A stretch of 64,000 nt of DNA. Source: Parietichytrium sp. I65-24A (Eukaryota > Sar > Bigyra > Thraustochytrida > Thraustochytriidae). Position numbers and translations under genes: made by a program. Shown piece after piece: positions 1 to 64,000 of the stretch; position 1 is the stretch's first letter; each line of letters begins with the position of its first letter. The notes under the pieces were generated by a model. It saw nothing but the letters and a program-made list of their open reading frames with translations, ran no database searches and was not told where the DNA came from. The stretch lies in assembly GCA_012862575.1 (NCBI GenBank), contig BLSF01000009.1, positions 124,001 to 188,000 of the forward strand, given 5' to 3'.

Positions 1-597
1 CTCGTGATTGACCATTTGCACAATTCTTTTGAAATAGGATTGCTTGGGATCTAGAATGATGTCACGGCCCTCGTCGAGCCGTGTCATGTTTGTGAGGACG
101 AGCCCGCCTTCCAAAAGCTCTTCTGGGTAAAGCAGAAAACTAATGAGTAGAATTCTCAGATCATAGCCGGCTTGATCTGGGCCAAGCCTTCCAGCAAGGA
201 ATCTCTGGGCACCAAAAACGGTGGTGGTGAGGTTGTTCAGCAGTTTCACCAAGTTTTTATGCAAGTCAGTGACCTTTCTACTCCTCGTTAAAGTAGCGAT
301 GTTCTCCAAGATCACTGACCACAGGCCTTTCTTCTCCAAAAGCCCATCACGAACACGCTCGTTCGTGCTCATGTTCACCAATGCCATGGCAGCGAGCGTA
401 GCTGCTTCCTCATCGTCGCCAAGCACACGGGTCAGCAGGGTTCCAACGTCGCTCTTCCCGTCGGCGCCTCCAGCTGCGTTCAGCATAGCCACGCCTCCAT
501 CTGTGCCTGTCAGCGACAACACGTGCTTCACTGCCTCTTTGCGCACATCCGCTCGCGGAGACTTCAGGAAGCCCACGAGCTCCTCCACGTGTTCCAT
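1..597 (-). CDS. HGH1: HGH1/FAM203-like armadillo protein (partial, runs off left edge)
   Basis: The complement of 1-597 reads as 199 open codons beginning MEHVEELVGFLKSPRADVRK and continuing past the window edge. The pattern of short helical repeats, the start at a repeat boundary, and a later segment resembling the conserved NLT block and long leucine-rich helices of the DUF383/DUF384 family match HGH1 (FAM203). In fungi and animals HGH1 works with the TRiC chaperonin in folding elongation factor 2 in the cytosol. The ATG at 597 is the first after an in-frame TAG at 658-660, so the start is well supported. The C-terminal half is missing. The gene is divergent from the rhodanese gene at 1368, sharing a 770-bp upstream region. 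The identification is from remembered family features; confidence is good but not certain. Confidence 0.7.
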   Translation of the reverse strand, partial: MEHVEELVGFLKSPRADVRKEAVKHVLSLTGTDGGVAMLNAAGGADGKSDVGTLLTRVLGDDEEAATLAAMALVNMSTNERVRDGLLEKKGLWSVILENIATLTRSRKVTDLHKNLVKLLNNLTTTVFGAQRFLAGRLGPDQAGYDLRILLISFLLYPEELLEGGLVLTNMTRLDEGRDIILDPKQSYFKRIVQMVNHE

Positions 598-1367
598 CTT
601 GGCGTTCTCAGCTCCGCGCTGCTCCTTTCCGCCTTCCTTCCTGCCCTTATGCGATACCTACCGCGCAACCTTTGACTCTCTCCGTGTGGACCTTGCAGCA
701 GAGTTGTTTTGCTGCCAACTCAGAGTCCTTCGCGACTTGGACGACTTGGCGCAGCCAAAAAATGCCATGCCAAAAAACATAAAAAAACTCGAAAACCTGA
801 GCATCTTCCCCATTCACTTGCGTTCCGCACCACTCCAGCGGTAGTCTGTCGTCTAGCTGCTCGTACTCCTGGCAGTTCCCTGCCCGCCTCAACTTGGCTG
901 CTTTCATTGGCGTCACACATATATAATGATCATTGTTTGTTTCAATGAACAACCACAATCACACTTTGAGCGAATCCTCTCATCGTTGAACAAATGCGAT
1001 GCATCTTCTTCATGTACAACGGCGAAAGTATGAACAGAAAGCCTGCATAGACGACGGGCTCGACGAAGAGATGTAGAAGGAAGACAAAAAGGACAGCGAG
1101 CATTTGCCCGATTTGGTCTCACCTTCTTCTTAGGAGTCTGCATGAGTGCACGTACTCTGTCTACAAGTGCCGAGTATGCGAGTGGAAGCTCGGTAGAGAG
1201 GGGCAACGGGGAAACTCATGGAAACTCGGAGAAACAGATGTGGTGCGGTGCCCTCGCGTACTGTGCTTCCGGATCGCTAGCCTGGCAGAGAGCTCTGAGA
1301 GGGTGAGCTGGAGTACTGCTTCTTGTCCTTCGAAGCTCTAGGGGTCGTGGGTGTCTCTGGCTTCGGG
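598..1367. other. Divergent intergenic region between HGH1 and TrhO-like genes
   Basis: Shared upstream region of two divergent genes. It has short open frames on the minus strand (about 647-958 and 913-1206), but they lack a credible ATG, domain or family resemblance. No RNA gene or repeat is seen. It probably holds both promoters and leaders. Confidence 0.5.
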
Positions 1368-2857
1368 ATGGGGGAGGACCTCAAAGACCTCGCAAGAGCA
1401 AACATGGCAGGTCGCGAAGTGGTGCTCTTTTACAAGTATGTGGCCCTTGGCGACGAGACCAGTGTGGAGGGCCGCGCAGAAGAGCAGCGGAAATTGGGGA
1501 ATCGGCTGGGAGTCTCCGGCAGGATTAGAATTGCAAGCGAAGGTGAGTGACGCTTTTACGAGGCGCGGATCTGAGGGCAACACGATGACTCACGATTCGG
1601 TACTATTCAGGAATCAACGGCACGATTTGTGGAACCGCAGAGCAGATTGCAGAATATCAGCAAGCCATGGAAGAGTCAGTGGTGTTCAAAGGCATTCAGT
1701 ATAAATTTAGTGGCGTCTCCGAAACGGACATTGATCCATTCAACGGTGAGATGACTGTTCGAGTATGCAGCGAGATCACCTCTACTGGACAGATGTCAGT
1801 CTGTAAGCCCACTGCTCTTGGAGGCGAAGGTGGCACGCACTTGAAACCTAGCGAATTCCATGAACTGATCAAAAGAGTTGGAGAAGATGAAAATTTAGTT
1901 CTCATCGACACGCGGAATCACTACGAGACTGCGGTAGGCACATTCAAGAATGCTATCGACCCCAAGATCCGCAACTTTGCGCAGTTTCCAGAATGGGTCA
2001 ATGTGAACAAGGATCGCTTGAAAGGCAAGCACGTAGCTATGTTCTGTACTGGTGGTATCAGGTGTGAAAAGGCGAGTGCATATGTGAAAAGTCTCGGAAT
2101 CGCGTCGCAAGTGAGCCAGCTTGAAGGTGGCATTCACTCGTACTTGGAGGCTTTTAGCGAGAAGGCAAAAGAATGTGGGGTGAAAACGGCGATGTTGAGC
2201 GAAGGTCTTCCTGCAACGGAACCAAAATTGCCAAGCGTGGCGGACAAGGAACAGTGTTTGTTCGAGGGCATCAATTTTCAGTTTGACAATCGCTTCTCCC
2301 AGGAAGTCGTTGGAGCCGGTGAGGCCAGCACGCCCTTTCGGGCTGCCACATGCTATCGATGCGGCCGCCCGCACTCACTGACGCGCCGCAACGCAGTGTG
2401 TGTTGTGTGTAGAGAATTCGTGCTTGTGTGTGATGACTGTGTCGGTCACATTGATATGCCGGAGGCGGGCACTCTTCCGCCCGGGAAACCGCATATCACC
2501 GAGCGATCGATTCTTTGCGTTGAGCATCAACTTTTAGACGACAATTGGCGCCAGCACTTGGATCGTCTTGCGATCCCGACCCGTGACTTGAAGCGCCACA
2601 TCAAGGCCTTGCAACATTTACAAGCTGTGGGACTCGCCAAACATAAACCGCGAAACACACAAAAGAGACTGAGAACACTCAAATTGGAGCAGTCTCGGCT
2701 TGAAGAGATTTTGAGCGAGAGAACTGACGACAAAATCGAAGACGAAAAGACCCCTTCAATTAGCCCTGGGGGGGAAGGCACCTCTTTCACTCCATATTTT
2801 CCGTTCTTTGAATGGCAAGCCGCCCAAGACAGCCAAGCCAGTGACGTATGTAACTAG
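1368..2857 (+). CDS. Rhodanese-domain protein, TrhO/TSTD2 family (2 exons)
   Basis: Spliced CDS join(1368..1542,1611..2857), 473 residues. The 68-nt intron begins GTGAGT and ends TTCAG; splicing restores SEGINGTICG, a conserved block of the family. The N-terminal acylphosphatase-like part is followed by a rhodanese domain with the active loop CTGGIRCEKAS, whose first Cys is the expected sulfur or catalytic residue. The C-terminal part carries LFEGINFQFDNRF and two Cys-pair motifs (CYRCGRPH, CVVCREF, CDDC) that probably bind zinc, as in eukaryotic TSTD2. Bacterial TrhO hydroxylates uridine 34 of tRNA; the eukaryotic role is less defined. ATG 1368 is the first in frame; ATG 1404 is an alternative start. 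Confidence 0.85.
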
Positions 2858-3439
2858 TGTGTGACCCCTTCGTTCTGACAGTGAATCCTGAAACAGCCCT
2901 GATCTAAAAAAAAAGTTCAAACTATGACCGTGAACCAATTTTCGCGTCCGAGATATTCCGAGATCGACACAATCGACACCCTTCAGCATCCTGTCAGTAG
3001 CACTGTGCTATTAACCAGTGCGTCCATCATCCATCCATCCATCTACCCCTTACCCCTCGCCACTCAAAACCTCTAAACCAAAACCGTCACCCTCCCGTCT
3101 CCGTCACCCACTCTTCCCTCGAGTCGCAACGAGTCACACGTAACACCAACCCCGTTGTCGTCACGAACCTCTGCTCCCTGCGTCCATCTCGTGCAACAAC
3201 TTACACTACTTACACCTTGCCTGAACAGCCTGAACGCACGACAGCAAAACAACACAATCGACACAATCGACACAACCTTGACAGACTGCCGAAACCCGCG
3301 TACTCCGCCGCGTTACCCACGGCTTACGACAGCGCGAAGGTTTGAGAGGGCTTGAGTGCACGCGCTAGTCGGCGCAGCGGCAGCAAGTCGGCAGATAGGC
3401 AAAGGATCAGAGCAAGTAGAGCAAGTAGAGGAAGCGGAA
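2858..3439. other. Intergenic region, rhodanese to cyclophilin
   Basis: About 580 bp. Contains a short CATC-rich run near 3020-3045 and two ACAATCGACAC copies near 3254-3275, which also appear near 2965. No coding evidence; likely the promoter and leader of the cyclophilin gene. Confidence 0.45.
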
Positions 3440-4147
3440 ATGTCACTGGCACGGGGCGTGGGCCCGGTTGGGCGAAGCAGCGGTCTGCTGCGCAAAGGTT
3501 CGAAAGGGTTTGATTGGCTGGTGAACCATTACGAACGCAAAGAAAGTAAGGCGGCGCAGGAGAAGGCGTGGAAAGCGGCGCCGGCGCTGCCAAAGAGCTC
3601 TGTGAAGAGGCAGAAGGCGTTCTTGGAGATTTCGATAGGGAATCAGAACGCAGGGCGAATCACGGTGGAGCTGGCGTCGGATCTGCTCCCGCGAACGGCT
3701 GAAAATTTTATCAAGCTTTGCACCGGAGATGGTGAGCGGCTGGTTGCTGGAGCGGCAGGAGGCGCGGAAACAAAGAAGTTTGGCTATGAAGGGTCCTCTA
3801 TGCACCAAATTATGAAGGAGTCTTTCCTGGTGTTTGGTGATGTGTTCAACCAAGACGGAACCGGCGGCCACTCTGCATTCGGGTCGCGCTTCTTCGAGGA
3901 TGAGGGCTTCTTCATTCGCCACACTAAGCGCGGAATTCTGACGATGGCGAACGGCGGCTCTGACCAAAACTCGTCGATCTTTTGTATTACCTTGAAGCCA
4001 CAACCGCAATTTGACGGAAGAAATGTTGCCTTCGGGCACGTTGTTGACGGCATGAAGACGTTGGAGAAAATAGAAAATGTCTTTTCTGTGAAAGGTAAAC
4101 CCGTAAACCCAGTTCAAATAACTGCATGCGGCCTGGTAAATGAATAA
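3440..4147 (+). CDS. Cyclophilin-type PPIase-like protein with altered active site
   Basis: 235 residues, single exon. Residues 60-235 follow the cyclophilin fold: LEISIGNQNAGRITVELASD, then the TAENFIKLCTG helix, GDVFNQDGTGG, GILTMANGGSDQNSS and the NVAFGHVVDG block. The stretch corresponding to the CypA catalytic FHRIIPGFMCQGGDF reads MHQIMKESFLVFGDVF, so the positions of Arg55, Phe60 and Gln63 hold Gln123, Ser128 and Val131. Catalysis is therefore doubtful; a scaffold role is possible. The first 35 residues are Arg-rich and poor in acids and could be a mitochondrial presequence. The start at 3440 is the first ATG in the frame. The gene is convergent with the TRP channel gene, 148 bp apart. 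Confidence 0.85.
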   Translation: MSLARGVGPVGRSSGLLRKGSKGFDWLVNHYERKESKAAQEKAWKAAPALPKSSVKRQKAFLEISIGNQNAGRITVELASDLLPRTAENFIKLCTGDGERLVAGAAGGAETKKFGYEGSSMHQIMKESFLVFGDVFNQDGTGGHSAFGSRFFEDEGFFIRHTKRGILTMANGGSDQNSSIFCITLKPQPQFDGRNVAFGHVVDGMKTLEKIENVFSVKGKPVNPVQITACGLVNE

Positions 4148-4295
4148 AAGAATCAAGTGAACTATTTTTTTTCTTGTTGTTTTTATGGACAGAACAGAAA
4201 GCACAAACACAAAAGAGGCAGGCAGATATTACAGGCTATGCCGGGGAACTTTCATGCCGCATTTTCATCGGAGAGTACAGTAATTAGGTCTCGGC

Positions 4296-6560
4296 TTAAC
4301 TCTCGTCATAGTTTGTGCGAGGCGGGGGTGGGGTTGATGCCGTTCTTTGGTATATACCAGAGCCTCTTTGCGCACTTCCAGAACTGGCCGCAGATCTACC
4401 ACTCCGGGGTGGCCGCGATCCGGTCCAAGTGGTGCGCTGCAGTACCTGACCCGCAGTCCTTGACATGTGAAGCGCAATTCCGCTCATTTGCCTGACCGGT
4501 GGTTGTCTTCCAGAGCGAGGAGGCGTGATGTTATCGCAAGAATCAGTTGCTCTAAGTCTCGAGCTGTCCTGATATCCCCCGCCGTGGTGCCTCAGAAGCG
4601 GCGCAGCCATACTCTGGGAACGAGACTGAGAACCAAATCGCGACGGGGGTCTTGGCGGGAGGTCGTATGGAGAGGGAGGCAACCGTCTGTTGGACTCCAT
4701 CGGTAGACTTGTTGCGGACAGGGTCCGAGCATGTCTACGCCGCTGAATGCGCTCATGGACCGCGGGACTCGGAGTGCCACCAATAATAAATGCAGGGCTA
4801 AAGCTGGCGCTAGCTCCGTAAAGGATAGCGTTCAGTTGTTTATCGATGAATTTGTCGATGCTTGCTTGAACAAATAGGTCCACGTCCTCTGTCTCGTCTG
4901 TCTCAAGAAGCCACAGTCCTTGACTGATAAAGGCTTCTTCCACGACTGCAATAATGCTCATTGCTACAACGTACAAGTGAATGACGATGAAAGAGACGAG
5001 ATAGAACGTCGTCAGCGCTGTTGGGATCTGCGATACGCCGGAGTACAGATCCATGAACGTGGGCCACAATTCGTCTCCGATACATGCCCCAAAGAGGGTG
5101 ACCGCGGTATTTCGGAACGATCCAAAACGCGAAACGCTATCGCCATACATACACATTCCAAAAAGGATATATCCCATCGTGATCGGAATGACACCAACAA
5201 TAATCTTGAAAATCTCAAAGCGCGCCACTCTCGTAACCTGAATGAAAAGGAAGTCTACAAGGCTGTACTCTGCATACTCCAGCAGGGATAAAAAGTGAAG
5301 TCCACAGCCGACTCCAAGTAGAATCTTTATGACGCCATTCAGCCACCCAGTCTCTTCGCTGGAGAACAGGTGTGCCCGCCCGCCGAGCAAGTCTGAGATC
5401 TCTTCGGAGGTGTAAATCACCAAACAAATATCCGCGCCGATGGACAGCAGATTCCACAAGTTGATGATAGTTAATTTATCTCTCCACCAAATCTCGTCCC
5501 AAGAAACTGGTTCTCCGATTGAGGAATCACTCGAATCACTGGAGCTCGCACTGGATGAGCTGGCACTATTCAAATCGTCCCTTTCCCCTCCGGTGCTTAT
5601 GTCCTCTAATATGCTCGTGGTCCTGATTCTGTGAGTTTTTGAATGGATGCGCGCATGCTTTATCCGTTTGCCTACTAGTCTCGAAGACCTTGACTCCACC
5701 GCTTCACGAAGGACGTTAATTACCTTGACACCTCTCCAGACTCGACCCAAAGCGAAGAAGAAATGGACACAGCAACAAAACACAAGCCAGCCGTGCAACC
5801 ATAAAATTGGTGTGCTCGCATCAGCTGGAGCACGTTTATCACATCTTTGCTCACTCTTTTGCCTAATAGTTGCGATGAGTGGGCCAGCCCCGTTGGCACG
5901 CTTGTAAAAGAAGCGGTATTCCCATAAAACGCAAGCATCGCGCATCAGGTACCACTGTGCCGGATTTTGCGTTTCGAGCTGCAGAAACAGCTCCATATAA
6001 GCTAGTGAATGAATGAATTTGGCAACATTTTCTGTTGGCTCGGAGGGCGATAGTGGCCCTAGGTCCTCCTCTGATGCAACTTGGAACCACTTGTCGGTTA
6101 CATTAGATTGGTCTGCGGTCGCATAGTGTAAGCGCGGTAGCGGAATCGTGTTTTCAGGATCACTGCCATTCGCGACATTGACAAAGTCAACGGCCTCGTG
6201 CCGCAGAGAAAAGTAATTCCGCACAACATTCACAAGTTGTCGCTGCGCTTCGCTCGTGTTGAAGACCACAAACTCATTGGCATGAAAGTCTTCCGCATCA
6301 AAGTTAAACCCGCCATGCCGGCTGAACTCATCGTGCTGCAGCGACCCGGTAATGATCAAATTAAAGCAGTTTCTCTCAAAATTCTCAGAGTACCCCACCA
6401 ACACGTTCTCCACCAGCGTCAAGTGCATCACCGCCGCAAGCAGCACCAACACCTGAGCGAGCTGCCGCCCAGGCCACACGCCATAGATACGCCATCTCTC
6501 TACCGGGCTTATCTCCACCTCTTCCAGCAGGTCTCTGGGCCCATCGCCGTCAATCACCAT
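4296..6560 (-). CDS. Mucolipin-like TRP cation channel
   Basis: 754 residues, intronless. Layout matches TRPML: a first membrane segment (about 31-55), a large extracytosolic domain (56-250) with two N-glycosylation sequons near 132 and 153, a second segment (about 251-275), an acidic/serine-rich loop, and four more hydrophobic segments between 362 and 545. The pore-helix region LFGACIGDELWPTFMDL (489-505) lines up with the LFSLINGDDMF region of mucolipins. Mucolipins are endolysosomal Ca2+/Fe2+ channels gated by PI(3,5)P2. The C-terminal ~200 residues are Pro/Ser/Arg-rich, longer than usual and probably disordered. Calling it a mucolipin rather than a polycystin rests on the pore sequence and domain spacing. 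Confidence 0.75.
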   Translation of the reverse strand: MVIDGDGPRDLLEEVEISPVERWRIYGVWPGRQLAQVLVLLAAVMHLTLVENVLVGYSENFERNCFNLIITGSLQHDEFSRHGGFNFDAEDFHANEFVVFNTSEAQRQLVNVVRNYFSLRHEAVDFVNVANGSDPENTIPLPRLHYATADQSNVTDKWFQVASEEDLGPLSPSEPTENVAKFIHSLAYMELFLQLETQNPAQWYLMRDACVLWEYRFFYKRANGAGPLIATIRQKSEQRCDKRAPADASTPILWLHGWLVFCCCVHFFFALGRVWRGVKVINVLREAVESRSSRLVGKRIKHARIHSKTHRIRTTSILEDISTGGERDDLNSASSSSASSSDSSDSSIGEPVSWDEIWWRDKLTIINLWNLLSIGADICLVIYTSEEISDLLGGRAHLFSSEETGWLNGVIKILLGVGCGLHFLSLLEYAEYSLVDFLFIQVTRVARFEIFKIIVGVIPITMGYILFGMCMYGDSVSRFGSFRNTAVTLFGACIGDELWPTFMDLYSGVSQIPTALTTFYLVSFIVIHLYVVAMSIIAVVEEAFISQGLWLLETDETEDVDLFVQASIDKFIDKQLNAILYGASASFSPAFIIGGTPSPAVHERIQRRRHARTLSATSLPMESNRRLPPSPYDLPPRPPSRFGSQSRSQSMAAPLLRHHGGGYQDSSRLRATDSCDNITPPRSGRQPPVRQMSGIALHMSRTAGQVLQRTTWTGSRPPRSGRSAASSGSAQRGSGIYQRTASTPPPPRTNYDES

Positions 6561-7231
6561 GGCTCCGACTCCTCACACCGCCAACTGAAATGAATCGACC
6601 AGAACCTGGTTAGTGCTCGAGTCAACGAGTCAACATCCGCCCGCTCCGGCGAGCTTGGAGCTTTGTGGGGACTCTGTGTGCCCGACTCTGTCCCAGTGTC
6701 CCAGCGTCCCAGCGTCCCAGTGTCCCCGCTGCGTTCGCTCGTCAGGGACCGGTGGGTCCTCGTGCTGTTGGTGCTGGGTCGCGCATCCGTCCGAATTGAA
6801 AGTGGTTCCGCAGTTCCGCAGCAGGTAGGTTTCAATAGAATTCAATACTCACCTGTGAGGAGGACTCTTGAGTGGAATTAGTGAGAAATTTCACGCGAAT
6901 GTGTGGGGAGTATGTGAGGGGCACTCACTACATCTCACTATCTCACTACACTTTGCTCACTGTCAATACAATGTCAATACTGTCAATCTATGTCAATCTC
7001 CAAAAACTAAAAACTACTCAAGAACCGGTTTGAGCGAGTCCCCTCTCACATGTCTGACAGAAACGCCGCAGACGTTTCAAAAGGTCCGCGCCAGCGTTGG
7101 CGGCGAGGACTCTTTCTCGAGCAAAAAGCGTGGCGATGTACGGCACCTCTGCGACCTCTGCGACCTCTGCTGCGGTGTTTGTTCTGTAGCTAGTGCGTTG
7201 GAGTTGAGATCGCAGTGTCAGAAAACGGAAG
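6561..7231. other. Divergent intergenic region, TRP channel to Pol kappa
   Basis: 670 bp upstream of both genes. It includes a run of imperfect GTCCCAGC-type repeats at about 6690-6726 and TGTCAATA-type repeats near 6960-6995. No coding signal is seen beyond incidental open frames. Confidence 0.45.
6690..6726. repeat. Imperfect 9-10 bp tandem repeat (GTCCCAGC/T)
   Basis: Four consecutive copies of a TCCCAGYG-type unit in the region between the TRP channel and Pol kappa genes. Looks like a simple minisatellite. Confidence 0.7.
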
Positions 7232-9386
7232 ATGGCGTCAAATGTGTCAAATGTGTCAAATGTGTCATTTGGGAGAGATGGCAAAGAGGCGGGGGCTGAG
7301 GCGGCGGAAGACACGAGACATGGGGAGGCAGAAGAAGGAGAAGAAGGCGGATGCGCGGAGGGGAGCGAATATGCCCATTTGTTTGTGTTCGCCAACCAGA
7401 AGGCGGGGATGACGAAGGTGGACATGGAAAAGGTGAACCGTGTGACGTACGAGATGAGCAAGAACTCGAGCTACTTTAAGCACGCACAGAGGCAGGACGA
7501 GAAGACGCAGGGGAAAGTGAAGGAGATGCAGAAGAAGTTGAGCCTCGCGTCGCCAGCAGCGCTCGAGGCCGCTCGACTGAGGGTTGCAAGAATTGTGGAT
7601 GAACTCTCCAAGGAGGCGAGGGCAGAGCGCATCTACTCTGTGCTCGATATGGACATGTTCTTTGCGGCAGTGGAGATGAGAGAGGACAAGAGCCTCATTG
7701 GAAAACCTGTTGCGGTCGGGGGCATGGGGATGATATCCACTGCAAACTATGAGGCTCGGCAGTATGGAGTTCGGTCTGCAATGCCTGGCTTTATTGCAAA
7801 ACAGCTGTGTCCCGACCTCACCTTCGTGGGTGGCAAAGGGAGTTTTGAAAAGTACAAGCAAGCAAGTCAGGAGGTAAAAGAGATTCTTCGACTGTATGAC
7901 CCCGGCCTCAGCGGATCGATTGATGAGGCATATATGGATTTAACGCCTTTCATCGAAGACCACCTGGGCCCGCATGCCAAACTGGACGCCAGGATGGCAT
8001 TTGCCGACAAGGTCGTGCAAGAAATGCGAAAGCGGGTTGCAAAAAAGACAAAGCTCACCTGCTCTGCTGGTATTTCGATCAATCGGCGAGTGGCCAAGAT
8101 CGCTAGTGATTATAATAAGCCAAACGGCCAGCATCTCGTTCCACCGGACCAGGCGTCCATGAAGGAATTTGTGTTCAAGCTCGTAAGTCTGTGTTTGCCT
8201 CTTTATGATCGCCAACTGATGGTTGTGTCTGACCGGTCACTCTACTGCTCAAAAATATCAAAAACACATTTTAGCCAATTCGAAAAATTCCCGGAATTGG
8301 CAAGGTTACAGAGAAGGTGCTGCGAGACACGCTCAACGTTGATACTGTGCGCGACATTTGGGAGAAGAGGGATCTGTGCGCGCTGTTGTACTCGGATCGA
8401 ACGGTGGAGTGTAAGTTTTTGCTTTTGAACAAAGTTGCGTTTATAGTTTCAATTTGAAGAAGAAAGACAATCTCACAACTCTTGGCGATGCGATGCGATT
8501 CGATTCGATTCGATTCGATTCGAACCAAATTTATACCCCTGCAGGGCTGATGAGGGTGTGCTTGAATTGCGACAGTTCCAGCACTGCGATCGGGTTTGAC
8601 CAAAGCCCGAGCAGTCGCAAGTCGATATCAGTGGAGAGAACATTCTCCGCAAAAACAAGCACACATGAACTTATGGAAACCTGCCACGACTTGTGCCAGA
8701 AATTAGCAAATGACTGTATAGAAAAGAAGGTCGCCGGGAGATGTCTTACACTTAAACTGAAGACGACTGAGTTTGACGTCAGAACACGGCAAATTTCACT
8801 TGCACAGGCTGTGCCAAGGAGCGAGTCTGGCCAAGACCTCTTTGACAACGCGAGTCAGCTTTTACGCAAGGAGCTGCCCATCAATCTCCGGCTCATGGGA
8901 ATCAAAGTGAGTCGCTTAGAAACCCGACTTGAGAGCCTCGCCAAAACATCATTGGGTGCAATGTTCTCCAAACAGAGTGTTCTAAAAATGCAGGGAGCGC
9001 AGAAACCTCCGTCGCAAATGCAAAGCGAAAGCTCAAAGGAGCAACTCGAAGGAGTATTCAACGGAGAGAAGGAGGTTTGTGAGAAGCCGCTTGGGGGCGA
9101 AACGAAGACGGTTTCAGGAAAACGGTCTGGCAGTCCAATTCCAGAAGACAAGACGACAGACAACGTCCACTGCCCCATATGCTTGAAGCACTTGGGGAAA
9201 GAGGACAATAGTACGATTAATGAACACATTGACATCTGCTTGAATCTGAGCGCCATCGGTTTTGATGAGCAGAAAGACGGTGTCACCGCAAAGGAGCCCA
9301 AAACCATCGATGCTTTTTTCGCCCGACCTGCGACAAGCACCAGTGCAACTTCCTCTCGAAAGCAAAAACGTTCGAGAAAGGTCTAA
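7232..9386 (+). CDS. POLK: Y-family DNA polymerase kappa (3 exons)
   Basis: Spliced CDS join(7232..8182,8275..8410,8545..9386), 642 residues. Introns of 92 and 134 nt have GTAAGT and GTAAGT donors; splicing restores FKLPIRKIPGIGKVTEKVL and the TVEWLMRVCLN junction. Y-family catalytic motifs are present: YSVLDMDMFFAAVEM, then SGSIDEAYMDLTP. The long N-clasp before the palm is typical of Pol kappa. After the little-finger domain (SRKSISVERTFS) comes one UBZ-type finger, CPICLKHLG..HIDICL, and a C-terminal PCNA-binding box TIDAFF. It inserts opposite minor-groove lesions during translesion synthesis in the nucleus. The N-terminus contains a 9-bp repeat-encoded NVS run. Intron 2 carries a pentamer microsatellite. 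Confidence 0.93.
8485..8524. repeat. GATTC pentamer microsatellite in Pol kappa intron 2
   Basis: Tandem GATGC units followed by about six GATTC units, entirely inside the second intron (8411-8544), just upstream of its 3' splice site. Confidence 0.9.
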
Positions 9387-9513
9387 TAGATCTACATCCT
9401 TGACTGTATTTACAATTGTCAACTGAGCGCTGCGTCGTCGGCATAAGAGTGGGTAAGGCGGCAGGGGCACCACCCTTCCAATTCCAATCCCAATTCCAAT
9501 TTCAATAAAACCT

Positions 9514-10095
9514 TTACGCATTAGGTTGTGCCCGAGCTTGTTTCCCCTTGGCCCGTCTTGTTGGCCCGGTCTTCTTTTTCATTCTCTCCGCATAATTGGC
9601 CCCACGCTCCTTAGCTTTCTCCATCTTTTGCTTCGCCTTGCGGCTCATGTTTTGCGTTTTTTTGTCCGCCTTGCCTCCCTTCTTTAGAGAAAAATTAAAC
9701 TCCCCTGTTTGCACCTGTTCTTTGTGAACCTTGAGTGCAAACTGATCAAACACCGAGAGCCCCCGGCCCATGGCATCCCGACTCGTAGCTTTGGTTCCAC
9801 TGCCGCTGTCTTCCAGCACAGAAGTTCTTACGGTGCTGAGCGCATCCAAAAGCGAGTTTGCAGACTCATTAAACAACTCCTCTTCCTCCCTTGCCTTCAG
9901 CTCGCGCAACCTTGCACTCCTGCTCGACGGTCCGCCTAGCGTGTCCAGCACGTCTTTCAGCGCGCCCATGCGCGAGTCCATCGCCTGCTCAGCCTTGATT
10001 TCTTCAGCGCGTGTACGCGAGGACACTTTGCTCAGGTCCTCAGAGACTTCGCTCTCTAGCGCGCTCTTCAGGTCGTCTACTCCGAGGTTGGCCAT
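9514..10095 (-). CDS. Hypothetical basic protein, nucleolar-like
   Basis: 193 residues, not assigned to a family. The N-terminal ~90 residues are acidic and helical with heptad-like spacing. The last 70 residues are very Lys/Arg-rich (for example MSRKAKQKMEKAKERG and TRRAKGKQARAQ), as in many small-subunit ribosome-biogenesis factors, suggesting nucleolar localisation. The central FDQFALKVHKEQVQTGEF segment is the most protein-like conserved-looking block and would be the best query. The start at 10095 (ATGGCC) sits in good context. It is convergent with Pol kappa; the stops are 127 bp apart. Function is inference only. Confidence 0.65.
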   Translation of the reverse strand: MANLGVDDLKSALESEVSEDLSKVSSRTRAEEIKAEQAMDSRMGALKDVLDTLGGPSSRSARLRELKAREEEELFNESANSLLDALSTVRTSVLEDSGSGTKATSRDAMGRGLSVFDQFALKVHKEQVQTGEFNFSLKKGGKADKKTQNMSRKAKQKMEKAKERGANYAERMKKKTGPTRRAKGKQARAQPNA

Positions 10096-11406
10096 CTTTG
10101 AAAAAAAAATATAGTTCGTCTACTCAAATCTAACACCTCTAATTGGCCAGGTATGCGAGCGTGGCATACGTTGAAGCGTCCTCGAGGACACACGAGTTGG
10201 CGTTTCCACACACGTTGTGACACGTTTCCTTGTGCGACCACCTGGAAATTGGGTTTCGGAAAACACCACAAAATTAAACTATGGGTACATAACACTATTG
10301 ATAAACGCAAATACACTTATATGGTGGAGAATTTTTCGTTAATGCGCCCACTTAGTAGCGAGCTACGTCATCAAGTAGAAGATTTTGGTTCTTGGGTGTC
10401 AATAGTAATCAAGAGTAGAGGAACTTGCTCGTTTGTTCACAAGATATCCGTTCGAAGCGTTTTTGGTGGCCGTGACAGTGGAAGTGAAACTTCTGAACTC
10501 TGACTCACAGTCAGTAGCGCCAACTGCCTGCGCACATAATCACGTAAGTAAAAGGGATCAGACGGGTGCGGAAGTAATCAAAGCTCCATTCATCGTTCCA
10601 TTCGACGAAAGCCAAAAGAATAGTTGCGAAGAAAGAGGGGAATAGGAAAAGAAACGGAATGCACAAGTTCAGAAAAAGGTTTGAAACAGATGTCCCAGGT
10701 GTACGAAGCAGATAGTAAATTTGCCAATTCACTATTCAAGTCGTAAGCGATGGCGAGGCTGCGAAAGCCGGATCACGCAGTTGCTGTTGAGATGGAACAT
10801 CGTTACGGAACAATCACTGCCGGGCGGAGATAGATAGGCCGCAAAGCCACGAGTCGGCATAGTCGATCTCAAAGTTGGCTATCCTCCAGAGCGAAATTGA
10901 TTCGTTTTCGCCTAGTGGAAGCAGTAAACTGAGCATGCATCCTTCCGTCCACTGAGTCCACTGCTCTCACTACGTCCGCCTGACTCTTTGATGGCTCAGC
11001 TAAGAAGGGTCTCCTTCAAAGCACACGCGCCACTAACCTCAATCAGTCAAACAGAGTGAAAGTCGCCAAAGTCCTCGAACGGACAAGAACAGCGCACAGT
11101 GTCTTTTGATGAGAGGCCAATCAAGGCTTTTCCTTCGTCAGTGTGAAGCAGCAAGACCACAGGCTCACGGACGGACGGAAGGGCGCAAAGCAAGGGGCGA
11201 GGTGAGAAACGAGGCGCAAGGTGGCGTGCGACTTGGTGAGTACACTCGCACGACAGCGGCAGTCGACACCCATCGCGTCAACGCCAAGGGTCGCGGAACG
11301 TCGCGTGGAAGGGCACAGGCAGCTTGGCCCAAAGATCAGCAGTCTGCTTCCTTGCTCTGCCAGCAACAAGTCGATCGGGCGCGGAACGACGTAAGGTTTT
11401 GTGAAA
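10096..11406. other. Intergenic region upstream of the CFAP97-domain gene
   Basis: About 1.3 kb between divergent genes. Contains the recurrent 11-mer ACTCACAGTCA at 10503-10513. Open frames such as 11106-11525 show no recognisable product and are followed by possible GTGAGT donor sequences (about 11234), so a non-coding 5' exon of the downstream gene is possible. Confidence 0.4.
10503..10513 (-). promoter_or_regulatory. Recurrent intergenic 11-mer TGACTGTGAGT
   Basis: One of four exact copies found in the window (others at 12121, 49694 and 58138), all outside coding regions. Here it is nested in an inverted repeat TGACT-cac-AGTCA. Function unknown. Confidence 0.3.
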
Positions 11407-12099
11407 ATGTTTCGCGGGAGAGCTGCGAACCCATGTTCGAACAAGTACCTGTATCAGAAGGATGTCAAGCACAGGCAGGACCTGCACAAGTCTCGCCTCG
11501 AGTCTATGAAGCCAGCCATCGATAATAGGCCTCCAAAGAAGCCGTCACATCTTACAAATAATAAGAAGCGCGAGCAGATGATGGCCGATCGATACCTTCG
11601 AATCGAGCGGGAGAACAAACTATTGGTGACTAAAATGGCACAGATCATGTCGACCAAGTCTTTAGATAACGACAACCCGCGGCACCAACTCAAAAGCCTG
11701 AACAAAACCTACCGAAAGAAAGAGCTGCAGCGGATCACAGAGGAGAACCAAAATATTTTGATGCGAATTCAGCGGAGGGAGCCATTCTACAACCACACCA
11801 AATGGGAAGAGGACCGCAAAGTTCATGAACAGTACTTGAAAAACATTTGCGAATACCCCGTAGGCTCGGGCAACAGCAATCCTTCGACAGGGAAGAAGAA
11901 AAAGAAGCGGGGCGGAAACGATCGGAAAATGCTCGAGTATTCTCGGTCAGGTGTCATCCCCTCACTGGATCCGGAGTACCAGCGGCAGGCGAATGAAAAA
12001 GCAGACAACATGATGCGGACCTCCAGCTATTCGGGCTTTCACACGTCAAGTTCCCCAACCGACTTCGACTCGAGCAACAACATGGATTTGGACTATTAA
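11407..12099 (+). CDS. CFAP97-domain (Hemingway/KIAA1430-like) protein
   Basis: 230 residues. The central block has the layout of the CFAP97 family: NRPPKKPSHLTNNKKREQ, ADRYLRIERENKLL, then KMAQIM, SLNKTYRKKELQRITEENQ and a terminal KWEEDRKVHEQYLKNI. Animal members are linked to cilia and sperm flagella axonemes. The C-terminal tail is Ser/Asp-rich and low in complexity. A coiled coil is likely around the ERENKLL and ITEENQ helices. The first in-frame ATG is at 11407, six bases after a GTG at 11401; upstream non-coding exons cannot be excluded. Its presence argues against lineages that have lost flagella entirely. Confidence 0.8.
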   Translation: MFRGRAANPCSNKYLYQKDVKHRQDLHKSRLESMKPAIDNRPPKKPSHLTNNKKREQMMADRYLRIERENKLLVTKMAQIMSTKSLDNDNPRHQLKSLNKTYRKKELQRITEENQNILMRIQRREPFYNHTKWEEDRKVHEQYLKNICEYPVGSGNSNPSTGKKKKKRGGNDRKMLEYSRSGVIPSLDPEYQRQANEKADNMMRTSSYSGFHTSSSPTDFDSSNNMDLDY

Positions 12100-12120
12100 G
12101 TCAGCGAGCTGACCCGGTAT

Positions 12121-12131
12121 TGACTGTGAGT
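12121..12131 (+). promoter_or_regulatory. Recurrent intergenic 11-mer TGACTGTGAGT
   Basis: Exact copy, 22 bp after the CFAP97-domain stop codon, so it lies in the 3' UTR or the next promoter. See copies at 10503, 49694 and 58138. Confidence 0.3.
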
Positions 12132-12852
12132 ACTTACCACGTATCGGCCGCTGCGACCCCCGACTGTCCGCTCTATCCGCATCCCATCCTTCGCGAGGTA
12201 CTGGTACAACTACACTTTCGTATTTCCTATCCACCGTTCCCAAAAAAGCGTTGCCTTTTTTTGCCTCCCTGCCTGTCTCTCTACCTGTCTGAATTCTGAT
12301 AAATTCTCATACTTTCTTCGATTCCAACTTGCTCCTTTTCTTGCTGGACTGACTGCGCCACATCCTTGATCCTCCGAGCACTCAACCAACGCAAAGCCTT
12401 GATGAGAAAACTTGTTTCGAAACACATTCATTACACCTATCGCGTGTGGTCCGTGGCTTTCCAGCGGAAGATTGATTGTTGGCAGTGAAAGCATTGTCGA
12501 TTGCTTGATTGCTTGTATAATCGGCAGCAAATGAGTGAACGAGTGAACGAGTAAATCAATGAGAGAAGTGGTCCAATCAATCAATCGCTCAATCAATCAC
12601 TCTCAATTTCAATCGAAAGCGCCATAGTGAATAAAAATGCGACATGTCCGATCACCTTACAGGTGCTACTATATCTACCAGATTACAGTAGACTGATCCA
12701 GTCCCCGCTTACTGAGCACGAGGACACTTTGCATCACAGAATTCGGAGCGAGAGGCCCCTGCCCACACCTGGGTAAGGGCGCGGACCTGAGAGACCTGCC
12801 CATAAGAGCAGCATTCGCGCGGAACGCATCCCGACCTCCTGTCGGTCAGTTG

Positions 12853-12868
12853 GTCAGTTGCAACTGAC
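12853..12868. promoter_or_regulatory. Perfect 16-bp palindrome
   Basis: GTCAGTTGCAACTGAC reads identically on both strands, about 240 bp upstream of the ABC transporter ATG. It could be a dimeric factor site; no direct evidence. Confidence 0.3.
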
Positions 12869-13106
12869 TAAAGTGCCTCCCAAGTAACTCAAGTGGCGGG
12901 CACTATTGTCCTCATCCACTGCCCAGTGCGCAGGTGGGGTGAGAAAAGTCTGCGGTGCGACGTCTGGGCGGGATTATCGTTTTAAAGCGCGGAGCGCACG
13001 AACACGTGTTGAGTTCTCTATTCCATCGCGGCCTTCACGTTGTGGTCTTTACGGAGTGGTGGGTGTGTCAGTCTTCACTTGGAGATATTTCCACAAAGAG
13101 CCAAAG

Positions 13107-15137
13107 ATGGACTCGGTACGCGAAATGGTCGCTGGTTGCAGCTCGGCGGGCCGCCTGGCCAGTGAGTTCTGGTTGGCTGGGGTGGAGGACAAAGGTATGC
13201 GAAGACGAGCATGGCTGCAATTTGCGTGTGTGGTAGGTCTGCAGGTGGCCAGAGCGCGAGTTGCCACGGAAGCTTCGGAGGCGACGAGGGCGGTCATGAC
13301 AGCGGCTGGGAGGCTGTCCTCGAAGACGGAAGGATATGCAGGGCTGAATTCGGCGTTGTTGAAGAGACTAGGACTTCTTGGCGTGAGTGCGATGCTGGAG
13401 ATGGCCTACGAGGCGGCGTTGAGGAGGCTCAGGCAGAGGTGGTCGAGATTTATGACCAAGAAGCTACTCAGGGGATATCTCAAGCTGTGCACGCGGGAGA
13501 CCGCACAAGTAGGAGTCGGTGAAGAGGGCGCCGAAGATGAGAAGACAAAGCTGGATCAGCACCTCGCAGAAGATGTTGACAAGTATGTGGACCTCTGCCT
13601 CGATCTTGGACTAGAGGTGCTTCAGGCAGGGATACACTTGTACTTTTTCGCAAAAATGCTGTGGCGCATGTCGCCGCAGCTCTCGCAGTCGACTGTGATG
13701 CTCGCTGGGGTCGGAACTATTGGCACCTTATTTTTGGGACGCAGGCTCCCGGCATTGTACGATAAAGAGCGCGTTGCCTCCAATAATATGCGGTACGCTC
13801 TTACCCGAGTCCGCGAGAACGCCGAGTCAATTGCGTTTTACAACGGCGAAGATAACGAACTACGAGCGATCAAAGGCCTTCACGCCACAAAGCAGCTTGC
13901 CGTATGGCGGAGAAAGCAGTGCAGAGACTTGGTTGGCATTGCAAGTGCCACTTTTCGCAAGGTCACCGGGTTTGTTCCATTGCTTATGCTGACACAGAAC
14001 GAAGACTCGTGTCAGGCGAGCGACAACTGCGATGGTGGTCATGATCACTCGCATGCGCATTCACACTCGCATTCACACGCAGCACATGGTCACAGCCATA
14101 CTGGCGCAATACATGTTGATGAAGAAGCTATGTCCGATAGACTCGCGATGGTGATGCAAGCATCGGAGGCATTCGACGAGATACTATTCCACCTCATGAT
14201 TATCGCCGAGGTAAGTTTGGCATGATTTTCTTTGCCGTGCAGGCGTCTTCTTTTCCTGACTTTTCAATCGGTTGTTGCACTTTTCCACCCCTTTTTGTTG
14301 TTGAATGCTCAGAACTTGAACGACTTTGCGCGGCTCAAGACCGTCTCCGAACAGTTGGAGATGATGAATGAAAGAATTAAGAGTATTGAGCAGCAGCAGA
14401 TCGAGGATTCCAAAGGCGACGCGAGCGAGGACGACTCGCGAATTCGGCTTCTCGAGAATGACCAGAGCGACGGGGACATCGAGGACGGTTCGCCTTGGCT
14501 TTCGATCCGCGACTTGAATATCGTATGTGGAAATGAGACGCTTCTAACGAGCCTCACGCTGGACCTCGTTCCTGGCTGTCGTCTACTGGTAACAGGTGAG
14601 TCTGGTGTCGGAAAAACCACCTTGTTACGCGCCATCCAAGGGCTCTTCAGGCAAGGGAGTGGCACGATTTACAGGCCTCCAGCCAAGGATATTGTCTTCA
14701 TCCCGCAGCAGCCGTACATGACGCTAGGCACACTGCGCGATCAGCTTCTGTACCCCACCCCTCGCGAAGAGATCGACAACTCCCGCGATAGGGAGCTCAT
14801 GGACGTATTGGAGCTCGTGGGCCTCAAATCGGTGCTAAGCCGATCCGAAGACGGCTTGGACACGTCCGCGAGATGGTCAGAGCAACTGAGCACCGGCGAG
14901 CAGCAGCGACTTGCGTTCGCTCGCATAATCCTGCTCAAGCCGAGCCGTCCGTTCGTATTTCTTGACGAAGCCACGTCCGCATGTGACTCGACCAGCGAAA
15001 CCAAGATGTACAAGTTACTCGGGGCCAGCTGCTCCAGCTGGGTAAGCGTTGGGCACCGCGCTTCCATCGAGCGCTTCCACGACCAGCGGCTCGTTCTTCA
15101 CAAGGGCGGTTCATGGACACTCGAGCCGCTCCCGTGA
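13107..15137 (+). CDS. ABC half-transporter, SbmA/BacA-ABCD-like, with His-rich loop (2 exons)
   Basis: Spliced CDS join(13107..14210,14313..15137), 642 residues. The 102-nt intron has a GTAAGT donor and CTCAG acceptor at a codon boundary. The N-terminal half has hydrophobic segments and the family signature NNMRYALTRVRENAESIAFY, shared by bacterial BacA/YddA and eukaryotic peroxisomal/lysosomal ABCD proteins. A loop at residues ~308-335 is packed with His (HDHSHAHSHSHSHAAHGHSH), unusual for this family and reminiscent of metal transporters. The ATPase domain is intact: Walker A GESGVGKTT near 463, signature LSTGEQQR near 560 and Walker B FVFLDEAT near 582. It would act as a dimer. The substrate is unknown; this superfamily includes fatty acyl-CoA, peptide and cobalamin carriers. 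Confidence 0.85.
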
Positions 15138-15503
15138 AACCCCCCTCGCGCCCACTCACATCTCCCCATGTCATCCATCCATGCATACACACACACACCC
15201 GTACATTCGATTCATCCATCCATCCATCCATCCATCCATTCACCCATCTATCATCCATCCATCCATCCATCCATCCATCGTCCATCCATACATCCGTCCA
15301 TCGCTTTGCGCTTCGTGCTTCCTGCTTCGTGCCACTTGGCCAACCCATGCCCTTGCAAAAGCTCACACAACACGCGCAGGAACCAACTAGCCAACTAGCC
15401 TTCCCGCTCGCACAGTTCTAGCCTGCCAGTCCGCGAGAGCCCACACCAGCAGCACGCACACACACACTCTCTCTGTCTCTGTGTCTGCGTTGGAGTGTGC
15501 GGG
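15138..15503. other. Intergenic region with CATC microsatellite
   Basis: 366 bp between the ABC and CDP-DAG synthase genes on the same strand. Dominated by a CATC tandem tract; no gene. Confidence 0.6.
15171..15300. repeat. CATC tetranucleotide microsatellite
   Basis: Interrupted runs of CATC units over about 130 bp, between the stop of the ABC transporter and the CdsA-type gene. Confidence 0.95.
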
Positions 15504-16133
15504 ATGAGCAAGTTGCGCGACCTGGGTCCGCGCGTGGCGGTGCTGGCGGCTCTGGTGGCGTTCGTGTTGTTCCCTGCCGCGTACAGCGCGAGCGCATGCC
15601 TGTACGTGTGCCTGGCCGCGTGCGCGTGCGCGTGCGCGGAGTGGGCGTCTGCAGCGCTCAGGAGCGGGGCGGGCGCAGGACGCAAGACTGTGGCGCTGGG
15701 AATGCTGGCGGCGTGGGCCGCGCCAACGGCCTGGCAGTGCGCGTACCGCGTGCGCGTATGTCCGGGGCATACGCGCACGGTGCAAGGCATGGCTGTGGTC
15801 GTGGCTGTGGGCGACTCGGCGCAGCTGCTGTGCGGCAGACTCTTCGGGCGAACAAAGGCGGTGCCAGCGTTATCGCCGGGGAAGACGGTTGAGGGTTACG
15901 TCGGCGGGCTCGCAATCGCGGCGGCATACGCAGCGGTTGTGCATGGATGGGACCCCGTGTATGCGCTGATGGCGTGCGCAGCGGGGTGCTGTGGCGACCT
16001 GTACTTTAGCGCTGCCAAGAGGATGCTCAGCATCAAGGACTTTGGCGGCATCCTTGGCCCCCATGGCGGCATCTGTGACCGCATTGACTCCTTCGTGTTT
16101 GCATGGTTTGTAATGCAGCTCCTCGAATGCTGA
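15504..16133 (+). CDS. Phosphatidate cytidylyltransferase (CDP-diacylglycerol synthase), bacterial CdsA type
   Basis: 209 residues with several hydrophobic segments. The C-terminal half has the CDP-alcohol synthase fingerprint: VGDSAQLLCGRLFGR, SPGKTVEGYVGG, CGDLYFSAAKR, SIKDFGGILGPHGGICDRIDS. The enzyme makes CDP-diacylglycerol from phosphatidate and CTP, the precursor of phosphatidylglycerol and phosphatidylinositol. The usual LPGHGG is ILGPHGG here. It is shorter than E. coli CdsA (about 285 residues), lacking part of the N-terminal membrane region, and its N-terminal half is unusually Ala/Cys-rich and GC-rich. This prokaryote-type form is the one used in plastids and some mitochondria; no clear transit peptide is visible at the ATG used (15504). 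Confidence 0.85.
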   Translation: MSKLRDLGPRVAVLAALVAFVLFPAAYSASACLYVCLAACACACAEWASAALRSGAGAGRKTVALGMLAAWAAPTAWQCAYRVRVCPGHTRTVQGMAVVVAVGDSAQLLCGRLFGRTKAVPALSPGKTVEGYVGGLAIAAAYAAVVHGWDPVYALMACAAGCCGDLYFSAAKRMLSIKDFGGILGPHGGICDRIDSFVFAWFVMQLLEC

Positions 16134-16377
16134 TGCAGTTGCGCGGCATTGAAAGCGCAGCATTGTGCTGCGTTTGTATCAAATAACCACGAGCCTTTGC
16201 ACTTCTCCCAGAAGGTAATCTCCCCACTGGCGATGCTCTTGCGCGAGTCATCGTGAAGGGCCAACTGGGCCGTTCGAAAAGGTCACTGGTGGCGAGAGGA
16301 ATTAAGGAAAATAACACATAAACATAATGTCAACTTTGGCGAGATCATAAAGGATGTATTCAATTGTCAGGAAATTT

Positions 16378-19230
16378 TTAGGCGATCGGAGCCTCCGGCG
16401 CAGCAGCAGCGTCGTTGGCAGGGGCCTTGCCAGCGCCTGCTTCAGCATCTTCGATGTGGCCACGCGCTCTGCGCAGCTGGCTCGTCATCTTTTTATACAG
16501 CTTCTGGTCCTTTGGAGAGACGGACGGAAAAATTACGTTCATGGCATGGTCGAAGTCGATCTTCTCCAGCTGTTCGATATTCTCCCCGGACTTGCTAAAA
16601 CCAATGCGACGGAGAGCTTGCACGGCGGCTTCCTTCACAAGCGAGGAGAGGTCCGCGCCAGTGAAGCCTTCAAGCTTTGAAGAGAGAGCGATGCTTTGCA
16701 GATCGATATCCCCGGCCAGCGGCGATGATCGGGCGCAGGTCCTGAGGATGGCGATGCGGTCCGTTGGAGTTGGAAGCGGAACGTATAGGAGCTTGTCCAG
16801 GCGACCAGGGCGGAGCATGGCAGGATCAATGATATCTGGCCTGTTCGTGGCCGCAATCACAAAGACGTTTCGTCGCTCTTCCAATCCGTCCATCTCTGTC
16901 AAAAGCTGATTGACGACTCGCTCGCTTACTCCATTGCTTCCGTCGGAACCCCTGCGTGGGCACAATGAGTCCAATTCATCGAAAAACACGACGCAAGGCG
17001 CGGATGACCTGGCACGAGCAAATACCTGCCGGACGGCCCGCTCCGACTCCCCGACAAATTTGTTCAGGAGCTCAGGTCCCTTTATGCTGATAAAGTTGGA
17101 CCCACTGCTATTTGCAATAGCTTTTGCAATCATAGTCTTACCACATCCTGGCGGTCCATACAGCAACACACCAGCAGGTGCGCTCAAGCCCATCCTTTTA
17201 AATCTCTCCGGATTCCTGATCGGCTCTGTGATTGCCATTGAGAGTTCCTCTCGTACCTGTTGGTTCGCCACGTCCACAGTGAATTTTGTTGTTAGTCATT
17301 GATTCACAGAAAAGTATGTCAAGCAATATCTAGTGACCGGGGGCAGATGCGCAGCAGCAGATTGATCAGTTATACTCAGTGTGAGTAGGAAGTAAGTTAT
17401 TCATTCATGATAGTGGTAAGACCAAAGTGAATCATCATCGTACAACTTGTCTGCTCTTTGCTGCACATCACCAGAAAAGGTCTTCGATTGGCCATACAAA
17501 AAGAAAAGAAAACTTACTTCTGCAAGTGAACCGATATCATCCCACGTGACACTCGGTACAGTCGCAAAGCCCTCGCGCTTTGCACTTGGCTGCACTTTGC
17601 CCACGGCCTGAATAAAGTCTTCCATCTGAACAAAAACAGGCTCTAGCTGGTCCTTCGTCAGGGGATCCGCATTCTGACGGAGCATTTCGCTGGCCAAAAG
17701 CCGCTTCTCCAACACTGTCTGGTCTACCGCTGCCCCTGCAGCAGCACTTGGGGAATTATTATTTACAAAAGTGGAAAACACTCTATTCACAGCAATGACG
17801 GCAGCCTCCTTTGCCAGAGCGTCAAGATCAGCACCGACGTAACCAGGGGTGAGCAAGGCGATCTCATCAAAATCAAAATCACCGGCGAGCCTCATCTTCG
17901 ACGTGATGCACTGCAAAATTTTGGCGCGAGCCTTCTGGTCGGGGATTCCCATGGCGATCTCCCTGTCGAATCGTCCGGCGCGCCTCAACGCAGAGTCCAG
18001 TGAATCTGGTCGGTTCGTGGCTCCAATCACCAGCACGGTGTTGCTGGAAGATGATGCAGTCTCGTCTTCGCTGTCACCGTCGCCATCGGATTGAAGCGAG
18101 TCCATGCACGTGAGGAGCTGTGCTACGATTCGTCGCTCCATGCCTCGGCTAGCTGACTCCCTTTTCCCGGTGACAGCGTCAATTTCGTCGATAAAAATAA
18201 TCGACGGCGCAGCTTCCCTTGCTGCCTCGAACAATTTGCGAACTTTCTCCTCGCTCTCGCCAGACATTCCTGACACAATTTCTGGTGCGGAAATGTTGAA
18301 AAAGGCCACTCCCATTTCTCCGGCGATGGCCTTAGACATCATTGTTTTTCCACACCCGGGAGGTCCGTGCAAAAGAATACCACGCGGGGGTTGCACTCCG
18401 AGATGTTTGTAGATTTCGGGGTGGGTGAGAGGGTAGACGCAGAGCTCGCGGACATCTTGAAGGCAAGAATCAATGCCACCCATATCCTCGAATCTCACGT
18501 TGGGCCGCTCAGCCTGAATCGCGTCATTGGAAGACGGAAGCTGCGCAAGGCCGTTCTGGGCCAACCCACTCGAATTGAGCCTCGACGGAGGCTTGGCAAC
18601 AGGCTGCTTTTTGGTTGAGGCGATCTTCTTAACTCGCTTCTGCACCATGGACTGCTTTGCAGAGGCGTCTTCGCCTGCTGAATCAGGCTTGGGGTCGGCG
18701 AGCGGCTTCACATTATATTCACCTGGTGTATTTGCGGCTGGGCCCCGCAACTTTGAAAGGTGGCCAAAGAGTGTTGGCTTCTCGTTACTTTCCGCACTAG
18801 TTTCCTTCTCGTCCCCTTCTGCTGCAGTCGCAAGCAAAGGAGTAGCCGCAGCAGGGACCCCATTGGCAGCGGCTTGCGAAGCAGTTTCAGACTGGCTGTC
18901 CACTCTCGGCCTTTTCCTTCCGTAGAGAGAAGCATTGAGGAGGTTGTGCCTGTCCTCGGCGTCAGCTGCAGAGTCCACGCTGTCGTCGTCATCCTGCTCC
19001 ATCTTGGCCGATCCGTCGCTCACCTTGCGCTCTTCGATGATCATCTGGGAGATGATCTTCTTGATGAGCTTTTGCGGCTTGCGCAGGTACTCCCTGTGCT
19101 GCGCCACCAGCGCGTCGAACACCTTATCCGAGGTGCGCGGCGCCTCTACACTCGGCAGCAGCTCTCGCACCCGGGCGACCAGCGTTTGGTCGGCCTTGGC
19201 CAGGTTTACGCCCTTTTTGTTTCGACCCAT
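16378..19230 (-). CDS. Nuclear VCP-like AAA ATPase, NVL/RIX7 family (2 exons)
   Basis: Spliced CDS complement(join(16378..17256,17518..19230)), 863 residues. The 261-nt intron starts GTAAGT and ends AACCAACAG, with a TGACTAAC branch-like sequence; splicing restores [18 protein letters not shown], the canonical start of the second ATPase domain. Two AAA modules: D1 Walker A GPPGCGKT near 289 and D2 near 605, each followed by DEIDAV or DELDSL Walker B and the ATNRPD sensor block. The basic N-terminus ([12 protein letters not shown]) and the acidic linker fit the nucleolar NVL/RIX7 subfamily rather than Cdc48/p97. RIX7 strips assembly factors from pre-60S ribosomes. Upstream lies the dioxygenase gene, 845 bp away. 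Confidence 0.92.
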
Positions 19231-20075
19231 CCTCGCGAGGCAACCCCCGCGACTACGACGCCACGACTTTGTGCAATTCGGAACTATGCGCTCTGCACTG
19301 TGCTAGTTTCCAAGTTTCCAAGTTTCCAAGTGTCCAGAGAAAGAGCCAATAGGATGAATATGGATGAATGGATGAATGGATGGACGCGATGCGCTGTAGA
19401 GGGAGGTGTGATATATTGTGATATCGTGTGATGGAAGGAAGAGATGTGGAGGTGGAAGTAGTGATAAGTAGTGGAGGAGATGGTGGAAGTGATTGATGGA
19501 TGGTGGTGGCTCGCTCAACTACCGCTGTTGTTGTCACTTGCAAAATTGGAGATAGAGGAAGATGTATTGAGAAGAATGCAAATGCATGAATGCATGAATT
19601 TGAATGGATTGAATGGATTGATTGATTGGCTGGGGAAACTTTCGTTTCGTTCCGCACACCCTTCTTTGTTCGCGAGCACAACTTTGTTCGTTTTGCTCGC
19701 GAACAAAAAATTTGATCGCCTCCAGGATCATTCGCATTGTTCTCCCAAATCTTTAATCAATTTGGTCTATCGCAAGGGTTACGAAGGATCGTCGCAAAAG
19801 GTGCAGATCCAGCGAAGCGAACGACTGTGAGCAGCTGTAAACCCTTACATAGTGGAGTGCAAAAGATGATGATGCGTGATGATCGTTGCGTGACACAAAG
19901 CGCGAAATGGAAACAAGGGAATTATTTCGTCGTTCACAAGCCGACTGAAGGTTAGAATTCCAGATTTCGTCGATGACGACAGAGAGCAATTTGAGAACTT
20001 GTCTTTTCAAGTTGTTAATTTAAAATATATGAACACAAAAGGGGAGCTGAGCGGAGTCACCGAGTCCTGGCTAGT
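19231..20075. other. Intergenic region, simple repeats
   Basis: 845 bp. Three CAAGTTTCC units at about 19311-19333 and TGGATGAA/TGGATTGA runs at about 19360-19385 and 19585-19630. Open frames here are repeat-derived; no gene is seen. Confidence 0.5.
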
Positions 20076-20975
20076 TTAAAGCTTGGAAGAAGGAGTTCCG
20101 GCGGTGTATCTAGCCTGTGCGCGGAAGAGCAGGCGTGGGTTGTTGCCATACCCTCCGAGGGAGCGATGCATGACCTGGATGTTGTCCCAGAGGAGGATAT
20201 CCCCCTCCTCGTATTTGTGCTCGTAGGTGTACCCAGCCTTGACGATTCTGTCCCACATGTCGTCGTTGGAGATCCAGTGCTTGCCCTCCTTCTCGTCGTA
20301 GAGACCCTTCGGCGTGAATGGAAGGTACAAGCAGTCCATGCCGTTGTAAGGATGCTTGCGAACGCAAGGAAGGGTCACGTCTGGGAGCATGTCCTCAGGC
20401 TTTGCATTCTTAAAGTCGCTGATCCACTTGCAAGAGACTAAGGTGGTGGAGTTGCGGAGCTTGTTCACGGTGGCCTGGTCCAAGTTTTCGGCCAGCGCAA
20501 GGCTTGAGTCCATGAATCCGGTGTTTCCGCCGACGGGAGGGATGACCTTGGCGTGCAGGAGGTTGACGAGCTGGTAGCCTGGGACCCCCCAAAAGTTACC
20601 GTCGTGATGCCAGTACTCGGCAGCGTTGACACCAGGCTTGACCTTGCCGTCCAGAGTGATGTTTCCAATGCGAACAATCTCAGGATGTTCAGGGACGCGG
20701 TTCTCGAAGGAGAACGCAGCTGGCAACAGAGTTGGCTGGCCAATCTTGGAGGCAAGCTTCTTCATCTGCTCTGGGCTCAAGTCTTGCTTTTTAACGCAGA
20801 TGATGCCATGCTTGAAAATCTTGTCCACAACTTGGCGCTTGAACTCTTCGTCGCTCAGGCTCAGAATGCACTTGCCGCCGAGGTCCACGCTCTCGAAGCG
20901 GTTGTGCAGTTTGCCGCCCTCCGGCACCGGGAGGACCATGGCGTTGTTCGGCTGTGGCTGTGCGTTGGCAGACAT
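20076..20975 (-). CDS. TauD/TfdA-family 2-oxoglutarate dioxygenase with PTS1 (candidate xanthine dioxygenase)
   Basis: 299 residues, intronless. Fe(II) ligands are visible as H123-x-D125 (AEYWHHDGNFWG) and H270 (IQVMHRS), with the 2-oxoglutarate Arg at R285 (RLLFRAQ), spaced as in E. coli TauD (His255/Arg270). The C-terminus is TPSSKL, a textbook SKL peroxisomal signal. TauD-family enzymes hydroxylate varied small acids; fungal XanA of this superfamily turns xanthine into urate. Its position beside guanine deaminase, urate hydroxylase and HIU hydrolase genes, with no xanthine dehydrogenase in the window, makes xanthine the best guess, but substrate residues cannot be read from sequence alone. 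Taurine or another sulfonate/carboxylate substrate remains possible. Confidence 0.85.
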   Translation of the reverse strand: MSANAQPQPNNAMVLPVPEGGKLHNRFESVDLGGKCILSLSDEEFKRQVVDKIFKHGIICVKKQDLSPEQMKKLASKIGQPTLLPAAFSFENRVPEHPEIVRIGNITLDGKVKPGVNAAEYWHHDGNFWGVPGYQLVNLLHAKVIPPVGGNTGFMDSSLALAENLDQATVNKLRNSTTLVSCKWISDFKNAKPEDMLPDVTLPCVRKHPYNGMDCLYLPFTPKGLYDEKEGKHWISNDDMWDRIVKAGYTYEHKYEEGDILLWDNIQVMHRSLGGYGNNPRLLFRAQARYTAGTPSSKL

Positions 20976-22155
20976 TTTTTCCTGTGTTCTTTGACTCGAG
21001 GGCTCTCAACTTGCGCTTGCGGATTCTGCTTTACAGGTCTGTCTCAAGTCTCAATTTGTATAGATCTCTATCCTCTTCTGCTGGCCGTGTCTGCCGTCTC
21101 TGTCTCTGTTGTGTTTGGAGATTGCAGCTCACCTTTCAACCTCGCTTTTCATTCAGCGCCGTCCTAGCACTCGCTCCCTGGACAATAACACCTCTGCGTC
21201 GAAGTACTCCCAAGGCTACCGCGGTACTGGGTACTCTCACTATTGGTCGAGTACTGAGTGAGCACTGCGTTGTCTGAGTACGAGTTGTATAGAGTGCTGT
21301 GTTGTTCGCTTACCTTCTGAATGGTATAAAGAGTCATTCCGCTCGACCTTCTTGCCTTCGTTCGTTCCTCGTTTCTGCGAAACGGGCCTGCGGAACAGGC
21401 AAGGCATCACAACCAGCACCAGGCAGCTCGTCCCCCTGTCTCATTCCTGCCTGTCTCATTCTGTCTCGGGGGAAACTTGGGAGCTCAGCTGTCTTTACTT
21501 CGCCTAGGCCCCGCATCGATAACTGAAGTGCTTACGCGCTCGAGGATCAAAAGGATAGGGAGATTTGCATTCCAGACAGCTGAGAGAAGCAGGGAGAAGG
21601 AACGAGAAGGAAGGGCGGCGATATTTCATTGTGCACATCTCGGTACAGGGATGCAAGCTATTGCATCACTTTGTTGGATTTTGTTGGATTACATCTCAGA
21701 ACTCGTTCTTTTTTTCCGTTCCGCAACCATCATCATCATCATCCACGATCCCCCGTCCTCGTGCCTTGGCGAGCTGCTTTTCGCGCTTTCACCCATCTAT
21801 TTCACCCAGCGCCTCTTCGCTTCTAATTTTCCAAATGTACAAATGTGCAAATTCTATAGAAACAGCGCTTTCTTCACAGACGGATGGAAATCCTCAAAAT
21901 CCTCGCCTTCCTCTTTTCTTTCCTCTCTTATCGCTTCCCTTTTGCACACCTGTCGTGAACGACGGCAACGTCCTAGATCCCGGAAACAGTACGAGCTCCA
22001 CTTTCTTCCGGAAGTGCGCGAACAATTGAAATTTGAAATGAGACAAGTCCCAATGGAAACAGGGAGGGAGAGGGGTGGATGCAAGGAAACACACACACAC
22101 GCAGTCGAGGACGACGCCGCTTCTCTTTGGCCTTTTATAATTTATCAATCACCCA

Positions 22156-22854
22156 TCATGATGAACCAAAGTCGAAACTTGTGTCATTCTTCTCCTGAAT
22201 GAATAATAGCTGCCTGAAAAATTGAATGACAAACGCCCACTCGGCAGTCTCAGCAGCGAGCAACTCGGGCATATCAATTGTGTAATTTAGTAGCACTATA
22301 ATAGCTTTTTCGTCGCTTCCCTCACATTGCTGCCGAGCCAGCTTGGCGCCCACTGCCCCCCGCTCAGGAGGTCTCCTCACGGAGTATTCGGAAAAGCAGT
22401 TGTGCCGGTGGTCCGAGCATCGCAGCACATCGGAGTGACCATAACCGCTGCTCTGCGATGTGCTCGCTCGACTTGCTCTTAGTGAAGCGCTATCACTCGT
22501 GGTAGCCCGATGGGCAGGGAGCCTCCTTCGATGAACACTGGGCTGGGCGGTCCGGAAATTTCTTTTAGAAGTAGATAAATGGCCACTACGATGATGCTGC
22601 CTCCGCTTCATAAAGATTGCTCCGTTTGTGAGAGGGCGGGGAAAGACTGAGGCTGGATGGTAGAATAGACTATCCCCTTTTCTACTGTGAGACCGCGAGA
22701 GACTTTTGAGGGCGCAAGAACTGAGAGGTACACCCACATCAATAAGCCTAACTATAGGACTCCTCCTCACAACGATAGTGCCAATGCGCCTGTGGTGTGG
22801 GAACGCTAGCCGCACTTTTCCTTCCTCATGTATCAACAGCCAATCTCTCCTCAC
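22156..22854 (-). CDS. Uncertain ORF, Ser/Arg/His-rich
   Basis: An uninterrupted 232-codon frame, but it opens with GTG rather than ATG and matches nothing I know. The middle is Ser/Arg/His-rich; the last 40 residues (for example ELLAAETAEWAFVIQFFRQL) are more protein-like. A second open frame at 22874-23203 lies immediately upstream in another phase and could be an earlier exon, but no intron joining them in frame was found. It may well be chance. Confidence 0.2.
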   Translation of the reverse strand: MRRDWLLIHEEGKVRLAFPHHRRIGTIVVRRSPIVRLIDVGVPLSSCALKSLSRSHSRKGDSLFYHPASVFPRPLTNGAIFMKRRQHHRSGHLSTSKRNFRTAQPSVHRRRLPAHRATTSDSASLRASRASTSQSSGYGHSDVLRCSDHRHNCFSEYSVRRPPERGAVGAKLARQQCEGSDEKAIIVLLNYTIDMPELLAAETAEWAFVIQFFRQLLFIQEKNDTSFDFGSS

Positions 22855-23383
22855 ACTGAGGTTGTGAGGGCTCTCAGTAGTCTTTAGGGAAGCATACTAA
22901 GATGTCTTTGTTATCGTACACCTTTCTGCGTCGAAATGTATGAGGAAATTTCATCTCCCCAGAGGGACTGGACTTGGCCTCGTTATTTAATTTTATTCTT
23001 TCCCACTTGGACTCCTCCAAGTTTAATTCAGAAAACGCAAACTCAAACGCAGACGCTCCAATTGCAACGCCGGAAAAGCTTGACGATTTTAAAAATTGGA
23101 AATCAACAGTACCGGTAAACGATTCACTCCGTGCCGCTCGATCGATCCTCTCAGTCAATACTCTGTTCGACTGACCTTCAACCTTATGGGATTCGTCCAT
23201 CAAAGTCTACCTGTGAAAGCCAGTGATGTCCAACAGAAAATCGTTCTGCTCGTAAATCGGCCGAAACGCCAGCAGAAAGTACTGCGACAACGTGGGATGC
23301 GATCTAACTTCAAACGTTGTTGCTCTCATTTAGACATTTTCAATCTTCGTCGAGGAAGAGAGACAAGATAGACGCAGGTTCAG

Positions 23384-23420
23384 TTCAGAATTCAGAATTC
23401 AGAATTCAGAATTCAGAACT
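23384..23420. repeat. TTCAGAA tandem repeat
   Basis: Five consecutive 7-mer units TTCAGAA. Related interspersed fragments occur near 31248 and 61418-61452. Confidence 0.9.
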
Positions 23421-25191
23421 AAGAACTCAGAACTGAGATCTCAGAAGTGAAAATGGCTGAGGAAAGCTTCACTTTCTTCCACCAGAGCCTCCACTGACAC
23501 GTCCGAAAAAAGCACCAGAGCTTTCGTGAGGCCCTGGCCTCGGTTTCATTGATAGATCAATGGATGGACCTTGCATCCCCCAGAGTCTTGACCCTTCTGG
23601 GAGCAGCTGCCCTGCTACTCGAGTACTCAGCACAGTACCTTCGTCGCTTCATGAGCGGGCTTTATTATTATTATTATCAGTACAAAACAATTTTTCTTTT
23701 CAAAACAAAAGGAAATGCTCCACTTTTTTGTAGTTCCAACGAAAATGAGAATGCGAAATGCGAATGTGAATGTGAATGAACACTTGTGCACATTGGAATT
23801 CGCGCTTCATCGCGTTTCATCTGTCTTCTTTGTGTTACTTGTTTTATCCGACAAACGGTGGCGCTGCTGCAGGCGCTGGCCCGGCCGAGGCGGAATGACA
23901 AACTGAAGCGAGAAGCGAGAAACGCCAGCTCGCTGTGCTGGCAAGTAGCTTCGCGACCTTCCTTAAGTTGGGGCCTTCGGGACCCGCGTGTCAACTTATG
24001 TCCACTTGGCGGAAGCCAGTCACCAGTGCAAGGACTCAGAATCGATCGGCTGCGAAGAGAAACGAGTTGGTCGAAACGGGGCTCTTCGCGAAAGGAATGA
24101 ATGCACAAAGGAAGGAAGGAAGAAGACACAGGAAGGAGAGAGGGGAAGAATGCGCGGGTCCGTCAAAATTCGAAAATTCGAGAAACTTTTCATCCTAGAA
24201 AGACGACGAGGAAGGCGTAGGAGGAAAGGAGAGAAACAGAAAAAAGAGAGTGAGAAGAGGGAAGAGGGAAGAAGGAGACGAGCGGGAAGAAGGAAGGGAG
24301 GAAGGGAGGGAAGCGAATAGAGTTTAGGTAACTGCAAGTACGCACACCAAGCCACCAAGCGGTGTCATCATACCGCTGGCTAACTTACCGCAAAAGGTCG
24401 CAGGCTAGGAGCAAGGAGCGAGGGGCAGTGAGTGAGAGTCAGTCGTGCGCTAGTGCAGGCAAGAAGTGGGGTAGTCCAACCCTCTAAGGCAACGCTCGAT
24501 CATTGCAGCTCGGAGGACTGCATGGATTAGGGAGACTTCCATTCACACGAGCAAAAGTCAAGGACTGCCTGCGCCTTGGAAGCCTTTCAAGACACGCTCC
24601 AGAGCCCCTTTCGAGTGCGCCGATCAAACGACCGCTGCGAGACAGCAAGACAAGCGCCTCTGACCTACGCGGAGTAGTGGTGATACCAAGGTGGATAGGA
24701 GTCGGAGACTCTGTGACCTGGACAAGAAGACAAGTCAGCGAAGCGCACAACCTGGAGGAGCCTTCATTCCCCAAAACCAAAAAGTCAAGCACAGAAATCC
24801 ATCCATCTTCTATCTATACCCGGGTGGCTTGTTTCACTTGACGCCGACCTAGCAGACCCCATTTGACCCAGTCTCCGGCTTGATAACTCTCGCTGGTCAG
24901 AAGCTCTCGCAGTTTTTTCTCGGTGCTTGATTCCTCCCCTTTTCGTTTTACTCCAGTGAATTGCTCAACTTGCAGCCCTTGCACATACTCTGCTCAAGCA
25001 CGTTTTGCATTCACCACACCAAGCTTACTCGCACATACCATTTGAATCTCTGGAAGCCCTGCCTCCAAGACCTCAAGAGCTCGAGCCGGCCGACAAGCCA
25101 GCATATCTTTCTTCTGAACCTCTGCCTCAACAGCGACAACTTGCTGTACACAGCGTATTTCCAACTAGATTCCTCAGCATCACAACTCGCA

Positions 25192-26604
25192 ATGCAAAGC
25201 AACACATCCAACGGGCCAGTTTCGACTGCTGTCAGTCCCCCAACAGCAAACGCCAACAGCGTCAAGCCCGCAACAACCAAGATGACCCTTGTAGAAGAGA
25301 TCAGCCTCGCGGCGAACGAGAGTCTGAAGCACCTCGCCGAGATCAGCGACAAAGCTGAGAGCGAGCTGCACCATGTAGACGACGACGGCAAAGTCGAAGA
25401 TGATGATGAGGCCGAGAACGACGTCAAGCGCCTCGAACTCGCAAAGACCATGATCATGGAGGTGGCATGCGCCTCCGCACTCACCGGAGTCACACTCAAG
25501 CACGGTGGCCCATTTGGCGCTTGCGTTGTCCGCAACGGAATCTTCATTTCCGTAGCTCACAACACCGTGCTCATGGACGAAGACCCGACTTGCCATGCTG
25601 AGATGAACGCGATCCGCTACGCGTGCGCGGCACTCAACACTCATGACCTTTCCGACTGCGAGCTCTTCACCACCTGCGAGCCGTGCCCGATGTGCCTCGG
25701 CGCTTGCTCGTGGTCTCGCATCCGCAAGATCCACACTGGTGTTGACAGATACACCGCAGCGGACTTTGGCTTCGATGACAAGGTCTTCTACGACGAGCTC
25801 CACGCTCACAGCGGTGAGTGGGCGGTTACCTCTTCCAAGACCAAGTCTGCGAAGGTGCGCCTCGGCCAGACCATGCCAAACGTCCAGCCATCCATGCTTA
25901 ACATGTACTGGGGTATCGAGAAGGAACTCGTGTATGGCCTGCTCAACGACCAGAACATCAACCGCACCTATCGCCGCCGCTTGGGCGAGAAATCCGTGGG
26001 CTTTCACGGCGACCCATCCCGCTTCGGCCCTGACATCCGCGCAGAACCAGGTGCCAGCGAAGCCAACCCCGACGACTCCGAAGGCGACGACTCCTCCAAC
26101 ACTGTGAGTCCACCAGAATCTCCAAAATACATGAAGATTCTCAAGGAGGCCATCGTCGAAGCTTGCGAGAATGGCTGGAACAAGGAGCGCGAGGTTTTCG
26201 CCTCCCTCATTGTGGACCGCGACGGAAACGTCATTTCCATCGCCGTCAACGAAGTCCTTATGCGCCGCGATGCCACTGCCACCAGTGAGGTCCTCGCAAT
26301 CCGCAAGGCAGCTAAGAAGCTCGGCACCTACTGCCTGGAGGGCTGCTCCATGTACTCCACCGTGGAGCCTTGCGTCATGTCTCTTGGTTCCATCCTCTGG
26401 GCTCGCCTCGACAACCTGTATTATGGCCTCTCCCAGAATGCTGCAGCTCGCTACGGTTTCGAGGAGGGCTTGCTCCACTACCGCGAGCTTTTCGCCGACC
26501 CTGAGATGTCCCGGCAATTTGTCGATACCGAGACCCGCGTGGGCTTCGACGCCTGCGAGAACGTCTTCAAGAAATGGCAAGTTGTCAATGGCATCATCTA
26601 CTAA
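25192..26604 (+). CDS. Tandem cytidine/guanine deaminase-family protein (guanine-deaminase-like, second domain degenerate)
   Basis: 470 residues. Domain 1 (about 80-210) has intact zinc sites: H135-A-E137 in CHAEMNAIR and C165/C168 in CEPCPMCLGA. The following FGFDDKVFYDEL matches the tail of Bacillus-type guanine deaminase (AGFDD..IY), which turns guanine into xanthine. Domain 2 (about 312-470) keeps the fold (EVLAIRKAAKKLG, TVEPCVMSLGSILWAR, YGFEEGLLHYREL), but the His-Ala-Glu is Thr-Ser-Glu (364-366) and the second Cys is Ser397, so it should not bind zinc normally. The paired architecture recalls deaminases with a catalytic and a structural half. No peroxisomal signal is seen, so it is probably cytosolic. 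ATG 25192 is the first in a frame open from 24961. Confidence 0.85.
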   Translation: MQSNTSNGPVSTAVSPPTANANSVKPATTKMTLVEEISLAANESLKHLAEISDKAESELHHVDDDGKVEDDDEAENDVKRLELAKTMIMEVACASALTGVTLKHGGPFGACVVRNGIFISVAHNTVLMDEDPTCHAEMNAIRYACAALNTHDLSDCELFTTCEPCPMCLGACSWSRIRKIHTGVDRYTAADFGFDDKVFYDELHAHSGEWAVTSSKTKSAKVRLGQTMPNVQPSMLNMYWGIEKELVYGLLNDQNINRTYRRRLGEKSVGFHGDPSRFGPDIRAEPGASEANPDDSEGDDSSNTVSPPESPKYMKILKEAIVEACENGWNKEREVFASLIVDRDGNVISIAVNEVLMRRDATATSEVLAIRKAAKKLGTYCLEGCSMYSTVEPCVMSLGSILWARLDNLYYGLSQNAAARYGFEEGLLHYRELFADPEMSRQFVDTETRVGFDACENVFKKWQVVNGIIY

Positions 26605-27006
26605 ACAACCTTCTGTACATAATTTATACCCCGCTTTTTCTAAACCATTCATTCCCTCCATAAACCAAACTCTTTTTCTTTTCGTTTCTTCCCTCTGCAA
26701 AACGAAAACACGATTTCGACCCTCGGCGATGCCATTCTTCCCTTCACTTTCGTTCGTCTTCATGGTTTTGCTCTTTTGACTGACTGTGAAAGAGACACAC
26801 TTAGCTAAATGTTTTGTCCCGTGTCAATACACTACTACCGTGTGGGTACTGTGAGATGTATGAAACTCGAGTTGTTTGTTTGTTGTGTTTGTTGCGAGAA
26901 GCAGGAGGAGAGCGGCAGACCCCAAACTGCGGCAGACCACACGCGTGTCGTCACTTTGCCGCAAACGGAGAACGCCTGGCGCGTGGTTCGAGTTTGTTTC
27001 TTTTCC
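26605..27006. other. Intergenic region, deaminase to HIU hydrolase
   Basis: 402 bp between two same-strand purine genes. The frame leading into HIU hydrolase is open from 26809 but without ATG before 27007. TGACTGTGAA at 26781 resembles the recurrent 11-mer. Confidence 0.4.
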
Positions 27007-27450
27007 ATGACTGAGCGCGTCTCGCGAGTCGCAAGTCATCTCCGCGCAGCACAGGGCCAGTCGGAGCAGAAGCAGAAGCAGGAGAAAGCGAAGACCATGT
27101 CCAGTCCGATCACCACGCACATTCTCAACACGGCCACGGGCAAGCCAGCGGCTGGAGTGGCGCTGAGGCTCTCGCGCAAGACGGGGCAGGCTGAGAACGG
27201 TGAATTCCAGTGGGAGACGGTCGCGGAGGCAGTGACGAACTCGGACGGCAGGGTTGCTGGTCTCCTAAGCCACGCCCTGGAGGCAGGGCAGGTTTACGAG
27301 ATGTACTTTGACACTGCGTCGTATTTCGAGGGCGCCAAGTGCTTCTACCCTTACGTCAAGATTGTCTTCGAGATTGAGGATCCGAGCAGCCACTATCACG
27401 TACCGCTCCTCATTTCCCCGTACGGATACAGCACATACCGCGGCTCGTGA
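27007..27450 (+). CDS. 5-hydroxyisourate hydrolase (transthyretin-like) with PTS2
   Basis: 147 residues. The core starts SSPITTHILNTATGKPAAGV and ends in the invariant YRGS tetrapeptide of HIU hydrolases; the catalytic His of the THILNT block, the HYHVPLLISPYGYSTYRGS end and a central Arg (LRLSRK) are all present. The enzyme opens 5-hydroxyisourate, the product of urate oxidation, to OHCU. I start at ATG 27007 because it adds RVSRVASHL, an exact R-V-x5-H-L PTS2, matching PTS2-bearing animal and plant HIU hydrolases; the internal ATG at 27097 would remove it. It is convergent with the urate hydroxylase, 302 bp apart. Confidence 0.93.
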   Translation: MTERVSRVASHLRAAQGQSEQKQKQEKAKTMSSPITTHILNTATGKPAAGVALRLSRKTGQAENGEFQWETVAEAVTNSDGRVAGLLSHALEAGQVYEMYFDTASYFEGAKCFYPYVKIVFEIEDPSSHYHVPLLISPYGYSTYRGS

Positions 27451-27752
27451 GTCTTCTCAAGGGAAGGGCTCGTTTCGTTAGCATATTTTATAAAAGGTTC
27501 CCAAAACAGAAGATGTACACCGCTTTATCTTTTGCCACTTTCAATGAACATATCACGAGATACAGCTTGCGTTTAAAAGTCTTTAGAACATAAAAGCCAT
27601 CGGCGATTCAGAGGAGCCGTACAAAATAACTTTTTAGTGTTTGGTTTTCGTATGATTGATGGAAACATGCAAGTGATGAGATGAGGAGAAGTCTGGAGCA
27701 ATCGAGGCCCGCAGTCAGTCAGTCAGGGTGACAAAAAGAATGGTTGTCAAGT
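27451..27752. other. Convergent 3' region
   Basis: 302 bp between the stops of HIU hydrolase and urate hydroxylase; presumably both 3' UTRs. A GTCAGTCAGTCAG run lies at about 27714-27726. No gene. Confidence 0.5.
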
Positions 27753-28970
27753 TTACAAGCGTGGTGGCCATGGACCTTGCAACAGGTTTGCTGTGATGCC
27801 GTTCAAAATATTTTGACCGATATCCTTGGAGGTTGTGAGCTCCTTGTACCACTTGTTGGTTTCCTTCCACTCTTCATCATTGGTGGGGTAAATTGTGGCG
27901 GTGCGTTCGCGCGCCTTGAGCACCATGGTGTGAACACGGCTCTTGCGGTGCTGGGCGTAGCGTTCGAGAGCGTCCTGAACACTGATGTTTGTGGTGGTGA
28001 GGAATGAGGAGAGGACTTCACTGTCCTCGAGAGCCTGGCAGCCACCTTGGCCGAGCGTTGGAGTTGTGGCATGCGCTGCGTCTCCGATTAGCACGACGCG
28101 GCCATTGAAGTAAGATGGGAGTGGGTCGATGTCGCAGATTGGGATACGGTTGAGCTTGGTCACGTCGATTGCGTTAATGAGGTTTTGCACCTGCTCTGGC
28201 CATCCTTTGAAGATTTGCTTCAGTTCAGTGCGCATAGCTTCGGTAGCGCGTTCCGGGACAGGGTCGTCCTCCTTTAAAGGTGCTCCCATGAAGAAGTAGA
28301 ATCGGTTGTCCGCCACGGGCATGACAGACGCGCGCTTTCCCTCGCCGACGTACATGATCCACTCGGTTGGGTCTCCGACGGCTGGAGTCATTGGAATCAG
28401 GCCGTTCCAGTTCGTGTAGTGGTACACGACTGGAACTTCCTTCTGAAGCACATAATCTCGCACGTTTGACTTGATGCCGTCAGCGCCAACAAGCAAGTCG
28501 CATGTCATAGACTTGGAGCCATCATCAAAGACTGCGCGAACTTTGCTGTCTGGGTTGGAAGGATCGACCTTCTCCACGCCAACGCAGACGCGGCCAAGGG
28601 TGAGCTTGCCTCCTGCCTCAACGTATTTGTCCATCAGCAGCCTCTGAAGGTCTGCGCGCGACACCGGGTACGCGCGCTCGCCAACGGTCTTGTATACTGG
28701 GTCAAGGTCCATGGACACCATGTTGGCTCCGTTGCTTCCCTTGTACGTCATTGTGTTCATTTGCCCTCCAAGGCGTCTGACCTCCTTCCCGAGCCCGAGG
28801 CGATTGAGAACTTTGACTCCATTGCTCCAGACCGAGATCGCGGCTCCCACAGGCAAAATATCCGTGGCACGCTCGTACACGTGCGTGTTGTAGCCCTCCT
28901 TCTTCAGGAACAGCCCGAGGCTCAGCCCCGCGATGCCGCCGCCAATGATCACCACGTCCAAGTCGAACAT
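27753..28970 (-). CDS. FAD-dependent urate hydroxylase, HpxO type
   Basis: 405 residues, class A flavoprotein monooxygenase. The FAD Rossmann motif VVIIGGGIAGLSLG begins at residue 6; GDAAHATTPTLGQGGCQALED (from 296) is the second FAD motif. Beyond the general fold it carries blocks specific to Klebsiella HpxO: VGAAISVWSNGVK, TNWNGL, VGEGKRASVMPV, RFYFF and VLKARER. The two HpxO catalytic residues, Arg204 and Tyr216, correspond by spacing to R213 and Y225 here. HpxO converts urate to 5-hydroxyisourate with NADH and O2, replacing the cofactor-free uricase and avoiding H2O2. The C-terminal PRL is a weak PTS1. It faces the HIU hydrolase, whose substrate it would make. Confidence 0.92.
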   Translation of the reverse strand: MFDLDVVIIGGGIAGLSLGLFLKKEGYNTHVYERATDILPVGAAISVWSNGVKVLNRLGLGKEVRRLGGQMNTMTYKGSNGANMVSMDLDPVYKTVGERAYPVSRADLQRLLMDKYVEAGGKLTLGRVCVGVEKVDPSNPDSKVRAVFDDGSKSMTCDLLVGADGIKSNVRDYVLQKEVPVVYHYTNWNGLIPMTPAVGDPTEWIMYVGEGKRASVMPVADNRFYFFMGAPLKEDDPVPERATEAMRTELKQIFKGWPEQVQNLINAIDVTKLNRIPICDIDPLPSYFNGRVVLIGDAAHATTPTLGQGGCQALEDSEVLSSFLTTTNISVQDALERYAQHRKSRVHTMVLKARERTATIYPTNDEEWKETNKWYKELTTSKDIGQNILNGITANLLQGPWPPRL

Positions 28971-29305
28971 CGTCGCTTATTCACACGCGCTTCGTAGCTC
29001 TCGATCGCTTTCTCTGGTCTTCGAATCTAATCTATCGAGTTGCAAGACTGTTCAATCTGTGCTTCTCTCTCTCTCTATCGCTCCTCGTTCTCTTCTGCTT
29101 CCATCTCATGATCTCAGAAATCCCTCTTCTCACTTGCACGCTTAGCCCGTCTTCTACAACCTGCATAACCACTTTCCGCTCCACCCTCTCAGCTGTCTGC
29201 CTACCTCTCCATCTAGCTTTCCCTTCCTCGTTACAGTCTTTGCAGTCTTCGCAGTCTTTGCAGTCTTTGCGTAGGTAGGCAGACCTCATCCACCTCAAAA
29301 ATGTG

Positions 29306-29346
29306 CAAGGTCAAATAGGTCAAATAGGTCAAATATGGTCAAATAG
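29306..29346. repeat. 10-bp tandem repeat GGTCAAATA(T)
   Basis: Four successive copies of GGTCAAATA with one extra base in the last spacing. Confidence 0.85.
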
Positions 29347-32076
29347 AAATGAACAACGCAGCAACGCAACAATGGCCAATGGCCATTGACAGTGCACGAG
29401 CGCAAAGAATGCTCCTCGACGAACCGAGGAGGAGCGAGGAACGCGAGGAACGGGCCCGGCAAGGAGGGTGTGGGTTCCAGCGACTGCCAAAAGAACTGGC
29501 GCGAAACCTGAAACTTGACACCCGAATTCTGAAACCTGAGACACCTGAGACACCTGAGATACCTGAGACGACGGAATTGATTCACAGTCAATCTATTCGA
29601 ACCAACAAGACCAACCCAACGACGCAGTCGCGCATAACCTGAGATCCTGCATTCCAGAACGCTTAATTATTTATTCACTCATTGATTAAGCTTATTTATG
29701 TATTTATTTTTGAGTTTAAATGAAATGAATAATTGAAGAATACATTGATCTTGATTCAAAAAAAGCTGCATTCCGGGGGCTAAATTGAACAGCAAGGATA
29801 AAGGATGGCGCGAATACGCGACTCCCTTGACGCGCGGTATGCACGAGACATCGGAAACAGCTCGGGGCATGGCCATGGCGGAGACACTTTGCATCCTTGG
29901 CAATCCGTGGGGAAAGAAGCTTACAATTCATCACTTGTTCATCGAGTTAGTCAACGCCGCACAGTGGAAAAAAATCTTTCTTCCCTCTTTCCCGTCTACA
30001 CTTGCCCGGGAGGAGAAAGAGGAAGAAAAGGAGGAGGTGGAGGTGGAGGAGGAGGAAGAAGGTGGACGGCATAGCGGCCACTTGATGATCATTAGTGTAT
30101 GCAAATGCCGACTTGTTGGAGGAAAAGGCCATTCTCGGCCTCCTGAAAGTACCCTCTCACTTGGTGGAAACGATGAGACTTGGAAAATGGCGAGCCGGCA
30201 GGTACTATTGATGTGGTTATATAGGCTTACGATGCGACAGCATTGGGAAACGACTGCTCGTAGATGCGCGTCGGGGAAATCTCCCTGGATCACTACCATA
30301 TCAACTAGCTGCTACTAAATCTTGCACCCCGGTGCAAGCTGCTCTGACGGTACCAAGTTTCGTTTGGCGCTGGCTTCTACCTTCTCCCACCTTCTCCTGG
30401 GACTACTCCGTCGAGTATTTACAAATAGGCCTTTCTTGACCCCTTCCCTTCCCGGATCCTTTTCCTCATCCTGTACATTTCGCTCCTTAGGTTAGGAGGA
30501 GGTAGGAGTGCCCGGAAGGAGGAAGGAGTACTGGTGGTCTCAAAGTGGCCTACCTAGTATTCGTGAGTAGTGACTGGAACCCACCGCGAAAACCGAGGTG
30601 GGCCAGACAGAGAGGGGAACCTTACAGAGCCTACGGAGAAGGACTAGGTGATGGAGATGATGGAGTATCATGGGACTCGTGAAATTCCGAGTTCCGTTTA
30701 CTCGACGAGTATTTATAAAAGAAATACATTGTGTTCACGCTCGCTGTGAAGAGAGTCACTCTGGACTTGAGATAAACAATAGATTCAGAATTGAGAACAC
30801 AGAAGAGAAGCGAGGGAGCGGTTGTGGACCACGCGGGAGTGCAAGTACCACCTGATGACGAGCAGCCAATGACGCGCGTAAGACCAAGTGCTCATCATCA
30901 AAAGAAGTGAAACCCTCTAAAGTACATTCTAAAGCTGCTCGAAGATTGGGTTCTCTCAAGCAACGATTTTCGCCCTTCCCCCTCTCCGCACTTCACAGAT
31001 CTTCACAGTCTGTGCAAGTCGAAGGTACCAGTACTGACTGACAGCACAACGCAATACAGACTGTGCGAATTCTATCTAACGTCTTTGGTATTAGTACCGA
31101 GTGATCGCCCAGTTGGTCGCGTGCTTTTGCAGCGGTCCCAATATGTTCAAACTTTCAAATCTTCCCTCGTTGCACCTGTCCGCACGTTTTGGTGCAACGA
31201 GACTAAGAGTCGGTGTACTAGTATCACAGAACTCGGATTTGAAAATCAGAATTCAGAAAGTCCATTTATTTTCCACTTCTTTTTCGTTCATTGATGGAAC
31301 ATTATATATTCTGAAGTGCTGACTGATAGTGCTATAAATGTGCAAAAGCCCGAGGCCATGGAAATCCATGGAACTCCATTGCAGTCATCACTGAAGAGAA
31401 GAAATTGGAAGGACTATAGTCGATTGTGAGAGGAGAGATAGAGAAATATTTCCCATGACCGTGATGGAAGATATCGTCGAAGGAAAAAAGGAAACGAAGA
31501 CGCACGTGACTCACCACGCCAGGAAGGGCAACTCCACATTTCTCTCTCTCTCTCTCTCCCTGCTCCATTGTCTCCGCTTTTCTCGCGTCTTAATTGTCTC
31601 TTTCGACACTTGCTTCTTTCTCCCTCTCCTCTCCCCTCCACCTTTTTAAGTTTCGGTAGTATTCAGTAGTAGACAATACGCACCCCCGCGATCCTTGCAC
31701 CCAACTGCCGCCCAATGCCCTCCCCCTCGTCGGCACCATGCCAATACGGACTACACTTTGCGCTAGCACGACCTTAAATCGGGCATCCAGTTTCTCCGAA
31801 AAAGAGCGGTTCTTCGTTCCTCGACGGAAGAGCTCTTTGTTCTCTAGGAAGGATCAAAGGGCTCGAAAACTAGGAGCCAATGTAGTCATCTATGCACAGA
31901 GTAGGAACGAAGAAAGAGATGGCCTAAGAGCTCTAGTAGCCCTTGAGTGTGTGATAATAGCGAGGTAGCATGGGCAGATAGTACTAGCGAGCTCGGGGCA
32001 GTCGTAGCGAGGGCAGTAGGTAGAGCTAATACAATCATTTCTTTCACGACTTTCACTTTAGATTGTGGAAGACGAA

Positions 32077-32139
32077 GACAGACACAGACACAGACAAAGA
32101 CAAGAGAGACAGAGACAGAGACAGAGACAGAGACAGACA
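32077..32139. repeat. AGACAG microsatellite
   Basis: Interrupted ACAGACAC/AGACAG hexamer run about 240 bp upstream of the fusion gene ATG, in its probable leader. Confidence 0.9.
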
Positions 32140-32374
32140 AGAAGACGGCAGAAGAGCAGACAAGAATTGCATAGGCAACGGAATAGACAAGCAAAGAAAG
32201 AGTGAGCGGCCAGCGGCGCGGTTGACAGGTTTGGGTTTTAGCGACGGAACCGTGAGATCGCCACCGTTCAAGAAACGTGACGGAGCAGCACCGTTGCAGG
32301 AGTGACAAGTGATTTCTGGAGAGAGCTGGGTTCCAAGTCGGGCTCGAAAGGCATTTGAGGACAGACCAGGCAAG

Positions 32375-35300
32375 ATGACCAAGTTGGGAAGGCTGTATGC
32401 GGATGTGTTGCCGGAGACGGTGGCGAACGTTCTCGAGGTTGATGCCAAGATTGTGGGCACCACGGGTCTCCATCTGAGTGGTGTCATCGACAACAACCTA
32501 GAGACGCCTGAGTCTCTGGACTTTTTGGCTCAGCTGTTCGTGGAAAACGCGCCGCACTTGGCCAAAGTTCTTGCACAGAGAAGGAAAGATCGCGCTTTCC
32601 TGGATCAACGCACTAAAGCAGTGCATCAACTGAACGAGCGATTGGGCCGCAAACGCTCGGATCCATTCTATGCATCCGTCTTTGGCCAGCGCGACTCTGA
32701 CGATCGCGTTGTGTTTGGTCCAAACGACATTGACAACGTGGAATCCTACACGGCACCTCAAGGTTCAAAGGTCGCAGAGTTGCCGGACTTTTTGAAGGGC
32801 GAGCATGTCACCTTATTTGGGCTCGCAGATTCAGACAAGAGCTGCGAGGAGGCGGTCTCCTGCGCGTCTATAAAGCTTCCAAGCGAGCCGCCTGTCGTAG
32901 AAGAGCTCGTTTCAGCAAGCGGGCTCGTGCCGAAATGGGGGGTCGATGCGGAGGACTCACAGACCCCGTTAGCCAAAACATTGTCGCAAGCGAATAGAAA
33001 TCTAGCCAAGGTTTTCGAGCAGCCCGCTAAGGATTCGGATGCTTTGCCCATCAAACGATTGCCTGGTCTTGGGCTACCTTGCACATTCTGCTTTTACGAG
33101 AAGAACCCGGTCCCGTTGCACATGTACGACTTTGCCCTTCATCTATTCAAGCACTGGAAGAACCCTCGCGCGCTTGTATTCTACGTTCCTAAGCTGGAAA
33201 ATGAGGAAGAAGCCGCCTATTTGCACACGCTGATTCGTTCCGCAGAGGACAGAATTAAAGCGCTGCATCCAGAGTACCATCTTGGAACCGTGCGCGTCAT
33301 CGTCGTACTCGAGAATGCCCGAGCGCTATTCCGGGCAAACGAGATTATGGACTCTCTCTTCCCATTTTTCGCTGGCGCTTCTCTGGGATGGCATGACTTC
33401 CTAGCCTCTACCGCACGATTGTATAAGAACGACTATTCTTTTCGCATGCCACTCAAGTCCGACCCGTCCATCGTAATCAAGCACATTCGTGCTTCTCATG
33501 AGCTTGTCGCGAAGGTAGTTGGTGGGCGTGGTGGTCTTGCGATTGGCGGCATGTACGGCGTCTTGCCTTCCGGATCTAGTGACGTGTCCAGTGGCACTTT
33601 TCAAGTTACCCTCGCGGGTTTTATTAAAGACATCGTCACACAGCTTCGTCGGGGGCTCAAAGGTTTCTGGGTCGCGCGCTCCGATTTTGTGCGCGTGGGA
33701 ATCGCTGTCACTCACGCATGGAAACTTTTTGCCACAAAGTCGGATCGATCTCCACTGGAGAGCCTTATCAAGGCCCTTCTCATCGACAAAGATTTGCAAC
33801 AAACCATTATCGAGTTCGTCTTTGCCCCCGGCGGTGTGAGCAGCGGTCCAGGATTGGACGTTACGCCGGCCGAGCTGGTGGTCGCTGACTTGCCATCTGA
33901 AAACGCAAAGCTGAGCTCTCCTGATGAAATTCGCTACAATGTTTTTCAGACCCTCCAATACCTGGCTGATTGGCTCAGTGGAAACGGCTGCGTGGCCCTT
34001 CCCGGTAACGTCGGAGGCCATCCCGTGCTTATCATGGACGATCTTGCGACAGTGGAGCGTTCGCGATGGCAAGTGTGGCATGAGGTACGATACGGGCGAT
34101 GCTCTGTGGAGGATCTGATCAAAATCGTACATGAGGAGATGAACTTTATTCGCCGAGACCTTTCCAATTCGCAAAAGATCGTTCAAGTCAAGTGGGACTC
34201 TCGCACATCCACGTGGTACCCCATCGCGCTTGATATTCTTCTCAAGCTGATGACTGATCCAACACCCCCCGATTTCGTAACAGAGCTCCTCATCCCTCTT
34301 ACTGCAGAGAAGATTCGCAAGCTCGAAAATCCGCTCCACTACGTGGAGAAACTTGAACACGATGCGTGCCCACCAGCTACGCGGGATCGGTCGCGCTACA
34401 CGCTAGAGCCCTATGTCAGACGCTTCAACTACTTTTTCGAGCGGTGTGGCGAGGTGCACTTTGCGAAAAAGATGGCCGAATGCACTGCCACCGACATGCA
34501 CTTGCTAGAATCCCTGATCAAGTCGTTCGATTTGCAAGGTGTAATCGACGCAGCTAGTTTTCACGGCGATATCGGACAAAGCTCTGCCACACTCGACAAG
34601 ATGGCCAGCAAAGAGCAAGCCGCCATGTTTGACGAAGAGGAGAGTGTGAGGCAGGAGTTGCGCGCGCTTGGGAAAGAGTACTTGGAAAAGTTTGGCGTCA
34701 AGTTTCTCGTCTCCGCAAAGGGGAAAACTGGCAAGGAGATGCTTGCAATCCTTCAACGACGGATCAACAACTCCCAGGAGCAGGAGCTCACTAATGCGCG
34801 GGAGGCGCTATGGGAGATAACCGTGAAAAGGGTGCTCGACATGCCCCTTGACCGTCTCCACGATGACATCTCCAAGCTCAGAACAAAGTACAATGTTCCA
34901 GGCGCATCGGTGTGTATCAGCACACGTTATGGTTCGCGCCAGGTGGCTTGCTTTGGCGAGAGCATAATTAGTGAGGGAAAAGCACACCCCGTGGACTCTA
35001 GCACGCTCTTTGAGATTGCTTCACTGAGTAAAACGATTGCGTCCGCGTTCGCGATCGAGTACTTTACTGCAAAGGGCATTTCGATGCAAACCCCTGTCAA
35101 CGAGCTTTTGGCAAAAGCGGGCTCCGATTTCCTTTTAACCACCGACAAGCTCGGTGACAAGGTTCTTTTATGGCATCTTATTAGCCACTCGGCACTCAAC
35201 ATGCACTACGTCAATGGTGTACCGCTTGACGAAGACATGCCAAATGTACGGGAGTTCCTGGAAGGCAACGAGCGATATGGGTACGAACCAATTAAAGTTC

Positions 35301-37153
35301 TCGGAGAGCCTGGGACGTTTTTCAAATATTCCGGCGGTGGCTTTCTTGTGTTGGAGCACTTGATTGAGGCTATGGAGAAGAGCTCTATCGAAGCGGTCAC
35401 ACAAGGGTTTCTAGACAAGCTCGGAATCAGCGACGGCTTGACGTTTTCTCACAAACCATCTCCTGACAAATTCAAGGTTGCATACGGCTACGATGACGAA
35501 GGCAACCTCATCAAAGGCACGCGCAAAATGTTTCCATCCTTTGCTGCTGGCGCCCTTGGGACTCCGCAAGCCGTTCTTCACTTCCTCGAGCACCTCGGAG
35601 AAGCGTACAGAAATCCACATGGATCAGGCCCTATTTCACATGACACAGCTGTTCTCATGTTGCACGGCACGGACAAGGGGTGTAAAGATTTTATGGGCTG
35701 TATGATGGGTCTCGGCGTTTTCGTTGGAGAGGCTGGTTTGAACAAATTCACTATTCATCAGGGCGCAAACGACGGGTTTCGAGGAGTATACCTGCACTGC
35801 TTTGATGGGCCCGATCGCGGCGCAGGTCTGGTCATGTTCGCCAACTGCGACAACAGGGCGATGTTTTTCATTGCTGAGGCCATGCAAAAGATTCTCCTGG
35901 AGCTGAATGTGGAGGGCATCGACATGTCCACTTTTGGCAAGAAGTCGATTGACATTCACAACGTCAAGCAGGAGGAAATCGTAAACTTTGGATACAAAGC
36001 TTTGGTTTTCGACTCATTTCAGCCAACTTTGCCAGACGCAATCATCGACAAGGGCGTCATTGATCCGCTCGCAGAATACAACAAGATGGTCGGAGCTCAG
36101 TTGTTGCGCGTGTCCAATCAACGCTTTGCGAGAGCGACAAATCTGACCTCTCCGCACGTGCCAAAGTTTGACCCCGCGTTGTTCTGCCCGATGGGGAAAG
36201 TCATGGACAGCTGGGAGACGGCGCGCCATAACGAGCAGGGGAAAGATGTTGTGATCTTCCAGCTTGCCAAACCGGCCAAAATCTTTTACGTCTCTTTCTC
36301 CACAAAATACCACTTTGGTAATCAGGCAGAACACGTCCAGTTGGAAGGGTATTGTGACGGCGCGCCTGCCAATGAGTGGCAACTTTTGGTTCCCAAGGTG
36401 TACCTTGATGGACATGCCGAGCTTCGGGTACAGGTGACTTTGCCCGGATTGCAAGACAAGCTCTTCAGTCAAGTTAAAATCACAATGTTTCCTGACGGAG
36501 GGTTGAGCCGTGTGAGCCTCTTTGACGATCAGCTACCTCACATACACGCGTCTACCTTTCAGCCCGCAGAGTCTGCCCAATGTGTCAAATCAATTGACCC
36601 AATTCCAGCGACGAAGAAGCCACTGCAGCTTCTTTACTTGCCCACTGAAGCCGAGGTGGAGGCGAACCTTGGCAAGATCAAGTCGGGCGACCTCTTCGAT
36701 GCATCCAGTCTTGCGTACGGAGGCGAGCTCGTCTCGTGCACCAACCAGCACTACGGTCCCGCTGGTCAGGTCTTGTCTCCGTACATCCCGCTGAGCATGC
36801 ATGATGGATTTGAGTCGGCCCGCAGCAGGGCTGCCAACCACCATGAGGAGCTAGTCTTCAAGCTCAAGCTCCCGAGCCGCCTCCAGCGCATTGAAATGGA
36901 CTTTTTGTTTTTCGTGAACAATAATCCCCGCGAGGTGGAGATTCAGTGCACGACCACCGCTGGTGGACCGGAAAAGTGGGTCCCGCTCGTGAAGAAAACC
37001 CTGGTGAAACCGTTTGCCGGAAACATCAAGTCCTTTCCTATTAGTTTGCCTGAGACTGTGTCTTCTTTGAAGCTCTTAGTCCACCCGGACGGCGGGGTGA
37101 ACCGCTTCCGCGCATATGGGTGGAGAGACGCTCCGCCGCAATCTTCTCTTTAG
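32375..37153 (+). CDS. Four-domain fusion: malate synthase-like, OHCU decarboxylase, serine hydrolase (beta-lactamase fold), allantoicase
   Basis: 1592 residues in one uninterrupted frame. (1) About 1-660: malate synthase-like barrel; metal ligand candidates E313 (VVLENAR) and D341 (GWHDFLAS), catalytic-base candidate D556 in MDDLATVERSRWQVW, and the WLSGNGCV block. (2) About 670-825: OHCU decarboxylase; H730 in FHGDIG, E747 in MASKEQ, and EKFGVKFLVSAKGKTGKEML. (3) About 825-1200: class C beta-lactamase-like serine hydrolase; S883-L-S-K886, KYSGGGF (984) and HQGANDGFRG (1128). (4) About 1240-1590: two allantoicase repeats, with MDSWETARHN, FPDGGLSRV and HPDGGVNRFRAYG. The C-terminal SSL is a weak PTS1. 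Predicted jobs: OHCU to allantoin, allantoate to ureidoglycolate plus urea, glyoxylate plus acetyl-CoA to malate; the serine hydrolase step is unknown. ATG 32375 is the first in frame. Confidence 0.88.
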   Translation: MTKLGRLYADVLPETVANVLEVDAKIVGTTGLHLSGVIDNNLETPESLDFLAQLFVENAPHLAKVLAQRRKDRAFLDQRTKAVHQLNERLGRKRSDPFYASVFGQRDSDDRVVFGPNDIDNVESYTAPQGSKVAELPDFLKGEHVTLFGLADSDKSCEEAVSCASIKLPSEPPVVEELVSASGLVPKWGVDAEDSQTPLAKTLSQANRNLAKVFEQPAKDSDALPIKRLPGLGLPCTFCFYEKNPVPLHMYDFALHLFKHWKNPRALVFYVPKLENEEEAAYLHTLIRSAEDRIKALHPEYHLGTVRVIVVLENARALFRANEIMDSLFPFFAGASLGWHDFLASTARLYKNDYSFRMPLKSDPSIVIKHIRASHELVAKVVGGRGGLAIGGMYGVLPSGSSDVSSGTFQVTLAGFIKDIVTQLRRGLKGFWVARSDFVRVGIAVTHAWKLFATKSDRSPLESLIKALLIDKDLQQTIIEFVFAPGGVSSGPGLDVTPAELVVADLPSENAKLSSPDEIRYNVFQTLQYLADWLSGNGCVALPGNVGGHPVLIMDDLATVERSRWQVWHEVRYGRCSVEDLIKIVHEEMNFIRRDLSNSQKIVQVKWDSRTSTWYPIALDILLKLMTDPTPPDFVTELLIPLTAEKIRKLENPLHYVEKLEHDACPPATRDRSRYTLEPYVRRFNYFFERCGEVHFAKKMAECTATDMHLLESLIKSFDLQGVIDAASFHGDIGQSSATLDKMASKEQAAMFDEEESVRQELRALGKEYLEKFGVKFLVSAKGKTGKEMLAILQRRINNSQEQELTNAREALWEITVKRVLDMPLDRLHDDISKLRTKYNVPGASVCISTRYGSRQVACFGESIISEGKAHPVDSSTLFEIASLSKTIASAFAIEYFTAKGISMQTPVNELLAKAGSDFLLTTDKLGDKVLLWHLISHSALNMHYVNGVPLDEDMPNVREFLEGNERYGYEPIKVLGEPGTFFKYSGGGFLVLEHLIEAMEKSSIEAVTQGFLDKLGISDGLTFSHKPSPDKFKVAYGYDDEGNLIKGTRKMFPSFAAGALGTPQAVLHFLEHLGEAYRNPHGSGPISHDTAVLMLHGTDKGCKDFMGCMMGLGVFVGEAGLNKFTIHQGANDGFRGVYLHCFDGPDRGAGLVMFANCDNRAMFFIAEAMQKILLELNVEGIDMSTFGKKSIDIHNVKQEEIVNFGYKALVFDSFQPTLPDAIIDKGVIDPLAEYNKMVGAQLLRVSNQRFARATNLTSPHVPKFDPALFCPMGKVMDSWETARHNEQGKDVVIFQLAKPAKIFYVSFSTKYHFGNQAEHVQLEGYCDGAPANEWQLLVPKVYLDGHAELRVQVTLPGLQDKLFSQVKITMFPDGGLSRVSLFDDQLPHIHASTFQPAESAQCVKSIDPIPATKKPLQLLYLPTEAEVEANLGKIKSGDLFDASSLAYGGELVSCTNQHYGPAGQVLSPYIPLSMHDGFESARSRAANHHEELVFKLKLPSRLQRIEMDFLFFVNNNPREVEIQCTTTAGGPEKWVPLVKKTLVKPFAGNIKSFPISLPETVSSLKLLVHPDGGVNRFRAYGWRDAPPQSSL

Positions 37154-38231
37154 TTCTCCGTGAATGTTGAAGTTGAATTCCTCTTCTTTCTCGGGGTGAT
37201 AAGTTATAACAAGCGACCCTCTATCAACTGTGACAATTTTTTTATCCTGTTGGCCACGCCTATCCTTGCCAGCGAAACTATTCCATCCCGTCTCGCTGAG
37301 GGTTTGAAGGTTTGATCCCCATCATTGTCGTATTCTCCTCGCTCACGCATTGCTAAGCAATCTCAGAATCTCCTAGTATCATTTTGATTAGAAAACACTA
37401 TTTTCCGTGGCTCCAATTCTCCTCTCCGGCTCGTCGACCCCTCGATCGGCGTCTTGGGAACGTGGACAATCGCTGAAAACCCCACGGCGATACTCTTCAA
37501 CTGAATAGCATAGAACGTTTCTGTCAGAACTGAATCGATAGCGTTTGGCTCGACTCCGAAGCAACACGACTTGCGGCAAGAATTACTTTTTTTTTCCCGG
37601 TTTCAGCTTGGAGAGCACAAAACAAAATGTAGAACGAGCGAGAACGCTTTCCTCTCCATTCCTTCAAACTTGAATTGACATATGAGTTGTGAAGAACAAA
37701 CCAGCCCATCGACCTGTGTTTCCCACGTTTCTCATACTACCAGCCAGCCAAGAGCACGTGCAAACTTTTGCCATTCACAGACTTGATCCATCAATCAACA
37801 GCAAGAAAGACACATTCAACCATTCCGGCTGTCCTTGATCACCACTGTCCATGAAATGATCATTTCACTTGACCTCAAATCATTTCGACAAAGGAATCAA
37901 TGAGCAAAACATAGCAAAACGAATCAGAACGACCAAACGAACGAAGAGACTATCTCCGTGGCAACGACGTGCTAGTCGGCTCAGCGCTAACCTGTAAGAG
38001 TGGATCCTTCTTCGACGTTGGACGTGTTGGAGGAGTTAGTTGGAAAGGAAGGAGAAAGGAAGGAAGGCTAATTGTGTTGAGCGTCAAGTAGGGCAGAGTC
38101 CTCGCGCACCTGAGGGGCAGTACTCGAGTACCAGTGCCAGACAGTCTCGGCGCGTCCGAGGGCACCGGACTTGGATTGCAAGTAGGAAAGGGAGTAGGAG
38201 AGCGGCGTCGAGAGTGTTGGCAGAGGGAAGG
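37154..38231. other. Intergenic region before NPL4
   Basis: About 1.1 kb. Short open frames only; the frame into NPL4 is open from 38040 but has no ATG before 38232. No repeat or RNA gene is seen. Confidence 0.45.
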
Positions 38232-39704
38232 ATGATCGTGCGCGTTCGAACCAAGGTGGGTATGTGGCGGCAGGAGACGCAGCCGACCACAAAGCTGTCG
38301 GAGTTTCTGGCAAAGCTGGAGCATGAGAAGCAGGTCAAGATCCTGAAGGTGTCCACGAGCCCGTCGTTCGACGCGCAGATTCAAGATAAAGGGAGTATGG
38401 CCCTGAAAGACCTCGGTATCAAGCATGGGGATATTCTGCACGTTGATGCGACAGGGGCGACGTCAGCTAGCTCCGGGCAAGGAGCGCTGGTGGGGACCGG
38501 CCCGAAATCTGTGGATGCCTTTGGGAACATTGTTTCTGCCGATCAGACCTCGAACGGGGCGTTCAGGCCAGGGTTACAGTCCTTGAGAACGCAAAAATTG
38601 CACTGGACACTGACAGATATGGTGGAGTTTGACAACAAATACACATTTGAGGTGAAGGGAGAGCAGCTGTCGTTCTGTTCCAGCGCGAGCCTCGATGCTG
38701 GATCTTTGAACAATTTTCAGCTGTATCTCAGGAAATTTAACTTTCAGACCTTTCGATGTGCATACTTGTACGGTAACTTTGTCAACTCGGAAGATATCCC
38801 TGGTAGCAAGGAGCAGCAGGCCAAGGCTGGAAGTGGAGCCTCTGCGGAGGCAAAGTCTCCGTCCTTCTCGTCAAGCGGTCAGAAACAGATGGCCTTGAAA
38901 GACTTGGAGAAGCTAGTCAAGGACGATCAGAGCCCTGAAAAGGGGGTAGTTGTACAGGCGATATACGAGCCTTTACAAGAGTCCTCCGCGGCTGGCTTTG
39001 AGCTGTTGGAAGACCCTCGCGAGGAGCGCATCGAATTGATTGCCAGGTCCCTAGGACTAGAAAAGGTAGGATTTCTAATTGCACATCCTCCTCGAGAAGG
39101 TTACCACTTTTCCACTCAAGAGATTATAAATGCAGGAGAACAGGCTCTTGAGGCGACAGAGGGCAAGCGCGACTCCCCTTTCGTAATTGTCAAGGTGACG
39201 AGCGACGCTGGCAATGCTTCTTTCGATGCTTTCTCGCTGACTCCGCAATGCCTGGAAATGGTGGCGGAGGACGCCCTGCTTCACATGCCAGATAACCCGG
39301 GCCACGCCGCGGTAAACGAAACCTTCACACTAATTGTGGAGAAGAAAGAAGCGCACGTTGTGGACAACGATTTCTTTATCAAACGCGTTCCGATTTTGAG
39401 CCACACCTCGCCATTCGCTGGAGACTTCCCGCGCTTCAACCGCGACCACGACAAGGCACCAAGTGGAGAAGCACTCCAGGCAGCACTCCAAAAGTACGGC
39501 CGCAACCCCTCAGACAAGGACATCGGCAAGGCAATTGCAGATTTTCACATTCTTGCGTTTCTTTCGGACATATTTGACGATAACGAGGAGATCCGAAACA
39601 TCACCAAATTCGCTTTGTCATGCGTCATTCCAGGCGAATCCCCTCTTCCGCTGCAGGAAGGCCACCGCTTTCTCATCCTCGGCGCGGCGAACATGGACCT
39701 CTAA
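38232..39704 (+). CDS. NPL4: NPL4-like p97 cofactor
   Basis: 490 residues, single exon. It starts with a ubiquitin-like domain (MIVRVRTKVGMWRQE to LGIKHGDILHVD), followed after a Ser/Gly linker by the NPL4 core: MVEFDNKYTFEV, the MPN-like region (LEKVGFLIAHPPREGYHFS, FVIVKVTSDAG, FDAFSLTPQCLEM) and the C-terminal FIKRVPILSH block. NPL4 pairs with UFD1 to recruit ubiquitylated substrates to p97/Cdc48, for example in ER-associated degradation. The C-terminal zinc finger of animal NPL4 is absent; the paired zinc-finger region before the MPN domain also looks reduced. The first ATG in the frame (38232) directly opens the ubiquitin-like strand, so the start is convincing. Confidence 0.87.
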   Translation: MIVRVRTKVGMWRQETQPTTKLSEFLAKLEHEKQVKILKVSTSPSFDAQIQDKGSMALKDLGIKHGDILHVDATGATSASSGQGALVGTGPKSVDAFGNIVSADQTSNGAFRPGLQSLRTQKLHWTLTDMVEFDNKYTFEVKGEQLSFCSSASLDAGSLNNFQLYLRKFNFQTFRCAYLYGNFVNSEDIPGSKEQQAKAGSGASAEAKSPSFSSSGQKQMALKDLEKLVKDDQSPEKGVVVQAIYEPLQESSAAGFELLEDPREERIELIARSLGLEKVGFLIAHPPREGYHFSTQEIINAGEQALEATEGKRDSPFVIVKVTSDAGNASFDAFSLTPQCLEMVAEDALLHMPDNPGHAAVNETFTLIVEKKEAHVVDNDFFIKRVPILSHTSPFAGDFPRFNRDHDKAPSGEALQAALQKYGRNPSDKDIGKAIADFHILAFLSDIFDDNEEIRNITKFALSCVIPGESPLPLQEGHRFLILGAANMDL

Positions 39705-40207
39705 ACACACATACTCTTGCAAAGCTAAGCCTTGTCAATCTACCTTCATTTCTTTCTAAGCCACCGCACCCCTCTCCTGCCCGTGCTCGACCATCCCACC
39801 TCTTGGATCACTCCATCGCGGCCTGCCAACACATCAAACCACACTTCAATCGCCAAGTTTTCCAAGTCGCCTTCCTACGTTTTGACCGTTCGTACGTAAC
39901 AACAGTCTAGCCTAAACAATACTCGCAGTCAATACTGTTGTTGTTCATTGTTGCACAAACATCATTTCTCGAGATGAACATGAGCATGTCGTGAACAACA
40001 ACAACAACAACAACAACCATTGGCAGCGAAAAGAGAAAGAAAGACACAGATCACCGACCTGCCAAGTAGAAGGAGCACAGGAAAAGCGCGAGCAGAGAGA
40101 CAGTGCATGGCACGTAGTTTAGGTCGAAAGGAGCGCTGGGAACAGAAAAGAGCGGCGAGTGTTTTTCTGGGGGCACGTGTTTAGGCGTCGAAACGCCATG
40201 CGGAGAG
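39705..40207. other. Intergenic region, NPL4 to repeat-protein gene
   Basis: About 500 bp with an AAC trinucleotide run at 39994-40017. No gene. Confidence 0.5.
39994..40017. repeat. AAC trinucleotide microsatellite
   Basis: Eight consecutive AAC units about 190 bp upstream of the next start codon. Confidence 0.9.
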
Positions 40208-43200
40208 ATGGATGGCGCAGGAGATGAGGGCGGAACGGAGGCCCCGGCGGGCAGGTTCCGCTTTAAAAAGCAGTTGACGCGCAGGATTACTCGAGTGCAA
40301 AGGCGAACGATGCGCGAGAAGATGACAGAGGAAAAGTCCAAGGTGGTGGACCCGAAGGCGGAGGAAGCAAGAAAGACACGGGAGCTGGTTGCGGAGCGCA
40401 GACGTATTCTCGGAGCTCAGCAGGGAGGGTCGATGGCGAGCAAACTAGAGCACCCGGCGGTCCACGGATATGTGCTCAAGCCGCTGCGCTCTGACTGGGA
40501 CGCGCGAGTGAGACATCCTATGTTTTTCGGGTACCACGCCCATCGCGTGGCAGAAGACACCATCTCCTCGCTTGATATGAAGGTGTTTGGTGTGACACCA
40601 GACGCTTTCACCGACAGCCTTAAAAAGTCTCTGTTGGAAGCTGTGTATCGCCGCGTGAAGGATGCGGGCGTCGCGCGAGATGGAATTTCTCTGTCCTCAG
40701 TGGAAGGTATCAGGGGTGAGAACCTTCGAAGAGCTACGGAGAAAATCAAGAGACGTGCGGCCAAGAGCAAAATATTCCAAGAACACCTGAGGAACCTTGA
40801 GCAAAGCGGAATGATAAACGTTAAAGTTGCCGTCGTTTGCCCAGGCACGGCCGAATCACTTGCAGAGCGGAATCGCTACATGTATTACCAGCGCGAGAAT
40901 GGCTTGGAGAGATTGGACGCTTGCCGCGACATGATACTCAACATCCGAGAGCATGAAGGGCGCCGCGCCACGCAGGTGTCTGCGCTTCTAAGCCATGCTG
41001 TATCAAGTGGAGGCCTACTCGAGGCGTTCCTGGAGTGCTGCGAGGAGGATGACGGTTCAGGGATTTCCTTTGCGTTCAATTTTGTCCCCTGTCGGGGAAA
41101 GTCGGGCGCTGGCGACTATTTCGGGGTGGAGAACGATACTCCAAGAAAGCGGAAATCGAAAGCTCGTGAAATGGTATTCCAGTTTGGGAAAGCTCTTGAA
41201 GAGCTAAACTACCAGGCGAGCGAAGAAAGTGACCTGCAGAGGAAGCACGCTGTGCCAAACTATTCATTAGCGGAGTCGTTACACCCAGCGTTCTTCCATC
41301 GCAAAATCGAGCACGAGAGACAAGATGTGAACATTATTAATCCGATCTTTGCCAGCATGTGGACAGCTCCCTTGGTACCTGAGCATCCTGAAGCGGATTC
41401 AAGTGTAACACATCCTGCGTATTTTGGAGAGCATGATTGGCTGGACCAAGGCATGGTACTCAATCGAAAGGAAACCGCACCAGCCAAGGAAGATGTCAGC
41501 GACCCTTCGCTTATTTCTCCGTGTTTTTTTGGCAAGGTTCGCGCCCCAGCAGACGTGAACACCTTGGCGGTCAGACCAAAGGAGAAAACGTTAGAAGAGG
41601 AGGAAGAGGAGGATGAAAAAATGTTGCAAGCGATGCGTAGCCGAAGCCGGAAAGGGTTATCCGAACGGGACGTTGTGAGAAACGAAGAGGCGCGGCAAGC
41701 AGAGGTGGAGAAAAGAAGAACGATCGCTGAGAATATACATCCAGCTGTCAAGCCGTATACAACGAGGATTGGACCTTTGTTTGAGGACGCTGCAACTCGT
41801 ATAAATCCAGCAGTGCTGGGTTATCGCACAGAGGACTTTTTGAGATTGCCAACGCAGAGTGTTCTAGAGGTAATTCACCCGGCTTGTGTCGGGTATCGGC
41901 TTTGTGCAGAGGAACTCAATCAGGTGGAAAATGCTGCGCAATTTGTGAATCCCATTTTTTTTGGGTTGAGCTTAGATCGAGGGCCACGTTTCCAAGTCGT
42001 AAAGGCCGAGAACCACACTCTTGAGGAGCGGAAGGCTCTCTTCACAAAGCTTATTTCGGACCCGACTTCTGTGTGTAAAATTTGCTTTGGTGGAGACAGC
42101 CAAGCCTGCCCGATGTGTTGGAGACCAGAAAAGTGGCTCTTAGAAGGAGATACTGACACTATTGAGCAAGCAGGGATGAGTAAGTTTTCACAAGAGGTCT
42201 TTGGAAAGTGGCCTAACGTTTCAATCCGCGTATTCTAATGACTTGTTTGGCTCTTCCTCCAAAGGTATTGTGAAAAATATTGTTGCAAGCCCGAATATCT
42301 TGCAAAGAAGAGGTCGGCACGGTGGGGCCAGTCCTGAAGTGGCAGAAATGCAAGAGCGCGGTCAACCTCGGACAACTATGAAGCTTATTCTGCGAAATGC
42401 AGCTGCGGACGCGCTGAAGAAAGATGTTCCACTCTCATCGCCCGCCGATATCGCAATTTATCGCAAAACTGTTGCAAAGTATGTCGACGTTTACATCAAG
42501 TCGCTGCCAACTGGAGACGTTGTCAAAATCACGCTTGATATTCGCCGGACTATTCACGACTTGTACTTTACCTATCGCGCAAATGCAAAATCATCTGTGG
42601 GGAACTCTGCTCGTCTTTGGTTGCTTGTTCCTCTAATGGAAGGCTTGGTCTGTCTTGATCCTACGCTGGAGCAGGAAGATGAGCTTGTTGCTGGCTTCCA
42701 GCCCGGGGCGCTTACTCTGGAAGCGTTTGGGTTGTGTGGTGGAACTGTTTGTATGTTTCAGCTCAAAGATCTCGAACATCCTCAAGCCAGCGATGTGATA
42801 AGCGCGTATCTGCACCAGAATATCAATCTTGCAAAAAGTCTCGACGCCCTTGATGCGGAGAACAGCGACATGGAGCCGTCTCACGCTACGCGAAGACAGA
42901 GAAGATTTAAAGGCGTAACTGGAAGTGGAATGGCGATCAAATTTCGCGTAAGCAATCTGCGAAAGCGCCAAGCCCGCTATGTCGACGACACGGAGGCCAG
43001 AGATGGCGAGGAGTTTATTTCGGGCGATACAATGCAGGGCGCCTCTGGAGACGATTCTCACCAAATTGATCCTTCCTCGCGCATCTTAAAAGATATGCAA
43101 CACAAATTGCTCTTCAAGCCCGACCAAATCCTTGGCCGGCACAGGATTGGAGCTGATTTGCTACAGAATGTCCTTCAGCGGGAGCTCGGCGAGCTTATCA

Positions 43201-43490
43201 TTCGCCAAGAAGAGGCTTGGCACGAGGAGGTTGTCCTCCGCGAGCGATTTATTCGTTCTGAGCAACAGTCCGCTCTAGACAGAGTCATTGCACAACGTGT
43301 TATCGAGAGCCCGAGCCACAAATACAAGGAGCAAATGGGCAAAGATCGTCGGGTGAGGCGATCAAGACTCAACCGCAATCTGCGCGAGCGTCAGTCTGAC
43401 TGCTCTGCCGACTCTACAGTCGACATCCCAGCTCTCAAGCTGCCATCCTTCATTCGGTCTCGGGAGCCAGAGAACCCAGAGTCATTCTAG
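40208..43490 (+). CDS. Uncharacterised protein with repeated (H/N)P-x-x-x-G motifs and a Cys4 cluster (2 exons)
   Basis: Spliced CDS join(40208..42179,42265..43490), 1065 residues. The 85-nt intron has donor GTAAGT, acceptor CCAAAG and a TTCTAATG branch-like site; the two frames join in phase (GM-S-IVKNIV). I do not recognise the family. Exon 1 contains about ten copies of a short motif, e.g. EHPAVHGY (81), RHPMFFGY (102), LHPAFFH (358), THPAYFGE (401), ISPCFFGK (436), INPAVLGY (532), IHPACVGY (556) and VNPIFFGL (579). A CKICFGGDSQACPMCW cluster (623-638) has C-x2-C-x7-C-x2-C spacing and probably binds zinc. The rest is helical and rich in Arg, Glu and Lys. No signal peptide or membrane segment is seen. 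Confidence 0.8.
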
Positions 43491-44199
43491 CATGTAAGCT
43501 TTAAACGCAATGCAAATATTTATTCTTCCGTGCCTGTGTGAACAAGCACGCCTTAATTCATCGTATCTCGTTGCTGAACTGGGCAAGTGATATGCAGTGT
43601 AGCGAGCACTCTGAGCGTCCGCCTGCGGTGCGCTAAAAGACACAAAAGCATGGGACCCGAGTTGCCTCGTGACGGTAGGCCACTTTGGGCGACACCCCAT
43701 TATCGTTTCATTTCACTTCACCTTGCGGGATCGGAGAGCTCGAGCTGAACGCATTTTCCTGATACGTGTAAAAACAAACAAACAAACAAGCAAACAGACA
43801 GGCAAACAAAAACGCGACATGCAGCCCTCCAGGCATCTCTCCAAATTCCCAATTCGACATTTTCATGCATTGGAACATCATTGTCATCATTGTCACACAA
43901 TTCACGATCGCACTAATCGCACTCCTGTTGAAAGTTACGTCCATCCTAATTTTTTGCCTACCAACTGACTAGCTAGCGACCCTCGCACTATTATTGGTCG
44001 AATGAGTGGCATTGGTGGTTGTTTTATTGGTGGCACAGACTGGTGCGCATTGAGCAAGAGCTGCGCGCACATTGAGTGAAAGAGTGAACGAGTGAAAGAA
44101 CGTAAACGAGAAGGGCAGGACCTTGGATTTGACTGCATACGAGATTGCTGTCGTTTGCGTAGTTGTCGTGGCAAGACACTTTCGGGTAGAGCTTGAGAG
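43491..44199. other. Intergenic region with CAAA repeat
   Basis: About 700 bp; a CAAA-type run lies at 43771-43812. Frames here show no product. Confidence 0.5.
43771..43812. repeat. CAAA tetranucleotide microsatellite
   Basis: Imperfect AAAC/CAAG/CAGA units over about 40 bp. Confidence 0.85.
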
Positions 44200-44436
44200 A
44201 TGGAGGAGGTCAAGATCGTGGAGAGCAAGGAGCTCAAGGTGGACAAGGCTGCGAAGAGAATCAACAAGTTTATCAAAGCCCGCCCCGAGATGGAGGACGT
44301 GGATAGCATCTTCACGATGAAGACGAGTGACGCGGTGGAGAGCGCTGGTGCAATCGGGTCTAGCAAGCTGGTTCAATTGCAGTTCATTGCAATGGCAATG
44401 GCGTCTTACGGGAACGATGTCGACGGCAGCGATTGA
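44200..44436 (+). CDS. Small hypothetical protein
   Basis: 78 residues starting at ATG 44200 (gagATGG, favourable context). The first half is Lys/Glu-rich and likely helical (VESKELKVDKAAKRINKFIK), the second less charged and ending DVDGSD. No family recognised. Even codon use, a plain start and an A/T-rich 3' region beginning just after the stop favour a real gene. The 3' end faces the TPR gene, whose stop is 141 bp away. Confidence 0.55.
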   Translation: MEEVKIVESKELKVDKAAKRINKFIKARPEMEDVDSIFTMKTSDAVESAGAIGSSKLVQLQFIAMAMASYGNDVDGSD

Positions 44437-44577
44437 GTGGCCTCTTTCGCAGAGGTTGTAATTATTTGTTTATTATTCTAAAAATTCAATGGAAAAAATG
44501 TACCGCTCAGAAAATTCTTCTTCGCCATTTTAATAAAAAATAGTTTACAACTCGACTTGGAAAAGTCCACTTTCTTC

Positions 44578-46476
44578 CTACTCGTCGTCCGGTGACTGCA
44601 TCAAGGCTCTCGAGCTGGTCTGGGACGGAAGGAAGCCAATAAACTGTCCATGGCCGGTATCCGCCCTCTTTTTTCGAGACAGTGTCCTCGCTTGCTTTTT
44701 CCGAGCATCGTTTGCGGAAGCCGCGCTTTTGGCGCTTATGTACCTTTGCTCCATTTTCCTGGTCTTCTCGTGCTCTTCCCCAAATATTTTGCCATAGATG
44801 TTGGTGGCGCGCTTGTAGTACTCGGCAGCGCTATTGTAGTCATTTGCCGAGGCAAAGCCTCTCGCAACCTGGAACAGCGACATGGCAACAGTGGGATGCT
44901 CCTCCCCAAAGAGGTTTATGTTGATTGAAAGCACTTTTTGCCTCAGCTCGTTGGACTCATTCATCTCCTCCTGGCCACCTTCTGGCAGCTTGAACAAAAC
45001 GTATGCGAGAAAGCTAAGGCACTCGGAGAGCTCGTTCGAGTTTGGAGGGCAAATTTCCGCGGCTTTGCGGAGTGAGGAAATGGAGTCCTCCCACATCTCC
45101 AGTTTCATATACGTTGGACCCATCTGCGTCAGAACGCGACCCACATCCAGATGCTGTTCGGTGCCATGGGCTGCGGCGAACAAATCCTTGGCTTTCTCAA
45201 AGCTGCTCAGGGCAGCTTTGAACTCGCGCTTCCAGTAAAAGCAGTTGCCAATCATAAACATATCCCTTGCCACCGCGGCTCTCTGCTCATGTAGCTGTTC
45301 GCTCATGTCTTGCCCATCGCCCAGTTCTGAAATGGCCAATAGACTCGAATCAATTTCTAGGGCTTCCTGAAAGAGGGAGAGGGCCTGGTCCAGGTCTTTG
45401 CTCTGAAACGAATTTGCCTGGTCACCAAGCAGTCTTCCGTAGTTCACCAGCACCTTCGCAAAGTCAGACGAGTGCTCGTGCACACGGCGCCTTCGCTCAA
45501 CCACTTGCTTGGCACTATCGAGCAGCCACTTCCGAAGCTGCTCCGACACTGTAATATTTAAAGCCTGAGTTCCTCCGTACGTCTTCTCGATGGACTGCAA
45601 AATCATCTCCTTGTCTTCAGGCTTGAATGACTGCGCTTTACGCACGTCCAAGTCGCTCAGCGCCTTTGTGATGGACTCAAATTCGTTCGTTAGCGCCTCT
45701 TGTTCAAATTGCTGCATAGACTCTGGGGCGAGGATGAACTTTAGCCGCTCCGTTTTCTTGAGATTCTCCCGGGCAACTCGTGTTTGGCCTTTCGTGAGAA
45801 TTGTGCTACTGAATTTTCCGCTCTTGCCGCGTGATTCCGCAGCCTCCATTGCAGTGTACACCTCGTACAAGCACCAAGCTCGCTTGACATACACTGGATC
45901 GTTCCAAGGATGCAGGAATGCGTATAAGCATTCGCTACTCTCTACGGCTTCCTTGAGCATCGTGTTGATATCTTCCTGTGTGTACATTTGCTTTGTCATC
46001 TTGTGCTGGTTGATGCAGAACACGTCCATCCACACAAAGGCTTTGCTCCCGGTCTTTTCCTCCCACTCCTCACAGGCCTCCAGGAGCGCCTCTGCCGTGA
46101 GGTAAAAGAAATTTTGCCACGGGTGCGAAATGAAATGTGTAACCTTTCCTGTGCGGTCCTCCCGCAGCATTTCGACCACCGCGCACTGCTTGTCCTTGGT
46201 CATCTCCACAATGATCTTCTCACACACATGCTGGGTCGTGAGCTTCTTCTTCTTCAACTTGTGCTCCTCCAAGAACCTCCTAAACACCTCCAGCTCCACG
46301 CCCTGCTGCGCCGTCGGTATCTGCCTCGCCGCTTCATCTTCCCCGACAAACAGCTCATCCCCCGCAAAGTGTTCCGGTCGTGGCAGCGCCTCCACCTGCG
46401 ACAGGAACACCGACACTTTCCTGTCCTCCGCGACCCGCTCTCCTTTCGTCGCGCTTTTTGCCAGGCACTGGCCCAT
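44578..46476 (-). CDS. TIR-like plus TPR repeat protein, possibly N-myristoylated
   Basis: 632 residues. The N-terminus MGQCLAKSAT has Gly2 and Cys4, a pattern for myristoylation/palmitoylation. Residues ~112-220 carry the pattern THFISHPW, FVWMDVFCINQH and RAWCLYEVYTAM, a TIR-like fold variant common in algal and oomycete proteins that often precedes repeats. Residues ~345-595 form TPR repeats of the kinesin light chain style (ALSLFQEALEI, FKAALSSFEKAKDLF, YNSAAEYYKRATNIYGKIFGEEH). The design (membrane anchor, TIR-like sensor/effector, repeat ligand region) resembles signalling or innate-immune proteins, but no NB-ARC ATPase is present. NADase activity cannot be judged. The tail is basic. 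Confidence 0.7.
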   Translation of the reverse strand: MGQCLAKSATKGERVAEDRKVSVFLSQVEALPRPEHFAGDELFVGEDEAARQIPTAQQGVELEVFRRFLEEHKLKKKKLTTQHVCEKIIVEMTKDKQCAVVEMLREDRTGKVTHFISHPWQNFFYLTAEALLEACEEWEEKTGSKAFVWMDVFCINQHKMTKQMYTQEDINTMLKEAVESSECLYAFLHPWNDPVYVKRAWCLYEVYTAMEAAESRGKSGKFSSTILTKGQTRVARENLKKTERLKFILAPESMQQFEQEALTNEFESITKALSDLDVRKAQSFKPEDKEMILQSIEKTYGGTQALNITVSEQLRKWLLDSAKQVVERRRRVHEHSSDFAKVLVNYGRLLGDQANSFQSKDLDQALSLFQEALEIDSSLLAISELGDGQDMSEQLHEQRAAVARDMFMIGNCFYWKREFKAALSSFEKAKDLFAAAHGTEQHLDVGRVLTQMGPTYMKLEMWEDSISSLRKAAEICPPNSNELSECLSFLAYVLFKLPEGGQEEMNESNELRQKVLSININLFGEEHPTVAMSLFQVARGFASANDYNSAAEYYKRATNIYGKIFGEEHEKTRKMEQRYISAKSAASANDARKKQARTLSRKKRADTGHGQFIGFLPSQTSSRALMQSPDDE

Positions 46477-48289
46477 CTTGATCCTCCGTTCTACGCTCTA
46501 CGATTCCCAACTTTTGCGCTCTTCCCCTTCGTCCTTCGTCCTTTGCCCTCTGCACTCGCGTCTTATGTCTCATGTCTCATGTCTCTGTCAACGTTTGGCA
46601 ACCCAAGGCAACCCGCTCGAGACTGCTACTCGCCACCTACCATTAAGCCTAGTAGCGCACCCCGTCGCTCACCATCTCTCAACGCTCGCCAGCCGCAGCT
46701 GTAGCAGAGGTGTGTGCGGGAAGAAAGTCCATGGTCTCTCTCTACACGTTGGATAGCAGGTGCTCAGCAGGCTAGGCTAGAGCAGCTAAGAGGATTGATT
46801 GAGGATGTTGTTTTGAGATGTGGTTTTCATTGCAGAGTTTCGAGATGTTTCGAGTTGGAGACTTAGCGAAGATGATGTGAAGATGTGAAGATGCAAAGTT
46901 GTGAAGATGGAGGTGGAACGGAGGGAAGGAAGGCTCGAGCGCCGGGCGCTGGCGGTAAGTGGAGGAGTTGAGTGCGGAGACGGGCAGGGAGCAGGTCGAT
47001 CCTGAAGGGCTGCCTTGGAACCTTGGAGCTGGAGTGGAGACGAGGGCACCTGGGGAAGAATGTGCGTTTGGCAAGATTCCGTGTTTTACTGTTGAAAGCA
47101 AAAGTGAAGAGAGCAAGGTTGAGGAGCTTTGGACGTCGAGACTGCTGCGCTGCTGTGATGGAGCCTTGATGCTCTGCTTCCTGTCTTGGTTCTCTTCGAC
47201 AATCTCCTGGGACAAGACTTGCACATAGAGAAATGTTAAATAAAGGTGCAACAGTAAATTAGAAGTTTTTACTCAACCTGAACGTGATGCTGAAAACGCT
47301 CACGAATTTATAGTACCGGTACATCGAATTCTCCCCGTCCCGCAAAGTTTCTCACACCTCCGAACACTTTATTTCAAGCCTCAACTTGCGCTCTCGAGAG
47401 ACGCTGGACAAATCTATTTTCGGCAAAGCTTGAAAGAGCAGTACTGTACTGATATCTGCGATTTCCAGCAGCTAGGCCAGCACCAGTATTAGCGCTCCAA
47501 AATCTACAACTACTGTACATCTCTAAAGCTAGCTCTAGCTAAAGTCGGGCTGCGTGGCAGGCATGAAGCTGGAACTGGCTGGCTAAACTAACATGCAAAC
47601 AGCCTCAAGCAGTAAGTTATTCACATGCCACTTAATCATTGTACCGGCCGAGACTCCTGGCGCTCTGTGAGTGCCGATGCAGTTGACGTTGATTGTGAAT
47701 GAAAATGCTCACAAGGTCTACATCGAATCATAAATTGCAAACTGGCCAAAGTGAGGTACAGTTTTGAGTGTGTCGCGCTGGCGAGAAACTGGGATCGCTG
47801 ACCGCACAAAACCCGGCACTTGGTGAGTGCGAACAACAGAAAATGCTTCAGGTCTTGTAATCTGATGTAACTGGTCCAGTTCCATGCTATTTTGTGGCTC
47901 AGACACGGTACTGGTACTGTTAGCACTGATACTCTTCGCTGAAGACTCAGTGGATCTTATAGGTCGGCCGTAGATCTACCATAATGATGGGTGTGCGACT
48001 TCTACCATAATGATGGGTGTGCGACTTAGTAAAAACTGCACTAGCAAGCGCTGGTAAACTTGTTTACCGGTCCTAGTACCGTCAAAGTTCAACTTCAAAG
48101 AATGTTCTAATTTGTAATTGGTAGTGTTAGTATTGTATGGGTGATACAGGTAGGAGTACCACATTGACGGCAGTGGATTGAAAGAGTGCATGGTGTAGAA
48201 GCTTCTTCCATCCGTGCAAACCCCAAACTCCAGGAGCATTGAAACGGACGCCGGACAAGGAAAGCAAGCTAGAGCATAAGAAAGCCAAG
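46477..48289. other. Intergenic region with 26-bp tandem duplication
   Basis: 1.8 kb between the divergent TPR and HIR1 genes. Contains a perfect 26-bp duplication at 47975-48026. Open frames such as 46786-47251 have no recognisable product. Confidence 0.45.
47975..48026. repeat. Perfect 26-bp tandem duplication
   Basis: Two adjacent identical copies, each beginning TCTACCATAATGATGG and ending GTGCGACT, about 265 bp upstream of the first HIR gene ATG. Confidence 0.95.
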
Positions 48290-49225
48290 ATGTCGCAACA
48301 CTGCTGTGTTCTTATGGTGCCGAACGACCGCGTGGCGGTGGTCGAGCGGTTCGGGAAATTCACGCGCACCTCTGGGCCTGGTCTCAACGTCATTTGGTGC
48401 TGCGTTGGAGAGTGCGTGGCCGGAGACGTGTCCATGCGCGTACAACAGCTGGACGTCATCTGCGAGACCAAGACCAAGGACAACGTGTTCGTGCATGTGA
48501 CCACCTCTGTCCAGTTCGAAGTGTCCAAGGAGCAGATCTACGCGGCCTTCTACAAGCTCACCGACCCAAAGTCACAGATCACCGCGTACGTGTACGATGT
48601 GGTGCGTAGTTCCCTCCCGAAGATTATTCTTGATGATGTGTTTGACTCCAAGGACGATATCGCACAGGCCATCAAGAAGGAGCTCGGAAACGTCATGCCT
48701 GGCTTTGGGTACAACATCATCCAGGCCCTCGTCACTGATATTTCGCCAAACGAGAAAGTCAAGCAGGCGATGAATGAGATTAACGCTGCAAGCCGCTTGC
48801 GCCATGCAGCAGCAGAGAAGGCAGAGGCAGAGAAGATTCTTGTCGTGAAGGCAGCAGAGGCAGACGCAGAGAGTAAGCACCTTGCTGGTGTTGGTATGGC
48901 TCGCCAGCGCCAGGCCATCGTGAACGGTCTTCAGGAGTCTGTCGTAGCGTTCACTGACAGCGTCTCCGAAGTGAACCCAAAGGATGTCTTGCAGCTGATG
49001 CTCATGACCCAATACTTTGACATGATGAAGGATCTCGGACAGTCTGCAGGCAGCACCGTGGTCTTCGTGCCACACTCGCCTGGCTCCGTGGAGGACATCG
49101 GTGGTCAGGTCCGTGATGCTCTCATGCAAGCCGATGCTGCACATGTCGGTGCCCCGAAGAGCCAGGGAATGGTGCGCAAAAGCAAGGGTCTCTCGCAGAA
49201 GTTCTTTGGCCGTCCTGAGGAATAA
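48290..49225 (+). CDS. Hypersensitive-induced reaction (HIR) SPFH-domain protein, copy 1
   Basis: 311 residues, single exon. It has the prohibitin/stomatin (SPFH) layout of plant HIR proteins: an N-terminal Cys pair for acylation (MSQHCCVLMVPNDRVAV), VERFGKFTR, QQLDVICETKTKDNVFV, the VRSSLPKIILDDVFDSKDDIA block and a coiled coil from about 165 (AASRLRHAAAEKAEAEK) that mediates oligomer formation. Plant HIRs line plasma-membrane microdomains and are linked to immune signalling; protist roles are unknown. It is followed 1.1 kb downstream by a near-identical paralogue of the same length in the same orientation. Confidence 0.93.
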   Translation: MSQHCCVLMVPNDRVAVVERFGKFTRTSGPGLNVIWCCVGECVAGDVSMRVQQLDVICETKTKDNVFVHVTTSVQFEVSKEQIYAAFYKLTDPKSQITAYVYDVVRSSLPKIILDDVFDSKDDIAQAIKKELGNVMPGFGYNIIQALVTDISPNEKVKQAMNEINAASRLRHAAAEKAEAEKILVVKAAEADAESKHLAGVGMARQRQAIVNGLQESVVAFTDSVSEVNPKDVLQLMLMTQYFDMMKDLGQSAGSTVVFVPHSPGSVEDIGGQVRDALMQADAAHVGAPKSQGMVRKSKGLSQKFFGRPEE

Positions 49226-50346
49226 GTAGATGTCGGTGGTTTGCCCCAATCATGGGATCCTGTGTTTTTAAATTAGCTTTAACATGAAGAATGGTATTGT
49301 TTTTAACTTCTCAAGCATTCTATTAAAAGCTTCGATCGCACAGGAAAGAATGCCTTTGTCTATCTGCCTTTATTTAGAGAGAGAGTCTGATGAAAAGAGC
49401 AATCTCTCCTCAGTGCGGAGTTGGGATTCCAAGAGGCAATTGCGTACTTTCACTATTTTTGATGGTCAGTCAAGCCAGGCGCACGAACAAAGATCATTCG
49501 AGTGGACCTTGCATTACAAAGGCATCACACGAAACGACAGGCTAGCAGCCCACCAGTTCGTCGCGGCGCATCGTATTTGCATCTTGTGATCGATTGCTAC
49601 TAACTGGAAGTGTGAGACTGTGAGTTCCAGCGTGTGTTGTTCCTCACATTTTTGCGTTGTTCCTCAGATTGCTTCCTACGCAAAGCGTCGCGTTGACTGT
49701 GAGTGAGGTGAGTGAGGTAAACCAACCAAGGCTGTTGTTTCTGCAGTCCAGTAATCACCATATCCTCTTGAGGGTAGCAGACGGTAGCAGACAATTAGTC
49801 AATCACGGCATTACAAATTGTCTCCAGAGGCAGCTTGTAGCGATACTTCCAGCCAGCAATTGCAGCAGTGAGCATCCCATTGAAGACGTTGTTGTCACTC
49901 ACTCACTGTGGCACACAAAATTCAAAACGAACCTGCCGCAAGACAAAGCGAAAACTGCGGCAAACTCTCCGAGACTGCAAGAGGATGAAGCTTGCAAAAT
50001 TGCAATCGCTCTCCTGTGCAAGGTGTGTACCGACGCTATCATTATCACTATGTGTCTCTAGTGCCGTATCGCAAAAGTCACCTTCCGTCTCACAGACTGG
50101 AAATATTTCGGGTCGAATAGAACGTAGCTAGCGAAGTGTGTAGTCCGCACACTCGCCTGCGTTCGAGTTGCAGGTATCACGCATGGTCCTAAATCAGTGG
50201 TTGGAACTCGCGCTAGAACTGGCGCATTGTGAGACAGCGGAAATGGTGGTGCAGTGTGTCGGATGTGGAGATCATCATGATGGCAGACCTGAATCATCCT
50301 GAATCAGAGTGCAGAGATATCGTCGCGAGTAATTGGTTGAGCGAGA
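49226..50346. other. Region between the two HIR genes
   Basis: 1.1 kb; contains the 11-mer TGACTGTGAGT at 49694. Minor open frames (49284-49589, 49657-50061) have no recognisable product. Confidence 0.45.
49694..49704 (+). promoter_or_regulatory. Recurrent intergenic 11-mer TGACTGTGAGT
   Basis: Exact copy between the HIR paralogues, 650 bp upstream of the second; followed by GTGAGTGAGG repeats. Confidence 0.3.
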
Positions 50347-51282
50347 ATGAGTTTCCTTTGCGGGTGCATCTGCTGTCTGTTGGAGGTGCCGAACGACCGC
50401 ATTGCGGTGATTGAAAGGTTTGGCAAATTTCAGAGGCTCGAGCAACCTGGTCTGCACCCGTTGGCGTGCTGCCTCGGAGAGTGCCCCGCTGGAGATGTGT
50501 CCATGCGTGTGCAGCAGCTGGACGTCATCTGCGAGACCAAGACCAAGGACAACGTGTTCGTGCATGTGACTGCGTCGGTGCAATTCGAGATCCTCAGGGA
50601 TCAGGTGTACGCTGCGTACTACAAACTCACCGACCCAAAGTCGCAGATCACCGCGTACGTGTACGATGTGGTGCGTAGTTCCCTCCCGAAGATTATCCTC
50701 GATGATGTGTTCGACTCCAAAGACGATATCGCACAAGCCATCAAGAAGGAGCTCGGAAACGTCATGCCTGAATTCGGGTACAACATCATCCAGGCCCTCG
50801 TCACTGATATCACGCCGAACGAAAAGGTTAAGAACGCGATGAACGAAATCAATGCCGCGAGCCGCTTGCGCCATGCAGCAGCTGAAAAGGCAGAGGCGGA
50901 GAAGATTCTTGTCGTGAAGGCAGCAGAGGCAGACGCAGAGAGTAAGCACCTTGCTGGTGTCGGTATGGCTCGCCAGCGGCAAGCACTCGTCAACGGCCTT
51001 CAGGAATCCGTGGTAGCCTTCACCGACAATGTCTCGGAGGTGAACCCAAAAGACGTTTTGCAGCTGATGCTCATGACCCAATACTTTGATATGATGAAGG
51101 ATCTCGGGCAGTCCGCAGGCAGCACCGTGGTCTTCGTGCCGCATTCGCCAGGCTCCGTGGATGACATCGGTGGTCAGGTGCGCAATGCTCTCATGGAAGC
51201 TGATGCTGCAAACGTTGGCGCACCAAAGGATCAAGGAATGGTCCGCAAAAACAGACTCTCACAAAGAATGTTTGGCAACTAA
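50347..51282 (+). CDS. Hypersensitive-induced reaction (HIR) SPFH-domain protein, copy 2
   Basis: 311 residues, single exon. Same architecture as copy 1. The N-terminus is richer in Cys (MSFLCGCICCLLEVPNDR), offering more palmitoylation sites. The middle of the CDS, from about 50640, is nearly identical to copy 1 at DNA level over long stretches, while both ends differ more, as expected from gene conversion after duplication. ATG 50347 is the first in frame and corresponds to the start of copy 1. Confidence 0.93.
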   Translation: MSFLCGCICCLLEVPNDRIAVIERFGKFQRLEQPGLHPLACCLGECPAGDVSMRVQQLDVICETKTKDNVFVHVTASVQFEILRDQVYAAYYKLTDPKSQITAYVYDVVRSSLPKIILDDVFDSKDDIAQAIKKELGNVMPEFGYNIIQALVTDITPNEKVKNAMNEINAASRLRHAAAEKAEAEKILVVKAAEADAESKHLAGVGMARQRQALVNGLQESVVAFTDNVSEVNPKDVLQLMLMTQYFDMMKDLGQSAGSTVVFVPHSPGSVDDIGGQVRNALMEADAANVGAPKDQGMVRKNRLSQRMFGN

Positions 51283-51610
51283 ACTGCTCTGCACCACCTG
51301 AACATTGCCCATGACTCCGCAACCTTCCGCCTAATTTATTTTGTAGCTTGCGAGAATAAAATCTTTAAGACCATGTCCTTGCCTTTCGTGCACTTCCCCT
51401 TCACATCGCCACATTCGCTACCAGCCGCTCTTCCTTCGATGCTTGCCCTTCAATATAGCGAATGTATGTCTTCAAATCTTCTTGACCGCTCACGTTTTCG
51501 CTGTCAACGCAAACATTTTTGTTGTGTTTGACTCACAGTTTCGTACATAATTACAAAAACCACATCCTTTTCTCCAGGCCGATACATACTGCTTTTGCAG
51601 TCCCTGCAGC
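51283..51610. other. Intergenic region, HIR2 to CobT
   Basis: 328 bp with the partial motif ACTCACAGT at 51531-51539, 72 bp before the CobT ATG. No gene. Confidence 0.5.
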
Positions 51611-52663
51611 ATGGACTTGTCCGCAGCGCGGGAGCGGGTCAGATCCGCGGCGCAGGCCAGACTGGACAGTTTGGCCAAGCCACCGGGAAGTTTAGGGTCG
51701 GTGGAGCAGCTTGGCGTCCAACTGTGCGTCGCTCAGCAGCAGTGCCCTCCGGATGCAACGCGCGCAAGTGTGCTGATCTTTGCGGGCGACCATGGAGTGG
51801 ACAAAGAGGGCGTGAGCCCATACCCTTCATCGGTGACGGAGTCGATGGTGAGGACTATTGCGTCGGGGAGGTCCACGGTGTCGTGCTTTGCGCGGGCTGC
51901 TGGGGCTAGCGTGCAAGTCGTCAACGTGGGGGTGAAGACGCCTATGCAGGAGGTGACTTTGAGTAGCGGCGTTTCATTTGTGGACGCCTGTGTGGTGATG
52001 GGAACACAAAATATTGCGGCCGAGGCAGCAATGACTCTGGAGCAGTCAGCAAAGGCCATCGTGGTGGGGAGAGAGGCGCTGAGAAGGGCGGTGGGTACGG
52101 AACAGGTGACACTCGTTAGCGTGGGAGAAGTGGGCATCTGCAACACCACCATTGCGGCCGCCCTGGCTTGCAAGCTACTGGAAAAAGAGCCTGAGCTTCT
52201 TTGTGGCCCCGGAACTGGCCTCGATGCAGCTGGAGTTGCCCGCAAAATTGCTGCTGTGAAAGCAGCCCTTGATCGCCGAGGATGCAGCGCAGATGCGCCT
52301 GAAGAGATCCTCGCAGACCTTGGAGGTCTGGAAATTGCTGCAATGGTTGGGTGTTTCCTAGAATGTGCTCAGCACAGGGTTGCTGCGATTGTGGACGGCT
52401 TCATTTGCTCTGTTGCAGCGATGATTGCTTGTGCGATGGATCCGAACGTGCGTGAGCAACTAGTCTTTGCGACAAAATCTGCCGAACCGGGCCACCGCTA
52501 CGTCCTTGAGCATTTGAACGTGCAAAATGCCGTCTTTGATCTCGGCATGCGTCTAGGAGAAGGCTCTGCTTCCACGCTCAGTATTCCGACACTTTACTCG
52601 GCAGCTCAACTGTTCAATGGGGTTGCTACACTGGAACAAGTTTTGTCGGGCGGCAAGGTATAG
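51611..52663 (+). CDS. cobT: Nicotinate-nucleotide:dimethylbenzimidazole phosphoribosyltransferase (CobT)
   Basis: 350 residues, full length, intronless. Family blocks are all present: LAKPPGSLGS (21), FAGDHGVDKEG (58), VGEVGICNTTIAA (171) and RLGEGSAS; the catalytic base Glu317 of Salmonella CobT falls at exactly E317 here. The enzyme activates the lower-ligand base, usually 5,6-dimethylbenzimidazole, to its alpha-ribotide for cobalamin. In eukaryotes it occurs in algae that remodel pseudocobalamin from bacteria. The neighbouring gene, converging from the other strand, is CobS, the next enzyme. The Gly-Cys in GEVGICNTT replaces the usual Gly-Ile-Gly. The start at ATG 51611 matches the usual N-terminus, with no obvious transit peptide. 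Confidence 0.95.
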   Translation: MDLSAARERVRSAAQARLDSLAKPPGSLGSVEQLGVQLCVAQQQCPPDATRASVLIFAGDHGVDKEGVSPYPSSVTESMVRTIASGRSTVSCFARAAGASVQVVNVGVKTPMQEVTLSSGVSFVDACVVMGTQNIAAEAAMTLEQSAKAIVVGREALRRAVGTEQVTLVSVGEVGICNTTIAAALACKLLEKEPELLCGPGTGLDAAGVARKIAAVKAALDRRGCSADAPEEILADLGGLEIAAMVGCFLECAQHRVAAIVDGFICSVAAMIACAMDPNVREQLVFATKSAEPGHRYVLEHLNVQNAVFDLGMRLGEGSASTLSIPTLYSAAQLFNGVATLEQVLSGGKV

Positions 52664-52851
52664 ATAGAATGGGCACGCCTCTTGACTCTTGGTGCTTCTT
52701 CTTAATCTTTGCTTATTTTTATTCCTCATTTTCTCCAATATCTAAGAAGACACATAGCTATAGCAGCAAAGAAATGACCTGCTCCGGTTTGGTTGCTCGT
52801 ACAACCTCTATAAATCTAGAAAGAATAGAAAAGAAGTGTGCGGTTTGACGG
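52664..52851. other. CobT-CobS convergent 3' spacer
   Basis: 188 bp between the two stop codons; presumably overlapping or adjacent 3' UTRs. Confidence 0.5.
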
Positions 52852-54078
52852 TTAACAAGATTTTGCAGAAGGGAGCTCACCAGCACCTCGCATGTACATT
52901 GTGGGGATCCCGACCATCATCGCTAAGCGACCCCAGGGCGCCAAGAACGTGGTCTCAGCGAATGAGTCCGGTAATTTCGCGATAAGTGCCATGTAAACGA
53001 GTAGCTCGCACAACATGATAGATGCGCCAAGAAAATCGCCAATAACCCCTCCGATCACATGCGTAGAGTACCGCCCAGCTGCTACAACAAAAACAGATAC
53101 CAAAGCTCCGAGGATGATCCATCTCTCCGGATCAACGAGAAGCAAACATACAAGCACACTGTATAGCGTTGCAAAGAGAACCCGGTTCCACGTTAGCAAG
53201 CCTGCGTTCACGCAGCCGGCAAAAGTGTTGTACAACAACCCTTTGTCGTCGCCTTCGTCGTGAACGTAAGGAAACAGCTTTGTCAACCACACACTAGTCA
53301 GACGGGAGAGCGTGTGCGCAACGATGATCGCGTTTCGTGTTTCAGCTATCGAGCCTTGCGAAGCTATGAGGTGAACTCTTGTGATCATGCATAGACTCAC
53401 GCCAACGACTGCATAAGTGCCAACGCGAGAGTCCTTCATAATCCGCAGAATCTGAGCCCGGCCCCATCCGCCACCGAACGAATCCAGCGTATCAGCAAGG
53501 CCATCTTCATGAAAGCAGCCCGTGATCCACACGCCCATCAAAGTCGCTGCAGCTGCTGCGACCGCGCGTGTAAATACAGTGCTCAGAGCCTCAAACCACA
53601 CCGAGATCCACACTCCGACAAGGCTACCGATCACCACAAAGTAAGCCATCCCTGGAACTAAATCAGCAGGCGAGTGGTCTACCCACGATGGGCAGGGCAG
53701 ACGGGTCAAAAACATCACCGCAACCAAAAATCTGCGCCATTCCGCAGGCCTCGAAACTTTCTTGCCTTTGTTCACACCATCTCCCCGCCCCCGCACTTCT
53801 TCGCTACTCACCACCCGCTCCTCGGCACCATCTTTATTCTCTTCCCCGACGTTGCTCTTCTGCAACGCATTATTCGGCGCCATTCCCGCAGAACTGAAGC
53901 GATCTCCACCTACTTCTTCTTTCCTCGTTCCTCGTTCCTTGTTCCCGCACAAGAGCGACGGCCTCGCACACCCTTCCTCTCTCCGCCTGCGCGTACCCCC
54001 TGCGCTCTCCGCGTATCTTTGATTGCCACCCGCAAAATTGCGACTCACAATCCCCCTGTGGTTTTGCACGAGCAACAT
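52852..54078 (-). CDS. cobS: Adenosylcobinamide-GDP ribazoletransferase / cobalamin synthase (CobS)
   Basis: 408 residues from ATG 54078. The membrane protein carries the CobS fingerprint FHEDGLADTLDSFGGGWGR followed by ILRIMKDSRVGTYAVVG, with several hydrophobic segments through the C-terminus. CobS joins alpha-ribazole (phosphate) to adenosylcobinamide-GDP, completing the nucleotide loop made with CobT. The N-terminal 135 residues before the conserved part are basic and then acidic; the first 30 (MLLVQNHRGIVSRNFAGG) could be an organellar presequence. ATG 53883 (GGAATGGCG) is an alternative start without that extension; which is used cannot be told from sequence. Codon use resembles the neighbours, so recent transfer is not suggested. 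Confidence 0.93.
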   Translation of the reverse strand: MLLVQNHRGIVSRNFAGGNQRYAESAGGTRRRREEGCARPSLLCGNKERGTRKEEVGGDRFSSAGMAPNNALQKSNVGEENKDGAEERVVSSEEVRGRGDGVNKGKKVSRPAEWRRFLVAVMFLTRLPCPSWVDHSPADLVPGMAYFVVIGSLVGVWISVWFEALSTVFTRAVAAAAATLMGVWITGCFHEDGLADTLDSFGGGWGRAQILRIMKDSRVGTYAVVGVSLCMITRVHLIASQGSIAETRNAIIVAHTLSRLTSVWLTKLFPYVHDEGDDKGLLYNTFAGCVNAGLLTWNRVLFATLYSVLVCLLLVDPERWIILGALVSVFVVAAGRYSTHVIGGVIGDFLGASIMLCELLVYMALIAKLPDSFAETTFLAPWGRLAMMVGIPTMYMRGAGELPSAKSC

Positions 54079-54411
54079 GACATATTGGCTACACAAGGCT
54101 GGCTACACATTGCGCTACGTCGAAAGAACCCACCGGTTCCTGAGTGGAGAACCGGCGGGGAGAACCGGTGGGTTCTCGGCTGGAGAACCGTAGTACCGGC
54201 CAGGTTTGCAAAACCGAAGATTATCGAGGAGAGAGCGAAGGGACGGAGGAAGTACGGGGATCGATCAAAACCTGGAAACCGGGCGAGCTAAAGCGGGAGT
54301 AGTGTAGCTTAGGCGCAACAGAGGTTTGTTTGGTCGCTTCGGATCAGTTGACTCGAATCTGAGTCCGGGTTTGAGGGAGATCTCTCTCCAACCAACTCTG
54401 TGATCTGTGAG
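54079..54411. other. Divergent CobS/Popeye promoter region
   Basis: 333 bp shared upstream region. Contains several GAACCGGYGGG-like repeats near 54128-54190 (GGAGAACCGG three times). No gene. Confidence 0.5.
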
Positions 54412-55587
54412 ATGCTGCGCGGAGCTGCGAATGCGTGGAGGAATGCGTGGAATAGGTCGCGGATGGAGCACGCGAGAAGGCGAAATGTGAGCGACGCGGC
54501 GATGGGGCGTGGGAAAATGACGGCCGCAGAGAAGGCAGAGGCTCTGTGCGCGGCTGGAAGGAGGTGGCTCGGGCCAGAGAGACTCCCGTATATCATTCAC
54601 TTTGGGAATGCAGTCGCGCTGTTGGCCGCTTCTTCGGACTCCATGCTCGAACTAAGAATGTTGATGATTGCTGCATCGACGTGTGGTATCTCGTACAATC
54701 TCTTGCAGCCCAAGCCGCTGTGGGCGCCCGCATCTTGGGGCGTGGTATTCATTGCTCTCCACAGTTATCGCATATATGGGATATTGATGGAGCGAGTGAC
54801 CGTGGAGTTTACCAAAGAGGAGGAGATGCTCTATGAAAAGGCGTTTCTTCCGTATGGCTTCACCCCGCGAAGCTTCCACGATGTGATGCACCAGAGCAGT
54901 GCCATTTTTGAGACCTATGAGCCTGGGGAGACTATTGTTGCCCAGAAGTGGGGCGTGCAACATAACTACTATGTCCTCAAAGGCAAAGTAAACATATTGA
55001 GAAACGGAAGAGTGATAAGTCAAATCAGGAGCAAAGACTCAAAAGAAAAACCCGACAAAGGAGAGTGGATAGGGCAGCCCTGGGATAGGGAATATAATTT
55101 CAGTGAAAACCGGTGGTGGCGAATATCCGCTCAAGCAGAAGACAAGGTACGGGTGGTCAGATTTAACCTGAAAGGCTTTCACCACGCTATTAGAGAAGAC
55201 GAGGGGAGGATGATCGCCGCAGACCGCTTGCAAATCCAAGACTTGTGGGAGAAGCTGCGGCACACGAACAGCCTTCACAAGAACATTGCACAAAAGAAAC
55301 AGAGGCAGATAAAGGAGCTCAAAAGTCAACTGGAGCTCACGGTTCAAGAAGCATACGTGACCATGCTACAGCTGGCCCTTTCCGACGGAAAGATCACCGA
55401 AGAAGAAGCGCAAGAGCTCGAAGCCTACCGCCTCCGTCACAACATCCCCGATGAGTTTCACAATCAAGCCCTCTGCCGTCTCGGCTGGCCACCTGGCTCC
55501 AAACTCGGCCTCTCCACAAACCTAACTCCTGAACTCTTAAACTCCTGCTGCGCCCAGCACCAAACCTGCGATCTCAGCAAGACCTGA
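54412..55587 (+). CDS. Popeye-domain-containing protein
   Basis: 391 residues. After a basic N-terminus there are about three hydrophobic segments (residues ~60-125: IIHFGNAVALLAASS, MLMIAASTCGISYNLL, WGVVFIALHSYRIYGIL), then the Popeye domain (about 130-270) with a cyclic-nucleotide-binding-like beta-barrel: YEPGETIVAQKWGVQHNYYVLKGKVNIL. A coiled coil follows (LWEKLRHTNSLHKNIAQKKQ) and a tail with repeated acidic helices. POPDC proteins in animals bind cAMP in heart and muscle membranes. The animal FDSPEW/DSPE signature is not clear here. ATG 54412 is the first in frame. Confidence 0.75.
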   Translation: MLRGAANAWRNAWNRSRMEHARRRNVSDAAMGRGKMTAAEKAEALCAAGRRWLGPERLPYIIHFGNAVALLAASSDSMLELRMLMIAASTCGISYNLLQPKPLWAPASWGVVFIALHSYRIYGILMERVTVEFTKEEEMLYEKAFLPYGFTPRSFHDVMHQSSAIFETYEPGETIVAQKWGVQHNYYVLKGKVNILRNGRVISQIRSKDSKEKPDKGEWIGQPWDREYNFSENRWWRISAQAEDKVRVVRFNLKGFHHAIREDEGRMIAADRLQIQDLWEKLRHTNSLHKNIAQKKQRQIKELKSQLELTVQEAYVTMLQLALSDGKITEEEAQELEAYRLRHNIPDEFHNQALCRLGWPPGSKLGLSTNLTPELLNSCCAQHQTCDLSKT

Positions 55588-56053
55588 CATATCTCAAATT
55601 CCCAAGCGTCTAATTTGCCCTTTTTTTGTCCAAAAAATCGTTTCCCCTGTTTCCCCCTCCCTTTATTTATGCATCATCTAGGATCCTCCAAGACTTTCAA
55701 TTGCAACAGGTGCCACAACAACAGCGATCGCGACGCGAACGAAGCCAGGAACATACTTTCGAGATACCTTACATTGAACGAGCAGTTTCTCAACATTTGA
55801 AAGAAAAAAGAGGGCGTGCATTTGCACAAACGTTGGGACTTACCCCCTTCTCTTCAAACTGTCTGCCAGTGCTACCAAGTTCAGTTATCAAGTTCAGTTA
55901 TCTGCTGCCTGCTACTAACAAGCGGCACCTTTGGCAAAGCAGACATGAGCAGACCAGCTAAACGTGGACTCCATACTCCGAGCTGCACAGAGACAAGGTG
56001 CAGCCAACGCGTTTCCGCCGCTCCTGCGCAAGTGCTCGTTGCACCTCGCTCGC
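55588..56053. other. Intergenic region, Popeye to PLB-like
   Basis: 466 bp; a direct repeat of AGTTCAGTTATC at about 55879-55902. No gene. Confidence 0.5.
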
Positions 56054-57870
56054 ATGAGAGCTGTACGTTCCGTCATGGGGCTTCACATTCGGCAGACCGT
56101 TCTCGCTGTGCTGCTGGCGACCGCCACCGCCACCGCTGCAGCAGCTTTCGACGGCGCGACGTTCCCGGACTGTGCCGGGACGCGCGTTACCGTGCTCGCG
56201 AATGGGACGGTGCTGCGCGGGGATTCGGACGCCGGAGGATCCAAATTGGCGGAAGGATGCTATGCGGATGGCGAGAATGGCGAGTTCGGGCAGTTGTGGG
56301 TGCGAGCGGACCAAGGCGAATTGGACGTCAGGCAGCAGGGGCTTGGGGTTGGACTGGCGCAAGGAGCCCTTACGGCGCACAGGATCTTCCCGTTCTACCT
56401 GAACGCGGTGAGTATACGCGGTCGCAAGAACGGTGGCGCTCGCGAGATGGCGTTTTTCGAGGAGAACTTGCGCGCGGTTGAAGACTTGGCCGCGAAAGGG
56501 GAGGGCACGTACTGGGAGACAGTGCGGATGTACCTGGCGGTGCTGGAAGGGCTCTGGCGAGGGTACAGCGCTGCGTGCGAGGAGCACGAGAGCGAGTGGG
56601 CGGGGTTGTATGGCGGAAAGAGCTGCAAGCTCACGAAAGTGGAGATGTGGGCTCTGAATGCGGATGCGGAAATTGGGGAGGTTAGGGACTCGCTCGCGCC
56701 GCTTTCGGACACGGCGTCGTTGAGAAGTGAGCTTTTGATGCAGCTCAAGTCGAAAACATCGGAGCGCGCGTCGTCGTCATCGTCGTCGGAAGCCAAGGAA
56801 GATGTCTATTTGCAGGAGCTTTTGCGCGGCCGGTGTAGTGCGGTGGTGATTTTGACTGGAAAGGACTTGTTCATGGCGCACTCCACGTGGGGGCGGGTAA
56901 GTCTTGTATGCTGATTGGAGCGGCGCGTGTCGTGGCGCACACTAACATTGTTTGGTTTCCTTTCTTCCATCTTGTCCCATCGGAGTAGTTTGAGGAGATG
57001 GTTAGAGACGTGAAGCACATAGAACTGGCTGGAAGAAAATCTTCGTTCACTTCGTTTTCAGGTTTGATTGGGTCCACTGACGACTGGTACATCTGGTCGT
57101 CAGGCCTGGTGGTCATGGAGACCAGTATTTCCCCACATTCTAAAAAGCGCAAAATGGAGATTGATCCGCGGCGTGGCCTCCCCGGGTGGCTTCGCGGCCT
57201 TGTCGCTGGGTACCTCTCTTCGAGTGCTCGTGAGTGGACAGAGAAATTTTCCATGAACGACGGCGGTACAGACGAGTCCCAGTGGTTAATTGTCAACACG
57301 AAGGTATTTGAGCCTGCCCAAAACCTTCCCGAGGGTACATTTGTCGTTTACGAGAATGTCGCCGGCGTGGTGGCTTCGAAGGATATGTCTGATGTCTTGA
57401 TGCAGAGGGGCTTCTTTGCTGGGACGAACACTCCGTTCCTCGAAGAAACAAGAGAGGCAGGCGGCTATAACCAAGAGCCGTGTTCGGACGAGGCAAAGGC
57501 AAGCTGCACTTGTTTCTGGTCTTACGACCACAATCCTCGTGCGTGCGAGTTTGCAACGTACGCAAAAAATGTTTCCACGCTTTTGGATGTGGAGGATCTG
57601 ATAACCTTACCTTCGCACGTTAAAGACCACCCAGAGTTTGGGATATCTGCTCGAGCTGACCTCAATGACCGCTCACCAAAAATGTTCGGCGCAATTGACG
57701 CCAAGGTCACTTCTGCTTCGATGCAAAACCCGGATTTCACGGGTCGTATGTTTCTTAAAGCTGGGGTCAGTGGCCCACAGCCAGACCCGGTACACTGGGA
57801 TCCCCAAAGTCTTCATTATACTGTGAATCTGCAACAGAGTGCCTGGACAACCACGCAGTTCGACCCTTGA
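56054..57870 (+). CDS. Phospholipase B-like (PLBD/lamina ancestor) protein (2 exons)
   Basis: Spliced CDS join(56054..56896,56989..57870), 574 residues, a normal family length. The 92-nt intron begins GTAAGT and ends GGAGTAG, in phase. The N-terminus has a signal peptide (HIRQTVLAVLLATATATAAAA). The Ntn-hydrolase nucleophile is the Cys of RGRCSAVVILT, followed by FMAHSTW, SGLIGSTDDWYIWSSGLVVMETS, and near the end KVTSASMQNPDFTGRMFLKAGVSGPQPD. PLBD proteins are lysosomal or secreted, self-processed amidase-like hydrolases; phospholipase activity is debated. ATG 56075 is a second possible start. Confidence 0.9.
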
Positions 57871-58433
57871 TATGTCTAGTTCAGAGGGCGCCACGCGCAT
57901 TTTAAAATATTGTATAGAATCAAATAATGTACAGTACCTGATCTCCTTCTCTCATGTTTTTTACCCAATGGACCGCGTTACCACTCAAACTCGAGTATTC
58001 ATTGCGGGTGCTTTCGATGACGCGGGTCACACTCAAACAGTCACACGCAAAACTCACAGTTGTGCAGCCTGCAAATCTCTTTGCACTGTTTTCTTTCTTG
58101 TCGTTTCGTCTCTTCGTGGACAGTTTCCATTAGTACTGACTGTGAGTATCGTTCTGAGTATCGTTCTGAGTATCGTTTCATTCCATCATTCACGTTTGTG
58201 AGCTATGCCTAGCTCTAATACCAGCACGACTCTGAGAGCTCTTGGAGAGGGAAAAAAAAGGAGTATGATAGTGAGTTGAGGAATTTGTTGTGTTTATTGA
58301 CCATCGGAACGAGTGGATTGCCAAAAGCGCGCGTGCCTTTGAGCAGCGAAAGAACGAAAGTAATAGCAAGAGGAAAAAGGATACAAGCCGACCCGTAGAC
58401 CACACGACCACGCGAGAGCGGCGAAGCGCAGAG
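57871..58433. other. Intergenic region, PLB-like to PUB/CW gene
   Basis: 563 bp. TGACTGTGAGT at 58138 is followed by three GAGTATCGTT repeats (58144-58170). No gene. Confidence 0.5.
58138..58148 (+). promoter_or_regulatory. Recurrent intergenic 11-mer TGACTGTGAGT
   Basis: Exact copy about 295 bp upstream of the PUB/CW start codon. Confidence 0.3.
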
Positions 58434-59756
58434 ATGGAAAGTGCCATTTCTGCTCTGAGGGCGGAGGCGCAGGAGCAAGGGTGCGAAGCGAGCGTGCTCA
58501 AAACAGCGCTCAAGGTGGCGGATAATGCGCTTCAGCATGGGTCGGATGGAGATGGCAAGTACCTGCGTCTGAGGCGGGATAACGGAGCGGTGATAGAGAA
58601 GTTGCTAAAGTTTGCGTCTGCTGAAAAGCTGTTGGACGAATTAGGTTTCAAGCCCGTGGAAGGTGATAGTGATTTGCTTTTTCTGCGAGAGGACTTTGAC
58701 CGTGGTCAGATGAAACGCGCTGTTCAGCAGCTGAAAGAAGCGTTTGAGAGTGTGAGCCACAGCGACTCGAGCCCGACAAAGAGACAGAAACTAGACTCAA
58801 ACAATGACGGCCAGCAAGCGAACGGAGCGTCTTCCTCCTCGTCCTCCTCTTCCTCCTCCTCCTCAGCCCCCGTTGCACCCCCACACCAAGCCTCTACGTC
58901 ATCAAGCTCGTCGTCTTCCTCGTCTGGTCCTGTAACAAAAGAAGCCTCTGGCGAAGAGAAGCCTGCTCAAGAGGAAGAAGAAGAAGTCGGTAGCTTGACA
59001 ATAATATGCGATGCATGTCAGAAGGCGCGGATTTTAACGCTGGCTGAGCAAGCGTTCCTTCCGGAGGATGTTGAGGGCTCGACATGGATCTGTGCAAATC
59101 TTCCGCGCCTACAAGAGAGCGGCGGATGCGAGGTGCCAGACGATGAGCTCGTTGCGATCACAGGAAAAGGCTTTGCACTTGTTCTGGACAAGCTCGATAT
59201 TAAAAGTCGTGCACAGCTTGCAGAAAAGAGCGCTGCCGAGTTTGACGCCGGGCCGTACAGCGCCTACCTCGAGCACTGGATCGAAAAAGCGCAAAGTCTT
59301 GAACTGGACGAAATCATGGGCGGAATCCTGCAAGACGCGCCGGAAAACACCCTCGACGATCTTCGGCTGCTAGGTATTGCCTCTCCGTCTGACCTGTTGG
59401 ACCACAAAGCAGAATCTGTCATGGAGCTCTATGCTACCCGTGTGCCAGACGCGGCAGTAATTCCGAGCGTGGAAGACATTCAAAACTGGCAGGCGCTCTC
59501 CCGAAAGAGGATCGAGGAGCGACCGTGGCTCAAGCTGTGGTCTGCTCTCAACTCGGAAGCGCTTCAGGAGGTGAGTGAAGAGCCAGCTGCAGCGGAGGGA
59601 CCTAGCATAAAATCTGGAGACGTCAGTCACATAAGCACTTCGTCATCGTCTTCTTCATCGTCTGCGCCAGCCGAAACCAAGGAAGCAGGCGAAGTCACGA
59701 AGCCATCAAGCTCATCGTCGTCATCGTCGTCGTCAACTTCGGGCGTTGTAGAGTAA
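58434..59756 (+). CDS. PUB-domain and CW-type zinc-finger protein
   Basis: 440 residues. Residues 1-95 form a PUB/PUG domain (ASVLKTALKVADNALQHG, KYLRLRRDN, AEKLLDELGFKP, LFLREDFDRG), a module that binds the C-terminal tail of p97/Cdc48. After poly-Ser linkers (about 130-190) comes a CW-like zinc finger, CDACQKARIL..STWICANL..GGCEVPDDEL; CW fingers read methylated histone H3K4. The C-terminal half is helical, with a SAM-like or repeat character (ELDEIMGGILQDAPENTL, LRLLGIASPSDLL), and ends in another poly-Ser tract. The combination suggests a nuclear p97 adaptor; this is inference. ATG 58434 is used because the upstream frame has no ATG. Confidence 0.75.
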   Translation: MESAISALRAEAQEQGCEASVLKTALKVADNALQHGSDGDGKYLRLRRDNGAVIEKLLKFASAEKLLDELGFKPVEGDSDLLFLREDFDRGQMKRAVQQLKEAFESVSHSDSSPTKRQKLDSNNDGQQANGASSSSSSSSSSSSAPVAPPHQASTSSSSSSSSSGPVTKEASGEEKPAQEEEEEVGSLTIICDACQKARILTLAEQAFLPEDVEGSTWICANLPRLQESGGCEVPDDELVAITGKGFALVLDKLDIKSRAQLAEKSAAEFDAGPYSAYLEHWIEKAQSLELDEIMGGILQDAPENTLDDLRLLGIASPSDLLDHKAESVMELYATRVPDAAVIPSVEDIQNWQALSRKRIEERPWLKLWSALNSEALQEVSEEPAAAEGPSIKSGDVSHISTSSSSSSSSAPAETKEAGEVTKPSSSSSSSSSSTSGVVE

Positions 59757-59941
59757 AACAGAAGAAACATTTATAATTATGCGGACACATTTCATTTCAC
59801 ACGATGTTCGTAAGCTTGCAATCGAGATTTGTAACAACACGAAGGAACGACAACGAAAATTTTTTGACAAGCTTTTTATACACCTATGTGCAAGATCTGT
59901 GCCGAACTCTGGCGCTCGCTAGAGGGTCTCAAATTGACAGT
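59757..59941. other. Convergent 3' spacer
   Basis: 185 bp between the PUB/CW and PAP2 stop codons. Confidence 0.5.
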
Positions 59942-60997
59942 TCACACGCCAAGTTTCTCGAAGAGAGGAGGCGCAACCAGCAAAATGATTGCAGGTACTT
60001 GGAAAAATCGAAAAAATCGGAGCACGAGAGCCGCGACGATGCTGATTTTCTCCACCTTCTTCTCCAATATTCTCACTGCGAAAAAGCACGACAAGAGTAC
60101 CACAGCCCCAGAAATAAAGCGAACTAGGCCGTCCAGTTTGGAATTTGGCATGGCAAACGGCGGGTGCTCGTAAAACCATGTTTCTCCGACCGTGAGCCCT
60201 CCCAAGACCCCAGCCATTCCGATGTACGCCAGAAAAGGGACACGGTGGGGCTCTAGTTTCTCCCCTTTCTTGAGATTTTTGCTGATGTTCTCCTCCCAGG
60301 AAGGATGAAGAGCCACGTTTGCGAGACTGCTGTATTGAAGGCAAATGGCGATCGTGATCAGAGCAGTGCCAGAGAGCCCAATGAAAAGTTTTTCTGATGT
60401 GGAGTAGGACTCCGAGAAGTTAATCTTGTGCAAGTACGCCAAGACGAACAAGAGCCCCTGGCCAAGCATGCAGCCAAGTACTGAGCCGCACAAGACGTCG
60501 TGAGGGTAGTGCATGCCCTCATAAACCCTGGAAAAGGCCACCGCCGCGGAGACGAGGTATGGCGCGACCGAGTCCATTTCATGAGCAAAATACACCGCAA
60601 GGCTAAAGCTGATCATGCTATGGGAGGAAGGAAACGAGTATTCGTGGCTGGAGCTCGTCTGCACGACGGCTTTGTCCACCCACGCAGGGCGTGGCGACCT
60701 AAAGTGCCACTTGATCAGCCCGTTCAGAATCTCCGCAATAGGTACCAACCAGATTCCTTCCGTGCCCCACCGATTCGACACGCACCAGTTGAGCCATGCA
60801 AAGATCACAACCAGCCCGTCGCCAGTACACGCTTCCCCAAGCGCGTGCATGAGCAGTTTGAACCATCGCGCCGTCACATTTCTCTGCAACGGCACCATGA
60901 ACCTCTTCCTCTCCACATCCTTCAGCCCGGACACCAGCGCTCCCAGTCTGCCGCCAGCATTCTCCCTGGGCTCTTTGCCCAATGCTGTCTCCACCAT
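59942..60997 (-). CDS. PAP2-family lipid phosphatase, sphingosine-1-phosphate phosphatase-like
   Basis: 351 residues. All three phosphatase motifs are visible: KWHFRSPRP (K-x6-RP), FPSSHSM (PSxH) and SRVYEGMHYPHDV (SR-x5-H-x3-D). Around eight hydrophobic segments follow the sphingosine-1-phosphate/long-chain-base phosphatase arrangement in which the motifs sit in the N-terminal half and four or five more segments follow. It dephosphorylates a lipid phosphate in the ER; the exact substrate cannot be fixed. Start ATG 60997 (MVETALGKEPREN) is the first ATG; the frame upstream only has GTG. Confidence 0.85.
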   Translation of the reverse strand: MVETALGKEPRENAGGRLGALVSGLKDVERKRFMVPLQRNVTARWFKLLMHALGEACTGDGLVVIFAWLNWCVSNRWGTEGIWLVPIAEILNGLIKWHFRSPRPAWVDKAVVQTSSSHEYSFPSSHSMISFSLAVYFAHEMDSVAPYLVSAAVAFSRVYEGMHYPHDVLCGSVLGCMLGQGLLFVLAYLHKINFSESYSTSEKLFIGLSGTALITIAICLQYSSLANVALHPSWEENISKNLKKGEKLEPHRVPFLAYIGMAGVLGGLTVGETWFYEHPPFAMPNSKLDGLVRFISGAVVLLSCFFAVRILEKKVEKISIVAALVLRFFRFFQVPAIILLVAPPLFEKLGV

Positions 60998-61642
60998 CTC
61001 TCTCCGCGCTCCGTCTCCTCCCTGCTGCCCCCGCAATGTTCGTACACAAGTCACAATAGCGCACACTTGTGGCCTCTCCTCCGTTCACTCAGTCTGCTCT
61101 GTCACACCTGTCACATGTCACAGCACCAAACATCACCAAACAGTTGCAGTAGTTGCAGTTTGGTAATGTGGTGTGCGAAGGAGTGTAACTTTACACTACG
61201 TTGTCCACCTATCCAATCCGCGCGCTCTTTTATGTTCTCACTTGTTCATTCCCCACTTTCACCTATTTCGCTTATGTTGACTTATGCTCACATGCTTATG
61301 TACTAGCACGCAAATCACTGGCGACGCCATTGGTTGTAGGGATTACAAGCAACCTCAGGCAGAGCCCAACATTGACGGTATGAACCTTGTTTAGAACTCA
61401 GTGTTTTCACTGAACAGAATTCAACATTCAGAATTCCGATTCAGAATTTAGAAGAGCTTACTGACGCTGACTTGGGTTAGTTTGAACGCGCTGCAGCAGC
61501 AGTGTCTGTCTCGAGGGTCTCGAGGGGATTCAACACGGCTCCAGACTTGTAGAAGAGTACATCACGTGCAAGTCCGCTTTGAGTGCCGAGAGAGCCACGC
61601 GGAACAAATTTTGTTCCTTGTTTTCAGAACAACCAGATGGTA
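60998..61642. other. Intergenic region before tRNA-Leu
   Basis: 645 bp with TTCAGAATTC-like dispersed repeats at about 61418-61452. No gene. Confidence 0.5.
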
Positions 61643-61722
61643 GGCCAGATGTCCGAGCGGTCTAAGGAGGCAGGTTTAGGCCCTGTTGCGAAAGCGCGCG
61701 AGTTCAAATCTCGCTCTGGTCA
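61643..61722 (+). tRNA. trnL-UAG: tRNA-Leu (anticodon TAG)
   Basis: Complete class II cloverleaf: acceptor GGCCAGA pairs with TCTGGTC (one G-U), D-arm TCCGAGCGGTCTAAGGA, anticodon stem GCAGG/CCTGT around loop TTTAGGC with anticodon TAG at 61677-61679, a long variable arm, T-arm GCGAG-TTCAAAT-CTCGC. No CCA is encoded and no intron is present. The internal A and B boxes are intact. Decodes CUA. Confidence 0.97.
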
Positions 61723-64000
61723 ATTCTTTTTTTTTTGCGAAAATCAGCTTGACGATCCCTCACACATAATGACTATGATAATGACAGTTAGGACCCTGTA
61801 TTAATGAACAACGAACAAGTCACCTACTTTCCCCCCCAACGTCTGTGGATGCGGTAAGTTAGTGGAGATTCCATTCCCTATGCGTGAGAGTTGTGAGTTG
61901 TGCCACAGTGAAAAGATGTGAAAAGGCTCGCTCCTGTCGCGGTGTGAGGGCACGCGCCTAGGCGGTGCTCAGGGGAAAAGATGGATTTCTTGCTTCGGAG
62001 CACACAGTTGATTCGTATTCCCAGATCCGAATCGCGAGGGAAAGCAACGAATCTGGACCTGCTTCTCAGTCTCGTAGCTTTTTGCTTCCTTAGCTTGCTT
62101 CTCAAAGCTGTCCAAAGCAAAGCAAAGAGTTCAACCAACGCCTTCGAAAAGGGACTCTTCCTGCAAGCGACTACCATGGTTTTTGATAGAAGGACGGTAA
62201 TTGCAGGTGCACATGCGTTGTGGCACCTGCAAATTTTGAACTCCCGCTCCGTCCACTCAGCTTCTTTTCTCCTTTCTCACTCTCTCACTTGTCAAACAAA
62301 CTATAGCTCAAAGCTAAACGAGTTTTTGGAGTGATTGGTCCTGATTCTCCAGATGCAAAACTCGGCGAGTACTACTGAAAGGTTGTCAAGTTGATTAGCA
62401 CACATCGCAACTCGGAACAAACAATACTTTTAATGGGATGTAGTATTGACGGTTATCAACAGCTATCGGCGTCCCTTCAAGTCGCCCCTCCAGCGACTTA
62501 GCTGTGATATAGTTGCGGCCTAGACACCCAACGTAATTCACCACGAAAAAAATTGAACCAACATGAAGCAGTTGATTCTTCAAGATGCTGGTGCGATTAA
62601 GATGCTGATACCGCTAACATTAGTATCGGCGTGCCCAATGAAAGAATTTGCAAAGCAGTTATATCTGTTGTTATCGGGTGTGGAAGAGGGCCAAACATGG
62701 AGAGACTACAAATGTGTTTCTCCTCACGGTTTTGTCTACACTTTTGGTAGAGCGCATTAACTCCAGAAGTGTTCGATCATGAAAGAAAGAAGGAGTTGGC
62801 GAATCCCGGGATAACTCACCTCTTTCGATCCTTAGAGTTTAGTAAAGAAACCTGGTGAGAGTGTGCTGGCTGCCACAGTGTGTGTGTTAAAACTTGTGTG
62901 GAGCAGAGAGAGGAATCGATCAACACAAGGCAAACAAAAGAAATAATCACACGAAGAGCTCTTTCCTTTTCTTCATTCGAGACATTTCTTCCGTCCGAGT
63001 CCCTCCAAATCGAAACCAAAAGCTCGCCACATTTCACACACACATTTCATTGACGGAGTGCAGTGCGTTAGGCGTTTACTACTAATAATGGCTTTTGCAG
63101 ATTCCCGAAGCGGCGCATCCTCATGGCCTCCGGTTCTCGAATCTGAACCAACTCGATTCAATTTCATTTTGCAGATTCTAACAACCTATTTCTTGCGACT
63201 TGTGTGACTTGTGTGAAAGAGTGGTGGTTTATTCGGGAGTACTAGAACAAATCCTAAGGCCTACCGTGATTTAGCGGAAGTTTGGGGCCTTATTACGAAT
63301 CCTATGGAATCACTTTGAGGTCTTTCAGCTGTAACAGAGGAAGAAGGCAGCTTTTATTAGAGACGGAGATGATGTGTGGAGAGCTTAGAAAGAGTCAAAA
63401 TCATTTATATGGGACTACTAGTGGATAACTAATCTCGATGATTCTCCTTCTCCGAGGAGGTTCCTTGTTCCTCCTTTTGTGAAAATATGGGAACTAGGAC
63501 TCCGTATTCTCTCCCATAGGAAAGATGAGATGTTCGCAGAACATCCTCCCCTTTCTCTTCCTCTTTCCCGTCAAAGTTGATCTCTATGCTTTATGCCATT
63601 AACTCCATTAACACTTTTGACCTCCTCCCCTTCCTTTCCTCGCTTTCTCCAAGGTTGTGAGAACCCCTAAGTGTATTATTAGACGAGCGAATCTGCAACG
63701 TCTAAGCGAGATAGCCATCGCAAACTATACAAGGGCATGCTTCTCGTGCATGTTCGTATCAGCTCGTCGCAGCGCAAGAGTATGGCACAGCTTATCCGGG
63801 TTTCTAAGCAACTTGGTACAATAGTAAAATCAAAGCCATTCAAATTGTTGCAGATTCTGTTGCAGACTTCTCTTTGTGCATCCACTACAATGTCTTCCTG
63901 CCATGTTTCCTGAGCTTCTCCAACGTATCAGGAGCATGTGGATCTAGGTGCGTTACAAGTTTCCATTGAAGCGTTTTCGCTAGCGCTCCTTATCGAGTCC
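61723..64000. other. 2.3 kb right-end region without a recognised gene
   Basis: Several short frames (61981-62334 plus strand, 117 codons with a hydrophobic N-terminal stretch; 62563-62760; 63679-63885 minus) begin with ATG but match no family and show no clear coding bias. A truncated gene at the edge cannot be excluded. Confidence 0.4.
61727..61736 (+). terminator. RNA polymerase III terminator of tRNA-Leu
   Basis: A run of ten T starting 5 bases after the tRNA discriminator base, the standard Pol III stop signal. Confidence 0.9.

Follow-up and report, generated by a model that had tools for sequence, protein, structure and literature searches.

In Parietichytrium sp. I65-24A, malate synthase, OHCU decarboxylase, a class C beta-lactamase/DD-peptidase-type domain and allantoicase are encoded in one open frame, and relatives of this fusion are found in bacteria. 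The protein is rather probably an assembly line leading from purines to malate, with the beta-lactamase-type domain acting as its allantoinase. A wider proposition has about an even chance of being correct. It holds that a protein running from OHCU to malate, with a third, serine-dependent class of allantoinase drawn from the penicillin-binding fold, has been transferred among Bdellovibrionota, a planctomycete and a eukaryote. The window mentioned below is the whole stretch of DNA analysed, 64,000 nucleotides long.

The fusion gene and its domains

The gene occupies positions 32375..37153 of the forward strand and encodes 1,592 aa, from the ATG at 32375 to the TAG stop at 37151-37153. Its 772-kb contig belongs to the 42.5-Mb Parietichytrium genome. 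The frame is already open from a GTG at 32309, and the ATG lies near the point where the bacterial homologues start. An earlier note on this DNA had described a single uninterrupted 4.8-kb frame at 32375-37153 carrying four families in a row; the frame of 1,592 codons and its coordinates were borne out, and the domain search returned the named domains in the proposed order, all above the Pfam cut-offs. A purine-rich simple repeat of the AGACAG type is present at 32076-32140, about 240-300 bases 5' of the start codon.

All domains lie on the forward strand. The malate synthase TIM-barrel domain is located at 33065..33727 (residues 231-451; PF01274, 56.5 bits, Pfam cut-off 26.4) and was also aligned to E. 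coli malate synthase A 3cuz. The malate synthase C-terminal domain MS_C at 33923..34288 (residues 517-638; PF20659, 42.1 bits, cut-off 23.1) includes the motif DDLATVE. The OHCU decarboxylase domain at 34514..34834 (residues 714-820; PF09349, 73.6 bits, cut-off 24) carries His730 and Glu747 and was also aligned to solved OHCU decarboxylases. The class C beta-lactamase/DD-peptidase-type domain at 34868..35881 (residues 832-1169; PF00144, 68.4 bits, cut-off 27) contains the motifs Ser883-x-x-Lys886, Tyr985 and His1128. Allantoicase repeats 1 (36092..36523; residues 1240-1383) and 2 (36719..37120; 79.9 bits) were assigned from PF03561 and the alignment to yeast allantoicase 1sg3. Allantoicase as a whole reaches 169.1 bits against a cut-off of 27, in two stretches, both repeats above the cut-off. 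The OHCU decarboxylase and allantoicase families named in the earlier note can therefore be detected by domain search. A sixth Pfam match, HpcH_HpaI, is under its cut-off. The C-terminal tripeptide, read from the sequence, is SSL (37142..37150), which we take to be a possible weak peroxisomal (PTS1-like) signal.

Judged from the sequence, a chance frame of such length with five family matches above curated cut-offs does not appear credible. The homologues align across the whole length, and the conservation of the single frame in bacteria, together with the scores of all domains above the Pfam cut-offs, argues against an accident of annotation or assembly.

Homologues in bacteria

Prokaryote genomes were scanned with an allantoicase alignment, and the best 80 of at least 571 relatives were taken. 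Four of these 80 loci were conspicuous, their allantoicase parts showing 42-44% identity. L016 (Bacteriovoracaceae), L017 (Bdellovibrionales) and L018 (Planctomycetia) are homologous to the fusion over nearly its whole length, and L019 (Halobacteriovorax) matches it as far as the contig end. The bacterial fusion proteins are 44-50% identical to the Parietichytrium protein, so the fusion is not unique to this genome. When a profile of the beta-lactamase domain was used (E <= 1e-40), relatives were found in 69 of the 368 Bdellovibrionota genomes sampled, and 51 of the 69 matches sit in open frames longer than 1,500 aa. A search for the same architecture elsewhere, advised in the earlier note, has thus located it in bacteria, and it is common in Bdellovibrionota.

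The set of 64 bacterial fusion-type loci includes 60 of the 66 further genomes matched by the profile, three of the 69 having been sampled already. At 55 of the 64 loci the malate synthase, beta-lactamase and allantoicase parts are in one frame. Among the others, four are cut by the contig end, three have malate synthase in a neighbouring frame and two are unfused. In L171 (G011), L172 (G312) and L175 (G089), the malate synthase frame adjoins a separate beta-lactamase-allantoicase frame; this split may reflect either genuine two-gene forms or errors in the sequence. The unfused copies, L169 and L170, are two-domain beta-lactamase-allantoicase proteins, the former encoded near urate oxidase PuuD and a separate malate synthase. 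Positions 7126-12662 of L169 also hold two class-V aminotransferases, one of them matching aspartate-glyoxylate aminotransferase BhcA below the cut-off, a lone 179-aa allantoicase repeat and the separate malate synthase of 728 aa.

Viral contigs scanned with six short patterns from the fusion protein gave no match. On plasmids, no match spans 80% of the full-length protein; those listed (40 of 179 for the whole protein, 15 of 33 for the beta-lactamase part and 25 of 96 for the allantoicase part) are less than 30% identical.

Gene neighbourhood in bacteria

The neighbourhoods of the 64 fusion-type loci and of 76 other allantoicase loci were compared by tblastn with set thresholds. HIU hydrolase is present at 55/64 fusion-type and 45/76 other loci, and PuuD at 53/64 and 34/76, respectively. 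Since both enzymes are also encoded near many other allantoicases, their presence does not by itself set the fusion apart. If the 55 one-frame loci are taken alone, HIU hydrolase is found at 53, PuuD at 50 and ureidoglycolate lyase at none. In 54 of the 55 fusion-type loci having HIU hydrolase, its gene lies less than 2 kb upstream of the malate synthase part on the same strand. Xanthine dehydrogenase occurs at 22/64 fusion-type loci.

The two sets are distinguished by the later enzymes of the pathway. Allantoinase (AllB or PuuE) is found at 0/64 fusion-type loci vs 57/76 others (PuuE 45, AllB 12), and ureidoglycolate lyase at 1/64, the unfused L170, vs 60/76. This contrast is strong, though less so than its p value suggests, because related genomes are counted several times in the comparison of 64 with 76 loci and the Fisher test overstates their independence. 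Malate synthase is encoded at five of the 76 other loci, and none of the 76 has a fusion-like beta-lactamase of at least 60 bits.

The single first-pass AllB match, at L123, is a dihydropyrimidinase and was not counted as allantoinase. AllB over the cut-off was absent from all four genomes behind L016-L019, whose completeness is unstated; there the best AllB-like sequences have higher scores as dihydropyrimidinase or dihydroorotase. The bacterial searches for PuuE and ureidoglycolate lyase covered the loci and 1.59 of about 2.83 Mb of genome G321; this part of G321 gave no match to AllB, PuuE, ureidoglycolate lyase or a free-standing OHCU decarboxylase, and it encodes an ordinary malate synthase A as a protein of its own.

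Residue conservation and structure models

Three parts of the fusion score far under their NCBIfam equivalog cut-offs: 94 bits vs 594.5 for malate synthase A (TIGR01344), 168.9 vs 277.9 for allantoicase (TIGR02961) and 75.2 vs 139.4 for the OHCU decarboxylase equivalog domain (TIGR03180). The score of 45 bits for class C beta-lactamase NF033085, vs a cut-off of 415, places the domain outside that group. The 18 NCBIfam models that match the fusion at E <= 0.001 include neither AllB (TIGR03178) nor PuuE (TIGR03212); by sequence, the beta-lactamase-type domain belongs to neither. Membership in the PF00144 superfamily follows from the score, the fold, the SxxK motif, the Tyr and the third motif.

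Two structure models of parts of the fusion have mean pLDDT values of 92.9 and 88.6. They match structures of allantoicase, of DD-peptidase, AmpC and D-amino acid amidase, and of malate synthase A; the malate synthase model resembles 3cv2_B (TM 0.85 by target length). OHCU decarboxylase is absent among the 50 matches listed for its model, which are occupied by malate synthases.

Conservation was assessed in 56 aligned rows, the Parietichytrium copy and 55 bacterial frames with lengths of 1,250 aa or more, nine shorter frames being omitted. Malate synthase E313, D341 and D556, OHCU decarboxylase H730 and E747 and, in the beta-lactamase-type domain, S883, K886, Y985 and H1128 are kept in 56/56 rows, and malate synthase R228 in 55/55 rows having a letter there. 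We presume that all these residues are catalytic, D556 serving as the base. The OHCU decarboxylase catalytic His is followed by Gly731 instead of the usual Pro in 56/56 rows. The His-Gln-Gly motif of the beta-lactamase-type domain is likewise invariant in the 56 sequences.

The beta-lactamase-type domain might be structural or off-pathway, with allantoinase encoded elsewhere by a family outside those searched. The PF00144 family is large, the Parietichytrium genome alone having five further matches above 100 bits, and the substrate of the domain is deduced indirectly, which would agree with such a role. This explanation is nevertheless rather unlikely, as the Ser-x-x-Lys, Tyr and His-Gln-Gly motifs do not vary, the fusion to allantoicase persists without malate synthase and OHCU decarboxylase in L169 and L170, and the 76 other allantoicase loci gave no such relative of at least 60 bits. 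Another beta-lactamase-type domain of the Parietichytrium genome is found inside a 1,489-aa open frame (C33:88163-89443).

Likely purine genes of Parietichytrium

Likely purine genes are located within about 12.5 kb upstream of the fusion. The 5-hydroxyisourate hydrolase at 26809..27450 on the forward strand (TIGR02962, 123.2 bits, cut-off 87.45; PF00576) is the only such match found in the genome. An FAD-dependent urate hydroxylase of the HpxO type is encoded at 27753..28970 on the reverse strand; it scores 476.5 bits with NF033623, just under the cut-off of 500, matches 3rp6 with 277.3 bits and ends in PRL. The two-domain deaminase frame at 24961..26604 on the forward strand, whose start codon is provisional, matches PF00383 in two stretches, and guanine deaminase 1wkq is its best solved relative (109.9 bits). 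A TauD-family dioxygenase at 20076..20975 on the reverse strand (PF02668, 98.6 bits) ends in SKL, and its best solved relatives are taurine-type dioxygenases. As a guess, it is a candidate xanthine hydroxylase because of its gene position and the missing xanthine dehydrogenase. The upstream cluster reads as a route from guanine through xanthine, urate and HIU to OHCU, which would be passed to the fusion; the places of xanthine dehydrogenase and classical uricase appear to be taken by the TauD dioxygenase and the HpxO-type flavoenzyme. Near the cluster, positions 12906-15137 hold ABC transporter frames of the ABC_membrane_2 family, some members of which are peroxisomal.

The Parietichytrium genome was searched exon by exon, so that absence is not proof; in these searches, no match was obtained for the xanthine dehydrogenase molybdopterin domain PF02738, uricase PF01014, PuuE or ureidoglycolate lyase, and none over the cut-off for AllB. 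The AllB-search match on contig C4 is closest to N-acetylglucosamine-6-phosphate deacetylase. An 889-aa frame (L009 408-3077, contig C110) has weak similarity to allantoinase/dihydroorotase in two pieces (49.1 bits) and a long insert rich in serine. Inspection by eye shows no His-x-His metal motif in it, and it is maybe a dead amidohydrolase. The only OHCU decarboxylase match is that of the fusion. One allantoicase is over the cut-off, and another weak match on contig C53 is below it. A malate synthase G of 758 aa (L011 83-2359, contig C26) ends in SSKL, from which it is probably peroxisomal. Given this separate G-type enzyme, the fusion, whose copy is of the A type, provides an additional malate synthase.

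Proposed pathway from purines to malate

OHCU would be supplied to the fusion by the HIU hydrolase and the urate oxidase or hydroxylase encoded nearby, and would be converted into allantoin by the OHCU decarboxylase domain. The hydantoin ring of allantoin, a cyclic amide, would then be opened via serine catalysis by the beta-lactamase-type domain, which would replace allantoinase. The allantoicase domain would convert allantoate into ureidoglycolate and urea and would probably also produce glyoxylate from ureidoglycolate. Malate would be formed from glyoxylate and acetyl-CoA by the malate synthase domain. All four activities are predictions, most of all the allantoinase role and the conversion of ureidoglycolate; the beta-lactamase-type domain is most likely an unrecognised serine allantoinase.

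The earlier note had suggested that the ureide pathway is coupled to the assimilation of glyoxylate, and the genes around the fusion, in the window as well as in bacteria, agree with this. The pathway roles given there to three of the domains are kept as predictions. The domain that it called a beta-lactamase-fold hydrolase probably performs the missing allantoinase step and would then not be unrelated to the pathway.

No domain of the fusion is dedicated to the ureidoglycolate step. It may be performed by the allantoicase domain; ureidoglycolate is called an allantoicase substrate in a title cited by PMC3646786. Non-enzymatic decay of ureidoglycolate is also possible. Alternatively, the beta-lactamase-type domain could itself carry out this step as a hydrolase, while allantoin is opened by a separate unrecognised enzyme. 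Such a role would fit the near-equal rarity of lyase and allantoinase at fusion-type loci (1/64 vs 0/64) and the failure to find the lyase in the Parietichytrium genome as well. However, the usual ureidoglycolate lyase reaction is an elimination and involves no hydrolysis, whereas the fold hydrolyses cyclic and open amides, judging by the DD-peptidase, AmpC and D-amino acid amidase structures that it matches. Furthermore, the beta-lactamase-allantoicase protein of L170 adjoins a separate ureidoglycolate lyase of 131.5 bits; at this one locus, the domain need not be the lyase, and its company with allantoicase even in the presence of the lyase favours allantoinase. A ureidoglycolate hydrolase is accordingly judged unlikely.

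Origin of the eukaryotic copy

Bacterial copies vary widely, and that of the planctomycete is placed among them in both trees. The Parietichytrium copy is also nested among the bacterial ones in the two trees, though support is modest (93/91 with L134 and L149; 80 with L141 in the long-frame tree), and a tree keeping 37 bacterial rows apart from Parietichytrium and two split copies was not rejected (p-AU 0.276). The distribution makes a bacterial donor likely, and transfer from Bdellovibrionota into the eukaryote is the simplest reading.

The eukaryotic gene could be a decaying copy in which the frame is kept and the malate synthase is dead. R435 and S436, at positions presumably near the acetyl-CoA end, are found only in the Parietichytrium copy, the other 55 rows having H and P, and its end branch in the long-frame tree is long (1.3). 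Decay is nonetheless very unlikely: 1,592 codons have stayed open, identity to the bacterial copies is about 50%, the core catalytic residues are kept, and the genome searches found neither a second OHCU decarboxylase nor a second allantoicase over the cut-off.

Comparison with known systems

If the beta-lactamase-type domain is an allantoinase, a pathway gap would be filled in many Bdellovibrionota, a long-known step would acquire new chemistry, and the fusion would become a test system for the channelling of unstable OHCU and toxic glyoxylate. Some Bdellovibrionota prey on other bacteria, whose purines would offer them an ample source.

Fused enzymes of purine breakdown are known, and none reported to run from OHCU to central carbon was found in open-licence PubMed Central papers. 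In that literature, as far as its available text goes (PMC6320678, PMC9244630, PMC3646786 and PMC8919083 among it), the four-domain architecture has no description, in agreement with the earlier note, which had regarded it as undescribed. The pathway fusions described in the available text join neighbouring steps and two kinds of enzymes, with other partners and without malate synthase. In the DAL cluster of yeast, DAL7 malate synthase is tied to glyoxylate from allantoin breakdown; the DAL genes, unlike the fusion, are separate and include ordinary allantoinase and ureidoglycolate hydrolase (PMC3646786). For the zebrafish malate synthase-like protein Mlsl, formation of peroxisomal malate from purine-derived glyoxylate was proposed as possible, and Mlsl is a separate protein, unlike the fused malate synthase (PMC8919083).

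The bacterial allantoicase-OHCU decarboxylase fusion NF010371 (PRK13797) shares two domains with the Parietichytrium protein, which scores 135.6 bits, far below the 814-bit cut-off. Its order is the reverse, with allantoicase first (about 23-340) and OHCU decarboxylase last (437-514 of 521), and a model of 521 positions is too short to include malate synthase or beta-lactamase parts as well.

Class C beta-lactamases, R61 DD-peptidase and D-amino acid amidase have the fold and the Ser-x-x-Lys/Tyr/third-motif pattern in common with the fusion domain. Unlike these enzymes, the latter has conserved stretches of its own, HxALNxHYVxG and HQGANDGFR, and is fused to allantoicase; it also has YSG at the position of their YxN. 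The allantoinases AllB and PuuE catalyse the same step as that proposed for the beta-lactamase-type domain. The fold of AllB is of the amidohydrolase type and that of PuuE of the polysaccharide-deacetylase type, both unrelated to the beta-lactamase-type fold.
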